DNA of 64,000 bases, taken from contig RSEH01000012.1 in NCBI GenBank assembly GCA_006503475.1, positions 185,144 through 249,143 of the forward strand. The letters run 5' to 3'. The notes beneath the pieces were generated by a model. The model saw nothing but the letters and a program-made list of their open reading frames with translations. It was not told the origin of the DNA and searched no databases. Shown here piece after piece: positions 1 to 64,000 of the stretch. The first letter of the stretch is position 1. Each line of letters opens with the position of its first letter. This DNA comes from Stentor roeselii. Taxonomy: Eukaryota > Ciliophora > Heterotrichea > Heterotrichida > Stentoridae. Made by a program: the position numbers and the translations under genes.

Positions 1-54
1 TTCCAAAAAAACCTTCTAAACCCAACTCCCCAAAAAAACCCCTAATTCCTTAAA

Positions 55-1128
55 ATGGAAAAGAAAAGAGTAAAAATTTTAACTTTCGGAAGACGAGGAG
101 TCCTTCTCCCAAAAGCTCCAGATTCAATCGAATGTTTATTCTCATCAATAGAAAAGTACTTCTCAGTGAACTCATCACACATCCAGCTTTCCTACCGCGA
201 CAGCGAAAACGACGAATGCGAAATTTTAGACAACGCGACTTACCTTGCCTGTTTATCCGAGTTCAAAAAAAAAGTAGTTTTGACTCTCTCAATATTCAAC
301 TCAGTGCCTTTAAGTCGAATAAACCCTCCAAATTTCCTTACGAATAAAGTGACTTTAAAATACCTTAAAAAGAACTCAAGAAAACTAGCGCTTTTTGACC
401 TTCAGAGTAAAAATTTGCATTGGTTAACTTTTCCAGCAGGGATTCTTTTCACTGAGTACTCAGCGTGGGTGGAGCTTCCTTCAGGTGAGCTATTTGTTTG
501 TGGAGGTGGGCACCCGGTTTCAGTGAGTGACTCGTATTTGCTGAACCTGGAATCACAGACCTTTAGAAGATTGAGCGACATGCACCATTCCAGGAACTCT
601 CACGCGATCCTCTACAAAGACGGTTTTGTCTACGTCTTCGGCGGTATGAAAAACTTGATGTTTTTAGGAGATTTTCACAACTCATGCGAAAGATACTCTC
701 TTCAACTAAATCAATGGGAAGTACTTCAAAACCTTCCTCATCCACTGACTGATTTATCAGCTGTTGTTTGGAATGAAAGAATCTTTGTATGTGGAAAAGG
801 AAGTCAGTTCATAGATGAAGTAGGAAAGGACACTTTAAGAGTACAAGTTTATGGAGATTATGGAACTTGCATGGCAGTTTTAAATGATATTTTGCATGTT
901 TTTAGAGGAAATCTTGCACAAGGCTTTGTGATTGTTGATGGAAGTTTTAAGATGGTCTGGCAAAAGGAGTTAGATCAGAAATATAGCTGGTGGAGTCATT
1001 GTCCTCCTGTTGTTTTTGATGGTTCGATTTATTTTGTATGGTGGCAAGAACCTGGGTGGATCTGCAGGTGGGACTCGGAGAAGCAAGTGATTGAAAGAAT
1101 TCAAGGATTGTGTTTAACTATAATGTAA
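55..1128 (+). CDS. Kelch-repeat protein
   Basis: A 357-residue protein. The first ~90 residues look like a PB1/ubiquitin-fold-sized N-terminal region. From about residue 120 there are kelch-type beta-blade signatures: a GG pair in 'FVCGGGHPVS', then 'MHHSRNSHAILYKDGFVYVFGGM', then 'NQWEVLQNLPHPLTDLSAVVWNERIFVCGKG'. Kelch propellers normally act as protein-binding scaffolds; no catalytic domain is visible. The ATG at 55 is the first in frame and is preceded by an A-rich leader. The partner is unknown. Confidence 0.75.
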   Translation: MEKKRVKILTFGRRGVLLPKAPDSIECLFSSIEKYFSVNSSHIQLSYRDSENDECEILDNATYLACLSEFKKKVVLTLSIFNSVPLSRINPPNFLTNKVTLKYLKKNSRKLALFDLQSKNLHWLTFPAGILFTEYSAWVELPSGELFVCGGGHPVSVSDSYLLNLESQTFRRLSDMHHSRNSHAILYKDGFVYVFGGMKNLMFLGDFHNSCERYSLQLNQWEVLQNLPHPLTDLSAVVWNERIFVCGKGSQFIDEVGKDTLRVQVYGDYGTCMAVLNDILHVFRGNLAQGFVIVDGSFKMVWQKELDQKYSWWSHCPPVVFDGSIYFVWWQEPGWICRWDSEKQVIERIQGLCLTIM

Positions 1129-1208
1129 GGAAAGTTTTAATTGAAGGAGATAAAAAGGAAGTAAAGAAGTAAATTATTTTAGAAGTTCTCTATTGTAGAG
1201 TTCTTATA

Positions 1209-1913
1209 TTAATTAATATTATCATTAAGCGTGTAGTCTGTGCTTTCAGCCCTGCTGTACCCTAAAGAACTTGCGCAAACCTTCGTACTTTTCATACAAT
1301 CTGATATCTGCTGATAAATATTCGCGATTTTCTCCTTTCTTAACGACATCGAACTCTTCAGTGAATGGACTTTCCTAACATTCCTCTCACTAAGTGTCTC
1401 ATCAAGGAACTCTAATGTTTTAAGCAATAAACCAGCATGTTCATTTTGTTTAACTTTTTCAGTCAACAACTTCTCTGAAGGGAACTTTTTCATCCAAACA
1501 TCTTCAAGTTGAGGCCGATTTTGGACTTTTTCAGAAATCGATTGAAAAAGCTTTAAAATTGATGGATTTAGACTTGCAGTCAATGATTGGACTCTTTGTT
1601 CTGAGTAGCTTCGATTAACTAAAGCTGTTATTCTGAATAATTTTTACTTTTCTCTTTCAAGTTGCGCTACTTTTGATCTGAGAAGCTGAAGTTCTTTAGT
1701 CATTTCTTCTGATGAGTTGTTTGAAGTACTTGTGTTTGATACTCCTAGATTTTGAAGCACTTTACTTGTCTTTTCTAACTTTTCTCGCATTGAGCTGAAT
1801 GATGATGCACTTGATGAACGTTTCATGGATTCTCGGTCTGGGTTTTCTGAACTTGCTCTAGTTAAGGCGAATTCGTTTGACGTCGGAAGGTGAAGGTTAA
1901 GTCTTCTGGACAT
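1209..1913 (-). CDS. Coiled-coil protein with one 15-nt intron
   Basis: Two reading frames (1913-1648 and 1632-1209) join when the 15-nt intron GTAAAAATTATTCAG at 1647-1633 is removed, giving 229 residues. The N-terminus is rich in Ser/Arg. A short coiled coil around residues 70-100 spans the splice site ('ELQLLRSKVAQLEREK' continuing into 'ITALVNRSYSEQRVQ'). The rest is predicted helical. I recognise no family. The joined frame runs without stops to TAA at 1209, which supports the intron. A structural or cortical role is only a guess. Confidence 0.75.
1633..1647 (-). other. 15-nt spliceosomal intron
   Basis: GTAAAAATTATTCAG on the minus strand. It contains an in-frame TAA, and removing it keeps the frame of the coiled-coil gene. 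Confidence 0.85.
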
Positions 1914-2518
1914 TATTATTTTAAATCGAGAGAAAATGGTTCAGGATTATAAAGGAATGAGAAGAAATTTTGAATGAGTTTTTTATTTTTGAATGGAGAT
2001 TTTTTTTTTTTTTGAGGATTTTTTGGTGATTTGGGGTAAGTGAGGTTGAAGATGTTTTTTAAAGGAAATTAGGAATTTTTTTTTTTATTTGTAGTGTAGA
2101 TAATAGTTAAAAAGAAGGGTTTCGGGTTATAAAAAATTTTGGATTAGAGTTGGTTTTTTAACTATTTTTTAGGTGACTTGGATGGAATTGCTCATTAAAT
2201 ATTGTGCTTTTTTGGGATAATTTTGAGAATTTATAGGAAAATAATTTTGGAGTTACTGGGAAAGTATCTTAGTATCCAGGTATTGATTTCATATAATTTT
2301 ATTACCTAAAAGTTATCTACATCTAAACTTTCGAATCATAAATCTCTAAAACTTTGTTAATATAAAAAATTTATTTTCTCTTATTTTTTACTTTAGGTAA
2401 CTCTAATGCTATTATTTAACAGTCTAGGCTGATTTACATACTTACCATTCAAAAACTTTCTTAGTCTAAAAAGATCTCACGTTCAAACTAATCCATCCTC
2501 ATATTTTATGGGAAATAA
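1914..2518. other. Divergent intergenic region
   Basis: About 600 bases between two divergent genes. The left part is G/T-rich with long T runs on the plus strand, and the right part is A/C-rich just before the ATG at 2519. It must hold promoters for both genes. I see no RNA gene or hidden ORF. Confidence 0.5.
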
Positions 2519-3172
2519 ATGCTAAAAAGAGCCATACTGAGACTTCGGTCGGGCCGAAAGGCAGCAGTGCCACCACTGAACACTCCTTACTTCGAGAAAC
2601 ACACGAAGCACCGTTCAATAATGCCATTATACGACTTATGGCCAGTGATAGGAAGAGCCTACATCTCTCCAAGCGCATCTATAATCGGCGAGGTGAAGAT
2701 CTGCCACATGGTATCAATCCACGACAACGTAGTAATAAGAGGAGACATCAACGCAGTGACGATCTTAGACCAGTCAGTAGTTCACCCGAACACAGTGATT
2801 CACACAGCTGCGAGTCTTCCAACTGGCACATCAGCAGAAGTAATGATCGGCACGGGTTGCATCATCGGTCCGAAGTGCACTCTTTACTCCTGCACACTTG
2901 ATGACGATGTCATAGTCGGAGCCGGCACCGTCATCTTAGAAGGAGCAAGACTTGAAAGTGGATGCATGGTCGCCCCTGGAAGTGTCATTCCACCCGGAAG
3001 ACTCATTCCTTCTAAACAACTCTGGGCAGGAAACCCTGTACGATATGTGAGGAACTTACTGGAAAATGATGAACTTAACTTGGCTGATATGCATGCACTT
3101 GAAGTAGTCAATGCAGAAAAGTACTTGAGTCAGTTCGAGGAGTTCGGACATGCTCATATGTACGATTCTTAG
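2519..3172 (+). CDS. Mitochondrial gamma-carbonic-anhydrase-like protein
   Basis: A 217-residue protein with an Arg-rich N-terminus ('MLKRAILRLRSGRK') typical of a mitochondrial presequence. It is followed by a left-handed beta-helix of hexapeptide repeats and the family's closing 'AGNPVRYVRNL' motif. The fold, the 'VIRGDIN' segment and the ending match the gamma-carbonic anhydrases that sit on respiratory complex I in plants and protists. His89 and His95 lie where the first zinc ligand is expected, but the usual GH...LHGC segment reads 'GPKCTLYSC', so two zinc ligands appear to be missing. It is therefore more likely a structural GCAL-type subunit than an active enzyme. A dynactin p25/p27 identity is less likely because of the C-terminal motif. 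Confidence 0.85.
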   Translation: MLKRAILRLRSGRKAAVPPLNTPYFEKHTKHRSIMPLYDLWPVIGRAYISPSASIIGEVKICHMVSIHDNVVIRGDINAVTILDQSVVHPNTVIHTAASLPTGTSAEVMIGTGCIIGPKCTLYSCTLDDDVIVGAGTVILEGARLESGCMVAPGSVIPPGRLIPSKQLWAGNPVRYVRNLLENDELNLADMHALEVVNAEKYLSQFEEFGHAHMYDS

Positions 3173-3996
3173 TAGTTAGAATTTTAGACTTGTGATTAAG
3201 AAATTAGATTGGGTTTAGAGGAAAGTGGATTCAGGGGTTTTAAGGGTTTGAAAGATTTTGGAAAGATTTTTTTTAGGGATTTTTTTGGGATTTTTAGAAG
3301 GTTGGGATTTTTTGGGGATTTTTTGGAGATATTATGGGAAAGTTTTTTATTTTTGTTGGGGATGATGTTGGGAAATATATTTTATTAAGTCATTGTTCAG
3401 AAATTTTTTGAATAGTTGAATGAAAGGTACATAGAGATATTGGAATAAAGGAAAACTATTTTTATAGTGTGTAGAGAGATATATTTACTATTCATGATGG
3501 TTTAATAATAAATATGATTTCCTTCTACTCAAGAGAAACAATATATTTATAATCTTTGTTTAGTTCTACTCAGGATTAATATTAAGTAGATTAAGAGAAA
3601 TTCTTGAAACTTTGTTGTTGATTTCTTTATTATACCTGCATCATTTCTTACTTCAAGTAACAATTAATTATATAGGACACAGAAAATATCTGCATCCATT
3701 CAACCAAATTAAATTCTTATCTTAAAAGGACTAACCCCTCAGTTTTCAAAAATTATCCTCAGCTTCTTTTAAATGGATTCCAATAACACTAAATAACATA
3801 ATCACCTTTTAATAATTTTTTTTTCATTAAAACTCATCACCTCCTCTTCCAAAAATCATTAAAAACCTTCTATCATACCAAAAACCTTCTTAAAACCCCT
3901 TCATTCCCTTCACTATTCCCAAATCCAAATTCATCTTCCATACTTCTCCCATTTAATACACATTTTCTAAAACCACTGTTAAATATTTGATAGAGT
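3173..3996. other. Intergenic region between convergent genes
   Basis: About 820 bases between the 3' ends of two genes. The plus strand is G/T-rich up to ~3400, turns A/T-rich, and is A/C-rich from ~3700. I see no ORF, tRNA or clear repeat. Confidence 0.5.
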
Positions 3997-4476
3997 TTAA
4001 GTTAATCTAATCTCAACCTCTCCAAACAAATTTGGCAAGGTACAAACATGCGGGTTTCCAACAGGCCTAAGTTTGATTTTCGGTTGTTTTGCCAACAAAA
4101 ACTTGTACATTTTACAGTCTAACACCTGTCCAAGTAGTGAAGTAAGCAGATCGATTTTAACATTGTTAATCAAAACGAACCCTCGACCATTACTGGACTC
4201 ACTATTGCCATGTTCGAAACGCTTGTGGGCAGACAAGTGAGTTCCTTGTCTGAAAGCAGCGTCGCAGCCTGGTTCGAGGCACTTGTAAGGTTTCTCGCCT
4301 GTATGAATATATATGTGCTCTTTCAAATTCTGACGGGAGGCTAGAGATTTCCCACATAATGAACATTGGAACTTTTTTGAAGTGTTGTGAATGGCTTGGA
4401 CGTGTCTTTTGAGGATACTCTTGTTTATGTAAGATTTTCCGCAGTTAAGGTGAGTACAAGTAAAGGATTCTTTCAT
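3997..4476 (-). CDS. C2H2 zinc-finger protein
   Basis: A 159-residue protein with three C2H2 fingers: residues ~7-30 (C-x4-C...H-x4-H), ~38-58 (C-x2-C...H-x3-H) and ~66-88 (C-x4-C...H-x4-H). The linker between fingers 2 and 3 is the classical TGEKPYKC, typical of DNA-binding TFIIIA-like proteins. The C-terminal 70 residues match nothing I know. I chose the ATG at 4476 because the frame further upstream contains a TATAAA-like stretch and only a distant ATG at ~4518 or a GTG at 4548. It is probably a nuclear DNA- or RNA-binding protein. Confidence 0.75.
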   Translation of the reverse strand: MKESFTCTHLNCGKSYINKSILKRHVQAIHNTSKKFQCSLCGKSLASRQNLKEHIYIHTGEKPYKCLEPGCDAAFRQGTHLSAHKRFEHGNSESSNGRGFVLINNVKIDLLTSLLGQVLDCKMYKFLLAKQPKIKLRPVGNPHVCTLPNLFGEVEIRLT

Positions 4477-4850
4477 AAGGTTTATTATTTGAGTGATAAT
4501 ATGAAAGGCTTTATACACCATTGTTTTAAGTTCATTTTTGTAAGCCACTGCGAGGTGATAATGGAAAATATTTAAGTGTATTTGGATTTGAATTTATAAT
4601 GAGATGAGTTTTTAGGAAAATAGTCTTCCACATCTCACACAAATCATCAAATATCTTTAAAATCAAAGCTATTAATATCTCTATTTTTCATCCAAAACAG
4701 TCTTCCACATCTCACACAAATCATCATCTTCAGTAAACAAAAAAAAAATAAAACATTTCCCGGCCAAATCAAAAAGTTCTAATTTCCCTCAAAACAAAAA
4801 ATTTGACAATCCAAAAAATTCTAGAGCCTTCTAACACCCTGCAAATAAAA
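4477..4850. other. Divergent intergenic region with a direct repeat
   Basis: About 370 bases between the divergent zinc-finger and GPR180-like genes. It carries a perfect 28-base direct repeat at 4622-4649 and 4699-4726, so the copies are 77 bases apart start to start. Confidence 0.6.
4622..4726. repeat. 28-bp direct repeat, two copies
   Basis: Copies at 4622-4649 and 4699-4726, beginning AGTCTTCCACATCTCACAC. They lie in a divergent promoter region, so they could be regulatory sites or a local duplication. Confidence 0.8.
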
Positions 4851-6080
4851 ATGCTTTTATTCCTACTTTTCTCTATAGTCTCAAGCAAAAGTGTGAAAAA
4901 CGTATTCGAGCTTTCAAACGACGAGCCAGCTCATTACCTGACGAAATTCGGTGTCGACCTCGGACAAGGTAAATGGGAACTGAAGCTGAAACTGGTGAAA
5001 GGCAGGAAGATGTTTAAAAAAGAATTCAACTATGAAGTCCCTCTTTTGCTTTTACGAGACTCTGACTGGGACGACTCAGTACTTTTATGCAAAAATACAG
5101 AAAAAGCTATTCAGAAGACTCTTCAGGTCCCTGCAGATGGCTCGTGGTCTGGACTTATAAACGGAACACTAGGCGAAGCAGAAGAGCCTCATATTTGGTT
5201 CTTTGTTTTCGCTGACTGTTCACGTGTTTTAGGAGACAACTCTAAAATTCGTTTTGAACTGAGTATTAAAAGCGGAGATGAAAGTGAATTACCAGTTGAA
5301 ATGAAGGGAATGAAGAGGATTTATTTGATTGTTTGTATTTTGTTTACTGGACTACTTGGAAGAAACATGTTTAAACTTTATAAGCACTTCTCAGAAGAAG
5401 AGGAAATTGAAGCTATACTAGTTATGCTTAATATCGCCGTTGTCTGTGAGTTCACTTCCATGGTGTTCTATATTTTTCATATCTCTGCTTATGAAAGCAA
5501 TGGAAAAGGAGTCGCGGCTTTTGAGTTCTTTGGATCTAGTGGAAATTTTATCAGCAATTTTATTATGATCTTCTTGTTACTGCTGATTGCACAAGGATGG
5601 AGTATTACTTTTCGGGAATTTCCTTCACCGGAAGTCTACATTTCAGTGATGATAGTTCTAGCTTTTCTGCACTTCGTTTTAACTGCAGTAGAAATGAGTT
5701 TAAGCGACTCATACTACTTATTCAGTGACTTCGATGGACTAACAGGATGGTTAATTTTCGGTTCAAGGATAATACTCCTGGGTTGGCTGATTCACAACAT
5801 ATCAGAAATCATAGAAAAAGTTCCACCCAACGTTAACCTTTTCCTCCGAAGGTTCCGCCTTGCGGCTTCAGGATACATTTTAGCTCTTCCAGCCCTGATC
5901 CTAATGGCGCAGGCCCTTCCTCCATATAAACGTCACAAGTTTATCCTCGGCAGCAACATCATAGTGCAAGGATTTGCGATGTTTGTGCTAAGTTGGTTAT
6001 TTACAAGTAAGAAGCAACTTTACAAGATCTCAGTAGTCTCGACTTCTATTCTACCCGGACATAAATCTCATAATTATTAG
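4851..6080 (+). CDS. GPR180/TMEM145-like seven-TM membrane protein
   Basis: A 409-residue protein starting with a signal peptide ('MLLFLLFSIVSS'). The lumenal domain has 'KFGVDLGQGKWEL' and 'HIWFFVFADCSR', and seven hydrophobic segments follow from about residue 160 to the end. This layout, with the extracellular N-domain and the 'SDFDGLTGW' stretch between late helices, matches the GPR180/TMEM145 (GOST-like) family of secretory-pathway or surface proteins. The ATG at 4851 is preferred over an upstream in-frame TTG because it begins the signal peptide. Its ligand and exact location are unknown. Confidence 0.75.
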   Translation: MLLFLLFSIVSSKSVKNVFELSNDEPAHYLTKFGVDLGQGKWELKLKLVKGRKMFKKEFNYEVPLLLLRDSDWDDSVLLCKNTEKAIQKTLQVPADGSWSGLINGTLGEAEEPHIWFFVFADCSRVLGDNSKIRFELSIKSGDESELPVEMKGMKRIYLIVCILFTGLLGRNMFKLYKHFSEEEEIEAILVMLNIAVVCEFTSMVFYIFHISAYESNGKGVAAFEFFGSSGNFISNFIMIFLLLLIAQGWSITFREFPSPEVYISVMIVLAFLHFVLTAVEMSLSDSYYLFSDFDGLTGWLIFGSRIILLGWLIHNISEIIEKVPPNVNLFLRRFRLAASGYILALPALILMAQALPPYKRHKFILGSNIIVQGFAMFVLSWLFTSKKQLYKISVVSTSILPGHKSHNY

Positions 6081-6154
6081 ATTAGAATATTTCATATTTC
6101 TTTGAAAGAAGTAAAAAAACTGTGATTTTTTTGTTATTTTAAGGAAAGATCTTT

Positions 6155-6345
6155 GAAAATTTTTGTTATTGATGGAAATTTTTGTTATTGATGGAAATTT
6201 TTGTTATTGATGGAAATTTTTGTTATTGATGGAAATTTTTGTTATTGATGGAAATTTTTGTTATTGATGGAAATTTTTGTTATTGATGGAAATTTTTGTT
6301 ATTGATGGAAATTTGTATTGATGGAAATTTTTCTTATTGATAGAA
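6155..6345 (+). repeat. 19-bp minisatellite
   Basis: About nine or ten tandem copies of TTTTGTTATTGATGGAAAT. Most are identical; the last two are shortened or mutated. It lies between the convergent ends of the GPR180-like gene and the coiled-coil gene. Confidence 0.95.
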
Positions 6346-6402
6346 ATATTAGTTTAAGACTTATTCAAAGATATTTGAAATTTTGATGTTGTTTTTCTGT
6401 TG

Positions 6403-8283
6403 TTATAAATGAATCTTGGATAATGGGTAAGGTGCTAACAGGTGGATTTTCTTTAACATCATCGCACGACGAAGATGTGAACAGTCTGCGCCACATTTCT
6501 TGGAAAGGTGAGAATTTATCAATGTTAACAGATGAGACTTCAAGATAATAGGAATACTTGAAAAATCAATAGTTCCTAACAACTTAGATAAAAAAATCTG
6601 AGATTCTGGCTCTTTGCTGATAAGTTCAAATTCATTCTGGATGCTTTGATGGTCAATCATCAGGTTTTTCTTAGAAATTTCATTAAAAAGTTGATTTTTT
6701 GTATTTGAAAAAGTTTTTTTTATATTAGCTTGAGTTTTTTTTGAGTTCTTTTCTAAATTTTTTAGTTTGGAATTTTGGATTATTTGAAAATGTCTGGATT
6801 TGAAGTCTTCGAATTGAGCAGCTTGATTTTCTGATAAACAATTTTTGAACTGGTTGTCTAAATCTGAGATTTTCTTGGAAAAGTGACCTTGTTGGATTAT
6901 TTGTAAGGATTTTGTTGTGGAAACTTGTTGGAAATCATTTAGTTTCGACTTTTTCTCTTCTTTTTCTTTGGAGTCTTCATGAGAATTTTTGTGTCGATTA
7001 TTTAATTCTTGAGATTCACCAAGGATGTCGCTGATTTTATCTGATTTCTTTCGGATAAAACTTATTTTTATTAAATTAGATTCAATGTTTTCAAAGTTAA
7101 ACTCAGATCCAGTGACTTTTAACCAAGAATTTTCAATTATTTCGAGTTTTTTCATGTTTTCAAAGAGAGCTTTTTCGAGATTTTCCATACTTTTCGCGTA
7201 GTTTTGCATTCCTTTAGTCATTTCAAAATTACTTTTTTCAAGAATCTCTAAGTTTTCCTTTTCTTTTGTTTCGAATTCTTGAAGCTTTAGAATAAGTCTA
7301 AGATTTTCATTTGTGAGGTGCTCTAAGTGGGATTCAGATTCTTTGAGTTTTGCTTGATCTTGATGAAATAGATTGAATAGCTCATTTAATTCGATTTCTC
7401 TATTTTCTGAACTAGAATCTTCAGTCTGCATAGTTTTGTCAATTTTACCTCTAGAACTTCTTAAAACCACAAGTTTTAGTAATCGATTATAAGCCTCAGC
7501 AGAAACTTCAGGTCTTAAACTTTCACAAGGTACAAAGCTATCCATTTCAACAATAGACTGTTTCAAATCATTTAACTTATCAATAATCTGATTGAGTTTA
7601 ACATTTTTCAACTTTTCATTAAGATTCTTCAAAAATGAAAAACTCTCAAATTCCTCATCATCATCTAAAAAAAACTTATTTTCAGTCTGAATTTGAGAAT
7701 TTTTGAATATTTTCGAATTTTTAATTTCAATTTTCTGAACAACTGGAACCAAAGCCGAATCACTTTGGGCTGACCTTCTCAGAACCTTTCCAAAAATCTT
7801 AACAATTTTTTCTAAAGCCTTTTGATGAGAACTACGAAAATCAGAAGAATGTTCAGAAAAATCTTCAACAAGCTTATTGAGGTACTCTTTATACAAAAGG
7901 AACTCAGACTGCAAGTCAGACAAGCTTTCTTTCGACTTTTTACTTTGAATCAGTTTTAATTCTTCTGAGATAAGCCAAGAGTTGATGTTCTCGAAATTTG
8001 AAGTCTTTCTTTTTGACTTGATTCGCCCGATTTGAAGTGATTGGCTTATGCTTGAATATTTTGGAGTTGAGGATTTGCCGTGATCTTGCAAAAAGTACTT
8101 ACTTGCTAAGGAACTGTTTTGGTTTAAGGCTTTTGACTTTTGAATTATTAGAAGCTTTCCTGAATTTTGACTTGCTGAATTTCTTGATTTGTTTAGGTTT
8201 TGGATTGGACTTAGCGATTTTAAACGATTTACTGGGGACTCTGAAGAAAGTTTTGGAAACTTTTGAGTTGTTTGAATACTCAT
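6403..8283 (-). CDS. Large coiled-coil protein
   Basis: A 626-residue protein rich in Lys, Glu, Ser and Asn. The N-terminus (~1-90) is basic, Ser-rich and low in complexity. Coiled coil is likely over ~90-140, ~210-250 and ~300-400. The C-terminus 'HLRRAMMLKKIHLLAPYPLSKIHL' is a conserved-looking helix ending. The start codon at 8283 has TATAAATG in its context. No enzyme domain is present. Ciliate proteins of this type are often cortical or basal-body structural components, but that is inference. Confidence 0.75.
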   Translation of the reverse strand: MSIQTTQKFPKLSSESPVNRLKSLSPIQNLNKSRNSASQNSGKLLIIQKSKALNQNSSLASKYFLQDHGKSSTPKYSSISQSLQIGRIKSKRKTSNFENINSWLISEELKLIQSKKSKESLSDLQSEFLLYKEYLNKLVEDFSEHSSDFRSSHQKALEKIVKIFGKVLRRSAQSDSALVPVVQKIEIKNSKIFKNSQIQTENKFFLDDDEEFESFSFLKNLNEKLKNVKLNQIIDKLNDLKQSIVEMDSFVPCESLRPEVSAEAYNRLLKLVVLRSSRGKIDKTMQTEDSSSENREIELNELFNLFHQDQAKLKESESHLEHLTNENLRLILKLQEFETKEKENLEILEKSNFEMTKGMQNYAKSMENLEKALFENMKKLEIIENSWLKVTGSEFNFENIESNLIKISFIRKKSDKISDILGESQELNNRHKNSHEDSKEKEEKKSKLNDFQQVSTTKSLQIIQQGHFSKKISDLDNQFKNCLSENQAAQFEDFKSRHFQIIQNSKLKNLEKNSKKTQANIKKTFSNTKNQLFNEISKKNLMIDHQSIQNEFELISKEPESQIFLSKLLGTIDFSSIPIILKSHLLTLINSHLSKKCGADCSHLRRAMMLKKIHLLAPYPLSKIHL

Positions 8284-8581
8284 TTATAGGAGATAGGTAG
8301 ATGGAAGGTAAGATTTGGGAGAGTTAAAGGAAAGAGATTAGTTTTTAATTGTTATAATAGTTTCAATTGAATAAGGGAAATTTTTGGAGAGAGTTGAGAT
8401 TTATGAGTGATCAAAGATTGTATAGATAAGGAAGATAATTTATGATTTTTTTGAAATAATAGTTTATTGGAAAATTGAAGAAAATGAAGGATTATAATGA
8501 AATTCTAGGATTAGTTTATTTTAATAAATTTTTATTAAGATTTAACTTAAGCGATTAAAGTTCACTCTATCAATCATAAAA

Positions 8582-10249
8582 ATGGAGGATCCCTGCGAAG
8601 ACATCACTAGTTCAATAGTAGAAAAAAGCCAAGACCACCAAGGCAAGCCAATACTCCGAAACTACTCCAAAGGTTTCATGCTTGGAAAAGGTGCCTTCGC
8701 AAAAGTCTACAAACTAACAGATCAAGAATCCAACCAAGTCTTCGCTGGTAAAGTGATCCAAAAGCATTCTCTCTTAAAATCCAGAACCCGTCAAAAAATA
8801 ATGAGCGAGATAAAAATCCATAAAATCTTAAAACATTCCAACATAGTCGAGTTCAAAAGTTACTTCGAAGACGACTCAAACCTATACATTTTAATGGAAT
8901 ACTGCAAGAACCAGACTCTCAGTGATATGATTCGAAGAAGAAAGCGAGTCTCAGAACTAGAAGCCCAGTATTACCTGAGGCAGTTACTTTTAGGTATCAA
9001 GTACATGCACACTCATCGCGTCATTCATCGAGACTTGAAACTTGCGAATATCTTTTTGACTGAAAACATGGAAGTCAAAATTGGCGACTTTGGACTCGCT
9101 GCCCGTCTTGAATATGAAGGCGAACGAAAGCGCACTATTTGTGGGACTCCAAATTATATGGCTCCTGAAATCCTTGATGGAAAATTCGGACATTCTTATG
9201 AATGTGACGTTTGGAGTGTAGGGGTTATTCTTTTTACTTTACTTTGTGGAAAACCACCTTTTGAGACTGGAGATGTGAAAAAGACTTATTTGAGGATTAA
9301 GGCTGGAAATTACTCATTTCCTGAAGGAGTTGAAATTTCGCATGAAGCGAAAATGTTGATTTCGGCGATACTTGTATTGGAGTATCAAAAAAGGCCGACT
9401 GTTGATGAGATTCTTGCTGGTGAGTTTTTAGGACTTAATGAAATTCCGGACTTTCTGCCTTCTTGTGTGTTGGCTATTCCGCCTAGTCAAGGGTATCTTA
9501 AACAGTTTCTACCGAGAGGAAGAAAAAATGAAAAAAATAAGTCTATTGTCAGGTCTTCTACTCATGAAAATCTCAGCTCGAATAGTGTCTCGTCTCCGAC
9601 AACGGAAAGACCGCATTCAAAAGAACCCTTGACTCCGCTTTATTCGGAAACAAGGGCTATTGTTAGGTACTCGGCTTATACTCATCCTGTCTCCACCGGA
9701 CCTCAGCTTTGGATTAATCGGTGGGTTGATTATTCTGCTAAGTATGGAGTTGGATATATTTTGTCTAATCATTCGATTGGAATACTTTTTAATGATAAAA
9801 GCAAAATTTTGGCAAATTATGACTCTAGTAGGATATTGTTCTTTTGGAATAAGGGGGGAGTGGATCAGGTTTTGGAATGTAGTTTGGCTGAATTTCCGAA
9901 AGATTTGTATAAAAAAATCATGCTCATCCAAGTTTTTCGTAAAATGCTACTCGCTGATAAGGAGCTAGAAACTGAAGACTCTCAACAAGGGATCCATGTA
10001 AAAGGACTCATTAAAACTCCTCATGGTGTGATATTCAGGATGAGCAACAAGATTCTTCAAGTATTTTTCAATGATAGGAGTGAATTGATCTTTTTGAATT
10101 CAAGTAAGTTTGTTATTTACATAGACAAAAAAGGTATGTGCCATTCAAGCACCATCAGTAGAGCTGTTGAATTTGGGGGTAAAGATTTTATCAAAAGGCT
10201 AAAATATGCCAAAGAAGTTTTGATTTCACAAAATAAAGCAAGGAGTTAA
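8582..10249 (+). CDS. Polo-like kinase
   Basis: A 555-residue Ser/Thr kinase. The kinase domain (~27-285) has the glycine loop 'LGKGAFAKVY', Lys57, 'HRDLKLANIF' at 149-158, DFG at 169-171, the PLK-type activation loop 'RTICGTPNY' with Thr185, and 'APE'. The C-terminus holds two polo boxes: the first starts at 'WINRWVDYS' (Trp377) and contains 'GVGYILSN'; the second covers ~480-550. PLKs control mitosis, centriole and basal-body duplication and cytokinesis. Length and layout fit PLK1-type kinases; PLK4 would have a different C-terminus. No intron is needed. Confidence 0.93.
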   Translation: MEDPCEDITSSIVEKSQDHQGKPILRNYSKGFMLGKGAFAKVYKLTDQESNQVFAGKVIQKHSLLKSRTRQKIMSEIKIHKILKHSNIVEFKSYFEDDSNLYILMEYCKNQTLSDMIRRRKRVSELEAQYYLRQLLLGIKYMHTHRVIHRDLKLANIFLTENMEVKIGDFGLAARLEYEGERKRTICGTPNYMAPEILDGKFGHSYECDVWSVGVILFTLLCGKPPFETGDVKKTYLRIKAGNYSFPEGVEISHEAKMLISAILVLEYQKRPTVDEILAGEFLGLNEIPDFLPSCVLAIPPSQGYLKQFLPRGRKNEKNKSIVRSSTHENLSSNSVSSPTTERPHSKEPLTPLYSETRAIVRYSAYTHPVSTGPQLWINRWVDYSAKYGVGYILSNHSIGILFNDKSKILANYDSSRILFFWNKGGVDQVLECSLAEFPKDLYKKIMLIQVFRKMLLADKELETEDSQQGIHVKGLIKTPHGVIFRMSNKILQVFFNDRSELIFLNSSKFVIYIDKKGMCHSSTISRAVEFGGKDFIKRLKYAKEVLISQNKARS

Positions 10250-10555
10250 TAAATTATATTTAATATTCTAGAGTTAGAGTTAATATTACCCCTTAAATAT
10301 TTCTACATTAGAGATAAGGTTAAATTTTCTCTCATAATATTAGATTTATTATAATTAATGTCAAACAATCACTTAAGATTAAAGTCTACAGACTGATTTA
10401 TATTCAATATGTTACCTTAAATGTAATTTATCAATATATAGATAAAGACGAGAATGAATGATTCGTGAATAGTTTCACAGGAATACAATAAATACTTAAT
10501 CTATATCCATTTATCAATATGCATCAATAAAATTAATTACTCCTATATTTAAAAA
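10250..10555. other. AT-rich intergenic region
   Basis: About 300 bases between the convergent PLK and ubiquitin-like genes. It is very AT-rich and I see nothing in it. Confidence 0.5.
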
Positions 10556-11053
10556 CTACTTGCTAATCTTTGGATTTTCTTCAGGCTTCAAATTAATTAA
10601 GCCATTTATTGTTGAACCGTCGTGAATTCCGTAGACATATAGTGAAATATTATCATCAAGACTTTTGTTTAGATAGGAAAGTCTATAAGTATTCTCAGTA
10701 AGCTTTGCTTTTTCTTCAATTTTAGATTTAATACTTTTAATTTGTTCACTAGGACTTGCCTCAAGAACTAAATTAAAGAAGTCAAACTTGATATATATGT
10801 TAATAATCTTATTAATTTTTAAAGTCAACAAGATAACTTTGTGTTGATCAATTTCATAATCAGATAAAGATTTTAAATTTTCTAGTTCTATTTCTCGAAA
10901 GTATAATATTTGTTTATAATAAAAAACTCCTGTATTCTGCTCAATTTTGTGCTTTATATCTTTTATTGTACTTTCAGGATTTGCTGTTATAAGAATCTTC
11001 TCTAAATTTGAGTTTGTGACAATAATATGAATTTCAGTGTTAATAATTTCTAT
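10556..11053 (-). pseudogene. In-frame continuation of the tandem-Ubl gene beyond an internal TAA
   Basis: Directly after the TAA at 11056-11054 the same frame stays open for 166 codons to a stop at 10556. It encodes two more ubiquitin-like domains: 'TEIHIIVTNSNLEKILITAN...' and 'INIYIKFDFFNLVLEAS...'. The only ATG-type start for it would be internal. So the upstream TAA either truncates a formerly 608-residue protein, is read through, or sits in an unrecognised intron. No GT donor lies close upstream, so no 15-nt GT-AG intron removes it. Confidence 0.65.
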
Positions 11054-12382
11054 TTAAAAAAGTATAGAGTCTGAAAAAATATCATAATTTCCAAGGTTCA
11101 TTGAATCTGAAAGAGCTTTACCTTTGAAGACAAGTGATTGTTGATGTTTTTTAATTTTATAAATTTTTTTTAGTTTGACTTTAATATCATATATTGTATC
11201 TAAAGATGTAGCACTAATCATAGTTTCTATCCCATTCAATGATTTGATTACAAGATTTAATTCAAAGATCAATTCTAAGAAAGCTCCGTGAAATAAATTG
11301 TATTCTTCAAGAGTTTTCGAAAATTCAAGAATATTTCTTTGATATAATAATTTAATATTTGTTTGTCTGATATTTGCAAGAGTCTTCACATCTTGAATAA
11401 TTTTATCAATTAAGTACCTTGGAAATATTTCCAATGTAACAATATTTTCATTTGGTAGTTTTATAAAAATCTTATTGCAAGTAACTAAAACAAGTACAAT
11501 TATAGGCATTAAACAATTATTATAATGGCCAATTGTTTTATCATCTTCAAGTTCATCATTCCTAAAAAATAATTTCTGCCTTCCACAAGATATTCCAGAT
11601 AATTTTTCTATATTTTCTTTCAATTTGAAAATTTTTTTTGTAGATTTAATATCAATCTTAATTGTTTCTGCCTCGAATCTTGTTATGAATATTTTTATTG
11701 AATAATCAGTTTTTAATAGCAAGATAGATCCTGAAATAATAGAGTAATTTCCCAAATTCATTGAATCTTCAAGTATACATCCTTTGAAGAATAGTGTTTG
11801 TTTTTTAACTTCTAAATTTAATTTTGAATGAATTCGATCCTTAAGATTTCTTATTGTTTCATCTTCATTTAAAAAACTAATTGAAAATGAATTTCCTTCT
11901 TCAGTATTAATAAAAATGTTAGAATTTAAGGAAGGATTCCGAATTAAATGAAAAATACAATCTTTTTTTATGTTATAATCTGTAAATGTTTTATCATCAT
12001 CAAGTACTTTTCCATTATAGAAAAGAGTTTGTTCTTCCTTCGGTATTTTTTCTTTTGCCTCTAATTTATCTTTAATTTTTTTTATAGTACAAGTAATTTT
12101 AGATTTTAGGTTAATTTTCTGGTTGTCAAGTAAAATAATACAGATATTTAGTCTTGATGGCATCGGTACTTGCATCATTAATAGCTTGGAATTGTTTTTT
12201 ATATTGTAATCAGCCAAAGTATATTTTTCTGAAAGTTTATTTCCTTGATACGTTAAAATTTTATTGTGAAGCGACATTCCATGCACGAATTCTATCATCT
12301 CTCTTAGTGTTCTTATTGAAAATGAGGCCTCAACTTCAAGACTTATCTCAATTCCTTCATGAGTTAGTAAAAAGATATTCAT
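11054..12382 (-). CDS. Tandem ubiquitin-like-domain protein
   Basis: A 442-residue protein made of about six diverged ubiquitin-like folds of ~73 residues in a row: ~1-72, 77-150, 153-226, 227-300, 301-372 and 373-442. Each has the beta-grasp pattern with a 'QTLFYNGKVLDDDKTFTDYNI'-like strand-turn segment. No junction has a Gly-Gly, so this is not a processed polyubiquitin; it is more like a scaffold of fixed Ubl domains. Two more Ubl domains follow in the same frame after the TAA. The divergent START-domain gene begins 77 bases upstream. The context reads TTATAAATG. Confidence 0.8.
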   Translation of the reverse strand: MNIFLLTHEGIEISLEVEASFSIRTLREMIEFVHGMSLHNKILTYQGNKLSEKYTLADYNIKNNSKLLMMQVPMPSRLNICIILLDNQKINLKSKITCTIKKIKDKLEAKEKIPKEEQTLFYNGKVLDDDKTFTDYNIKKDCIFHLIRNPSLNSNIFINTEEGNSFSISFLNEDETIRNLKDRIHSKLNLEVKKQTLFFKGCILEDSMNLGNYSIISGSILLLKTDYSIKIFITRFEAETIKIDIKSTKKIFKLKENIEKLSGISCGRQKLFFRNDELEDDKTIGHYNNCLMPIIVLVLVTCNKIFIKLPNENIVTLEIFPRYLIDKIIQDVKTLANIRQTNIKLLYQRNILEFSKTLEEYNLFHGAFLELIFELNLVIKSLNGIETMISATSLDTIYDIKVKLKKIYKIKKHQQSLVFKGKALSDSMNLGNYDIFSDSILF

Positions 12383-12459
12383 TTATAATGCTATTAATCT
12401 ATATTTGAAATAATCCTTGAAATAGCTTAAAACATTCTAAAACTATCCTAAATTTATAA

Positions 12460-13374
12460 ATGTCTTGCTTTTCTGGTATCTTTCATCGAAAAAAAAAGCT
12501 ACCTGACGTTGAACTAGAAACCTTAACAAGAAACTGGGACCTAGAAAACGAAGAAGAAACAAAAACCTACTCTCTAAACAAAGATTTAATCTCAAGTCAC
12601 CCTCCAGAAGAGTTCCCAGAGCCCATCGAAGTGAAACCCGAATTAATTCAACAGGATATAGTTGAAGATTTTTCAGTCCTGCAAAACAAGAAAATTTTCA
12701 CCGACTATTTTTTCACAGAGTCTAAATCCTACCAAAACTACAGCAGCCAAGTATCATCAGTTCAAAGCCAATTCGAAAAAATCATAGAATTAGAAGGCCA
12801 AGACGGTTGGGAAGTAAAGTTAGACAAAGACTTCATGAAAATCTTTCTAAAAAACGAAGAATTTCCTATTGTAAAGGCTTTATTCAACATGAAAGTCGAT
12901 GCAGATCCTCAAGTTTTATATGAAATTCTTTATAATGTTGTTAGAAGAACGACTTGGGATTCTTCAGTTCTTGAATATAAAGAAATTGAAGTACTTGATA
13001 AGGATGCAGTTGTTTATTATATGATGAATAAAGCGCCCTGGCCTTTTAATAACAGAGAGTTTGTTGAAGAGAGGTTTACAAGAGTCGCTATTGATGGAGA
13101 TATTGAAGTGTTTTATAGAGAAAGTAACAGAGATTACCCTTGTTGTGAAAAGGCTGAAAGAGGACATACCATCTTTGCAGGGCAAATATTTAGAAAGGTT
13201 GTTGTTGGTGGTCAAGGCACTCTACTTGTGACTCTTGTATCTCAGGCTAATATGGGAGGAAATATTCCTCCGAAAGCTTTGAAAGATACATTACCTTTGT
13301 CTTTAATGAATTGGTATAAGGCTGTTAGAAAAGAACTGCTCAAGCAATGTCCAGAGTCTTTGGTTGAGATATAA
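12460..13374 (+). CDS. START-domain lipid-binding protein
   Basis: A 304-residue protein. The N-terminal ~100 residues are acidic and low in complexity. Residues ~105-295 form a START domain: 'VRRTTWDSSVLEYKEIEVLDKDAVVYYMMNKAPWPFNNREFVEER' is the diagnostic central part (W-D-...-P-W-P-...-R-D/E-F-V). The C-terminal helix is 'PLSLMNWYKAVRKELLKQ'. START domains bind phospholipid, sterol or ceramide and often move it between membranes. No transmembrane segment or signal is visible, so it is probably cytosolic. The ATG follows TTTATAA directly. Confidence 0.88.
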   Translation: MSCFSGIFHRKKKLPDVELETLTRNWDLENEEETKTYSLNKDLISSHPPEEFPEPIEVKPELIQQDIVEDFSVLQNKKIFTDYFFTESKSYQNYSSQVSSVQSQFEKIIELEGQDGWEVKLDKDFMKIFLKNEEFPIVKALFNMKVDADPQVLYEILYNVVRRTTWDSSVLEYKEIEVLDKDAVVYYMMNKAPWPFNNREFVEERFTRVAIDGDIEVFYRESNRDYPCCEKAERGHTIFAGQIFRKVVVGGQGTLLVTLVSQANMGGNIPPKALKDTLPLSLMNWYKAVRKELLKQCPESLVEI

Positions 13375-13638
13375 TTTATGTTTGAGATTAGGATTATAGT
13401 AAAATTTAGATAGATTATGAATTGGACAAAGTACAGTTGATAAATAATTACCCATATCAATCCATCATCTAGTTCACATGCCAATTAACAATCTCTAAAA
13501 AAACTACCTGAATTCCACAATTTAACAAATAATAATCCCATCTAACCAATTTCCAAAAACTTTATATAAAACCTCCAAACCATTCCACCAAAACTAAAAA
13601 CCTTCCACCGACCCTTCCACTTAATAATTATTCAACAT

Positions 13639-14355
13639 ATGAAAGACGGACTAAGTCACCTAGTTCGAGAAAGAAAGATCGTTCAACAAGACGCTCAAAT
13701 GCTATCAAACCGAATCAAATACCTTTCTCAAGCAAACGAAAAAACCTGGAAAAAAGTAGAAGAAACCAGAAGAAAAGCTGAAAAATTCTCAGAAGTAAAA
13801 CAAGAAAACGAGGAGCGTCTTTATTTGCTTCAAGAATCCAGAATCGAGAACGAGCGAGCTTTAAGTCTTAAACGAAGTAATTATAAACAGCTAAGAGAAA
13901 AACAAAAAAGAAATAAAAGTGAAATTCGTTCAGCTCTTCTTAATTACAAACAAGAAGAAGCATGCAACTTGAAGAAAATTAGAGAAGAGGAATTAAATAG
14001 GTTGAAGTGGGACCTGGAAATACAAAAAGAAAAGAATCTTCAACGAAAAGAATCTGTTTTTCATCAGAAAATGATTGGAAAAGCTAAAATTCTTGACTTT
14101 CAGCATAAAAAACAAAAACTAGCTCGAAATATTTACATTCAAAAAATAGAAGAAAATGAGAAAATATTGAATGATACTGAAAAAGAAGTTTTTCAGATGG
14201 AAAGACTTGAACAAGAACTGATTAAAAATCTTCAAAATACTCAAAATATTCATGATAGAGCTTCTGTCGATTTTCATAAACTTTTGAATTCGCCTGGGAT
14301 TTCTTCTTTGATGAACTCGATATTGAAGAGACGAAAATACTCTAACATGTTCTGA
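13639..14355 (+). CDS. Coiled-coil protein
   Basis: A 238-residue, almost wholly helical, highly charged protein with coiled coil from ~10 to ~210. It ends in TGA, one of the genes showing that TGA is a stop here. No family is recognised. A cytoskeletal role would fit the neighbouring CaaX, kinesin and TTLL genes but is inference. Confidence 0.7.
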   Translation: MKDGLSHLVRERKIVQQDAQMLSNRIKYLSQANEKTWKKVEETRRKAEKFSEVKQENEERLYLLQESRIENERALSLKRSNYKQLREKQKRNKSEIRSALLNYKQEEACNLKKIREEELNRLKWDLEIQKEKNLQRKESVFHQKMIGKAKILDFQHKKQKLARNIYIQKIEENEKILNDTEKEVFQMERLEQELIKNLQNTQNIHDRASVDFHKLLNSPGISSLMNSILKRRKYSNMF

Positions 14356-14384
14356 AAATTATTCAATAATTAAATAACTTAAAA

Positions 14385-15002
14385 ATGGAAGAGTCTGAAA
14401 GGAAATCTTATCTCGCATGCACCCCAGAGATGAAGAACTATGAAATTGTATAAAATATTTAGTCAGACATCTATGATCTGGAAGACTGTATTGAAATTTT
14501 ATCATCTATTGTTCAAGAACTCAGGGCTTCCTATCTAAAAAAAGCTGAAATCAGCACAGTAATCTTCAAACAGTTCATGGCAAAATACATATACATGGAA
14601 GACTCCATCTTCGAAGGACTAGAAAAACTTCCAAGACTTGCAAATACAAAAGAGACTCAAGATCGTTTACTAGAAGCCACAAAGAAATTCAACAGTCTCA
14701 GTTTCGAATTCCAAGAAGACTGGAGTCAAGAGTTCTGGGAAATATATGAAAATATAAGAGACCCTGTCAAAGCGACTAATGAAATCCAGGCAGTTTCTCA
14801 GCAGAAAATCAACAAAAAACTTTTAGACCTGCAAGAAATCGCAATTGCATTAACAAGAATGAGCAGAGGTTTTGACGAGGCTGATAACCACGACGATAAA
14901 GACCCTTTCGCAATGGTTGAAGAAGAAGCATTAAAATACTCAACTCCGACGATATCCCAAAGGAATAAGTTACGTGATTGCAATAGATGTGTTGTTTCAT
15001 AA
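14385..15002 (+). CDS. Helical protein with C-terminal CaaX box, one 15-nt intron
   Basis: The frame from ATG 14385 meets a stop inside GTATAAAATATTTAG (14448-14462). Removing these 15 bases joins it to the frame ending at 15002 and gives 200 residues. The protein is helical and acidic and ends in Cys-Val-Val-Ser, a good CaaX prenylation signal (Ser at X favours farnesylation). That would tether it to a membrane. No known domain is seen. An internal ATG at 14577 is not a likely start because the spliced upstream exon continues the same helical pattern. Confidence 0.8.
14448..14462 (+). other. 15-nt spliceosomal intron
   Basis: GTATAAAATATTTAG, with an in-frame TAA. Its removal restores a 200-residue frame. 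Confidence 0.88.
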
Positions 15003-15010
15003 TAGTTTAC

Positions 15011-15130
15011 ACTATCTAAATAAAATCACAATAAAATAATCATAAGACTTTAAAAAATCACAGAAAACTATCTAAATAAAAATCACAATAAAATAATCAT
15101 AAGACTTTAAAAAATCACAGAAAACTATCT
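15011..15130. repeat. 56/57-bp tandem duplication
   Basis: Two copies start at 15011 and 15067 and differ by one extra A in the second. A third copy begins at 15124 but stops after a few bases. It lies between convergent 3' ends. Confidence 0.9.
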
Positions 15131-15152
15131 CTAAACTTCTCAAACATGCTAA

Positions 15153-15704
15153 TTATTTAAGACTATTATAAACAGTAATTAATTTTCCCACAGGTTCCAA
15201 AACTTTAACCCTATTTCTCTTTTCCTTCCGATTTGCACCTTCCATGAGTCTGCTCTTGTTTTTATGGTCCAGGAATTTTCTCATAACTTTTCTATCAACA
15301 CTACTTGGCAAATAAACAGAAAGTAAAGACTTGTTATTTATTCCTGGAAATTTTTCTTTTTCTTTAAAACTTTTCAAAGGTTGATCGAAAAACTCTTTAT
15401 ATCTTGGATGAACTTTCGCAATTTCATAAGCTGAGACGACATCAGGTAAAGAATGTTGAATTTTTCTTTTTAACCTTGAAAGGTTTTTAAGTGGCAGTAG
15501 TTGTTTTAATTCGTTTTTTCTTTTAGTGTTCATCGGACTGTTCATTGAAGGAATTGGATTCAGAGATGACTGGGAGTTAGACTCCCATCCTGTAAACTCA
15601 GCAGCCAGGTCCTGCCAATGCTCTTTAAGAGGTGACTTACTTACAAAAGCGAATTTTTCCACTTCTCCTGAAAGAGTTGTCACATAGTGAAGGTCCGTAT
15701 TCAT
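15153..15704 (-). CDS. Hypothetical basic protein
   Basis: A 183-residue basic protein without a recognised domain. It starts 36 bases from the divergent kinesin ATG, so both genes share a very short promoter. Near its 3' end GTCTTAAATAATTAG could act as a 15-nt intron, but the extended frame would run into the 56-bp tandem repeat, so I keep the stop at 15153. Confidence 0.6.
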   Translation of the reverse strand: MNTDLHYVTTLSGEVEKFAFVSKSPLKEHWQDLAAEFTGWESNSQSSLNPIPSMNSPMNTKRKNELKQLLPLKNLSRLKRKIQHSLPDVVSAYEIAKVHPRYKEFFDQPLKSFKEKEKFPGINNKSLLSVYLPSSVDRKVMRKFLDHKNKSRLMEGANRKEKRNRVKVLEPVGKLITVYNSLK

Positions 15705-15740
15705 GAAAATTATAAATTTTTGTTTATATTGAAGATTTCA

Positions 15741-18389
15741 ATGAACTCCAAATTTAAAAGAAGCATGACCAAGTTACCATCAAAGCCAAAAGACGACTTT
15801 TTCTCAAAAGAAGACTCAACAACCCGCAACACCAACATAAAAGTAATCGCGAGGTTCCGCCCAATGATCCAAATAGAAAAATCAGAAAATGAAAACCCTG
15901 ATTTTAAATACATCTTTCCAAACGACTGCACAGTTCTAGTCCCATCATCAGGAGACCCTTACACTTGTGACAAGGTATTTCCGCCATCATCAAGTCAGTT
16001 AGAAGTCTTCGAAGCCACCGGGTCTCCAACAGTAGCAAACGTCTTAGAAGGCTACAACGGGACTATCTTCGCATATGGGCAGACCGGTTCTGGAAAGACC
16101 TTCACAATGATGAGCAACATTCTTGACGAAGAAACTCGAGGAATAATCCCAAGAAGTATATCAAAAATCTTCGATTCCGCTTCTTCTAACCCAAAAATCG
16201 AGTTTTCATTAAAATGTTCCATGTTAGAGATCTACAAAGAAACTTTAAGAGATTTACTTGGAACATCGGAAACTTTGAAAATCAAGGAAAGTCTTAATAA
16301 AGGAGTTTATGTGGAAGGGTTAAGTGAAGTCTTTGTTGCGAGTGAAGAAGAAGTGATGCATGTTTTGGAAAGTGGGGAAAAGTCACGATCGGTCGCGAGT
16401 ACGAAGATGAATCAGGTGAGTTCTCGGAGTCATCAACTTTTTATGATTGAAGTTAGGCAGAAGTTTCAAAATGATAATGAAAAAAAAGGAGTGCTTAATT
16501 TAATTGATTTGGCTGGAAGCGAAAATGTTAAAGACTCTGGAGTCACTGGAATGAATTTAGAAGAAGCGAAAAAAATTAACTTGAGCTTGTCTGCACTTGG
16601 AAATGTGATTCATGCTTTGACTAACTTTTCGGATCATGTTCCTTATCGAGACTCGAAGTTGACTAGGTTGTTGCAGGAGTCTCTTGGAGGGAATTTTAAA
16701 ACTTTACTTATTATTACTTGTTCTCCTGCCCAAAGAAACTTCGACGAAACCCTAAAAACCTTAAAATTCGCCCAAAGAGCAAAAAAGATAAAAACTCACG
16801 CCACAATAAACTTCAAAACCAACGCAGAAAGCTACTTAAAAATCATCGAAAGTCTGAAGTGATATTTATACAGAAAGCAACTCTCAGAAGCTCAACAAAT
16901 AATAAAAGGTTACCAAAGCCTAGAAAGTTCTCCACTAATGTTATCCCCAATATTAAAAACCACAGAACTCAGCAAGTCCCAAAACCAACTCCGTTTATTT
17001 TCAATTGAAGACAACAGCTTAACATCCGAAGACATCCTCAACAAAACTTCAAAACTCTGCAAAATCGAATCAAATCCAAAAGAACTTGAAGAATTAAAAC
17101 AAAGCCTTCAAGACCTCAAAGAAGACAAAAAAGAACTTGAATGGAAAGTCAAGAGTCTTAAAGAAAAACTTCTGAAATGTGAAGAAAAGTCTCATGAATA
17201 TTACGAAATGTATCATAAACTCATTTTAGAGCTCAAGGCAAATGATGACTATAAAAAAAAACTAGAGAAACAAAACTTGCACTTGAAAAATCAGTTGGAA
17301 GTCCTGACTCGACATTTGGTAAAACTGGAAAAAAGAGTATTTTTAAAAGATGACAATCAAGACTTCTGTGAATTTGAAATAAGTGGCTTGAAGCAGAATT
17401 TCATTGTAAACTTTAAAAAGATCAACACTGAAGATAGTGATGATGACATCTCACAAGAATCCAGTGAAAAATTCATTAATCTTCCAATAAACCTTAAAAT
17501 CTTGAAAGAAACTGCAGAGTACTCCTCTTCCCTTCGTTCAAAACTAACAGTTTCAAGTGAAATCGACCAAAACCACCTGATTTTCCATTTAAAAAATCAG
17601 GTCTTGCAGTAAGATCAACTTAGAGCAGAAGTCCTGAACTCAGATTTAATCCTTTCAATAGGATCCTTATCAAGTCGCTACAACCTTTTAAAAGAAAAGT
17701 TAAAATTCAAGTCATTTATCTCAAAACTCAAGTCAGACCGGATCGGTCTTCTCGAAGATATTTTAAACCATCTTCACCATTCCTACTCAAAAATCATGAA
17801 ACATTACAAAACTCTTGAAAAATCATCAAAAAAAATCCCTGAACTAGGAAACATTGTCCGCCCTGTCGCAAGAAGAAACACTTTCATAACTAGACAAGTC
17901 CCTGAAGCCGAAGGACTAAGAGAATCTGAAGCCCAAGCCCAGATTTACATTCATCGAAACATGAATCAAGAACTTCGACTAGGAATAGAAATAGCGAGAT
18001 CAGAACTACTGAATTATAAAGAAAATGCAGGGAAGTTAACTGAACAACTCCATGTTAATCATGAAAATCATAGAAAAAAGGTAAATGTTATTCTTCTTGA
18101 GTATAAAAATCAGTGTCAGGCAGAATTGAAAAGAAAACAAGAGGAAGTTAATAAGCTTCATGAAGTTGTTGCACATTGGATGCATCAGTTTATGGAACTT
18201 CAGGAAAGTACTGGAATACCTTCTTCCAGGGGCTCGACTCATAGAAGAACTCTTAGTAGACAGTATGTGGAAATGATTAAAAACCTTTGTGATAAAACTA
18301 AATCAGCTACTCAGGGAAAAATTCAACCTATTTTAAAGGGAATTTTTAGAGCTCATGGAGATCAAAGCCCTCCTGTTTATGATGAGTAG
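15741..18389 (+). CDS. Kinesin-1-like motor protein, two 15-nt introns
   Basis: Three open segments (to 16858, 16874-17608 and 17624 to 18389) join on removing GTGATATTTATACAG and GTAAGATCAACTTAG, giving 872 residues. The N-terminal motor (~35-365) has the P-loop 'YGQTGSGKTFTM', switch I 'NQVSSRSHQLF', switch II 'LIDLAGSE', and 'HVPYRDSKLTRLLQESLGG'. 'KGVYVEGLSEVFV' and 'FAQRAKKIKTHATIN' resemble kinesin-1 heavy chain. A long coiled-coil stalk follows. Such motors walk to microtubule plus ends carrying cargo. I use ATG 15741; an in-frame ATG at 15687 would overlap the divergent gene. Confidence 0.92.
16859..16873 (+). other. 15-nt spliceosomal intron
   Basis: GTGATATTTATACAG. It begins GTG rather than GTA and holds an in-frame TGA. 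It lies at the end of the kinesin motor domain. Confidence 0.85.
17609..17623 (+). other. 15-nt spliceosomal intron
   Basis: GTAAGATCAACTTAG. It contains the TAA that ends the second kinesin segment. Confidence 0.88.
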
Positions 18390-18420
18390 TTCCTTGGTGA
18401 ATTAAAGATGTGGAATAAAT

Positions 18421-18828
18421 ATGAAAGTTGTCTTTGTTTGTCTTTTTGTTGGAGTATTAGCGGGATCTAACCTTGGAGGGCAAAGCGTTGGAGAGCCTTG
18501 CCAGAAGCAGTCTGATTTTCTTGTAGCTGATGTGGTAGTCAATCCTTGGCCTATAGTGAAAAAACAAAACTACACCATAACAATGACAGGTACCTTCACA
18601 AGCACCCAGCTTCTCGACACTTTCACAGTCGGAGTAAAAAAAGACTTTTCCTGGACCTACACCTTCTTCAAGATCAACCAAAACTATCTAAAGAACGCAA
18701 CCTCTTCCTTCACTTATTCTGTGGAAGGTCCTACAGCCTGGGGAAGCTACACGGACCAAGTGACCCTTCATCGTCCAGACTATTCTCAATTCGCATGCTG
18801 GGAGTTTAGTTACTCAATAAGTTTATAG
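18421..18828 (+). CDS. Secreted ML-domain (MD-2/NPC2-like) protein
   Basis: A 135-residue protein with a clear signal peptide (~1-16). The mature part has the ML beta-sandwich layout: N-terminal Cys27, 'VVNPWPIVKKQNYTITMTGTFT' and C-terminal 'FACWEFSYSISL'. ML proteins bind lipids such as sterols; in protists they are usually lysosomal, phagosomal or secreted. It lies 31 bases downstream of the kinesin gene on the same strand. Confidence 0.8.
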   Translation: MKVVFVCLFVGVLAGSNLGGQSVGEPCQKQSDFLVADVVVNPWPIVKKQNYTITMTGTFTSTQLLDTFTVGVKKDFSWTYTFFKINQNYLKNATSSFTYSVEGPTAWGSYTDQVTLHRPDYSQFACWEFSYSISL

Positions 18829-18883
18829 TTAATAAGAGATAAGCTTTTCAAGAAGATTAAATGATTCAATATAGTGCATTAGT

Positions 18884-19618
18884 ATGGAAGACTTCGAAGA
18901 GAACTTCTTCGCTCCTAACTCTTGGATACCGATCAAAACTTTAAAGAGACTTGTGGGCTTCGATGAATTTATTTCTTTTGATGACCCTTGCTCTGAGAAG
19001 AACTTTTCGGATTCCAAGGAATTCACACAAAAAACTCCCTTTTTTCCTGAAAAAAAGACGAAAAAACAACTGGATGATAGTCTTTTGAAGGAAGAATATA
19101 TTAAGTCTTTAGAGTTCTCTTTGGTTTCTTCGGAAAATAAAAACTATTTACTGAAAAAACAACTGCAAACACTGGAAAATAGGAATCTTTTACTTACATC
19201 GACTATACAAAAAATCAATCAAGAACATATGATCAAACTGCAAAATTTGCAGGAACAACATGAACGAAAATTGCAAAAAAGTAAGAAAGATTTGGACTTT
19301 TTATTAAAGGAAATGAATCGTAGGTCGAATCAGATTATCTTTAAAAGATTCTTGAAAATACATCAGGTTGAAATTAGTAGATGTAGAGCGAACTATGAGG
19401 ACCTTCTCGAGAAATTCGTAAACAAAGATTCAAAATCATCTCTGCATCTCGAGCTTTCCTCTCTCCACGCCGAGCATTTCTCATTCCTCAAAAAGCTAAA
19501 TCAAGTATCGAACCCAGAAGACCTCGACGAAGAATCGCTAAGCACAGCCTTAAATTCCGAAAGAACAACAATCGAAATGAAGCGAAATTCTCTACAAAGT
19601 CCCGAAAGGCTTAATTAA
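18884..19618 (+). CDS. Coiled-coil protein
   Basis: A 244-residue protein. A coiled coil at ~65-150 is followed by a basic helical region and an acidic C-terminus. No family is recognised. Its stop codon (19616-19618) directly touches the stop codon of the convergent TTLL gene (19621-19619), so the two transcripts must overlap or terminate inside each other's coding region. Confidence 0.7.
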   Translation: MEDFEENFFAPNSWIPIKTLKRLVGFDEFISFDDPCSEKNFSDSKEFTQKTPFFPEKKTKKQLDDSLLKEEYIKSLEFSLVSSENKNYLLKKQLQTLENRNLLLTSTIQKINQEHMIKLQNLQEQHERKLQKSKKDLDFLLKEMNRRSNQIIFKRFLKIHQVEISRCRANYEDLLEKFVNKDSKSSLHLELSSLHAEHFSFLKKLNQVSNPEDLDEESLSTALNSERTTIEMKRNSLQSPERLN

Positions 19619-21202
19619 TTAACTTGTTTTCTTGTAAACGATCTCAAATCCTCCAGTATCAGGTTCAGGTCCAAGAATGACTTTAAGAGCATCAGGTAAG
19701 ACTTGCTTAACAAGTGCAGTTGTGACAGGCTACATATTAATTACAGTCGAATAATCCATGGCAGGGCTTGAATTGACTTCAATGAGCCAGACATTCAAAT
19801 CACTGTCAACCATGAAGTCAAAACCAAGTAGTTCAAAAGACTTTTTCCTTCCAAGAGGTCCCATTGCCGTTAAGCTATTTTTCACGATTTCCTTTATTTT
19901 CGGATAAATCTTCTGATTCCAAACATCTTCACAGTAACTTTCCATCAAGAACTCTGAGAACTGCTCAGAGTGCCACATACATCCTTGTATCTGAGAACTA
20001 TCGAATTTTTTGCTATTTTTCGATATACTGTTGTTAGTCAAGTGAATAAACAAGTTTGACAAGCTGCTTCCTTCGTAATTTTCAACTGCAAAGCGAAGGT
20101 AACTTCTTTTAAAGACCCAAAAAGTCATAGGCTGGCCTGAACTGATTAACACCCACTGGCGAATATCGAATTTTTTTCCATGAATGAGAAGAGGATTTTC
20201 GATGTACTTTTGAACTACCCACTTCTGTGGGTTCGAAGTGTATTTTTTTATACTTTCCAAGTTGTCGAATAGGCTTATGTCCCTTCCTCTTGATTTCCGC
20301 CCTGGCTTTACAATCCAAATATTTTTCTTCCCATAAAGGTTAAATTGAGGGTCCACTCGACTTAAACGATTCAACATTTCAGTTGTTTTTTGATGAAGGT
20401 CTGAAAAATTGTAAGACTTTCCTGCGAAGAACTTTTTGAATTCAAATTGACATTCTGTGGAAGATGTCGAGTTTATGATTTTCCATTCAGAGTAACAGAC
20501 GATGTGACATAATTTAAAAGTTTCGTTTCTTTCTAATGCACCTGCCCAACGACGGCATATTGAAAGTGATGTGAAGATTTTTTCGTTTAGACCTATTGAT
20601 GAGTCTGAAAATATTTTTAACAGAGAAATCGCTTTGATTACCTTGAATCGATCTTCAAAGTGAGGGGTTTCTTTTGAAGAGATTCTGAAGCACTTTGGGA
20701 AAAATGAATCAGGATTTAAAGACTGAAGTGAAAGAGTTTTAATATTTTCACAGAAGTTCCATTTTGCACTGATTTCCACGTTATTTGGAAAATGATTTAC
20801 TATCTGCCAGTCTTGAATACCTCCAGGGTACTTCGAAGTCCGAACCCATATCAAGTCGAAGTTCAAACTGCTTGGGTCTTTGTTTTCAATCCACCCTCTT
20901 TGAAGAAGACTTTCTTTGAGATCTGGGTAGTTCCCTTGGATTATGAATACTTTTGTTTGAAGCTTTAGACCTTGGGACAGTTTCCACGAGTCGTAATTGT
21001 TTAGCTTTTTTGGCTGGGGAGTCTCTGAGGGAAAGTCGATGTTCTTTGGTTTTATGCATTTTCTTACACTTGAGGATCTGGTTAGATTTAAAAGAGATCG
21101 ATGTGGGGAAGGAGATTCAGCGGTTTTACGGCTTCTTGATTGGAGAACGGGCGAAAAGTAGTCTTTTTTGAAACTGGTTTGGCTTGTGATGAGACTTTTC
21201 AT
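19619..21202 (-). CDS. TTLL3/8-type tubulin ligase, probable glycylase, one 15-nt intron
   Basis: A 522-residue protein after removal of GTAATTAATATGTAG (19744-19730), which adds 'PVTTALVKQVLPDALKVILGP...' to the C-terminus. The tubulin-tyrosine-ligase-like ATP-grasp fold is clear: 'WIVKPGRKSRGRDI', 'VVQKYIENPLLI...KFDIRQWVL', 'FIHLTNNSISK', 'ELLGFDFMVDSDLNVWLIEVNSSPAM'. The 'SRGR', 'SYLRF' and 'SPAM...ST.VT' details match TTLL3/TTLL8, which add glycine to tubulin in cilia. Glutamylation cannot be excluded. It suits the heavily ciliated ciliate cortex. Confidence 0.9.
19730..19744 (-). other. 15-nt spliceosomal intron
   Basis: GTAATTAATATGTAG on the minus strand. Splicing it out restores the last conserved TTLL helix. 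Confidence 0.9.
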
Positions 21203-21403
21203 ATTATATTCAAATGATTGAAGTCTTTTGAGATTTAAATTTCTTGAAGTTGGTTGATATTGATTCGGATTGAGTAGTAATTAATGGCTTTATTTAGAAT
21301 TGAAATTTAGTTAAGGTTGAAGTGAACTCAATAAAACCTTAGAATTATTACTGTTAAAAACTAAAAATCAATCCTTCAACCTAATCCTATAAAATAAAAA
21401 ATA

Positions 21404-22042
21404 ATGAAATTTTTTTTATCTCAAGTTCGTTCAAAGCTCGATTCAATTCCAACCCCGATCCGTTTATACCTATTCATGATCTTAAACCTTCTACTGATAT
21501 CTTTAATGCTCGGTAGTTTGTTAAGTCAAACCTGGGTGAAATCAAAGCACTGGTCAGGAGGAATCCTTCGAATCAATTCAGGTGCGAATTCAGGGAAGCA
21601 TTATTCAGAGATGGACTGTTCAAATTGCATTTACTCAAAACTAAGCACAGCAGGAGTCGTGATGATAGTCTTTGAACTGCTTTCACTATTATTAACCCTT
21701 GTTTGGCTGGCATATCTCGTTTTTCAATCGCGAGGAGTGGAGATATTCAAGAGGGTTGTCATCTTTCCAGTCCTTGCTCTTACTGTTTTGTTTCATTGGG
21801 TCGGAATCATCACCTGGGGAGCTGTGACTGGTCTTTCTTTTGATTCTAGGCCTCATTCAAGCTCCACTGGAGTCGCTCTTTCAGTCAGTGTTTCGGTCAT
21901 GCAACCTTTAATTGAAGGAATATTTTTATTGGTTTTTAAGGTTGAAAGGGAACATATACCAGAAATGCACTCTGTTCGCTTTGAAAGAAGACATCGATGG
22001 TCAGAACAAAAGAATATGGATTGTCCTGATAATAAAAACTAG
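21404..22042 (+). CDS. Four-TM membrane protein
   Basis: A 212-residue protein with four hydrophobic helices at about 22-45, 85-110, 120-145 and 155-180. The loop between helices 1 and 2 contains 'CSNC'. The layout is claudin/tetraspan-like, but I see no diagnostic motif. The C-terminus is basic and cytosolic. The next gene starts 8 bases after its stop. Confidence 0.7.
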   Translation: MKFFLSQVRSKLDSIPTPIRLYLFMILNLLLISLMLGSLLSQTWVKSKHWSGGILRINSGANSGKHYSEMDCSNCIYSKLSTAGVVMIVFELLSLLLTLVWLAYLVFQSRGVEIFKRVVIFPVLALTVLFHWVGIITWGAVTGLSFDSRPHSSSTGVALSVSVSVMQPLIEGIFLLVFKVEREHIPEMHSVRFERRHRWSEQKNMDCPDNKN

Positions 22043-22050
22043 TAATATAA

Positions 22051-22908
22051 ATGATTAAAACTATCTGGGAACAACTTCTTGCTAAGCTTCAAATTTGTGA
22101 AGTTGAAGAGGCCAAATATCTCTTAGGTCCTTCAAGAATCGAGGAATCAGAAGCCATCTCTCGAGAAATCGAGAACCTTCTAAGTTTCTTCGACGAGATC
22201 CCTTCCCAGTTCAAAGACTTATCCTTCCACAAAAACAAAGTCGATTTTTACCTAAACAAGTTGACATCAAAAGCAAAAGAGTTAGGTCTAGACACAAAAG
22301 ACCTGATAAGTCTAAAAACTCCAAGAGAAAAGTTCATTTTCGAATTCTTGGCTGAAGGCGGATCGACTCGTCCCTCAACCTCTGAGTCTCTTTCAAGACA
22401 ACCAACAATAGAAAAATTTGAGTCTTTTACAAGTTTTAAAGGCGACATGATCTGCTTCATCGAGGACCACCGAGAAGACTTGAAGAAAGCTTTAGACTCT
22501 GAATATGAATTTTTGAAAAATAAAGCAGAAGCCATTCAAAATGAGTTAATCGGAATCACTTCTATTCCGACTGTCAGGGAAGTTAATGATTTTACGAAAA
22601 AACTTGAAGATGCTGTCTTGAATGATGTTCATCCTGCATTGTTTCAAAGGTCTGGGAAAGACTTTTTTAAGGCTGAAGAAGAAAAGGTTGAATTGGACTG
22701 GGACTTTGAAGTTGTTTCTAAAGTTTCGCAGGATGTTGAAGAAGTACCTGTTTGTAAACCAAAGCTTAGAGAAGTCAGAAGACATTCTAGACCTGGAACT
22801 GCATCTATTAAGATTGAAACATCGGATATTATTCAAACTAATGGAAATGGAAAAGTGTCGAGAAGGCTGAGAAACTTGGTTAATGATCATCGAGGGCTTC
22901 CTGTGTGA
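22051..22908 (+). CDS. Helical/coiled-coil hypothetical protein
   Basis: A 285-residue mostly helical protein. Its 'RPSTSESLSRQPT' and 'SRPGTASIKIET' stretches are low in complexity and likely phosphorylated. No domain is recognised. It ends in TGA. It starts 8 bases after the four-TM gene. Confidence 0.7.
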   Translation: MIKTIWEQLLAKLQICEVEEAKYLLGPSRIEESEAISREIENLLSFFDEIPSQFKDLSFHKNKVDFYLNKLTSKAKELGLDTKDLISLKTPREKFIFEFLAEGGSTRPSTSESLSRQPTIEKFESFTSFKGDMICFIEDHREDLKKALDSEYEFLKNKAEAIQNELIGITSIPTVREVNDFTKKLEDAVLNDVHPALFQRSGKDFFKAEEEKVELDWDFEVVSKVSQDVEEVPVCKPKLREVRRHSRPGTASIKIETSDIIQTNGNGKVSRRLRNLVNDHRGLPV

Positions 22909-23391
22909 GGATGTGACAGATAATAATACAATTTTGATTTTTTAATTCAAATCTTATCATTTTCAATTTTTAGAATATGGTCGATTTGGCTCGTTTTTTA
23001 TTAACGAGATGGTTAATGTTTAGTTGGGTTAAACAGTAATAGAAGGACTTCTGATTTATTATTATTTTTAAATAGTCAATAGATCAAGTTGCTTCTAGAC
23101 AATTTGACATCTTCATGGTAATTAATAATTTCATATTTGTAGGTATTTCAATATGTTGAAGATATGTGTTAACAGATTTAATTTGATATTGAATTTGAGG
23201 GTATTCTAATAAAATCCTATACCCTATCAAAAAGATATATTTTCAGCATATTCAAGACGTTCAATTTCGTTATCTTGTTTAGATTTCATATTTAAAAATT
23301 CAATACCCAAATACTAAAGCCCATAATTAACAACTTCCAACAAAAGTAATTTCAATAAACATTTGAACAAGCCCACAATTTTACTGATAAA
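22909..23391. other. AT-rich intergenic region
   Basis: About 480 bases between two same-strand genes. No ORF, RNA gene or repeat is visible. Confidence 0.5.
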
Positions 23392-24459
23392 ATGGATTCT
23401 GAGTATCGAATACCTGAGGCCAACCCAAAAGGTGGACTAGATCTAATAAATGACGAGAAGTCAAAGTCGGTAGTTATGGAGATCCTAAAGAGCCTTGGCA
23501 GGAAAATCATGGAGGGAAACTTTACAGATATAATGAAAATATCTCGACCAGCAAGCATATCATTTCCTATGAGTTTCTTGCAAGCAGCCAGTCGTGACTT
23601 TAGTTATACTCATTACTTATCACAGGCTGCACTTGTTGACAATCATGTCATTCGTATGCAACTTATTTGTAGTTTCATTGTTTCTGGACTTCATATCAAT
23701 CCTGTAGAGTTTAAAAATAACCCACCACTTAATCCAATACTTGGTGAAACTTTTACTGCTGAGATGAGAGATGGAAGTAAAATATGGCTTGAACAGACTT
23801 GTCACCATCCTCCAATAACTCACTGGCACATGGAAGGCCCAAATAATTTATTTAAATTTACTGGGTACGGTCAAATCCGAGCAGGACTCTCCGGTCCAAA
23901 TACAATAAAAGCCAGCAAACTCGGAAAGCATTTAATAGAATTCAACAATGGTGACCAAATCGAATACACAGCTCCCAACATGAAGATCTCAGGAATAGTT
24001 CTAGGTCAAAGAAACGTGAACTTCGAAGGAACCTTCGAAGTAATCGATAAAAAAAACCATCTTAAAGCACTTTTTCAGTTCGAGCAAGATCCAGGAATGA
24101 TCAGTTCTTTTGCAGGAAAAATTAAAGGTTTTTGGTCAAAAAAAGAAAAATTACCTTCGGACTTTTTTAAGGTAAAAATCGGAAAATTGACTGAAAATGG
24201 AAGTTTTGATGAAATTTGTGATGGAATCGGGTCTTGGCTTCAGTATTTGCAGTTTGGGGAAAGAATCTGGTGGAATTCGGAGATGAAACCTTTTGAGAGT
24301 TGGAAAAGAAGTGATGATCATTTACCTTCTGATTCTAGTTATAGAGAGGATCTTAATTTGCTGCTTTCTGGAGATCTTGTCAGGGCTCAGGCTGAAAAGG
24401 AAAGACTGGAAAATATTCAAAGAAGGGATAAAATGTTGAGAACTGGTTTAATTAAGTAA
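23392..24459 (+). CDS. Oxysterol-binding protein-related protein (short ORP)
   Basis: A 355-residue protein consisting almost only of the ORD lipid-transfer domain. It has the family signature 'EQTCHHPP' (134-141; usual form EQVSHHPP), the lid region near 'ISFPMSFLQA', 'NPILGETF', and the C-terminal 'RDKMLRTGLIK'. No PH domain or ankyrin repeats are seen, so it resembles short yeast Osh4-type ORPs that exchange sterol and PI4P between membranes. Cytosolic. Confidence 0.92.
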   Translation: MDSEYRIPEANPKGGLDLINDEKSKSVVMEILKSLGRKIMEGNFTDIMKISRPASISFPMSFLQAASRDFSYTHYLSQAALVDNHVIRMQLICSFIVSGLHINPVEFKNNPPLNPILGETFTAEMRDGSKIWLEQTCHHPPITHWHMEGPNNLFKFTGYGQIRAGLSGPNTIKASKLGKHLIEFNNGDQIEYTAPNMKISGIVLGQRNVNFEGTFEVIDKKNHLKALFQFEQDPGMISSFAGKIKGFWSKKEKLPSDFFKVKIGKLTENGSFDEICDGIGSWLQYLQFGERIWWNSEMKPFESWKRSDDHLPSDSSYREDLNLLLSGDLVRAQAEKERLENIQRRDKMLRTGLIK

Positions 24460-24698
24460 TTTAATGAATTAAAGGATGGGTTGGATAAGGTAATACGATT
24501 TTTCTTGAAATTGAAAGAGGGTTTATTTAAAGAAGAGATTATTTTAAATGACTAGAAGCCTTTTGTTAATATTTCTCTTTCTTCTTAATAAGGAACAAGT
24601 AATAAGTATCTATTATTCCGCATAATCCTCAAGAAAAAACATAAAACTATAAACCAATTTCCAACAATACTTAAATAATCATCATTTTTCATTACTAT

Positions 24699-25412
24699 CT
24701 AAACAGGCACAGGAGTTCTCTTCAAAACAAACTTTTCATACCAGTACTCAACCATTTCCCAATCAACAACCTGCCACCAAAACTGCACCCATCTATTAAC
24801 CTCATCCTGATAATTAATCTGATAAGCATGTTCCCAAACATCAATTCCTAAAAAAGGTAAACACTCATCACCACCCAGTGGTGAATACTCATTACTTTTT
24901 CCATTAATTGCCAAATCTCCTTCACTATTCAAGCAAAGCCAAATCCATCCACTTCCAAACAACGAGACCGCCCTTCTTTCAAACTCTTCCTGAAAACTCT
25001 TGAAACTTCCAAAGTATTTCTCAATATCATCCATTAGTCTGCCTTCAGGTTGATTTTTATTACAAGAGGTAGGAAGAAGACTCCACCAGAACAAAGCATG
25101 ATTATAAAACCCTCCTCCAGCCCTAGCCAAAGCTTTATCCTTCAGTCCATATTGAAGCAAGAGTTCTGTGATAGTAAGATCTTTATACAAATGATTTCCT
25201 TTTACGACTTCATTCAGATTCTCAACAAGTAAACTACCGATTTTCTTATAATGAAAGTAAAGTGACTGTGCAAACATCACAGGTTCTAGTTGATAGTAAT
25301 CATATGGCAGGTCCATCAATGTGAAGCTGTTACTTTCATAAGAAGGAGCGAATTCTCTCTTAGGGCAGCTCGCGCTTGACAGCGCGAGGAATAAAACAAG
25401 AAAAATATCCAT
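24699..25412 (-). CDS. Secreted Fe/Mn superoxide dismutase
   Basis: A 237-residue protein with a signal peptide ('MDIFLVLFLALSSASC') and a full Fe/Mn-SOD fold. The metal ligands are His54, His105 (in 'GGGFYNHALFW'), Asp191 and His195 (in 'GIDVWEHAY'). 'GSGWIWL' and 'LGIDVWEHAY' look more Mn-type than Fe-type. It converts superoxide to peroxide and oxygen. A secretory signal is unusual for this family, which is mostly mitochondrial or plastid. Its ATG is 8 bases downstream of the TRAPP gene's stop. Confidence 0.9.
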   Translation of the reverse strand: MDIFLVLFLALSSASCPKREFAPSYESNSFTLMDLPYDYYQLEPVMFAQSLYFHYKKIGSLLVENLNEVVKGNHLYKDLTITELLLQYGLKDKALARAGGGFYNHALFWWSLLPTSCNKNQPEGRLMDDIEKYFGSFKSFQEEFERRAVSLFGSGWIWLCLNSEGDLAINGKSNEYSPLGGDECLPFLGIDVWEHAYQINYQDEVNRWVQFWWQVVDWEMVEYWYEKFVLKRTPVPV

Positions 25413-25420
25413 TTTTATAA

Positions 25421-25951
25421 CTAGTTAACGTTTTTCAAAGTAATCGTAAACTTGCATGAATTTCCTGCCTCGATCACGGCTTCTATTGTGCTGTCCTTGC
25501 CGATGCCTTTGAAGACTCCTTTAAGTACTCCGCATACCCAGCTAAGTGCAAGGCTGCAGTATTTTTCAACGGCTTCCTTGTCAATGCTTTCAGAGACGTC
25601 AAGACTTTGGAACCAGTGGAATTTGTAGTCGAACATCATGTAAACTCCTTTTCCATTTGATTGAAGACGGCCGATGTATCGGCCGAAGAGGTACATCCAG
25701 AGTTCTTTGCAGATAAAACGCATAAGTGAATTACTTTCTTTTGTCCAGACGTGTTCTTTTACTATGAAGTTTATTATTCGCTCACCTACACTTTGGCCCA
25801 TTTCTTTCATTGCTTGACGCTTTTCGGTTAGTTCTTCTTTTGATATCGCTTTCAGTGAGTCCATTAAAGAGACGGCTGGGTCTGATATGACTGAGTATTT
25901 AATCACTTCATTTATCAGAAGGTTATATGTGATGTCTGGGATATTTACCAT
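25421..25951 (-). CDS. TRAPP complex subunit, TRAPPC6/Trs33 type
   Basis: A 176-residue protein of the Bet3 superfamily. 'MGQSVGERIINFIVKEH', 'LMRFICKELWMYLFGRYIGRLQSNGKGVYMMFDYKFHW' and the C-terminal 'SLALSWVCGVLKGVFKGIG' match the conserved blocks of Trs33/TRAPPC6. It belongs to the TRAPP vesicle-tethering and Rab-activating complex of the ER-Golgi route. Confidence 0.85.
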   Translation of the reverse strand: MVNIPDITYNLLINEVIKYSVISDPAVSLMDSLKAISKEELTEKRQAMKEMGQSVGERIINFIVKEHVWTKESNSLMRFICKELWMYLFGRYIGRLQSNGKGVYMMFDYKFHWFQSLDVSESIDKEAVEKYCSLALSWVCGVLKGVFKGIGKDSTIEAVIEAGNSCKFTITLKNVN

Positions 25952-26006
25952 TTATTGAATCATTTAAGAGGTAGGAATGAAAGTTTCTATTAATTATTTT
26001 GAAAGA

Positions 26007-26309
26007 TTAGCTGTATTCCGGCTCGCTTCCTGGAATGATCTTTTTGAAGCTTACCATTTGAATCCTCTGCCCGTTAATCAGTAAAATTTCGTATTCTGAT
26101 AATAGTTTCTGGTTATCACTGAGTAAAAGTTACTATTCTTTCACAGTTTCTAAGATCATATTGAAGTTTTCATCGTGGCCTTTCAGTTTTCCAGACATTT
26201 CTTTGTTATCTTGCAGCAAGATCCAGACTTGCTGTCCACTGCATTTTTCTAGAAGCTATGCCTAGTCCTTACTCATGGGTAAAATATTTCCGCCTCCTTC
26301 TCGTGCCAT
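26007..26309 (-). CDS. LSm5-like small nuclear RNA-binding protein, exon structure partly unclear
   Basis: An Sm fold is encoded between 26248 and 26007. Sm1 reads 'KCSGQQVWILLQDNKEMSGKLKGHDENFNMILETVKE' and Sm2 'EILLINGQRIQMV', joined by the 15-nt intron GTAACTTTTACTCAG (26133-26119). The 'ILP...KC' start and the Sm1 pattern fit LSm5, part of the LSm2-8 and LSm1-7 rings for U6 snRNA and mRNA decay. The first exon, 'MAREGGGNILPM' from ATG 26309, is separated by two in-frame stops. The only GT-AG removal that keeps frame is 24 nt (26272-26249), which is atypical here. Confidence 0.75.
26119..26133 (-). other. 15-nt spliceosomal intron in the LSm gene
   Basis: GTAACTTTTACTCAG on the minus strand. 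It joins the Sm1 and Sm2 halves. Confidence 0.87.
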
Positions 26310-26352
26310 TTATAACTTAAAGTTTATTTACTCTTGTTAAGTCAACATGAAG

Positions 26353-28779
26353 TTATTTAAAGTTGATACTGATTCGAATGTCTGAATAAGTGTCGAGATC
26401 AGTTTTGACTACAAGAACATCGTCGATGTATGAGAAAACTCCTCTTCGGCCATTGATGTTGACGTATGCAGGAGGGGGACACCCGTAAATTTTAAACTTT
26501 TCAATTACTTTGAATTGGGTTACAAAGCCTTTAACGATACTTTCAACGAAAATGTCGAGACCGTCTCTGACATCAGCTCGAAAAAGGACCTTTGTGAATT
26601 TTTTACTTTGAATTGAGTCTAAACTGATACCGTCATCTACAAAGAAAGATCCTTTTGCCTCGTAAGTTTCACTGAGAGCAACAATAATGGTTAAAAATCG
26701 ATCTCTGACTTGTAAAATGTTCATTGCATTGCTGGAGTCTACAACAGGAATAATAAATCCGCCTTTTAGAATAAAAAGTCCTGTTGAGTCGATTTTATCA
26801 GTTATGATTTCTTTCGCCTTTCTTTGCTTTCCAGTGTCCAAATCGTACCATTTCCCTGCAGGAAGGTAAAATTTCGTGTTTTCTGACTTGTCTAAAGGAA
26901 AAATAACCATCAGCCCATCGCCAATCATCACCTGTGAAGGAAACTCTTTTAAATCCAAATCAAAAAAGTTAAACATCGGACTTCTAACGATAGTTCCTCC
27001 ATGAAGACTCGCTTCAAAATAAAGTGAATATATAAAAAGACTTAAAGAGTACCTGATTTCAATCGATTTCTTCAAATCTTCTAAAGATTTTCCTTGAAAA
27101 AGCCGAAGTTTCTGAACCTCTTCTTGTTTAAAATTCACAAAAAGAGGTAAAACAGCTGAAAGTCCCTGCCACTTGGAACAAAGGTTATCTGAAGTCTTTT
27201 CATTAAATTTAAACCCACAAGGATTAGACCCACTTCTAATCCCGACGATTTCATAACTAAGAGCTGAAGCAAGAGCATCTCTTAAAGAACTCCAACTGGT
27301 ACTTTCATAGCTAATCACATGAGCAGCTCTTGTCCCTGTTTTCGTGCTTGAAGACAACAGCAGTGGTCTTTTATTTCCAATCAAAAACCAAGACCGAGTC
27401 GCTTTCACTTGCATGTCGCCCCAAAGACTGTGCAAGTCAAGCTCTGTGTAAGAATTGTTGTGAACTGTTGACAAGTCTATCGACCCGCACTCCATGCATA
27501 AGTCTTTTGGAATGAAAGGAACGTCAGGACTGCTTGTTATTTCTTTTGTGTCAACTTGGTTGTTTATTAAAGAGAGACCTGTGAAGTCTATTGATGAATT
27601 TATTGATGATAAATATGATGACCAGACACTTTCTGCATCGGGATGAAACCAGTCAATGTAACTTTTTTCTTCATTTTCAGTTTCTAGAAGAATTGGAGAA
27701 AAATCTAAATTTTTTGTTTTTTTCAGGATTTCACTTGAAAGTTCTAAAGATATGGAAAGGTTTGAAGGTAAAAATGTTGAAAGTTCTGAAAATAATGAGA
27801 AATTCGTGGAAATTGAAAGGTTTAGAAGCCAAAGAGAGTCTATTGGAAGTGAATTTTCTTGAAAAAAGTCTAAAAGTTCTTTTATGTCTTGAGGTGATTT
27901 TAAAGAATGTGAACCGTAATGATGTCCTAAAGCTGAAAACCTGGGCAATTCAGGAAGTCCTTGAATTTTATGTAATTCTCTGACAACATCTTCTCCAGTT
28001 TTTCCAATAAAAACAAACAAATCCATCACTCCTCCAACAGCTCTAAACGCAAGAGAGTTATTAAAAGTCTCTACTTCCAAGGCGTTGTAATTATGAAACA
28101 AGTACCCAGTAGAAGGTTCTCCTAACTCAAGCACAAAAGGATGAACCCCAGGACTATCCTGGTTGCTCCATAAGGAAATTTTTCTATTTCCTAGAAATAA
28201 CGAGTCTCTTTCACGAGTGATTCCGACTTTTAACAAGTCTTTATTAACGAAAGTTTTCAATTCGAGGTAATTTTGACTGAAGTAAAAGTCATGGCCTGTC
28301 GAGTTGAAGACAGTCTTTTTAGACTTCTTATTAAAAACTTCAAAGCTGAAAGGGTAGTTCTTGACGATTAACTCATAATTATTGTTCATATACTTCGATT
28401 CATACCCAAACTCTTCAACAGCCCAGTTCACTTTCTCAGCGTCTCGAATAATTACTCTTAGAACGTCTTTATCAGTGAAAAACGCTTCAAAAGTAAGAGA
28501 TTCGAAGTTTTTCCCGTTTTTTTGTTTTCCAGGCGATTCAATCTTGACAGTCGCTTCAAACTTCCCTGGAGACCTCTGAGATTTTACGACTCTATAAACA
28601 GGGTACTCGCTTTCTTCAGTGATTTCAGGAACGAACTCCAAACGGATGTTTTCCTTGTTTTTTTCAAAGGGAAAGCCGTGAATCACGACGAGTCCAGCGA
28701 CTGCCACAGTAAAAACAACAGAGAAAAAGGAAAACCCAGTAAAGAGCTTCCTTATGTAAAGTTCTTTGCAGAAAACCAT
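26353..28779 (-). CDS. GH31-family glycosidase-like protein, probably catalytically dead
   Basis: An 808-residue protein with a hydrophobic N-terminal anchor (~12-33) suggesting a type II membrane or ER protein. It has a GH31 N-domain, barrel and C-domain: 'LFHNYNALEVETFN', 'PRFSALGHHYG', 'CGFKFNEKTSDNLCSKWQGLSAVLPLF', 'VMIGDGLMVIFPL...FYLPAGKWYDLDTG'. This matches glucosidase II alpha. However, the nucleophile motif WxDMNE is replaced by 'SLINNQ' (Ile405 at the Asp), the acid/base GDN by 'SYE', and GADIC by 'GSNPC'. It is likely a non-enzymatic relative. The divergent kinase begins 21 bases away. Confidence 0.85.
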   Translation of the reverse strand: MVFCKELYIRKLFTGFSFFSVVFTVAVAGLVVIHGFPFEKNKENIRLEFVPEITEESEYPVYRVVKSQRSPGKFEATVKIESPGKQKNGKNFESLTFEAFFTDKDVLRVIIRDAEKVNWAVEEFGYESKYMNNNYELIVKNYPFSFEVFNKKSKKTVFNSTGHDFYFSQNYLELKTFVNKDLLKVGITRERDSLFLGNRKISLWSNQDSPGVHPFVLELGEPSTGYLFHNYNALEVETFNNSLAFRAVGGVMDLFVFIGKTGEDVVRELHKIQGLPELPRFSALGHHYGSHSLKSPQDIKELLDFFQENSLPIDSLWLLNLSISTNFSLFSELSTFLPSNLSISLELSSEILKKTKNLDFSPILLETENEEKSYIDWFHPDAESVWSSYLSSINSSIDFTGLSLINNQVDTKEITSSPDVPFIPKDLCMECGSIDLSTVHNNSYTELDLHSLWGDMQVKATRSWFLIGNKRPLLLSSSTKTGTRAAHVISYESTSWSSLRDALASALSYEIVGIRSGSNPCGFKFNEKTSDNLCSKWQGLSAVLPLFVNFKQEEVQKLRLFQGKSLEDLKKSIEIRYSLSLFIYSLYFEASLHGGTIVRSPMFNFFDLDLKEFPSQVMIGDGLMVIFPLDKSENTKFYLPAGKWYDLDTGKQRKAKEIITDKIDSTGLFILKGGFIIPVVDSSNAMNILQVRDRFLTIIVALSETYEAKGSFFVDDGISLDSIQSKKFTKVLFRADVRDGLDIFVESIVKGFVTQFKVIEKFKIYGCPPPAYVNINGRRGVFSYIDDVLVVKTDLDTYSDIRISINFK

Positions 28780-28800
28780 TTAAATAAGAAGTAACTATAA

Positions 28801-30252
28801 ATGAACGCGATCATGAACGAGACTCAAATCGTTTTTAAGTACTGCCCGAAAAGAACTGAAAGTTTTTTAGACACCCGCCCAAGAATCAGTCAAAATTCAA
28901 GTAGAAAAATCAGGATCTTTTCTTTTGACCAGACAAAAAGGGTTCAATCTAAGCAAACAACTCAGTTTTTTCTTGAAGGGGTTAAAGAAATCTTACCTCA
29001 AAGTGCTGGAAAGACTTTGACGAAACCAGGGTCTTCAATTTTAAAGTCTAGGCCGGGAACGGCAAGTAACAAGGGAAAAATAAGAAGTTTTGGAAAATCG
29101 GTTGATAGGTTTAAAGCTAAGGTTCAAATACCGGAAGAACAGAAAGTCGCTTTTTTTGGACCTGTTGTTAGGAAAATCACTGCTCCTATTGTTATTAAGG
29201 GAAATACTTTGCAGTTAAAACATCAAACTGAAGAAAATTCGGGTGAGAAGGAAAGTCATACTGTTGAGGATTATTTGATTAGTAAGGAAATTGGAAAAGG
29301 AGCTTATGCGGTTGTTAGACTTGCTGTTCATAGGTTTACTAAGAAACAGTTTGCTGTTAAGATTTATGATAAGGCTAGTTTTACTGAATTGAACAGACTT
29401 AAAAATGCTTATAGAGAAATTCATGTTTTGCAGCAGTTGAGTCATCCTAATATTATATCAATGCACTGCTTCTTCGACTGCCAACATTACTTATACCTAA
29501 TCCTCGAGTTAATCTCAGGTCCATCCCTATCCGACTTCACAAAGCGTCACCAAGATCGAAAACTATCAGACCAAGACTCCTGCCGCATATTTTTCCAATT
29601 AATCCAAGCAGTTTCTTACATCCATTCAAAAAACATTTCACATCGTGACATAAAATTCGACAACATTCTCCTCGACAGTCACTTAAAGGTACGTTTAATC
29701 GATTTTGGCTTTTCAACCCTGATGCCTCCAAAGGCGAAAAAAAAATTATTTTGCGGTACCCCCAGCTACATGGCTCCTGAAATTGTAAGACGAGAAGAAT
29801 ACGAAGGTCCTCCTGCCGACATCTGGGCTTGCGGCGTGGTTCTCTTTGGAATGGTCTGCGGGTACTTCCCGTTCAAGGCACAAACAGACAAAGAGTGTTA
29901 TAAGAAGATTCTTACTGGAGTTGTTTACATTCCTAACTTTGTTAGTAAAGGTCCTCGGGAACTTATTGAAAAAATGATTGTTAATGACCCGGATAAAAGA
30001 ATCACTGCGCAACAGGTCTTGCAATGTGAATGGTTCAGGGATATGGGAGTTGGAAATCTTGATGATATTAGTGGTGATGATACTTTCAATGAAATGGTAG
30101 GAAATAGGTAGAAAAAATTAGGGTACTCTGATGAGTACTTGAAACATCAGATGAAAGATCAGAAAAGTCATATTTCTTTACTTTATCAGCAGATTAAAAA
30201 GAACCAGACCTCTTTTTCTAATATTAGGAGGAATTTTTCTAATGTCAGGTAA
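28801..30252 (+). CDS. CAMK-group (AMPK/MARK-like) protein kinase, one 15-nt intron
   Basis: A 478-residue protein after removing GTAGGAAATAGGTAG (30097-30111). The N-terminal ~157 residues are basic and low in complexity. The kinase domain (~158-413) is complete: 'IGKGAYAVVRLA', 'FAVKIYDK', 'SHRDIKFDNILLD', 'DFGFSTLM', 'FCGTPSYMAPE'. The exon after the intron gives 'MKKLGYSDEYLKHQMKDQKSHISLLYQQIKKN', which looks like the UBA-like autoinhibitory segment of AMPK/MARK kinases and supports the splice. Without the intron the protein would stop just before this segment. It is likely a cytosolic signalling kinase. Confidence 0.88.
30097..30111 (+). other. 15-nt spliceosomal intron
   Basis: GTAGGAAATAGGTAG. 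It is unusually purine-rich, and an alternative GT occurs inside it. Only this choice keeps the reading frame open to 30252. Confidence 0.82.
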
Positions 30253-30260
30253 TTTTAACG

Positions 30261-30686
30261 ATGGATTTTAACTGTCGAGTGAAACATGAGTCGAGTAGTG
30301 GCAAAGATTTAGAAATGTTTGAAACTCCAACAAAAAGTCAAGGAGGTCGAAAAGAGCCTATAAAAGTCTTGAACACCTTCATTTTAGACATTCCAAGAAC
30401 CTCTCTTTCAGAAAAAAAAACCGAGAAAAAAGGTCATTCAAGTCTTCGAAGAAATACCTCCTCAAGAAGAACCAGTTCGAGAAAAACTTCGAATTCCAAA
30501 AAAACTTCAATAAAAGTCTCACCAGTTGACTTCAAATCTCTACCAAATTTCGATTTTGAATTAAAAAAACTCCTGAGAGCAGTTTTCCGTCATTGTGTGG
30601 CTTGTCCCGAGTTTAAAAGTGAACTAAAGTCAATAGAAGCGACAGCTCTTCTAGACCTATATGCGAAGAATAGAACAATGAATTGA
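30261..30686 (+). CDS. Small basic hypothetical protein
   Basis: A 141-residue protein. The central part is Ser/Arg/Lys-rich and low in complexity ('RRNTSSRRTSSRKTSNSKKTS'). The C-terminal ~45 residues are helical with 'HCVACPEFKSELKSIEATALL'. No family is recognised. It starts 8 bases after the kinase stop. It ends in TGA. Confidence 0.65.
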   Translation: MDFNCRVKHESSSGKDLEMFETPTKSQGGRKEPIKVLNTFILDIPRTSLSEKKTEKKGHSSLRRNTSSRRTSSRKTSNSKKTSIKVSPVDFKSLPNFDFELKKLLRAVFRHCVACPEFKSELKSIEATALLDLYAKNRTMN

Positions 30687-30700
30687 TTAAAGTATTGAAT

Positions 30701-30883
30701 AAATATTCGAAATTCCATAAATCTTAATATTTCCATAAATATTCAAATTTCCATAAATATTCAAATTTCCATAAATATTCAAATTTCCATAAATCTTGAA
30801 ATTTCTATAAATATTCAAAAATTTCTATAAATATTCAAAAATTTCCATAAATATTCAAATTTCCATAAATATTCAAATTTCCA
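30701..30883. repeat. 18-bp minisatellite
   Basis: About ten tandem units of AAATATTCAAATTTCCAT. Two units have two extra A's (20 bp). It lies just upstream of the pseudokinase gene. Confidence 0.93.
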
Positions 30884-30964
30884 CTAATCACTATTTTCAG
30901 TCTTCCTCAAACCTCCTAATTTCACCCTCTTCTAAATCCTAAAATTCTAAACCCCCAGATAAAA

Positions 30965-32137
30965 ATGGACTTCCATGACTTCGCCAGCTCAACCATATCA
31001 CGCAAAGACTTCGAGTTCCTGGGCAACATATCCAGCCACTCCTTCGGCAGTACAGAGCGGGCTAAAAACATAAAAGACGGTAAAGAATACGCATTAAAAA
31101 GTTACCAAAAATCCCTTCTAAGCTCTCCAGAAGTCCTATCAAGAGCAATCCGTGAAAAAGAAGCTTTAACATCCTTAAAATCCTCAGGAATTCTTCAATT
31201 ATTCGGTACATTTGTCGACATCGACAACATTTACCTAGTTCTTGAGTCTTACCCGAATGGTACTTTAAACCAGTTCATGAAAAGATTCGCAAAGTTTCCC
31301 TTTGAGCTTGCTCGGTTCTTCGGAGGCGAACTGATGAATATTTTAGGAGTTTTACGTAATTCCGGCTTTATTCACAGTGAAATAAACCCAAGTTGCCTTG
31401 TAGTCAGTTCTGACTTCCACCTGAAGCTTTCTGGCTTTCAAGAAGCGCTACGTCCAGGTGAAAGACCGAAGAAAAATATTGAGTCTGCCGAGTTCCTTGC
31501 TCCTGAAGTGCTTAATGGCGAGGCGCTCTTCGCAAGTGATCTCTGGTCAGTCGGGTGCATTATTTTCTTGATGCTTGTCGAGAAGTCTCCCTTTTCTGCT
31601 TCAAACAACGCAGGGATGATAGAGAGGATAAAAAACGGTGTAATTGACTTTCCAGGGATTTTACCTCCTTTTGCTATTGACTTGATTCAGTCTATTCTTT
31701 TAAACGACCCTGCAATTCGACTGGGTGTTAACAGTCAACAAGATCTGGAGTCTCACATTTTTTTCCAAGGACTGGAAATCGAAACTATTTACCGCAACCC
31801 GGCCCCTGACTATAAACATGAAATGGCCAAGGAAAGTGAAGCGAAAAGTCGAGTTATTTATGAAGGAATTGTTAAGAAAAAGGCAGGGTGGATCTATAAA
31901 AGGAGGCTTCTTATCATTTCAGATGAACCTAGAATTTCTTATTATGAACCCACTCGACGTGAATTAAGAGGAGAAATCGCGATTTCTTCTGCTTTGAAAG
32001 GAGAAGTCAAGAACAAAATCGATTTTCATATCATTACACCTAAGAGGACTTATTACTTCAAAGTCATTAATGATACTCCTGATAAGTGGGTAAAAGCTGT
32101 TGCTGAACTCGTTCAGAAGTTATACGGCCGTAGTTAA
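30965..32137 (+). CDS. PDK1-like pseudokinase with C-terminal PH domain
   Basis: A 390-residue protein. Residues ~12-268 have the kinase fold of the AGC/PDK1 type with 'YALKSYQK' (Lys45) and 'AEFLAPEVL' kept, but the catalytic motifs are lost. The glycine loop reads 'LGNISSHSFG', HRD is His-Ser-Glu (137-139), the Mg-binding Asn is Cys144, and DFG is Gly-Phe-Gln (157-159). Residues ~300-388 form a PH domain ('GWIYKRRLLIISDEPRISYYEP...YYFKVINDTPDKWVKAVAELV'), like the PH domain of PDK1 that binds phosphoinositides. It probably acts as a scaffold or regulator rather than an enzyme. PTEN is encoded 7 kb downstream. Confidence 0.87.
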   Translation: MDFHDFASSTISRKDFEFLGNISSHSFGSTERAKNIKDGKEYALKSYQKSLLSSPEVLSRAIREKEALTSLKSSGILQLFGTFVDIDNIYLVLESYPNGTLNQFMKRFAKFPFELARFFGGELMNILGVLRNSGFIHSEINPSCLVVSSDFHLKLSGFQEALRPGERPKKNIESAEFLAPEVLNGEALFASDLWSVGCIIFLMLVEKSPFSASNNAGMIERIKNGVIDFPGILPPFAIDLIQSILLNDPAIRLGVNSQQDLESHIFFQGLEIETIYRNPAPDYKHEMAKESEAKSRVIYEGIVKKKAGWIYKRRLLIISDEPRISYYEPTRRELRGEIAISSALKGEVKNKIDFHIITPKRTYYFKVINDTPDKWVKAVAELVQKLYGRS

Positions 32138-32171
32138 TTAATGAATAAGACAAGTACTGAAAATAACTAAA

Positions 32172-33602
32172 ATGGCTTTTTTCATACCGGAGAATGTAAA
32201 AGTCCCTCAAGAAGCTTTGAAATACATCCCAGCTCAGCACATCGTCTTCTTCGGCAAAGGAAAATCTGCTCAAAGGTTCATATTTAGAAATCAGGAGCTT
32301 ACAGCTTTTGAAAACGAGAAACTCACAAGACTTGAACAGATGATCGAGAAGGAAAAAATCAATCCTTTTCTACTTCACCCGAACTGGAACCGAAATGATA
32401 TTCTTAGATTTTGTTATGGGACTGGTTGGAAAACCCGAGTGGCCAAAGAAGCTCTTCTCAAATATTTGAAATGGAAGCAAAGCATAATGCCTCAAGGATA
32501 CCTCAGTTTGTACCCAAGAGTCTCAAAGATCCTCGTAAAGTCTAAATAGGAAACTGGATGCATTTATCTTCATGGAAGAGACATGCACTATCGTCCTATA
32601 ATGGTCATCAACTTCAATCGATTCAACATCAGACGAGTACTTTTTACTTAGTTCTCTATTGAAGAGTACATTCATATGATTGCCTTTCTTCTTGATTTTA
32701 TCATTGAAAACATGCTACTTCCTGGAAAGGTTGAAAATTGGGTGGTCATAAGTGATTTCGAAAGAAACGGCTTCGGAGAACTTGGGTTTAGTTCACTTCG
32801 ACAAGTGATGGGCATCTTGACTGACAACTACCGATGTCGCCTGGGATGTAACTATGTCGTTAATCCTGCGAAAGGAGTTTATTACATGTGGACCTGCATG
32901 AAACCCTTTCTTGACGAAGTCCTCATCGAAAAAGTAAAAATTTTAAACAAGCCTCATCCTGATGAACTCTTCTTGCATTGCAACCCTTATCAAGTAGAAG
33001 AAAAATACGGAGGACGGGCAAGGAATACTTCAAGCTTCTGGCCTCCTATCATGCCGAAGGCTCCTTACACATTAAATGAAAGTCCTCGAGCGAGTATCGA
33101 TCTTCCTGAGCCGAAGTCTTTCGAGTCAGAAATGAATCCAGTTGAAGAGTCTCAATGTAGTCCCAAAAGAAGGTCTTTGTCAATTTCAGGAGCTTTTGAA
33201 GTCGTTGTTCATCATGACTCGAATTCTTATCATGATGACAGGGAACAGTCTAGAATCGAAGAAGAACAAAAAGAAGCTGAGGAAAAAGAACGAAAAAGAA
33301 AAGAAAAGAAAAGGAAAAGAAGGGAAAAGAGAAAAAGAGAAAAACTTGATAAAAAAATGAGAAATGTTGAAAGTGATGAAATTGAAAATAATAAAAATGC
33401 TGAGATTGACACAGAACAGTTCTTGGAAGAGGTGATTAAAGAAAGTCCGAAGGAAGCCTTGCTTAATGAAAATGAATGTGAACCCGAGATCTACTCACCT
33501 ACCGGGAACTTGATAGATGGAAGTGAGGGGCTTACCTTTGAGTCGACACGAACCGACATCCGCTGCGGGATCAGTTCAATAAAAACCTGTTCTCTATTTT
33601 AG
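32172..33602 (+). CDS. Sec14-like (CRAL-TRIO) lipid-binding protein, two 15-nt introns
   Basis: A 466-residue protein after splicing GTAAAGTCTAAATAG (32535-32549) and GTACTTTTTACTTAG (32637-32651). The CRAL-TRIO N-terminal helices include 'NRNDILRFCYGTGWKTRVAKEALLKYLKWKQ'. The lipid-binding core has 'GRDMHYRPIMVINFNRF' (spanning the splices) and 'NWVVISDFERNGFGELGFSSLRQVMGILTDNYRCRLGCNYVVN'. Sec14 proteins exchange phosphatidylinositol and other lipids. The C-terminus has a Lys/Arg/Glu-rich run at ~365-400 and an acidic tail. Its stop is one base from the stop of the convergent gene. Confidence 0.88.
32535..32549 (+). other. 15-nt spliceosomal intron
   Basis: GTAAAGTCTAAATAG. It is the first of two introns in the Sec14-like gene. 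Confidence 0.9.
32637..32651 (+). other. 15-nt spliceosomal intron
   Basis: GTACTTTTTACTTAG. The exon between the two Sec14 introns is only 87 nt. Confidence 0.9.
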
Positions 33603-33603
33603 C

Positions 33604-34542
33604 TTATTTATACCCTTTAACCTTGACCTGTTCAATCGCTGATTTCATCAAAGCAGAGTAGCAGTCATGGTTGACTTGTTTCGAGTTAATTTCCGCTAAG
33701 ACCCTTTCCACCCCTTCTGCCTTTCCTAATCTTTTAGCTCTTCTGAACTCTTCCAAAGAGATCTGAGGAGTGTCTTCATCAACGAAAGGAAAAAAAACAG
33801 TTAAATAAACACAATCAGCGAATATTTCACTTGACAACAAGTCAATTCCTTGCTCCACCCTCGACTTACGAAGTTTTCCAATCAGTCCTCTAACCTCTTC
33901 ACTTGGACTTTCAGTGATAATCGCTTGTTTCACCGCATTTTGCACAGAAATTTCTTCATTTTGCAGGAAATGTTCAAGTACCACCCTAGAAAACTCAAGT
34001 AAAAAGAAAATATTTTTACAGGCAGAGACGTCATATCTGGTACTTACAAGGCTAAAGTAATGAATCGAGTTTCCTAAATATTTTTCGCTTTGTTCGAAGC
34101 GCTTTAGGCTTAAAAGTGAAAGAAAAACTAGAAAAGAATGAGAAAAACGCAAGTCGTTTGTTGCTTTCCCTGAATTGCGCATGTCGGTTAAGAGACTTTC
34201 ACTGTCGTATAAAAATTTTAATGAACTTCGACCGTCGCCGCATTTTAGAAGAAGGTAGGAAAGGTTGCAGTAGATTAAAATACGCCCGGTCCAGGAACGG
34301 TCTGATGAGGAACCTTCGAAGAACATTTTTAAGTCGATTTTCAAGGCTTTTGAAAGAAGGTCTAAAGATTGACGGTAGAGGTGGAAGTGAAGGAAGACTA
34401 TGGATAGGGAGGTGCAGGTTTTAATTAAATGTTTGTATTTTTTTGATGCTAGTTCTGTTTTGTAACCGATTGTTTGGAGGTAACTGGAGGTTTTGGACTC
34501 GAGGTCTTTTATTTCTTGAAGAACTTGTCTGAGACTTTTCAT
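33604..34542 (-). CDS. Helical, TPR-like hypothetical protein
   Basis: A 312-residue helical protein. Stretches such as 'LSIVFLHFHLYRQSLDLLSKALKID' and 'IYCNLSYLLLKCGDGRSSLKFLYDSESLL' look like tetratricopeptide helices, but the repeats are too diverged to be certain. If so, it would be a protein-interaction scaffold. It is convergent with the Sec14-like gene. Confidence 0.65.
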   Translation of the reverse strand: MKSLRQVLQEIKDLESKTSSYLQTIGYKTELASKKYKHLIKTCTSLSIVFLHFHLYRQSLDLLSKALKIDLKMFFEGSSSDRSWTGRILIYCNLSYLLLKCGDGRSSLKFLYDSESLLTDMRNSGKATNDLRFSHSFLVFLSLLSLKRFEQSEKYLGNSIHYFSLVSTRYDVSACKNIFFLLEFSRVVLEHFLQNEEISVQNAVKQAIITESPSEEVRGLIGKLRKSRVEQGIDLLSSEIFADCVYLTVFFPFVDEDTPQISLEEFRRAKRLGKAEGVERVLAEINSKQVNHDCYSALMKSAIEQVKVKGYK

Positions 34543-34973
34543 TTATCACATATTAAAATAGAAATTTCTGTAGTTTTTTTGGTCAATACTTTAAAACTAA
34601 AATTTTTATAAAAACTAAGAAAATTGATAAATTTTTGGATTTTTTTATCTGGACTTGAAAAACTAAAATTTTCTTTAAAAACTAAAAAAATTGATACTTT
34701 TTTTAATCAAGACTTTAAAAACTATCAAAATTTTCTCTAAAACTAATAAAATAGATATTTTTCTGTATTTTTATAAATCAAGACTTTTGATAAGAAATTT
34801 TTCCAATTTTCTAAAAAACCAAACCAAAAAAACTCAAAATCTAAAAAAAAAATCCTAAAATTTTCAACTATTCCTAATCCCTGCAATATAAAAAACCCCA
34901 TCAAAAACTTCCCCTAAAATTCCACCGACCCGGTACTTCTTCAAAATTCTTCATATTATCTGTTAAAATTTAA
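34543..34973. other. Divergent intergenic region
   Basis: About 430 bases. It has several imperfect copies of an A/T-rich motif around 'actaaaattttc' at ~34570-34740 and turns C/A-rich just before the ATG at 34974. No gene is seen. Confidence 0.5.
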
Positions 34974-36596
34974 ATGTCCGCCATTCGAGCAAGGTCTCCA
35001 TCTGAAATCGCATTAGAAAAAAAGCTTTTAAACTGCCGACAAGCTTTATCAGGAAACACAGGTCCTCTTTTCGATTTCTTCAAAAGCCAGGCGAAATCAA
35101 TGATAAACTACCACCTTGACAAGCCAAAGAAAGCAAAAAAATATTCAAAAGAAAACGAATCCGACGAAGAAGAGCTGACGCCTCCGAAGTACTTTAAAAA
35201 AAAGGTTCAGCCGAAGCGAGCTTCGGCCGTAATTGAATGTGAACCGACTGACGACTATAAAAAACTTCGAGAAACAGTCAACAAGCGGGCTTACGTCGTC
35301 GAAACCGTCTTATCCCTTCTGACATCTCAGAAAAAGTCCTTAAACACGGTGAAAATGACGACAAATCGCGAACACCTAGTAAGACAAGTAGAAGAAATCG
35401 AAGACACCAATGAAACCATCACAAAAGAACTAGAATCTTTAACCCTTAGTCTTCATGAGTCCCTTCGACAGGTCGACAAGCTTTCCCAAGTGTCTTCCTT
35501 TGAAAAGTCTTCTCTTTCTAAAGACTTAAACGTAGGATTTCAAGAGACTCTTAACAAAGAACGGAAAAAATACGAGGCACAAATCAAGGCGCTTCAAGAT
35601 GCACATAAACAAATCAGCGCTTTGCCCAAAGCAGCTGACGTTGAACGTGAGTACCAAAAAAAAATCACTGACTTGACAAATAAACTTGAAATCTGCTCTT
35701 CCAGCCTTGAGGAAAAATCAGAAAACTTGAAAAAACGACATTCAGACTACAGCGAACTTCTTAAAGACCTGTCAGGAAAAAACTCTGAAATCGAGTCACT
35801 TGAAAAAGAAATCATTAACCTTCAAAATCTTATTCGAAGTACTGAAGAAGGCTTTGAAAGAGAAAACGCTTTACTCAAGACAGAAATCACGAAACTTGAA
35901 AGAATGATGAAAGAAAATACCTCAAATTTAGAAGTCAACTTAAAAAATGAAGTCGCTTTGGCGAACTCCGGGCTTCAAGCGAAAGAAAGAGAAATTGCGA
36001 AGTTAAAACTTGATTTAAACTCTGTTGAAGAACAACTTCGAAGGGTTAACTTCGAACTAGAAGGAAAACAAAGAAATGCCTCAGAGTTAAAAGATGAAAT
36101 TGTCAGACTTCATGACTTGCAAAGGGCCAGCACCAAGTCAGACTCTCAAGAAATCAATTATTTACGTCAGGCACTTGAAGAGAAGGAAAACCAGTTGGCT
36201 GGTGAAAGGGAAAGAATGGCAATTGAAATTGAAACTAGGGAAAAACATAGAATTAAACAGAAAAATGAATGGGCGGAAATTTATGCTGGACTTAAACATG
36301 AAATCAAAGAACTTAAACAAACTGTTGCCGATATGGCTGATGATAGAAGAGGGATTAGTTATAGGGAAAATGAATTTTCTGAATCACAGATCTCTTTGAA
36401 AAGCCAGGTTGAAAGTTTGAAGAGTAAAATTAGGGACAGGGATAATGAAATCAGGGCATTGTGGGAAATTTTCGCTGAACTGCAAAGGGCAGAAAGCACG
36501 AAAGGAAGAATTGATTTTACGGATGTTAAGACTTTGATTATTATCAAGAATCTTGAGGAGAAAGCAAAGCAGAAACTGAAGAAGTTTTTGAATTAG
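34974..36596 (+). CDS. Long coiled-coil protein
   Basis: A 540-residue protein. A basic N-terminus with a 'SDEEE' acid patch is followed by near-continuous coiled coil from ~90 to ~520, rich in Lys/Glu/Leu heptads. No globular domain is present. It resembles structural rod proteins of centrosomes or cortical fibres in general form only. Confidence 0.75.
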   Translation: MSAIRARSPSEIALEKKLLNCRQALSGNTGPLFDFFKSQAKSMINYHLDKPKKAKKYSKENESDEEELTPPKYFKKKVQPKRASAVIECEPTDDYKKLRETVNKRAYVVETVLSLLTSQKKSLNTVKMTTNREHLVRQVEEIEDTNETITKELESLTLSLHESLRQVDKLSQVSSFEKSSLSKDLNVGFQETLNKERKKYEAQIKALQDAHKQISALPKAADVEREYQKKITDLTNKLEICSSSLEEKSENLKKRHSDYSELLKDLSGKNSEIESLEKEIINLQNLIRSTEEGFERENALLKTEITKLERMMKENTSNLEVNLKNEVALANSGLQAKEREIAKLKLDLNSVEEQLRRVNFELEGKQRNASELKDEIVRLHDLQRASTKSDSQEINYLRQALEEKENQLAGERERMAIEIETREKHRIKQKNEWAEIYAGLKHEIKELKQTVADMADDRRGISYRENEFSESQISLKSQVESLKSKIRDRDNEIRALWEIFAELQRAESTKGRIDFTDVKTLIIIKNLEEKAKQKLKKFLN

Positions 36597-36604
36597 GTTA
36601 TTTA

Positions 36605-37597
36605 TTATTCAGAGTTTTTGAGAGATTGGGTTGTTTTTAATTTCATGTAGTCTTCGAGGAGAGTTGTTATCCATTTCCAGACTTGTTTTAGAGTTGGAGG
36701 TTTGGTGTAAGTATTTTCAGGTGAGCACTCAATAATAAGTTTAGAAAGCGAATCGAAAAATTTCTGCAATTTATTAAAATTCTTGCAATTATTTTTCAAA
36801 TTCAAGACTTTCTGCAACACTTCTTTAACAGATTCGACCTCTAAAATAAGCATCAAGTCCTCCACAACATTATTAGAAGAAACAACTAATCGATCCGTTT
36901 TTCCAGGTGATAAAGACGCCTGATAACTCATCGGAATTCTCAACTTTTCCAATGAAAACTGCTTTTCTCTCTTATTCCCTCGATGCATCCAGTCTTCATT
37001 CAAAGACTTTTTCTTCATTTTTTTCCTATTTTTCACAAAATCCTCCTTCAAGTTAATCTGATCATTTTTTTTAGGACTTTGCCACTTTTGACAGAAATTT
37101 TCTTCTTTTCCCTGATTTTTGTAAAAATTTTCAAGTTTTCCGATTTTTCCAATCAATTCTTGATTTTTTGTTTTAAATTTAATATTTTCTTCAATGATTT
37201 TTTGCCAGTTCTTTTCATTACTTTGAAATAAATCGAGTTCAAGTTTGAGTTTTTCGATTTCTTTATCTTTAGAGTCGAGCTGCTCTTTAAGAAGGTAGCA
37301 TTCGACGTCTAGGTCGTAATTTTTGCTTCTGGAGTACCCGAGTTCTTTGGAAAGAGCATTCGTTTGGGCTTTTAAGGTTAAAATGTTTTGATTCAGTGCT
37401 TGAAGTTTGCCGTTTAACTCGGAAATTTGACTGTCGCGTGATTTTGCCTCGAACTTCCAGAAAGCCAGGCTTTGGTCTGAGTCAGTTGAGCTTTCTTTAG
37501 GTCGCCTTTCGAGGTTTTCGATGTTTAATGTGCCTTCAGTCATTTGAACTGAACTACTTCCGAGTTTTAAGGACTCTTCGTTGAACATAAAAAACAT
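36605..37597 (-). CDS. Coiled-coil protein
   Basis: A 330-residue protein with coiled coil at ~45-165 and a helical C-terminal region (~220-325) that may be a small folded domain. No family is recognised. Convergent with the 540-residue rod protein, with 8 bases between stops. Confidence 0.7.
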   Translation of the reverse strand: MFFMFNEESLKLGSSSVQMTEGTLNIENLERRPKESSTDSDQSLAFWKFEAKSRDSQISELNGKLQALNQNILTLKAQTNALSKELGYSRSKNYDLDVECYLLKEQLDSKDKEIEKLKLELDLFQSNEKNWQKIIEENIKFKTKNQELIGKIGKLENFYKNQGKEENFCQKWQSPKKNDQINLKEDFVKNRKKMKKKSLNEDWMHRGNKREKQFSLEKLRIPMSYQASLSPGKTDRLVVSSNNVVEDLMLILEVESVKEVLQKVLNLKNNCKNFNKLQKFFDSLSKLIIECSPENTYTKPPTLKQVWKWITTLLEDYMKLKTTQSLKNSE

Positions 37598-37873
37598 TTT
37601 TATGAATGAAGAGTTTAGGAAAGTGTTTGGGTTTTTTAGATGATTTGATTGAATGAAGATTTTGGAATGATAAAGAGTTGGTTTTTTTTGAAAGAGTTAT
37701 GGGTTGAGGGTTGATTAATATATTTAAAATTTAGAATTTAAGATTGTTTTAGTTATAATCAAATCTCCTACACAAATAAATTCCTAATAATCTTTAATCA
37801 GCTTAAATCTAATCCTCACCACAAATATAATAATCAAATCTCTTATTTCAATCATCCTGACTACCATATTATT

Positions 37874-38461
37874 ATGTCAAAACTCTCCCTTTCAACCTCA
37901 GACTACCCCCCGCCAGCATCCCTGGCATCAATGAGCCGAAGGGTCTACCCATTGAATTTGAAATCTAACCCAAGCATATCTTCCACATCAAAAAAGCCAG
38001 AAAAAGTTCAAATCCCTGAATTCGCGAAAGAATTCATAAAAGATTCAAATCGTTCCCAATCCAACAAGAAAATAAAGCGTCGTTCAATTCACCAGCGGTC
38101 AGTAAGTTACAACTTTCACCATCAAATAAAGCAAGAACCAGTTCCAAAAGAAGAGCCAAAGGTGGAAATCCCAGTACTTTCTTATAAACAGTTCAAAGGA
38201 GAGCACTGCAGAAATAATAGCGGCAACAGGTACTTTAAACCTCAGTCAATTCAACTGAATCAAAGAGCGAAGATTGTTTTGTATTCAGCGAAACCTATCG
38301 TGATTGACCCGAGTTTATACTCGATCAGGAAAAGTTCAGTCAAACCTGGAAGTTCTAGGCAAGAAGGGAGTGTTGATGCTTCTTATGGAATACCACCGGG
38401 ACTTACTTATGGCGAAAAAATTCTCAAACTTAAGTCTTTAGTTGAATCGACTGTCATGTAG
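37874..38461 (+). CDS. Hypothetical disordered protein
   Basis: A 195-residue protein, mostly disordered, rich in Ser, Pro and Lys. It ends with 'GLTYGEKILKLKSLVESTVM'. No domain is seen. Confidence 0.65.
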   Translation: MSKLSLSTSDYPPPASLASMSRRVYPLNLKSNPSISSTSKKPEKVQIPEFAKEFIKDSNRSQSNKKIKRRSIHQRSVSYNFHHQIKQEPVPKEEPKVEIPVLSYKQFKGEHCRNNSGNRYFKPQSIQLNQRAKIVLYSAKPIVIDPSLYSIRKSSVKPGSSRQEGSVDASYGIPPGLTYGEKILKLKSLVESTVM

Positions 38462-38532
38462 CTCCCCAATCCCAAATAATAACCTAAAACTAACTTAAAA
38501 AATCTCCACAAAAATGCAATTAATTATCCATA

Positions 38533-39738
38533 ATGATCGACTTCCTGCGAAAAAAAGTATCAGGCCACAAGATTCGTTACCAAGAAAGTGGTTTTGACTT
38601 AGACCTATCCTACATCACATCTCGTGTGATTGCAATGTCTCTTCCCGGTGAAGGTCTTCAAAGAATATACCGAAACTCAATTGACTCAGTAGCTCGTTTT
38701 CTGAAAGAGAAGCACGGAAGCCACTACCAAATAATAAACCTAAGCGGCCATCGTTACGACTATGAAAAGTTTTCAAACAAAGTAAGCGAGTACCTTTGGG
38801 AAGACCACTACCCTCCGTCAATTCTTCTTTTATTCCAAGCATGTGAAGAGATGCATCGTTGGCTTTACAGTGATAAAGAAAATGTAATCGCAGTTAACTG
38901 CAAAGCAGGGAAAGGAAGAACAGGTACTCTTATTTGTTGTTATTTGATTTTTTCAGGAAGACTGGCAAGTGCTGAAGAAGCACTTGTTTATTATAAAAGG
39001 AAAAGATTCGCTAAGGGCGGAGGAGTGACTCAACCGTCTCAAGTGCGATATGTTTATTATTTCGCATCGATTTTTTCAGGAAATGTAAAAAGTCCTAATT
39101 TACTTTACTTGGAAAATATCTCACTTAAGACCTTCCCACATATCGGCGGCAATGGTTGTAGACTTGTCTTTGAAATGATTCAAAAGGACCGACTTGTTTA
39201 TTCTAACAAAAAAGCCTCCCGTGATCGGCAGAATTACTTTCAAGACGACTGGGAAATGAAAAAGATGCATTTATTAGAAACTGTTCAGTCAAAGGTACTT
39301 ATTCAAGGCGATTTGCAGTGTAACCTCACCAGCTGGGGGTTTAAAATGAGGAAAATCTGCAGGTTTACCTTTAACACTGCTTTTGTCGATGATTCTCTCG
39401 AAGTTCAGTTCAATAAACGCGCTTTAGACCCGGATTCTTTCAGAAAAAGTCGAGATGTCGATGAAGACTTCTGCGTTTTTTTAAGGTTCAGCAAGGTTTG
39501 TCAATGTTCTTCTCACATGAGCCTCGCAGAAAGATGTGAAAGTTGTGAAAGTTGTTCGAATTTGATGGAAAAAGAAGAATTTCATCAGTGGATTTGCATT
39601 AAACAGATTTTATTTGAAAGGATTCCTATAAGTGCTTCGATTTTACTCTTCACTGACCCTGAACTAGATGATGTTGAAGAGATTTTAAAGAAAAGTCAGG
39701 AAAATCCTGATCTTGAAAGCGATGGAAGTGCAGATTAG
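38533..39738 (+). CDS. PTEN-like phosphoinositide 3-phosphatase
   Basis: A 401-residue protein. The phosphatase domain (~10-180) has the N-terminal 'FDLDLSYITSRVIAMSLPGEG', general acid Asp91 in 'WEDHYPP', and the P-loop 'NCKAGKGRTG' with catalytic Cys123 and Arg129. The two P-loop lysines typical of PTEN are kept. The residue before Cys, His in nearly all PTENs, is Asn here. A C2 domain follows (~190-380) with a Cys-rich insertion ('CQCSSHMSLAERCESCESC'). PTEN removes the 3-phosphate of PIP3, opposing PI3K/PDK1 signalling. Confidence 0.9.
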   Translation: MIDFLRKKVSGHKIRYQESGFDLDLSYITSRVIAMSLPGEGLQRIYRNSIDSVARFLKEKHGSHYQIINLSGHRYDYEKFSNKVSEYLWEDHYPPSILLLFQACEEMHRWLYSDKENVIAVNCKAGKGRTGTLICCYLIFSGRLASAEEALVYYKRKRFAKGGGVTQPSQVRYVYYFASIFSGNVKSPNLLYLENISLKTFPHIGGNGCRLVFEMIQKDRLVYSNKKASRDRQNYFQDDWEMKKMHLLETVQSKVLIQGDLQCNLTSWGFKMRKICRFTFNTAFVDDSLEVQFNKRALDPDSFRKSRDVDEDFCVFLRFSKVCQCSSHMSLAERCESCESCSNLMEKEEFHQWICIKQILFERIPISASILLFTDPELDDVEEILKKSQENPDLESDGSAD

Positions 39739-39779
39739 CAGAAAGGCTTGGGAAGAGAAATTTATTTACTTAGAATAGC

Positions 39780-41363
39780 TTAAATCATTGACCATGCTGC
39801 GAAATCATTTAAATTTCCTTCGGTTTCAGGAAGTTTCAACAGCAGGATCGGACTTACTGTCAGACAGACTCCGAAAGCGATTATTCCTGATGGTGCGAAA
39901 AGACCGATGAAGAAACCTGCGACAGTTCCTAATAAACAAGTGAACTGAAAAAAACCGAAACCAATGCATCGGCAGGGGGTTGGAAGTAGTTCTAAAGAGT
40001 ACTTCACAAGCACTGGCAAAAGGCAGGAGATGAAGAAAAAAGTGACTGTGAAAAAAGCTGAGTTGTTTTTTTCTACTACTAGTAAAGAACCTTGAATCAC
40101 TGCAAAAATACCTGCTATGGGCAAAGCGATTTGAAGTGAACGTTTTGGGCTTGTTAAGAGGCCAAGGATTGACCCGGTTATTATACCTGAACTGCTTATT
40201 AGGACTATCAGACCTGCGTTTTTTTCTTCGGAATCTATTATTATTCCGCTGTTACTTATTGAGTAACCTGCACATCCTGATACGGCCCAGATAAATGAAA
40301 GACATAGCACTGGCTTTCTTAGGTCTTCTTTGAAAAGGTCGAGAAATGAGTATTTCTGGCCCCTATCCAAATCTCTTTCCCTATCAACAGCATTAGCAGC
40401 ACCTCCAAGATACTCAAAAGGTGCAGCAATAGCATCTCGTTGTTCACTCAAATCAGGTAATTCACTATTATCCAGTCCACTCAAGTCAATTCCCTGCCGT
40501 TTCCTAATAGTTTCGCTATACTCATTAAGTATCTCTCCCTGCAGATGATCCTCGAACATAGTTTTTTTATTAGTCTTTGCAATATACTCCAGTCCTGCCC
40601 TAGCTTTAGAGAACCTTGCCCTGATGACTCCGAGGTACCTTGGAGACTCGACCAAGAGCAAAGTAAAGACAAGTGCCAAAGTCCCAGAAACCAAAGAAGC
40701 CAAAACAATCGGCCTCCAAGACTTCATATAAAAGACAATCAGATAAGCAGGAAGGCTTCCCAAAGCAAGGCCAGTCAATACAAGTCCAAGACTGACAGTT
40801 CGAGACCTGCCAGAAGTCACTTCAGTCATGTAGACCAGTGGGTTTATCAGGTTCGCTTGTAGAGGAAGGACCATCAAAAATAGAAAAACTATGAAATAAT
40901 AAGCATCTGCTGAGCCTAAAATAAAAAACTCGAATAAAGAAGTCAGACCTAGAGACCATCTTAGGACTGATAGTCGCCCGAAGCGCTCTGAGGCAAGACT
41001 TATAAGAAGGGTGCTTGAGAGAAGGGTTAGGATGAACACCCCTACGATGTAGTAGATCATTGAAGAATCTTTGCAGATTAGGTGCCATTCGTATGTCACT
41101 GATCGGAAGTTTGTGTAGTCGAATACGTATTTTGAGTTCAGTTTGCATACGTCGGACTCCGAACAGAGGGTTAATTTACCGTCTTTTAAGCAGTTTATTG
41201 ATGGCAGTCGGATGAAGTAAGGCAAACCGGAGAGAAGGATTGAGTATTGAAGAGATGTCAGAAATAAGATGAACTGGCTTCGGAGTTGGTAACGGGAATA
41301 TCCTCCTGTTTGAATTATTGCCTAGTTAGGGATTACATCGTCGAATTTCAAACCGGTTTCCAT
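39780..41363 (-). CDS. MFS transporter, SLC22 (organic cation transporter)-like, one 15-nt intron
   Basis: A 522-residue protein. ATG 41363 starts a 9-codon exon ('METGLKFDD'), then GTAATCCCTAACTAG (41336-41322), then the long exon. About 12 membrane helices are visible. The MFS loop 'LASERFGRLSVLRWSL' (G-R-R/K type motif A) and 'ESPRYLGVIRARFSKA' after helix 6 match the SLC22/SV2 group. The first extracellular loop has several Cys, as in organic ion transporters. The substrate cannot be told. The N-terminal exon is needed for helix 1. Confidence 0.85.
41322..41336 (-). other. 15-nt spliceosomal intron
   Basis: GTAATCCCTAACTAG on the minus strand. It lies between codon 9 and helix 1 of the transporter. 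Confidence 0.88.
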
Positions 41364-43093
41364 TTGTTATAAATTAGGGAAAGATTTTAGGTGAGGGGAT
41401 TTATTGATTTGAAGATTAATGTGATTTTGAATACACTAGAGTATAGCGGGATAGGTAAAAAGTCTGAAGACTAAGTATCCCTAAAGTAGAGCATTTATGA
41501 ATTATAAGTGGTGTGATATTTATAAAGAGACTAATCAATAAGGAATCAAAAATTTATAGAGATTAATTTCAAAATGAAATTAGATCATTGCCCTGTAATT
41601 GCAACAATACCTAGTCTGATTTTATGTTGCGTGTGCGATATTATATTAGCTAAATTAGGCTTAACTTATGTATTATTATAACAAGTAAATTGTACTTTGC
41701 TTAATATTAAACTCTTTATTCTGAATTGACTCATCATACTCTCTTGTAATTTTTTCATCACTTTGAACATAATTTAATTAGCATCATTCATAGAATTTTC
41801 TATAGAATTAGATAAATCTTAACAATAATTAGCAATTTTAGCTTGTGTTTTGTTTGAAATTCAATTAATAAAGGTATATATATTAAATACTCTTGAATAA
41901 AACAGATTAATGAAAGCCAAGGCTCTCTTCTAATCATAAACTTATGTTAATTCAATGTTTTCTGAATTAATGTTTATAAAATATTTTTAGAGTAGTTTTA
42001 ATCACTAAGTATTTTATGCGAGACTAGTATTTAATCAGTTTCTAGAGATCTAATTATGATAGGTTAAAAATGTCTATCACTCAAGAATTTTTGGATCTCG
42101 ACTAAAGTAACTTTAAAGAAAAAAATCTTAGGTTTATCTGTAATTTATTACTAAGAAAGTAATTAAATTGGAATTTTTAAATCCTTTGGGTACCTTCTCC
42201 ATGAATTAATAATTTATCAAATCCATAATAATTAAACTATAAATAAAGATTCAACATGCTACTCATAAGTCTAAACTCGAGGATTAAAATAATAAGCCCA
42301 TTCGTTATATTTTAACATATTAAAAATCAAAGCTAAATATAAAAATAAACTTTATGATATTGATAGCGACCTCTTAATTATTCGCTATATAGTAATTCAA
42401 TAAATTTTTTATATTAGAATTTACATAATAATAGAGGTTAACATCAAATTTTTAATATTTTATTCTAATATTCAAGGAAATTACCGAAATATATCACTTA
42501 TTGAACTGTAGAAATAAACTAAAATTATTTCCTTCTACTATTCAATCAGAATTAATCATTCAAATTTATAATTTTGAAAAATAATAGCCTATAAAAAAGG
42601 ATTAATCCAAAGATCTAGATTAAATCATCTACTCTCCATCATAATGTCTTATAGTAAAACACCTTTCAAATATAAAGTCATAACATCAAGATAAAATAAA
42701 TTATATTTATTTCTAATTTCATTCTTGATTATTGAAGAATGATCATTACTAAAAGCTCTCAAATAATTGAGTTACCATACCAAAACTTTCAGTAAACAAT
42801 CATTCAAGTAGAAGTTTATAAATAAAGACAAATCGTTAGTAGTTGAGAAAAGATTGAATAAAAAATTATTTGGATTTCATGACATCGCTGCCAATCTTGG
42901 CATGTGAATTTAATATTTTATAGTTGCTGATCAAAGATGAAGATTTTCATTCTAGGTATTTAGACACTAGAGATTATAAATCATTAAATGGCTTAGATAC
43001 TGCCTCGAACTTAAATTTGAGTATACCCTCAGGTGAATGTATGTCGATTTAAAATTGAATACCATTGATTAAAAGAAGAAGGTTAAGAATGGG
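41364..43093. other. Long gene-poor AT-rich region
   Basis: 1.7 kb with no ORF worth noting on either strand and stops in all frames. I found no tRNA B-box, repeat array or decayed coding match. It is the largest empty stretch in an otherwise compact window. Confidence 0.5.
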
Positions 43094-43378
43094 TTAAAGA
43101 CCATCATTCAGTGATTTTCCTTGTTCTAATTCGCTAAGGGATGGGGGGTTTCCAGTATAAGGAAGAGGAACGTACACTTTGATGTGAATGTATTCTTCTC
43201 CAGAAATTCTGACCTTTACCTTGTAGTTCGTTCCAGCGACGACCTGGCTTGTATATAGCACTGCTTGGTACTCCCCAGCATTGCCAATTTGGCTTTCGAC
43301 TTCACCTCTTACTTGGTTGATGATGTTCTGGACATTCTCGTCGGCATTATGAGCTTGATGAAATCCACCTGCTAACAT
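43094..43378 (-). CDS. Stefin-type cystatin (cysteine protease inhibitor)
   Basis: A 94-residue protein. It has the N-terminal Gly pair ('MLAGG') that enters the protease cleft, the QVVAG loop at 45-49 and the downstream beta-strands of cystatin A/B. There is no signal peptide, so it is probably a cytosolic inhibitor of papain-type cathepsins. Confidence 0.92.
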   Translation of the reverse strand: MLAGGFHQAHNADENVQNIINQVRGEVESQIGNAGEYQAVLYTSQVVAGTNYKVKVRISGEEYIHIKVYVPLPYTGNPPSLSELEQGKSLNDGL

Positions 43379-43695
43379 TTTTATTCGTTTTTTAGTCTTT
43401 TAATAGGTCTTCAATATTAGAAGGTCAGCTGTTTAGGTTTAAAGGATTCGAATAGTTAATGAATATATATGAGAAAGCATTTAAAGCGAAGTTATTATTT
43501 TCCTATTATGAATCAATGAAGTCTTACATAAAGATCTAAAAAACACACCCACATAAATCCTTGATTCAAACTTCAATTAAGAAAACATTATCTCACCAAT
43601 AATTCTTAATCCTCCAAAAACATTATCCCATCTCCATTAAAATCAAGCCACAAAAAAATCCATAAAATCCAGAATCCAAATCTTTCTCTCTATAA
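43379..43695. other. Divergent intergenic region
   Basis: About 320 bases between divergent genes. It is C/A-rich before the ATG at 43696, which sits in TCTATAAATGG. Nothing else is seen. Confidence 0.5.
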
Positions 43696-45024
43696 ATGGT
43701 AGAAAACCTTCCAACTCCAGTCCTAATCCGGGTGAATTTCCCATCAAAGCCTTACATATTACGTCTCCGTATAAACCTCTTACGAGAAATCTCATCATTT
43801 CTCCACCCATCAGATTTCACCGAGTTCTGTCTTTCATGCCGAGACTTCCTGAAGCTGATAGATGACAAGTTCATCTCCAAAAGAATTTCCATTCCAAAGC
43901 AAATCGTTCCATTCAAGTCCTCAAAAGTTGACCTAATCCACGACTTCAACTCTTTAAACCTGATGAACCGTTCGAGGTACCCGTCAATGAACGTGGAATG
44001 GAAGACTGCTCCAATCCGGTTCTTTCATTACTGCATGTTTGAATATACAAAACTTGTCTTTCTACTTCAAGACCACTCGATCGATATCAAAGAAGTGAAA
44101 AATTTTGCCTTTGACTTGAGCCCTGTTTATTCTAAAGTCTTTTCTGAAAAGATCCTGAAAGCGGCAGGGTTTAAAAATAAGATCTTGCTGATGTTTTCAG
44201 CTAAAGTTGAACTTATTGAACTTGATAGAAAAACAGTCTTTCAAAACGAGCTGGATGACAAAAACAAGTCATTTTTTTATGAGACTTTCAAAGAATTCCC
44301 GAAAAATGTGAAGTTTTTGAATAATGGAAGAAGTTGTCTTCTTGTTACTAAAAAAGCTGTTCATTTGTTGAATTCTAAATTGGTGTTATTGCTGAAACAT
44401 GAACAGAATGAAAAATTTGAGGTACTGGTGCCGAATGTTCAGGGAAAAAATTACTTGATTTATAATCGCAGTGAAATTTTACTGTTTAAAGTTGGGTGTT
44501 CTCAGGAAAAACGACTTTCTTTTGATTTTGGAATTTGGAGAGTGAGGACTTCTCATTTTTTGGATGCGCCTCAGATTATTCTTTCCGCGCTTGATGGGGA
44601 AATGTACTTGGGGAAAAAGAAAATTGGAATTAGGACTGAGGGGAAGTTCTGGGTTTATGATGAATTTGTGGTTTATACTAATTATATCTCTAGAAGTGCT
44701 GTTACTGTTTATAGCTTGGTTCTTAATCAAGAATTGTATAAACTTCCGAATGTTTATGGAAATAATTCATTAAGAAATACTTTTATCACCTCGTTCAAGC
44801 TGATCTTTTTAGTCAACGAGCAACTCGTCTTCGAAGACATGAGCCAACGAACAAGCATGAACCTAAACCTAAGCCTGGAAACAATAACAAAAATCGATTT
44901 CTTAAACAACATGCTAATAATTTCAGGTTCCCTCTACAGTTACTTCGGAGTATTTATTCTCGACATGAGCCGAAACATTGACCACTCAGACTACCTAAAA
45001 GCCTTAAAACTTCCAGAGCCTTAG
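43696..45024 (+). CDS. F-box-like protein with possible beta-propeller
   Basis: A 442-residue protein. Residues ~26-65 ('INLLREISSFLHPSDFTEFCLSCRDFLKLIDDKF') resemble an F-box. The remaining ~350 residues are rich in beta strands with 40-50-residue spacing, which could form a propeller, but no WD or kelch signature is clear. If a true F-box, it would recruit substrates to an SCF ubiquitin ligase. Confidence 0.6.
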   Translation: MVENLPTPVLIRVNFPSKPYILRLRINLLREISSFLHPSDFTEFCLSCRDFLKLIDDKFISKRISIPKQIVPFKSSKVDLIHDFNSLNLMNRSRYPSMNVEWKTAPIRFFHYCMFEYTKLVFLLQDHSIDIKEVKNFAFDLSPVYSKVFSEKILKAAGFKNKILLMFSAKVELIELDRKTVFQNELDDKNKSFFYETFKEFPKNVKFLNNGRSCLLVTKKAVHLLNSKLVLLLKHEQNEKFEVLVPNVQGKNYLIYNRSEILLFKVGCSQEKRLSFDFGIWRVRTSHFLDAPQIILSALDGEMYLGKKKIGIRTEGKFWVYDEFVVYTNYISRSAVTVYSLVLNQELYKLPNVYGNNSLRNTFITSFKLIFLVNEQLVFEDMSQRTSMNLNLSLETITKIDFLNNMLIISGSLYSYFGVFILDMSRNIDHSDYLKALKLPEP

Positions 45025-45065
45025 CTTAACCAGGGTGTTAGTTAGGGTGTTAGTTAGTATTAAAA

Positions 45066-46114
45066 ATGATTAATTTTTTTTTTCTTCCACTTTTTTGCCT
45101 CAGTCGCTTCGCTCGTAACCCAAACTCAGCACCCTGCAGTTTCAGCGACATTCCTCGTTGGCTCGCAACCCGAGTCAACTCCTCTTTCGGGTACTTCGAA
45201 TGGGAAGTTCCTTTAATCGAGGACACAATAATTTCTCACGAACTTCAACTTTCCATTCCTTCTTCCCTGTGGTGTTCTTCTCAGTCCTTCGGAATGATTT
45301 CATGGGAAACACCTTCAAAAATAACAGATCTTTCAAACAGTACTGATAAATAGATTCTTATTGGCAGGACTTTTCAACTTTTTACTCCGGAGCCTTTAGG
45401 ACCTGCCTTGTTCCAGTGAAAACTGGGCAGGTTTATAGGGCGAGGGTCAGATCTTTGACTGTCAATTGCGGGGCAAGTGACTGGAGCGAAGTGATTTTTT
45501 TCTCGACGCCGAAGAATTTGACTGCTTTTTTAGAAGTTCAAGGGACTGGACAGTACAACCCGCTTGACACTTATGTGAACTTGAATGGAAGCTACTTGTT
45601 TAAGGGGCAGATTGATGGACTTTTAATGACTGTCATCAACAGGTGCGACTTGAAGATGGTCTTTCAGCAGGTCTTTGATACCAGGAATGACCCTCTTCAG
45701 GCAGGGTTATTAAGTGAAAAACTTAGAAGCTTTGATAGCAACTTTTTAGTGATTTTGGTATCAGGAGGCGCCTGGGAACCTTTTTTTACAAAGGAACTCA
45801 GTGATGCTATTTGGGAACTTGGAGGGTATCTCACTTTGACTCAGACGCGAGTTGTTCCTTTTCAGCCGAGTTACTTTTTTGATGTCGTTTCTGATACTGG
45901 CAGGCCTTATGCCTTTCTCGCTGTTCCTGGGCAGAAGAATGTCACTGGGATGAACTTTGAAGTGCTTAGAAACTTGACAAAGTACTTTAATTATAATGAC
46001 TCTGTTCATAATGCGATTCCTACTGCTCGGATTCGAGTTAATTTAGTTTTCGATACTTTCAGACAGTTTTTCATGCTTGATGGGAAAAGAGTCTTTCGGC
46101 CTAACCAGATTTGA
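45066..46114 (+). CDS. Secreted protein with ILEI/FAM3-type domain; frame joined by a 14-nt gap
   Basis: Frame 1 (from ATG 45066) has a signal peptide ('MINFFFLPLFCLSRF') and a beta-rich region that continues in frame 2 with 'VYRARVRSLTVNCGASDWSEVIFFST', fibronectin-III-like. Frame 2 (to 46114, TGA) carries an ILEI/FAM3 domain: 'INRCDLKMVFQQVFDTRND', 'LRSFDSNFLVILVSGGAWEPFFTKELSDAIWELGG'. Removing GTACTGATAAATAG (45340-45353), only 14 nt, fuses them into 344 residues ('LSNNSYWQDF'). Alternatives are an indel or a frameshift. Both halves lack a complete fold alone, so one gene is likely. Confidence 0.72.
45340..45353 (+). other. Candidate 14-nt intron
   Basis: GTACTGATAAATAG. It has the 5' and 3' ends of the 15-nt introns but is one base shorter, and only a length of 2 modulo 3 fits the frames here. 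Confidence 0.5.
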
Positions 46115-46453
46115 TAGGGTTGGAAAAGAAGCTGTTCAAGTATAAGCAAATTTAAAAAGATTAATCAAGTGATTTCAATTTTTTAAATAGAAGTCTTTTA
46201 ATTGAATGAAGAAATTTATCATTAAAGATAAATTCAACTTTAAGGACCTTAAAATAGTTGATAAAAAATGATTGAAATATAAGAGTTCATCAATCATCAT
46301 AGTAATTAATTCTGATAAACTCTATCAAAACTCTAAAAAAGTAAAATTTTCGTGGTTCGTCTTTGGTGCTTAATTAAAAACATTCTCAACTAAGACCTTT
46401 CTAGTAAATCTCAACAACAATTCATAAAAATCTCTTATGACTCACTCAGATAA
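46115..46453. other. AT-rich intergenic region
   Basis: About 340 bases between same-strand genes. I see nothing in it. Confidence 0.5.
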
Positions 46454-46816
46454 ATGGCTTTTATAATAATGAACGGAATTCGGCCATTCGCACTTTCCTT
46501 GCAACGACTATTGTCTTCCAACAACTCTTCTTACAACCGAGATGACCTAGAAGCGATTCTTGTTCATAAAATCTTTCAAATTATTCCAATATCGCCTGAA
46601 AAGATTTTCTTCCCTGTTGACTGTGTCAAACAAGCTGAAATCTTGGAAGAAACTCTAGAAATGAACAAGTCTCTTGACTCGTACTTGGAAAATTTCAGAC
46701 CCGATTCACCCAAAGTAAGACTTACAGTCCCGCCTATCTTGCATAGAACGACTCTTTCGTCTCCTTCGAGTTCCAGTCTTCGTCGGCGAAGAACAGTTCA
46801 AAATAATATTAGATAA
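46454..46816 (+). CDS. Small hypothetical protein
   Basis: A 120-residue protein. The first ~80 residues are helical; the C-terminus is Ser/Arg-rich ('SSPSSSSLRRRRT'). No family is recognised. Convergent with the chorein gene, with 7 bases between stops. Confidence 0.6.
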   Translation: MAFIIMNGIRPFALSLQRLLSSNNSSYNRDDLEAILVHKIFQIIPISPEKIFFPVDCVKQAEILEETLEMNKSLDSYLENFRPDSPKVRLTVPPILHRTTLSSPSSSSLRRRRTVQNNIR

Positions 46817-46823
46817 TGTATGA

Positions 46824-49800
46824 CTAATTAAGCGACTCTTCATTACTAGCTTCACTAGCTTTCGGTAAATCCAATTGAAAATTCTTCATCTTCTGAATGC
46901 CCTTCCTATTCGAGTTAACAAACTGGTTGCTGGTGGCTCTCTTAGGATATGAAATCCTTCCAAGAGGACTGTCCTGAACAGAAACACTGGGCATCAGTTC
47001 AAGTCGAACAGCATCCAAATCAATACTTTTCTCAACCTTTTGCCTGACCTCCACACTCTGGATATCAACATCACTGTTCACAACATTAAAATTCAAATCA
47101 AGCTTCTGCAGCTTCTTGACTCGAGGGAACAAAGTCACTTCTTCATCGAAATTTTCTTCAAAAAGTTGCTGCAACTTTAAAAAATATGCCTATTTAAAAA
47201 TCACCAAACTCGCTGTCAGTTCCGCGTTTGTGAAGTTGACGTCTACTATGCTGTCGGTTTTCCAGGAAAAATATTTTAAGTCTTCGGATTGTGCTGGGGA
47301 CGTGATGTTGACTGTGATGTTTTCGACACTTCCTAGGCTTTTCTCCTTTAGGATAAATGTTTCGATTTGGGCGTCGTTCGCTTCAACAGTAACCAAATCA
47401 CAATAAACAGTAGCAGGTTCTTCATAGACCTGATGAATGACTTCTTTTTCATTGAAAACTAGCGCATTTTCATCTATTTCACTTGGCTTCCGAATTTCCG
47501 CATCGCCTGTCTTAACCCTAACCTTCGCTGAATTGAATGAAATTTTGGCATGTTCTTCACTTTTCGAGTGACGAGGAATAATGACCTCTCCAAGGTTCAA
47601 AGAAATGGCGAGAGTGAAGTTATCTCTATCAGGTTCCAACTTTTTCGCTTTAACTGACTTCAAATCCTTGATTGCCAAGAGCAACTCTTCAAAAACCTTG
47701 TTAATAACAACTGCTCTGACCTTATGCAAAGCTTTGATGCTGATTTTTTTTGAATTTAATTCAATATGCACTGAAATGCTGAAGTCTTTAGAGTCTACCA
47801 TGTTTTTAAACAAAGAGTTGTTAGGAACCACTTCAAGACTCTTGCAAACCAGAGCAAGTTCTTGACTATTAGTGTAAATATTGCTCAAGTCATTGTAAAA
47901 CTCTTTCACATTGCTGAAATTGTGAGACTCTAACTCACCTTTCGGAAGATTATGCAACAAAGTAATGAAATGCATCTTTAAAGTCAATATCAAGTACCCC
48001 CGGCATTCAAGAAGTGAGTAAAAATCTGTAAAAATCAAACAAATTCTTGTTTCTTTTGACTTTTGGTGAAGTTTACTAAGGTCTATGATGAAACCTGTTT
48101 TAGCTTCAGCTGGTTTAATGTCGATTTTAGGAACAGTTAAAACAGCGGTTAAGACTTTTTTCAATGATTCGATTTGAAGATAGACTGCGAGTTTTGGAAT
48201 GTTTATATGCCAGACCTGTGACTTGTCAAGTCGCACTTCAATTGAATTCCCTCTGCTGACCATCAGGGTGTTCTTGTAAAGTTCTCCAGGAATAGCGAGA
48301 AGAAGAGTTTCTTCAGAAAAGACCTGAACAGACTGGACTTTTATTTCAAGTTTTTCAATTGAATTGGTGGAACTGCAGGTGAAGACCTTGTTTAAGACTT
48401 TTCCTTTCGAATGCCGCATGTCGCTTTGCATTAATTCAAAGTTGCGAATGAAGACTTGCAGGACATTTTCCAGTTCTAAAGTGATTGAACTGATATGAAC
48501 AGAAACAGAGTACGTCAAGTCAGCTTCTGTGTCTTTTCCCTTGAATAACAGCTGGTTAAAAGGCGGGTTAATGCAAACAGGCAAGACATTCACATCCACA
48601 TCATGAGCCATTCCCTCTACTTCAAGTCCGCCCATCAAACAACTGACCTTAACACAAGAAACCCTCAATAAAAGTGACTCACTCAGACATTGAACACGAA
48701 AAACTTTAAAGTCTTTTTTTTCAATCAAACAATTTGCGAGTTTTACCCACTTTGCAAGTTTTAAAAGGCCTTCAATAAGTAGGCATCGTTTTTTACTTTT
48801 CAGGTTCAAAGTGACAAAAATCGACTTTATCAGAACTTCAGTCCTGGCTTCATGTTCGTGAATTTCCATGTCCGGCACTTTTATCTTCGCGACATTTGAG
48901 ACACTTCTTCGGAAGTCAAAGCAATTTTCATTAGACTTTTCACTTGTTTTGTAGAAGTTTCGAGTCATGCTGGCCAGTTGGTACGCGAAAGAAGAGGAAG
49001 AAGACAAGTAATACTTTCGTGTAAGTGGGAAGAACTGGCAGTGACTTGAAAGAATGACTGGTTGCATCTTAGAACCTCCAGGTTTTAAGAGGACTGAATC
49101 GCGACTAGGGCTATTTCCTGTGATTTTCGAGGAAATGACTGAAAGTTTGAAGATCATTGGAGTTTCTTCGACCTTCACAAAAAGATGCTTGCAGGCCAAG
49201 TCGAAGTACGTGTCTTTTGCATCTTTTAAAGTAACAACTAAACCTTCTGGATGACCCTCGTCCATGCTTCCAACAGCGAAATTGATGACAAAAAGCAGTT
49301 TCACGTTGTGGATCACGCAATGTTTGCAGTTTTTTCCTGGAAATTCATGACTTTTCAAATTTTCATCTAGCAGGTTTTTTTTAACTCTTTTAAAAAAGTC
49401 TTCTTTTGTGTTTCTCTTGTTATTCTTTGGTTTTTTTCCTTGATGGCGGCAGTTCTCAATCGCCTGTCGAAGTTCAATCAAGTCTTCTGATTCGCTTTTT
49501 CGAAAGTCGCTTGAAACGAGATGGTTGAAACTCGCAAGCTCGTTTTCAGAGGTTTGAGTTGCAAGACTATTCAAAATATGCACTAAAGACATTATGCTTC
49601 GGTCAAGAGTTGACCTGACTGTTTGGACGTGAATGTCAAGAAGCAGTGAGGGTTGATAAGGGTGGTTTGAGAAAGGGTTCAAGTTTCCTAATAACTGAAA
49701 ATTTTCAATGATTAGGATTTTTGTCTCATTTAGATTGATTTTTGAATCATTTGAAAGGATTTTTGATTCATTTGAAGGAATTTTTGAATCAGTTGAAAGA

Positions 49801-52790
49801 ATTTTTGAATCAGTTGAAAGGATTTTTGAATCACTTGAAAGATTTTTTGAATCACTTGAAAGATTTTTTGAATTACTTGAAAGGATGACTGATCCTATTG
49901 AGGATTTAAAGGTTACGTAATTTTGAGTCATTTGAGGGTCGAATGCTACTTCTGAATCGCGAAAACTACCTGATATGTCTTTGCGGAGGTGCAAGTCGTT
50001 TATGAGAAGAGAAAAAGTTGCTGGGAATTCTAAGTTTTCTTGTGATTTTTGGGATGATAGTGAAAGGTTCAGTGATTTTAAATTTAGGTTGAAATCGAAC
50101 TCAGGAAAGTTTATCAGCTTGTCTTCTGTTAGTGCTTTGAGAATTCTTTCGCTTCTTTCTGTGTTTTTCATTAGTTGCTTTATCATAAGAAGTCTCTTTG
50201 GAAGATCTTCTAGGGTTTCAATGAAGTTTTTCTTGAAGATTGACTTGGGCTGCATATTTCCTTTATCAGCAGTAAGAAAAAGCTTTAAGCAGCTAAGTCC
50301 ATCAGTAGTAAGTTTAACAGGAAAGTTCTGAACCTGTCCATCAAAAACAACGACAACTTTTTCCTTTTTCTTATTCTTTTTCTTCCCATATTTTTCCTCC
50401 TCTTTCTCTAAATCTTCAAACTCTTCCTCATTCTTTTCTCGAGCAATATTTATCGAGCATTCAATAGAATTCTGTTGTAAAATCTTAGGAAAAATACCAG
50501 AAATGATATATCTTAAAGCAACCTGCAAGAAAAAAGGAAAGAATTTCATAATATTTTCCTGAATCTGATTAGCAATTGTTTCAATAGTTTTAAGACTTAA
50601 GTTATTTCCTTTAAAACTCTGCTTGCAATCATGAATATTGTTATAAGGATTCTGCTCATTGAATAAAAACGCTTCTTTGAAAGTTTGTTCACTTTTATAA
50701 CAAAATCCACACAAACACAGATCTCTTTCTGAGTTAAACTCTTTAAAGTGCAGCCAAAACTCAAATTCAGCTAAACAGTTTTTATCTTTCATGAAATGAC
50801 GAAGTGCCCAGTGAGCCTTGTTTTCTTCTTCTAAACGGAAGATATAGTCGAACCAGCCTGGGAAGTTTAAAAAGTCTTGAAAAGAGCTGATTTTACTTGA
50901 AGTTTTACGGTTCAGCGATGGGCAAGAACAAAGTAAAGGGTCGAAAGCAATGACATTATCAATTGTGACATTACAATCAATCAGGTCAAAATTCAAATTT
51001 CCTGAGACTTTCATAGTAACATTATCAATCAGTAAGAAAATAATGGTGATTTCCTTGACGATGTTCTCTTCATAAGCTTCACCTCCTCTCGTCTTAAAAC
51101 ATAAAGACCCAATTTTAAATACCTCGTCACCGGACTCAATTATCACATCTTTCATTTTCCTATTGGGCAGAAGTGAGTATTCATTAGGAAGTCGAATTAT
51201 TTTGCGTTCAGGGTTGATCTGCACTCTATCAGGTACTTCATGCATCTTCGAAGTTCTAAACTTACTGTTCCTGCTGGACTTGAGTTCATTTTCCCGGCAC
51301 AAAGGAGCACATCTGACACATTTGCAGTCTTGAGTATCAAGTAACGTGATCGGTTGTTGTTGGAAAGCTTTCAACAAGTTAATCGAAAAAACAACTCTAT
51401 TGATTTCAAAAATGACTGAAAATTTGTTCTTGGGTTTTGAATTTTCAACTTCTTCACTAGTTTCATCAGGTATCTCAACATTATCTTGAGGGTTCGTTTT
51501 GAATTCATTGATGCAGTCTTTCACGTATTCCATAGTTTTTGTCTTTTGTTTCGCTTCATGTTCTTCCATTTTTTTCTTAACGTCCTCACTTTTTTTTGCC
51601 TTCTTTTCTTTGCTGATTTTATTGATGATCTGTTTCAAGGCGTCTTCCCTGAACTTAACGATTTCTTCAAACATGAGACTTTCTTCAATGCTTTTCATTT
51701 CAGCCTCTTCCGTAGGTCCAAGTTTGATTAAAACAGGAGCTTTGATGATGGTTTGAACCCTTTTGTAAAGCTCGATATATTTCAACTTCGTGCTGTGCAT
51801 TCTAAGGACTTTGTTGATGTTAAAACGCAAGTCATACTTGAAAGATTTTACCAAAAATTTCCACCATTCGCCTGGTGAAGACTTTGCAGAATTTCGAGGT
51901 TTTAAAAAAGAGTACCTGTTGGCTTTGGAAGAGTTTTCCAAGAAATTCAGAAAACCTTCAAGAAACATTCTTTGGTACTCGTTGATAGCAAATTGCAGGT
52001 CAGTAGTCATTTTAGGTTCTAGTCTGTAATGACAGGTCCCATCTACCTCGTTCAAGACCTTAAAATCCGCAGTAAAAGAGCAAGGTCTTAAAAAGTAGCT
52101 TCTTTCGCTGATTTTCATCTCATCATAAATATTTCCAACAGTTGTTCCTTGCTCATAGTGCACCGGGTCGCATCTCAGGATGACTGAAGCATTATTCAGG
52201 GTGACTTTCGCTTTGATTTCACTTTTCTTGTCCAGTATGTCGAAGACTTTTTGATCTCTGAAGATGGCGAAATACTCGATTTTTACGATTCCCAGGCAAG
52301 GAAAGCCGAGAATTTGCAGGTTTTGACTGTCTTGGTAGATAAAAGTTAAATTTTTCAGTTCTACCTTCACACGGGTTAGAAGAGTTGGAAGCAGCCAGTC
52401 CGCAAGTTTTTTTCCGAAGGTCCCTGTGATCTTAAGGCTGTCTATCTTGTTTTTTTCCCATTTTAGCAGGCGGGCCTGCTTTTGCTCTTTCAGGTTGTCG
52501 CTGTTTAAGTTCTTCAGGCTTGAAGGGTTCAATGCCAGGTGAAGACCTTCGACTACCAGCTTTAGTTTTGGAGTGTTTGAGATTGACAGTCTTAATGATT
52601 TTATCTTTGAAGTGTTTTGAACCACTAAAGGAATCATTAGGCTGCTTAAAGCGGATTTCTTGATTCGCACGTTTGTTAGAGTTATTTTTAGTTTGTGCAA
52701 TGAGGTCTTTTCTTCGATCTCGCCGCCTTTGATGTAGGATTTCAGGTTTTCTTGGATCTTTTTGTAGATTAATTGGTAGACTTTGTACAT
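46824..52790 (-). CDS. Chorein/VPS13-like bridge lipid-transfer protein, one 15-nt intron
   Basis: A 1983-residue protein, the largest in the window. GTGATTTTTAAATAG (47204-47190) is removed near the 3' end and adds 121 residues. The first ~120 residues are a chorein-N domain ('IYKKIQENLKSYIKGGEIEEKTSLHKLKITLTNVRIKKSAL'). The rest is beta-rich with alternating hydrophobics, as expected for the lipid groove of VPS13, ATG2 and BLTP proteins that move bulk lipid between membranes. Insertions include a charged helix (~350-400), Cys clusters, and an eight-residue repeat (~975-1025). Length fits ATG2 or BLTP3 better than full VPS13. Confidence 0.82.
47190..47204 (-). other. 15-nt spliceosomal intron
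   Basis: GTGATTTTTAAATAG on the minus strand. It begins GTG, like the first kinesin intron. Confidence 0.88.
49715..49890 (-). repeat. 24-nt coding repeat in the chorein protein
   Basis: About seven tandem 24-nt units encode variants of the octapeptide Ser-Asp-Ser-Lys-Ile-Leu-Ser-Thr. The reading frame is preserved. Units differ at a few sites. Confidence 0.9.
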
Positions 52791-53669
52791 TTTTAGGACT
52801 TAGAGGAAGTTTTGAATGAAAGGATTGATTGTTTTAGAAGATTTTAGTTTGGATGCGAGGTTTTAGTTTGGATTAGAGTGATTTTGTTAAATTGTTATTT
52901 CATGATATTTACATAGAAGCATTCTTTCTTTAATTTAACTCAAATTTCTTAGATATTTTTATTAACTCGGTAACTTATTTATCTTTGTAGAGTTTTAATG
53001 TAAGAATCTTTGCTTCTCATTTGTTCTGATGTTTATTTACAGCTTAATTTTTTTTTGGTTCAAGACTAAAACTGATAAATTATTGGTCTTTTCCTTGTAT
53101 GACAGGTGTATTTACTTTCCTAGATATAAAATACATATTCAACTATGATCCAAAAACTTTATTTGTTATAATTCCAAATGAGTCATAGTTTAATAGTTAA
53201 TTTCAGTTTAATTGGAAATTTATTATAATTTTACATTTTAAAATTCATTTCCTGATTGATTTTGAACCCTAATAATCTATATTTTCAGTTCTAACCTTTT
53301 CTCATTAGATATTCATTTTTTATTGAATAGTTTGTAAAACACTCTTATATATTGTGTCCTTTATTCTGAAATATAAATATCTTTCTTATATTAAGAAGTC
53401 TAAATGACATTGAATAAGGTTTGAGTGATATCTTGATAAGTATAAGAATTATCTTGATTATTGTATAATTTCAATTGAAGTAAAAAAAATCAAAGCTTTC
53501 AAGTTTACGTTAAAAAATTCGAATATCAATATAGAAAACTTGCAATAAATAAAACCAAAGATCATATTATTTTAGATTCCTTGAGATTATATAATTAATT
53601 AGCCTACCATCAAATCATATAATCAATCATCTAAAAAAAATCAAATAAATTATTCTATATATTATAAAA
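52791..53669. other. Divergent AT-rich intergenic region before the RING-like array
   Basis: About 880 bases. It is G/T-rich next to the chorein gene and then very AT-rich. No ORF or RNA gene is visible. It holds the promoters of the chorein gene and the first array gene (TTATAAAAATG at 53660-53672). Confidence 0.5.
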
Positions 53670-54890
53670 ATGAAGAATAAAAGTGTGGATTTGAACCGAA
53701 GAGATAAGCATTACAAATCACCTAAACAATCGCGAATCAAAACTTTCATCAACTATTCCGATAGTGTTTCGAATCAAAAAATAAATGAGAAAACAAAATG
53801 TTTAATCTGTAAGAGTCAAGACAAAAAATTATCACATATCTGCGAAATTCACAATTTCTGCAGTGATTGCATCAACACTGATAAATTCCCTCATAATGTT
53901 TACAAGAGTACTAACAACTGCGATAATTGTATAGCTTGCATTGAGAATTGTAGCGCTGAAGTAATCAAACAAGAGGCATCAATTTTACAATCTTCTATAA
54001 GTATTCCAAGTAACTTTAAACCAAACTTATTACCTAAATCTGAAAAAGATCTCAAATCAAGTATTCAAAGTGAGAGATCAATTCCAAAAGAATATGTTTT
54101 GCAACAAGGATTTTTTGCCAGGCTTCGTCGTTGTAAATTATGTAAACAGAAGAAAAATGAATATATCATGATTTGTAAGAAGCACAAACTGTGCCCTGAA
54201 TGCTCTCACCATCATCTGGAATCGAAAACACTACCTAAACGAAAAATAAAATGCTTAAACTGCTGTGAATATTTTAGAAACAGCATCGCTGATAAAAATC
54301 AATGTTATAAGAATGGAGAAAGGAATGATAAAGAAGAAGTTAAGACTGATTTGTACCAGAAAATTGATTATGCTAATGAACAGGAATATGAAGAATGGAA
54401 ACAATTAGGAATGCTGGCTGAGGAGAGTTTATCATCAAAAAAATCTTTAGATTCAAAAATCGAAGAAGGAAAAGGAATACCAGCGGAGGAGAGTTCGACA
54501 TTAAAAAAGTTTTCAGCTTTCACAAAACAAGAAGTGGAAAATCAAGCATTCATGTACCAGACAATTAACTCACTAGAACTTATTTGTGGAAAATGTAAAA
54601 GTAATAATGACAGAATGTTTGGATTTTTATGCAATCATAATGTGTGTTTGTCTTGTATTTCAGATAGTGGATTCAGAGAAATATTGGAGTATGAAAGAAG
54701 CAAAATGCATCTGAACTCTGAGAAATTCTCCTATCATTGTCCTCAATGCAATTCAACAATAGACATCCCAACAAGAATGATCTTCAACCAACTAACTATA
54801 AATCACCAATATCAACTTTACTCAATAACTGAAAACTACTTCGAAACCAAAATTAAGCCAAATCTAGCCTTTTATGATGGAGTAGACTAG
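53670..54890 (+). CDS. Triple RING-like finger protein, array member 1
   Basis: A 406-residue protein with three C3HC4-type modules. M1 is C44-C47-C58-H61-C64-C67-C84-C87; M2 is C155-C158-C169-H172-C175-C178-C195-C198; M3 is C306-C309-C321-H323-C326-C329-C357-C360. M3 has the array-wide 'CNHNxCxxCIS' and 'YHCPxC...IPTRMI', and the protein ends 'FYDGVD'. Linkers are Ser/Lys-rich and disordered. The Cys/His spacing fits RING fingers, so a ubiquitin-ligase role is plausible, but three diverged RINGs in one chain is not an architecture I know. The next paralogue starts 21 bases after the stop. Confidence 0.75.
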   Translation: MKNKSVDLNRRDKHYKSPKQSRIKTFINYSDSVSNQKINEKTKCLICKSQDKKLSHICEIHNFCSDCINTDKFPHNVYKSTNNCDNCIACIENCSAEVIKQEASILQSSISIPSNFKPNLLPKSEKDLKSSIQSERSIPKEYVLQQGFFARLRRCKLCKQKKNEYIMICKKHKLCPECSHHHLESKTLPKRKIKCLNCCEYFRNSIADKNQCYKNGERNDKEEVKTDLYQKIDYANEQEYEEWKQLGMLAEESLSSKKSLDSKIEEGKGIPAEESSTLKKFSAFTKQEVENQAFMYQTINSLELICGKCKSNNDRMFGFLCNHNVCLSCISDSGFREILEYERSKMHLNSEKFSYHCPQCNSTIDIPTRMIFNQLTINHQYQLYSITENYFETKIKPNLAFYDGVD

Positions 54891-54911
54891 TTAAACTTTT
54901 CATTAATAAAA

Positions 54912-56078
54912 ATGAACTCACAGAGCAACGTACTAGACTCTTTCCTAAAAAATCGCTCAAGTATGTATCAAGATGTTTCAGAGAGTTTATATTCTGAGTC
55001 TTTAGAGCCATCAGCAGCCACAACCGTCCAAACATATCGACAAAGTCTTCCAGTTTCCTTCCAACCCCAGACCCAAGGGTCAGGCCGCTGTTCTATCTGC
55101 AATCAACGCGAGAATCTTTTTTCATTTTCCTGTAAAAATCACAGTTTCTGTAAAAATTGTCTTCATTCGAATGATCTCATCAGAAACATGGAAAAAGTAG
55201 CGAAAAACTGTAAAATTTGCAGAAATTTGACTGAATCTTCAGCTGAAAACCAAAAAAATCCCCGATTTTCTCAGCCAGTAACAAAGAACATCCCTTCCCA
55301 ATCTTTTGATTTTAGTAAGATGAAAAAATCTGGAACCCTTTCGAAAGACTGCAAAAGACAGCTAAAGGAACCAGAACAAATAAAAAAAAAGTTTTCATTT
55401 AGCAAACTCGTTTTCTGGAGAGTTAAATGCTTGACTTGCGGGAAGAAGCCTAAAACGATGTTCAAGATCTGTCAGGACCACGCGATTTGCGAAAATTGCT
55501 TGAATTTTTTTTTAACTCATAAACGAACTCCGAATGAAAACATCGAATGCAAGACTTGCTCAAAATACTTTTATCAAAGTATTCAAGAACCTGACTGTGG
55601 AAGTCTTGAGGCACCTGAAATGAATGGTTTTCATTTGGATGTCAAAGAAAGTGCTCAGAGCTTGGAAAGTATTGAAGATGAAAAAGATGACTTTGCACTT
55701 AGATCTGATTATTTGGGATACTCGGTAATGCTTCCTGGATGTGAATCGAAAATCGAGGATTTTAATGAAATTTTTCCAATATGTGCAAAGTGTGAAGGGA
55801 AAAATAAGATTATCGGACTTTTTTGCAATCATAATATTTGTAATGAGTGCCTTGCTGACTCGGCTTTTCGAGAAATTTTAGAATTTGAGATGAGGAGGGA
55901 GCGAGTTGGAGGGTTTAATTATCATTGTCCTTTATGTGGAAGTTCGATTGATGTACCTACCAGAATGGTGTTTAAATATGTGGTAGATGGAAGACTTTTT
56001 AGATATTCGGTGAGTGAAGAGTACTTTTACACAGTTTTATGGCAAAAAGTAGCATTTTATGATGGGGTTAATAATTAG
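54912..56078 (+). CDS. Triple RING-like finger protein, array member 2
   Basis: A 388-residue paralogue with all three modules: M1 C60-C103 ('CSICNQRENLFSFSCKNHSFC'), M2 C173-C216 ('CLTCGKKPKTMFKICQDHAICENC'), M3 C291-C342 ('CAKCEGKNKIIGLFCNHNICNEC...YHCPLC'). It has the same 'DVPTRMVF' and final 'FYDGVNN'. The N-terminal 55 residues and linkers are not conserved with member 1. Codon third positions are less AT-biased here than in later members. Confidence 0.75.
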   Translation: MNSQSNVLDSFLKNRSSMYQDVSESLYSESLEPSAATTVQTYRQSLPVSFQPQTQGSGRCSICNQRENLFSFSCKNHSFCKNCLHSNDLIRNMEKVAKNCKICRNLTESSAENQKNPRFSQPVTKNIPSQSFDFSKMKKSGTLSKDCKRQLKEPEQIKKKFSFSKLVFWRVKCLTCGKKPKTMFKICQDHAICENCLNFFLTHKRTPNENIECKTCSKYFYQSIQEPDCGSLEAPEMNGFHLDVKESAQSLESIEDEKDDFALRSDYLGYSVMLPGCESKIEDFNEIFPICAKCEGKNKIIGLFCNHNICNECLADSAFREILEFEMRRERVGGFNYHCPLCGSSIDVPTRMVFKYVVDGRLFRYSVSEEYFYTVLWQKVAFYDGVNN

Positions 56079-56181
56079 GAAGATATCCCTATTCTTATTT
56101 ATATTAGTAAATTGGCTTCTTTATTAGGATATTAGAATTATCTACTTTAAATAGTAAACATGGGATAGTTTTGTCTATAAA

Positions 56182-57480
56182 ATGTCCAATATCTTTAAAA
56201 AAATAGGAGATGCATTTTCAAAGGTATGGTATACACTAATAGAAAAAAAGAATGATGCAATCAATAACTCAGATTATTCTGTATCATCTGAAATGAATCC
56301 AAAAAGTACTAATTCTTTTAAAAAATCAATTTCTGATCATACTTCGAAAAGTCAAACTAGTGTAAAGAGATCTGATGTTTCAAATGAATCTCACAGTAAT
56401 CGTATGTTTCGAAATAATGAAGAAAGTAAACTAGAGTGTTATAATTGTAAGACTAGTAAGGAATCACCTTTTCAAGTATGCAAATTACACTCTTATTGTC
56501 AAGAATGCATGAATAGCTCTTCAATTAAAAAAATTAATCAGGATTGCATAGATTGCATGAAAATCATTTATCCTTCTGAAAATATTTCCAAGCCTATGTC
56601 GGGAAGAATGTATCCGAAAGAATTGAAAGATGATCAAAAAGATGAAAATTTTGACATAAAAGTTCCGAACTCTAATCCAGTCTTTCACACTAAAATTAAA
56701 GAAGAAACAAAAAATCCTAAAGTTCATAATAACTCGATATCAGAAGAAAATTATTATATACTACCCTCTCTTTCAGAAAAAGAAAAAATTCAGAATAGGC
56801 CAAAATTAGAAATGAATGAATCACGCCCAAAAGAAAAAAGTAAAAATCCAGAATTATTTTGTAATACGAAAAACGAAATTAATAAGAGGCCAGAAGTTCA
56901 GAAAACTCAAGAATATATAAATTTCAACCAAAATTTGAAAAATTCTGAATTTTTATATCCTAATAATAATGATCTAATTAACAGATACCCTCGAAAACAG
57001 GAAAACTTTATCACTAAAACTTCTGAAACAAGAAATTCAAATTATTTTATCAATAAAAACACTCAAGAAATCAAAGTAAACCCTGTGACTCCTGTAAACA
57101 CTGGTATTGAAAAAAAAAGATTTGTAGAATCAAATATTAATTTATTTGATAGTTCTCAGTTCTCGTGCACAACTTGCTCTATGAATGGAAAAGTAATCGG
57201 AATGATCTGTAATCATAATATCTGTCTTCGGTGTATTTCAATATATGGATTCAATGAAATTTTAGATTTTGAACGAAAAACCCAATCAAGAACAGCAGAA
57301 AATGAGAGATTCTGCTATCATTGTCCCCTGAAAGAGTGCAATATGATCTTAAGCTTTCCCACTGTGATGATTTTAAATTATATAGCTAGTAGTGGCATAG
57401 CTAGAGATTATGGAGTCAGTGATGACTGCATTAGGTATATGTGGCAGAAAATCCCATTTTATGATGGTTTGACTTTTTAG
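56182..57480 (+). CDS. RING-like finger protein, array member 3 (M1 + M3)
   Basis: A 432-residue paralogue. M1 spans C86-C125 ('CYNCKTSKESPFQVCKLHSYCQEC') and M3 C329-C386. M2 is missing; a ~200-residue Asn/Lys-rich low-complexity linker stands in its place. In M3 the last pair is C-x4-C ('CPLKEC') instead of C-x2-C, and the following motif is 'SFPTVMI'. These features are shared with member 6 and mark a second subtype. The C-terminus is 'FYDGLTF'. Confidence 0.73.
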   Translation: MSNIFKKIGDAFSKVWYTLIEKKNDAINNSDYSVSSEMNPKSTNSFKKSISDHTSKSQTSVKRSDVSNESHSNRMFRNNEESKLECYNCKTSKESPFQVCKLHSYCQECMNSSSIKKINQDCIDCMKIIYPSENISKPMSGRMYPKELKDDQKDENFDIKVPNSNPVFHTKIKEETKNPKVHNNSISEENYYILPSLSEKEKIQNRPKLEMNESRPKEKSKNPELFCNTKNEINKRPEVQKTQEYINFNQNLKNSEFLYPNNNDLINRYPRKQENFITKTSETRNSNYFINKNTQEIKVNPVTPVNTGIEKKRFVESNINLFDSSQFSCTTCSMNGKVIGMICNHNICLRCISIYGFNEILDFERKTQSRTAENERFCYHCPLKECNMILSFPTVMILNYIASSGIARDYGVSDDCIRYMWQKIPFYDGLTF

Positions 57481-57635
57481 ATTAGGCTCTTAGTGAATAA
57501 AAATAATTACTAAATATTAAATACAGACTATGAGCTTTCTATCAAGTTTTTACAGTAGTTTTTATATCAGGTTTAAAGAGATGACTAATAGTAAGCATTT
57601 CATAGTTTATTATCAGAAATGACTTATCGAAATAA

Positions 57636-58760
57636 ATGAGTGGTAATTCTGATCAAAAGCATAACGAAGATAATCAATTTTACTATACCTTATCTGAGTC
57701 TCTTCCGAGTTATCAACCGAAAAAGTAAGTTACATGCAGTCAAGATTCTTGGTATTTCAATCAGACTCATCGAAATCCAGCAAAACCTCAAAATGAAACC
57801 AAGTGCGCACAAAATTCACTCAGAACAAAAGAAATCGACCAGAATATCAAGCTTCCATTCAATCCTGCTCAACAAGCAATTCAATACAAACCCCCAGAGC
57901 AGTTTACTTACTTCAGCCGCCCTCCAACTCACCCACATTTAAGTCAAGTCATCTCAGTAAAGAGACTCTTTGAAGAATCTCAGTTAAAAAGCAGCGGTGC
58001 AACAAAATCATTTCTAAACTCATATCGAAAGTGCATTTCATGCAGAGAAAAGATTGCTGAGTACTTATTTCTTTGTTATAATCATGTTCTTTGCAATACT
58101 TGCTTTGAGGGTTGTCAAGAAAATGCAAAATATTTGATAAGATGGTTGACTTGTTTTGAATGTAGAAAATTATTAGAAAATCTAGGATTTGAAGATGGAA
58201 AACCTTTTCACTTCTATGATCGAATTAAAGAATTCAACCAAAATCAAGATCATTTGAAAGGTAACTTGTATAAAGCCTGGGAAAGTAAAAATTTTAATAT
58301 CGAAGAAAATTCAGGAGGAAATTCTATTGAAAATTTGGTTGAGATTGATAAAAATCTTAGACCGGAATCAATTAATCTTTTGGATGAGAAAGGAAAAGAT
58401 ACTTATGATGGGATGAGTAGCCAATCAGAGAATTTTTCGTGTTTAGACCCTGTGTGTCAAATTTGCAACTTTAAAGCTGAAGTAGTGGGGTTTATTTGCA
58501 ATCATAACATCTGCGTTAGGTGCTTTTCGCTAGCTGGGATCAAACAAATTGAAGATTATGAAAAAAATTCGCAGGGTAGAGAAAACAGAATATTTTCTTA
58601 TCGTTGTCCTTTGTGTCAGTCACTTATTGATATACCTACACGAATGATTTTTAGATACTTAGAAAAGACTAAGTACTTTGCAGAACCGAATTTTGATAGA
58701 GGGTATTTTGAATCCTTTATCTTACCACGGCTAGCTTTTTATGATGGGATTAATCCTTAA
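57636..58760 (+). CDS. RING-like finger protein, array member 4 (M2 + M3), one 15-nt intron
   Basis: A 369-residue paralogue. ATG 57636 opens a frame ended by a TAA inside GTAAGTTACATGCAG (57725-57739); removing it gives an open frame to 58760. M2 is C128-C131-C142-H145-C148-C151-C168-C171 and M3 C269-C322 with 'YRCPLC...IPTRMI' and final 'FYDGINP'. M1 is absent. It is the only array member where I can show an intron. An annotation starting at the internal TTG at 58134 would cut M2 in half. Confidence 0.75.
57725..57739 (+). other. 15-nt spliceosomal intron
   Basis: GTAAGTTACATGCAG. It ends CAG, as two other introns in the window do. Confidence 0.82.
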
Positions 58761-59790
58761 AAAGTTAATAGGTTATTCAGATAGATTGATAGAAGTAATT
58801 TTAATATTCAATTTTGTTTGTGAGAAACTTGAAATAGAAGAAATTTATTATATAATTCACTTAAGTCAAGAATTTTTAAAATTTCAAATTATATCTTTAA
58901 TATCCAGCCCAAATAAAACTAAAATAAAGTCTCTCGATCAAGAAGAAACAACCCCCATCAAATATTATTTATCCTATTTCAAGTTATCTTTCAATGCGCA
59001 CCTAAACCTAAACAAAAATTATAAATTTCTTTAATATTTCAAAGATTTTTCATATGCTGCATTTAAAAGCCAAGAATTATAATTATTTATATCATAAGCT
59101 GAATATTTAAATAAATAAACCAGAATAAAGACTAAATGCAATCAAAATATTTGTTGTTTTTGATTAGAGAAACAATTATATCAATAATTAATATTAAAAC
59201 CACATAAAAAAATACAGATGAATCAGGAATTAAGAAAAGTATCACCTTTTTGCAAAAAAACTAAAATTTATGAGTAATAAGGATTAATTCATCAGATTTT
59301 AGAGGAATATTATTCAAATATTTCTTTAAGATTTGATTTTTATTCTAAGGTGCATTCACTGAAATTATTCCTCTCAATGATTTCAAGTGACTCCGAAAGG
59401 GTATAGTACTGGGCAGGAAAAATTGGATAAATAAAGTATCACTCAGTTGATTTCAGAGAAAACAGAAAGGGTATAGTAATTGACTGAAAAAATTGGATTG
59501 ATAAAAGACTCATCTAGGATGATTTCAGTTTAAAATACAAATTTGTTAATTTTACTATGAAGAAAATCTACTATTCGATCATCATCTAATATAGAGATTC
59601 CTTTAAATCAAAATATTTTAAAAAGCCGAAAGACAAAATTGATTTTTTTTAAATTCATTAATCAATATAAACAAACAATTACATATTTTTCAAGCTTGAC
59701 AATATAACTAAACTCTAAGCTCTATATCTCTTTGAAAAGATTAATCAAAAGTTGATTGAAATAACATTCGCTTATAATCCCTAATAAAAA
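58761..59790. other. Spacer within the array
   Basis: About 1 kb, very AT-rich. At ~59394-59440 and ~59465-59510 an imperfect direct repeat shares 'gaaagggtatagta' and 'aaaaattggat'. No paralogue remnant is visible. Confidence 0.5.
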
Positions 59791-61029
59791 ATGAATAATG
59801 ATCTTGAAAAAGGAAGAAGCATCTTCCCAGAAAACTTACCACAAAAGTCTCAAGACCATGAAAAAGCTTCTCTCACTCCTTATGATTCATCTTGGGATGA
59901 AACAACCAGCCAATGTCCGAATTCCGAGTTCAATTTTACATCTTCATCTCAAATCTCAAAAAAATGCTCGATCTGTTCTGATCATCAGATCCATTTATCA
60001 AATTTTTGTATTTCCCACAATTATTGTAAAAAATGCATAGACTCACCAAGTCTATTCACTATTTCAAAAACCTGCGAAAAATGTGCAAATTATCTTGAAG
60101 GATCAAAAATGACAATGTCAACTACATGCAGCTCTCAGAAAGTAAAACCAGAAATATTTGATACATCAAAAACTATTCAGAAAAATCATTATACAAGTAT
60201 TTCACCTGAAAATTTGCAATCAAGAACACTAAACAAAAAAAGTCTTGGTGTTTCAACAATCTGGGAAAATTTAACATCTCTCCTTCGAAGATGCATTATT
60301 TGTTCAATGAAAAAAAATGAATACCTGAAGATTTGTAGTAAACATGCTATTTGTGAGAATTGCTTTAAATTTGTTTATGATATAGAAAATTATTCAGATT
60401 TAGGTTGTCATGATTGTGAAGCCTTCCTTGCACAGAATTTACCAGAAGAATATTATGATAATCAAATCGAAAATAATCTAAAAATTAAGATAGAAGTTAA
60501 GAAATGTGAAAAAAGTCAATGTTTTACAGATATTCATCAGGAAAAGAATACTAATGATGAAGATTTACTAGTAAATCAACTTTTTGGTGAAGAAAAAATA
60601 ATTAACAATCAGTTAAGTGAATATCTAGGAATAACTGAATCACAAGAAATTTCAAAGGATAATAAATGTTCTCAAATTTCATGGATCAGTCCAGAATCTA
60701 TGTGCGAAAAATGTGAAGGTTTTGAGAAAGTTATTGGACTTTTATGCAATCATAATCTTTGCTTAAATTGCATCTCAGATAGTGCGATTCGTGAAATTGT
60801 AGAGTATGAGAAAAGTATTGAGATTAAAGAAGATGGAAATATTAAGAAATTCGAATATCATTGTCTAGTCTGCAGATTTGTTATTGACTTGCCAACAAGA
60901 ATGATCTTGAAATATATTGAAAAGAATGAACTTTTAGGATATTACAAATTAGATGAAGAGTACTTTCGTTCAAAATTATGGCCAAAATTAGTGATTTTTG
61001 ATGGGGTAGCATTTAAGGATAAGTTTTAA
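59791..61029 (+). CDS. Triple RING-like finger protein, array member 5
   Basis: A 412-residue paralogue with all three modules: M1 C59-C98, M2 C168-C209 and M3 C305-C361 ('CEKCEGFEKVIGLLCNHNLCLNC...YHCLVC'). It ends 'IFDGVAFKDKF', so the first position of the FYDG motif region reads 'IFDG' and the tail is longer. It belongs to the same subtype as members 1, 2 and 4 (C-x2-C, 'LPTRMI'). The DNA is clearly AT-richer than members 1 and 2. Confidence 0.75.
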   Translation: MNNDLEKGRSIFPENLPQKSQDHEKASLTPYDSSWDETTSQCPNSEFNFTSSSQISKKCSICSDHQIHLSNFCISHNYCKKCIDSPSLFTISKTCEKCANYLEGSKMTMSTTCSSQKVKPEIFDTSKTIQKNHYTSISPENLQSRTLNKKSLGVSTIWENLTSLLRRCIICSMKKNEYLKICSKHAICENCFKFVYDIENYSDLGCHDCEAFLAQNLPEEYYDNQIENNLKIKIEVKKCEKSQCFTDIHQEKNTNDEDLLVNQLFGEEKIINNQLSEYLGITESQEISKDNKCSQISWISPESMCEKCEGFEKVIGLLCNHNLCLNCISDSAIREIVEYEKSIEIKEDGNIKKFEYHCLVCRFVIDLPTRMILKYIEKNELLGYYKLDEEYFRSKLWPKLVIFDGVAFKDKF

Positions 61030-61098
61030 CTGGATTAGGATAGGTTTAATCCCCAAAAGTTTAAATAATCTTCATTTGGTTATTATTACAAGCTAAAA

Positions 61099-62283
61099 AT
61101 GTGGTGGTTCAGAATTTCGAAATCTCCCGATCGAAATCGCAGTCCACAGCACGGACCAACTCAAAACTCATCAGATTTTGGTATCTCTTCCCTCAAAGCA
61201 AACAGAAACAAATCAGCTGCAGTATCTGCTAGAATACCAACTTGCGAGAAAAAAACATATATAAAACCAAAAAATATAGATTCAAGGAAGAGTAAAAAGC
61301 CACCTCTAATCCCTAATAGGTACTTTCTAGACAGGCTACTCGAACAATCAAAAGAAGAAGAGAAAACCATTCGAGTTTTCAAAAATGATTTTGTCAAATC
61401 TTATAATGAAGAAAGTGTTCAGAGTGATGAAAAATTACAGAAAATTGTTTATTTCACTGAGGATCAGACCCTTGGTGAGAAAATTTACAGTTTTTTCAAT
61501 AAAAAATATACTTGCTTTGGGTGTAAGGAAAAATTCAATATTTTATTCATGATCTGCATTAATCATCAATATTGTAAAGATTGCGCAAATCAATTAATCG
61601 AATATAGACAGATGGAGATATCGTATTGTGATATTTGTAATGAAACTTTTTCATCAATTTTTAAATCGCTTAGAAATGATGGTAAAAGCACCGAAATATG
61701 GAAAGGCAATAATGAAAAATGTGATGAGATGAAAAATTCTTTGAGAAACTTGGAAATTTCTAAGGCTAATTCAAAGACAGAGAAATTTTGTGATGAAAAG
61801 CATGAATTTCATCCTATTTCTTCTAATTTTCCTCTCGAAAGAAATGAAATTGAATTAATTGAAGATAGTGTTCAGATTGAGGAAGAAACTTCAAGAAATT
61901 GTAGAAATATTTCAAGGAATTTTGAGTCTTTTGTTGATATAAATAGCATCGAAATTACTCAGTGCTATTTGTGCAAAATCAATAACAATGCTATTGGCTT
62001 ATTATGCAATCATAATTTATGTGTTGATTGCATTTCGAAGTATGGATTGTCTGAAATTTTAGCTTATGAGCATGAGTACCCAACAAAATCAGGGCGTAGA
62101 AGAGAGAAATTTAACTATCATTGCCCAATAGAGGGCTGCAAATCTATTGTTAGCTACCCGACTGCGATGATATTAAAAAATATTCTTACACTGGGCTTGG
62201 TTCATCAGTTCAATATTACAGAAGATTATATCACCAGGTATCTTTCTTCAAAAATACCGTTTTATGATGGCGTAGATTATTAG
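61099..62283 (+). CDS. RING-like finger protein, array member 6 (M2 + M3)
   Basis: A 394-residue paralogue. M2 is C139-C142-C153-H156-C159-C162-C177-C180; M3 is C289-C292-C303-H305-C308-C311-C342-C347 with the C-x4-C ending ('CPIEGC') and 'YPTAMI', like member 3. M1 is absent; the N-terminal 135 residues are basic and disordered. It ends 'FYDGVDY'. Confidence 0.74.
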   Translation: MWWFRISKSPDRNRSPQHGPTQNSSDFGISSLKANRNKSAAVSARIPTCEKKTYIKPKNIDSRKSKKPPLIPNRYFLDRLLEQSKEEEKTIRVFKNDFVKSYNEESVQSDEKLQKIVYFTEDQTLGEKIYSFFNKKYTCFGCKEKFNILFMICINHQYCKDCANQLIEYRQMEISYCDICNETFSSIFKSLRNDGKSTEIWKGNNEKCDEMKNSLRNLEISKANSKTEKFCDEKHEFHPISSNFPLERNEIELIEDSVQIEEETSRNCRNISRNFESFVDINSIEITQCYLCKINNNAIGLLCNHNLCVDCISKYGLSEILAYEHEYPTKSGRRREKFNYHCPIEGCKSIVSYPTAMILKNILTLGLVHQFNITEDYITRYLSSKIPFYDGVDY

Positions 62284-62397
62284 TTAAGTTATCGATTTTA
62301 ATATCTTGAATAATTTATCTATATATTATTCAGATCAAATAATAATGATGAAAAGAAACTCTTAGAAAAAATTATCAGAACCAAAAACCTGAAAATT

Positions 62398-62935
62398 AAA
62401 CAAGGAATTTTTCATAGGTATCGAAATGTAGTACTTTGTATGAAGAAAATTAAGAAATATACCTCTATTTGTCCAAAACACAAAGGGTCTATTGTATCGA
62501 AAATTTTTCCTGGCTTTGATTATAGAGGAAGAAATGTTTGGATTATTTTTTTATTATCTCTGGTAAGAGTAATGAGATGAAAAGAATGAAAGCATTAAGC
62601 TAGAAGAAATTCAATTATTTGAATATAGAATGTGTTTTAAATTAAAAAAAGAGATTAATGACGAAGTAAAAATTTTGGAAGGAAAGATCTCATGTTAATG
62701 ATGAGGACGCTTCTTCAATCGAGAATTCATCTTGAGGGATGCTTGTGATAGCTAGTGGTCAGGATTCTATGTATCAGATTTGTAAAACCTTGAGATCTGT
62801 AACACTTAGGAAAGTATTTGGACTTTTATGAAATCATAATTTATGTTTATCATATATTTTAGCAAGGGGGTTTAAATATTAGAATTTGAACAAAGAAAGG
62901 CATGCAATGATTCTAAGGAGAAATAAGTTTTAATA
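62398..62935 (+). pseudogene. Decayed array member 7
   Basis: A stretch at 62401-62520 still reads 'QGIFHRYRNVVLCMKKIKKYTSICPKHK', matching M2 of member 1 but with the first Cys and later Cys lost. 62770-62932 reads 'MYQICKTLRSVT...VFGLL' then TGA where Cys of CNHN is expected, then 'NHNLCLSYILARGF', then another stop. Several stops and lost ligands in both parts show it is broken. The 'MYQ' and M2 matches point to member 1 as nearest relative. Confidence 0.78.
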
Positions 62936-62967
62936 ACTAACTAAATCATATAAAATAAGGCTATAAG

Positions 62968-63621
62968 TTATGAATAATTAACTAAATCAAATGAAACCAG
63001 CGAGGCTAAGAGATTGCAGTAATCACCCCAAGCATAAAGTTTCATAAATGGATGCGCCCATCCTCCAAATGGAATGAAATCTTTAAATGATGGATCTTTA
63101 TTGTAATAAACGTAATACAAAGGGAGATCTGAGGCCCAAGTAAAATTCAATCCAACAATATTTTGCCAATCAGTGAGACTAGTTTTAATTCCTACTTTTT
63201 GTTTTAGGAATTTGAGTTGGTTAATCATCGATTTTATAAAATTTTGATTATAAGTTTTATTGGAAGTCCAGGCAGATGAATCAACCACAACCCAGACCAT
63301 TCTATATTCTTGTTCTCTAATTTTATTCACTAAATCGGCAGCTTGCCCGGCAGGATATCCATACGGTACTGTAGGGCGAAGAGACACATCAACATAGGGT
63401 ATGCCTGCAGATCTGGCATTAAAAATTCTATCGATTACATTGAGATCAGGACATCCTTTTTGATCATTAAAACCTTTGACGATTACATGGCTGATATTAT
63501 TTGAGTTGATACAAGGAAAGGAATCTAGGCATATTTGATCAATACAATTTTGCATATCGAGTCCTATAATTGCCAAAGTGGGGACAATAAAAAGGGTGAG
63601 AAACCTAGGCGAGTTTGACAT
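62968..63621 (-). CDS. Secreted GH25-like (lysozyme-fold) protein
   Basis: A 217-residue protein with a signal peptide (~1-19). The mature part starts 'GLDMQ' (Asp22) and follows the GH25 barrel order: 'SHVIVKGF', 'IFNARSAGIPYVDVSLRPT', 'YRMVWVVVDSSAW', 'KVGIKTSLTDWQNIVG', 'PLYYVYYNKDPSF', 'LYAWGDYC'. The canonical WxDxE active-site strand reads 'WVVVDS' (110-115), so the usual Asp and Glu seem altered. It may be inactive or use Asp114. GH25 lysozymes cleave bacterial peptidoglycan, for example during feeding. Confidence 0.72.
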   Translation of the reverse strand: MSNSPRFLTLFIVPTLAIIGLDMQNCIDQICLDSFPCINSNNISHVIVKGFNDQKGCPDLNVIDRIFNARSAGIPYVDVSLRPTVPYGYPAGQAADLVNKIREQEYRMVWVVVDSSAWTSNKTYNQNFIKSMINQLKFLKQKVGIKTSLTDWQNIVGLNFTWASDLPLYYVYYNKDPSFKDFIPFGGWAHPFMKLYAWGDYCNLLASLVSFDLVNYS

Positions 63622-64000
63622 TTTTCAACATATTGCCGTAATTAGAGTTTAATTTTGGTAACAGATTTTTGAATAACTATGTGAGTTTTGGGAAATATAT
63701 ATTTTATATAACCTCCTTCCTTCTAGTAATCGAAAGATCTGTAAAGCCGATAATGGAGTGGATTTTTTCAATAGTCTCCTAAATCACAACGACTGTAATT
63801 TTCCTTCAATCTAAATGATATTTTCATCAACTTATACAGAAACATCTATCAGTGATTAAAATATATTTAGTTGTATAGATTTTTTTATATATTCTAGTTA
63901 TCAATTTTGTTATGGTATCGTACTTTGAGTGATTTTGAATGAAAATAGTTTACAGTCTATTTCGGTTTATTCTCGTTTGATTGTTATAGCTCCTTGATTA
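63622..64000. other. AT-rich region at window end
   Basis: About 380 bases upstream of the GH25-like gene. I see no gene; one may start beyond the window. Confidence 0.4.

Follow-up and report, generated by a model that had tools for sequence, protein, structure and literature searches.

We report a tandem array of six intact plus-strand genes at 53670-62283 of a 64,000-nt stretch of Stentor roeselii DNA (the whole stretch is hereafter called the window), which encode members of a large ciliate protein family that belongs to the RING superfamily and has apparently not been described before. Most members carry between one and three RING-like zinc modules towards the N-terminus, together with long linkers and, at the C-terminus, a module called M3. 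We give an even chance to the reading that these proteins are ubiquitin ligases or ligase adaptors, in which one C-terminal, E2-docking RING is combined with non-catalytic RING modules. The core observation of an earlier note on this DNA, a tandem array of multi-RING-like genes, is confirmed (Table 1).

Table 1. Genes, modules and Zn-loop II sequences of the array (all coordinates refer to the window)
Feature	Position	Strand	Product or length	M1	M2	M3 and tail	C-terminus	Zn-loop II of M3	Loop type
Gene 1	53670-54890	+	406 aa	53799-53930	54132-54266	54579-54887	FYDGVD	CPQC	short
Gene 2	54912-56078	+	388 aa	55089-55220	55428-55559	55776-56075	FYDGVNN	CPLC	short
Gene 3	56182-57480	+	432 aa	56437-56556		57160-57477	FYDGLTF	CPLKEC	extended
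Gene 4	57636-58760	+	369 aa once spliced		58032-58163	58449-58757	FYDGINP	CPLC	short
Gene 4 intron (inferred from sequence)	57725-57739	+	15 nt, GTAAGTTACATGCAG						
Gene 5	59791-61029	+	412 aa	59965-60084	60292-60417	60697-61014	IFDGVAFKDKF	CLVC, then R	short
Gene 6	61099-62283	+	394 aa		61513-61638	61957-62280	FYDGVDY	CPIEGC	extended
Decayed seventh copy (tblastn and blastn)	62284-62935	+	in-frame stops			62763-62930 (remnant)			

All six genes were read with the standard code, and one of them contains an intron: the sole in-frame stop of gene 4 sits within the predicted 15-nt intron, removal of which leaves the frame open. The stop of gene 1 and the start of gene 2 are 21 nt apart and in the same frame. 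Ciliate code table 6 was rejected, as TAA/TAG readthrough fuses genes 1 and 2 as well as genes 5 and 6; single readthrough proteins of this kind are not favoured, since most M3 frames stop no more than about a dozen residues past the DG motif that closes the domain. Of the window's 37 standard-code stop-to-stop frames of at least 200 codons, TAG closes 17, TAA 16 and TGA 4. Reading UGA as Trp (Blepharisma type) was likewise rejected: with TGA open, two frames fused at 15510-17612, four others gained 1-8 codons, and beyond this only new TGA-holding frames appeared, so TGA was read as a stop. The pseudogene reported downstream of the array is real but short, its M3 remnant matching the M3 of gene 1 at E 1.5e-5 (43%, 56 aa) in an alignment broken by two stops.

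Complete C3HC4 modules number 3, 3, 2, 2, 3 and 2 in genes 1 to 6, and all 15 display eight zinc ligands with RING spacing, while shuffling the residues of these proteins 20,000 times gave a mean of 0.00025 such modules and a maximum of 1. The architecture of up to three modules proposed in the earlier note is thus found, yet only three of the six genes carry all of them, gene 3 lacking M2 and genes 4 and 6 lacking M1. Within M3, CNHNxCxxC, Y-x-C, PTxM and DG are invariant in the six window proteins; the first of these had been described as fixed, which applies to the window, whereas CNHN is retained in only 25 of 32 M3 domains family-wide. All eight C3HC4 ligands were recognised by eye in 29 of the 32. 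The claim of a conserved C-terminus stands, with DG(V/L/I) located 1-6 residues before the chain end in every window protein; the M3 tail is helical in the structure model and closes with an aromatic-Asp-Gly motif. One paralogue begins with MGLCCSS, a possible lipid anchor.

None of the six window proteins reached the cut-off of any Pfam model, curated RING models included. PF24921 matched 7 of 29 M3 domains at E <= 0.1 (best E 3.3e-5), and the first-listed M3 match scored 21 bits against a cut-off of 50. Literature searches retrieved no description of the family, so that its designation as unrecognised holds as far as tested. Profile comparisons support the assignment of both module types to the RING superfamily. 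In hhalign, M3 scored highest against RING1 from the RBR ligases encoded in this genome (91.8); two sets of canonical RINGs gave 80.3 and 7.5, RING2 gave 9.3 and IBR 4.5; against the genome's own RING2, window M3 alone reached 20.2 and the N-terminal (R) modules 2.9. M3 therefore appears closest to RBR RING1, by a modest margin over canonical C3HC4 RINGs. The AlphaFold model of gene 2 also supports the RING-like nature suggested earlier, its M3 being modelled at pLDDT 83.8 and the best VIA-align rows being RING domains at modest Z, headed by the RNF25 RING. A Foldseek search with the full-length model returned nothing at E <= 0.001; the first row was a GATA3 finger (E 0.24) and many other rows were RINGs.

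Genome-wide, we counted 32 M3 domains in 30 open frames, distributed over 16 contigs, with five tandem arrays among them, which amounts to about two dozen relatives beyond the window array. A sizeable gene family is thereby added to a genome that also has numerous RING and RBR domains of the ordinary kind (141 matches for PF13920, 103 for IBR and at least 150 for PF13639, of whose 455 candidates 150 were scored). The window array is best explained by local duplications of one ancestral gene. These would be old, because the copies are only about 30% identical (24-42% over pairwise BLAST stretches), and the suggestion that the family is still expanding is not supported for this array; one more recent duplication is present on contig C152. 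On the 16 family contigs the loci lie closer to a contig end than do 44 RING/RBR loci used for comparison (mean relative distance 0.32 vs 0.66; Mann-Whitney P 1e-4, and P 0.007 against uniform placement). We do not claim a subtelomeric location, as three telomere repeats had no match on C50, the match positions listed run only as far as C70, and tandem arrays themselves break assemblies.

Across 31 M3 domains, Zn-loop II is C-x4-C in 22, C-x2-C in 8 and was taken as x3 in one. The C-x4-C form occurs in 12 of 14 of the genome's own RBR RING1 domains and in 0 of 30 sampled canonical RINGs of the genome, the latter having been picked by Pfam models that are themselves biased to C-x2-C. Extended loops have been treated as an RBR mark in published work. 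According to PMC5462532, canonical RINGs have a C-x2-C Zn-loop II without exception, the loop extension of HHARI RING1 wedges E2~Ub open, and the extension is absent from some RBR E3s. As the lengths are mixed in our family, canonical C-x2-C spacing does not hold for the family as a whole but does for genes 1, 2, 4 and 5; four of the six window M3 domains are thus short and two long, on otherwise similar domains. In the tree, the C50 clade holds both lengths, and C109, which joins it, is C-x4-C. Regarding E2 contacts, M3 has a hydrophobic residue between C1 and C2 in 15/31, proline after C7 in 25/31 and the linchpin cation after C8 in 6/31, while the R modules have them in 19/44, 3/44 and 6/44, respectively. 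Because the proline is missing in 41/44, the N-terminal modules look like scaffold or substrate-binding RINGs.

Of the two roles proposed in the earlier note, ubiquitin ligase or zinc scaffold, the first is a plausible hypothesis; M1 and M2 mostly lack the usual E2 contacts. Under the ligase or adaptor reading, M3 would use a RING face like that of RBR RING1 to dock an E2 charged with ubiquitin. The N-terminal modules, mostly devoid of the E2-contact proline, may bind substrates, partners or one another, and the substrate-binding half would diversify through tandem duplication. Somewhat unlikely, to our mind, is a zinc scaffold with no ubiquitin role, in which degenerate RINGs mediate cortical or membrane protein contacts and M3 has lost E2 binding. 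It would accommodate the scarcity of proline in the R modules, the M3 domains without a cation after C8 (25/31) or without the hydrophobic residue at C1+2 (16/31) and the possible lipid anchor of one paralogue, but the contrast in C7-proline between M3 and R modules is hard to explain without a conserved E2 surface. We regard as very improbable that these are nucleic-acid-binding zinc proteins, with the CPxxxC-(I/V)SxPTxM half taken as a C2H2-like finger. TFIIIA fingers did appear at E 0.033 in a PDB profile search, C2H2 fingers turn up among the lower Foldseek rows and the GATA3 finger heads the list for the full-length model; however, the matched stretch has no C2H2-type histidine pair, RINGs lead the VIA-align rows and the eight C3HC4 ligands are widely retained.

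A further reading, which we consider improbable, sees in M3 an RBR-derived RING1 whose long Zn-loop II keeps E2~Ub open. The domain would then act either as a trap for E2~Ub or as one part of a split ligase in which a partner supplies the catalytic cysteine. In some copies, those of genes 1, 2, 4 and 5, the loop would have become shorter and closer to that of canonical RINGs. The distribution of C-x4-C loops, the HHARI wedge described in PMC5462532, the mixed lengths in the C50 clade beside C109, and the finding that M3 loci contain none of the 103 IBR matches (E <= 0.001) of the genome all point this way. Against it stand the modest profile preference for RING1, a best-Z structure row that is the RNF25 RING and no RING1, the Pfam-derived bias of the canonical sample, and a loop extension that, according to the same paper, is not universal among RBR E3s. 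It also counts against this reading that an IBR remnant, sought in the C-terminal finger of five divergent members (C86, C92, C124, C254 and C440), is not recognisable (hhalign vs IBR 0.2). Slightly more doubtful still is the extended version, whereby a detached RBR RING1 became the basis of a multi-RING family, about 30 members strong, whose proteins have no catalytic cysteine of their own and clamp E2~ubiquitin open, as an E2~Ub reservoir or split ligase, some copies of one array having a shortened wedge loop and perhaps being ordinary RING ligases. Should M3 prove to be a RING1 that lacks the remaining RBR machine, the presence of both loop lengths within the window array would offer a natural test of whether loop II length decides between open and closed E2~Ub.

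Among known systems, TRIM/TRAF-type RINGs resemble the first part of M3 weakly in profile searches (TRIM39 E 0.016, TRIM5 0.094, TRAF6 0.49), but the window chains carry several RING-like modules each, and no B-box or TRAF domain exceeded its Pfam cut-off in the six proteins, the only hit being an ANCHR-like B-box in gene 4 (E 0.039). RNF25 (AO7), which combines an RWD domain with a short loop, provides the RING that ranks first by Z in VIA-align (Z 5.4, 2.5 A over 64 residues), whereas Pfam detected no RWD in the window proteins. RBR ligases differ in that window M3 is the final domain and is preceded by additional RING-like modules, that no IBR was found in the six proteins and no RING2 with a catalytic cysteine, the chains ending at most 7 residues beyond the M3-closing DG, and that four of the six window copies have the short loop. 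With the RING1 of HHARI/ARIH1 and ARIH2, M3 shares the C3HC4 order, a long helical C6-C7 stretch, the best profile match, a C-P-x3-C Zn-loop II in most copies, the usual absence of the linchpin cation and a helix after the domain.

The six tandem genes of the window encode proteins with 15 complete C3HC4 modules (mean over 20,000 shuffles, 0.00025), and the copies share 24-42% identity over pairwise BLAST stretches; by coordinates, the spacers between successive genes 1-6 measure 21, 103, 155, 1030 and 69 nt. N-terminal RING-like modules (M1 and M2, together R modules) precede a C-terminal RING-like domain (M3), the best-conserved part of the window proteins, with 20 of 109 columns invariant in the six copies. 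Judged from sequence, these proteins combine RING-superfamily modules with a conserved C-terminal domain and tail. The window, which forms the final 64 kb of its contig (C50) in a genome of 44.4 Mb and 522 contigs, behaves as heterotrich ciliate DNA, since its genes use standard stop codons, the gene 4 frame is open once a 15-nt intron is taken out, and the genome holds (CCCTAACA)n repeats (547 three-repeat matches, the 100 listed lying at contig starts, or at ends for contigs of known extent). The standard code and 15-16-nt introns are reported for Stentor (PMC9505925), and PMC9942806 lists this (CCCTAACA)n repeat for Blepharisma.

Family loci were collected from the whole genome by tblastn with single members as queries; the counts are lower bounds. 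The merged loci yielded 32 frames bearing the RING-half pattern, and a profile of the window M3 detected 32 M3 domains in 30 of these frames, on 16 contigs. Of the 32 domains, 30 carry the C-terminal tail motif; it is missing from one on C259 that a contig end truncates and from a frame of 100 aa on C37. In 26 of the 30 frames, one or more R modules lie N-terminal of M3; 45 R modules were found, 44 with the fourth C-x2-C pair, a spacing demanded by the regular expression itself. C92, C254 and C440 hold more distant members (E 1.8e-9, 1.7e-7 and 1.3e-5), which have cysteine pairs C-terminal of an FDG or FEG motif. No paper on such a family was found in the open-access literature searched, and the terms RING finger, RING domain, ubiquitin and zinc finger are absent from the main text of PMC9371601, on Stentor regeneration.

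Family arrays and other features (C-numbers are contigs of the same genome)
Feature	Location	Strand	Basis
Six genes and one decayed copy	window 53670-62935	+	sequence
Array, 6 genes	C50		window-M3 profile
Array, 4 genes	C352		window-M3 profile
Array, 4 genes	C517		window-M3 profile
Array, 3 genes and a frame with an R module alone	C122		window-M3 profile
Array, 2 copies with two M3 domains apiece, one split over frames	C152		window-M3 profile
Member with N-terminus MGLCCSS	C352:14209-16311	-	
GTAAATT-A10-CAG junction	C152:57600-57700		
217-aa frame	window 62968-63621	-	lysozyme-like by eye
1866-aa frame	window 47190-52790	-	start VPS13/chorein-like by eye

The MGLCCSS start of one C352 member is a possible myristoyl/palmitoyl membrane anchor; in the same member, nearly identical repeats of NDLFRENPEEKYLKE type follow one another. 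Outside the array, we take the 217-aa product to resemble a GH25-type lysozyme and the start of the 1866-aa frame to resemble a VPS13/chorein N-terminus; Pfam gave no match at E <= 0.01 for either frame.

The family tree was rooted at its midpoint, and 16 of its 29 inner branches are drawn open because their support is low. On this tree the six C50 genes form one group (95/99), joined by the C109 member (99/93). Mapping the labels of the five arrays onto it takes 6 changes (shuffled labels, 13.0); single groups are formed only by C50 and, weakly, C352 (59/45), and by none of the C122, C152 and C517 arrays. Long branches lead to C37, C86 and C124. Terminal branches within the C50 group span 0.3-1.07 changes per column, and the array is therefore old. 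A younger pair on C152 (72% identity over 254 codons; NG86 dN 0.158, dS 0.270) shows weak constraint, with a dN/dS of about 0.58, in a copy with an interrupted frame. The junction that breaks a C152 member into two frames may be an intron of 20 nt, reflect an error in a homopolymer, or mark a gene that is broken.

M3 loci (16 contigs) lie closer to contig ends than 44 RING/RBR loci do (0.32 vs 0.66 of half-length, P 1e-4), for which assembly breaks may be the cause. The genome also yields 103 IBR matches, many proteins being counted twice, partly clustered on C338 (e.g. 182.8-185.9 kb), C170, C161 and C280, suggesting an expansion of RING-between-RING (RBR) ligases, as counted in this one ciliate alone. 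Three further loci, L096-L098 (C122 46.7-51.2 kb, C109 48.4-49.7 kb), have RBR-like zinc modules N-terminal of a PARP-like stretch; in L096 the Pfam PARP match is above cut-off (E 4.6e-7) and IBR slightly below it, and L097 and L098 are similar to L096 by eye.

Among the E2-contact residues of RINGs set out in PMC7010608, Pro after C7 occurs in 25/31 M3 domains vs 3/44 R modules, a hydrophobic C1+2 residue in 15/31 M3 domains and a cation after C8 in 6/31. M3 may be the part docking the E2, and the R modules might bind substrates or partners, the N-terminal half having perhaps diversified through duplication. Zn-loop II (C7 to C8) is long, C-x4-C, in 22/31 M3 domains. Within the window it is long in genes 3 and 6 and short (C-x2-C) in genes 1, 2, 4 and 5; since the C109 M3 has the long loop, shortening inside the C50 array would be the simpler reading. 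Long-loop copies could transfer ubiquitin, trap E2~Ub or act with a partner. None of the genome's IBR matches falls at an M3 locus.

The same long loop is found in 12 of 14 RING1 domains of the genome's own RBR ligases (11 by regular expression, one by eye; Fisher P 0.46 against M3) and in none of 30 own canonical RINGs sampled, a set biased to short loops because a C-x2-C-requiring pattern selected 25 of them before reading by eye, and the whole set came from the upper ends of Pfam RING lists; the corresponding Fisher P of 1e-9 is too small, because the copies are related. Canonical RINGs are described as invariably C-x2-C and RBR RING1 as C-x2-4-C, the extension of the loop in HHARI wedging E2~Ub open (PMC5462532), a clash likewise reported in PMC5548887.
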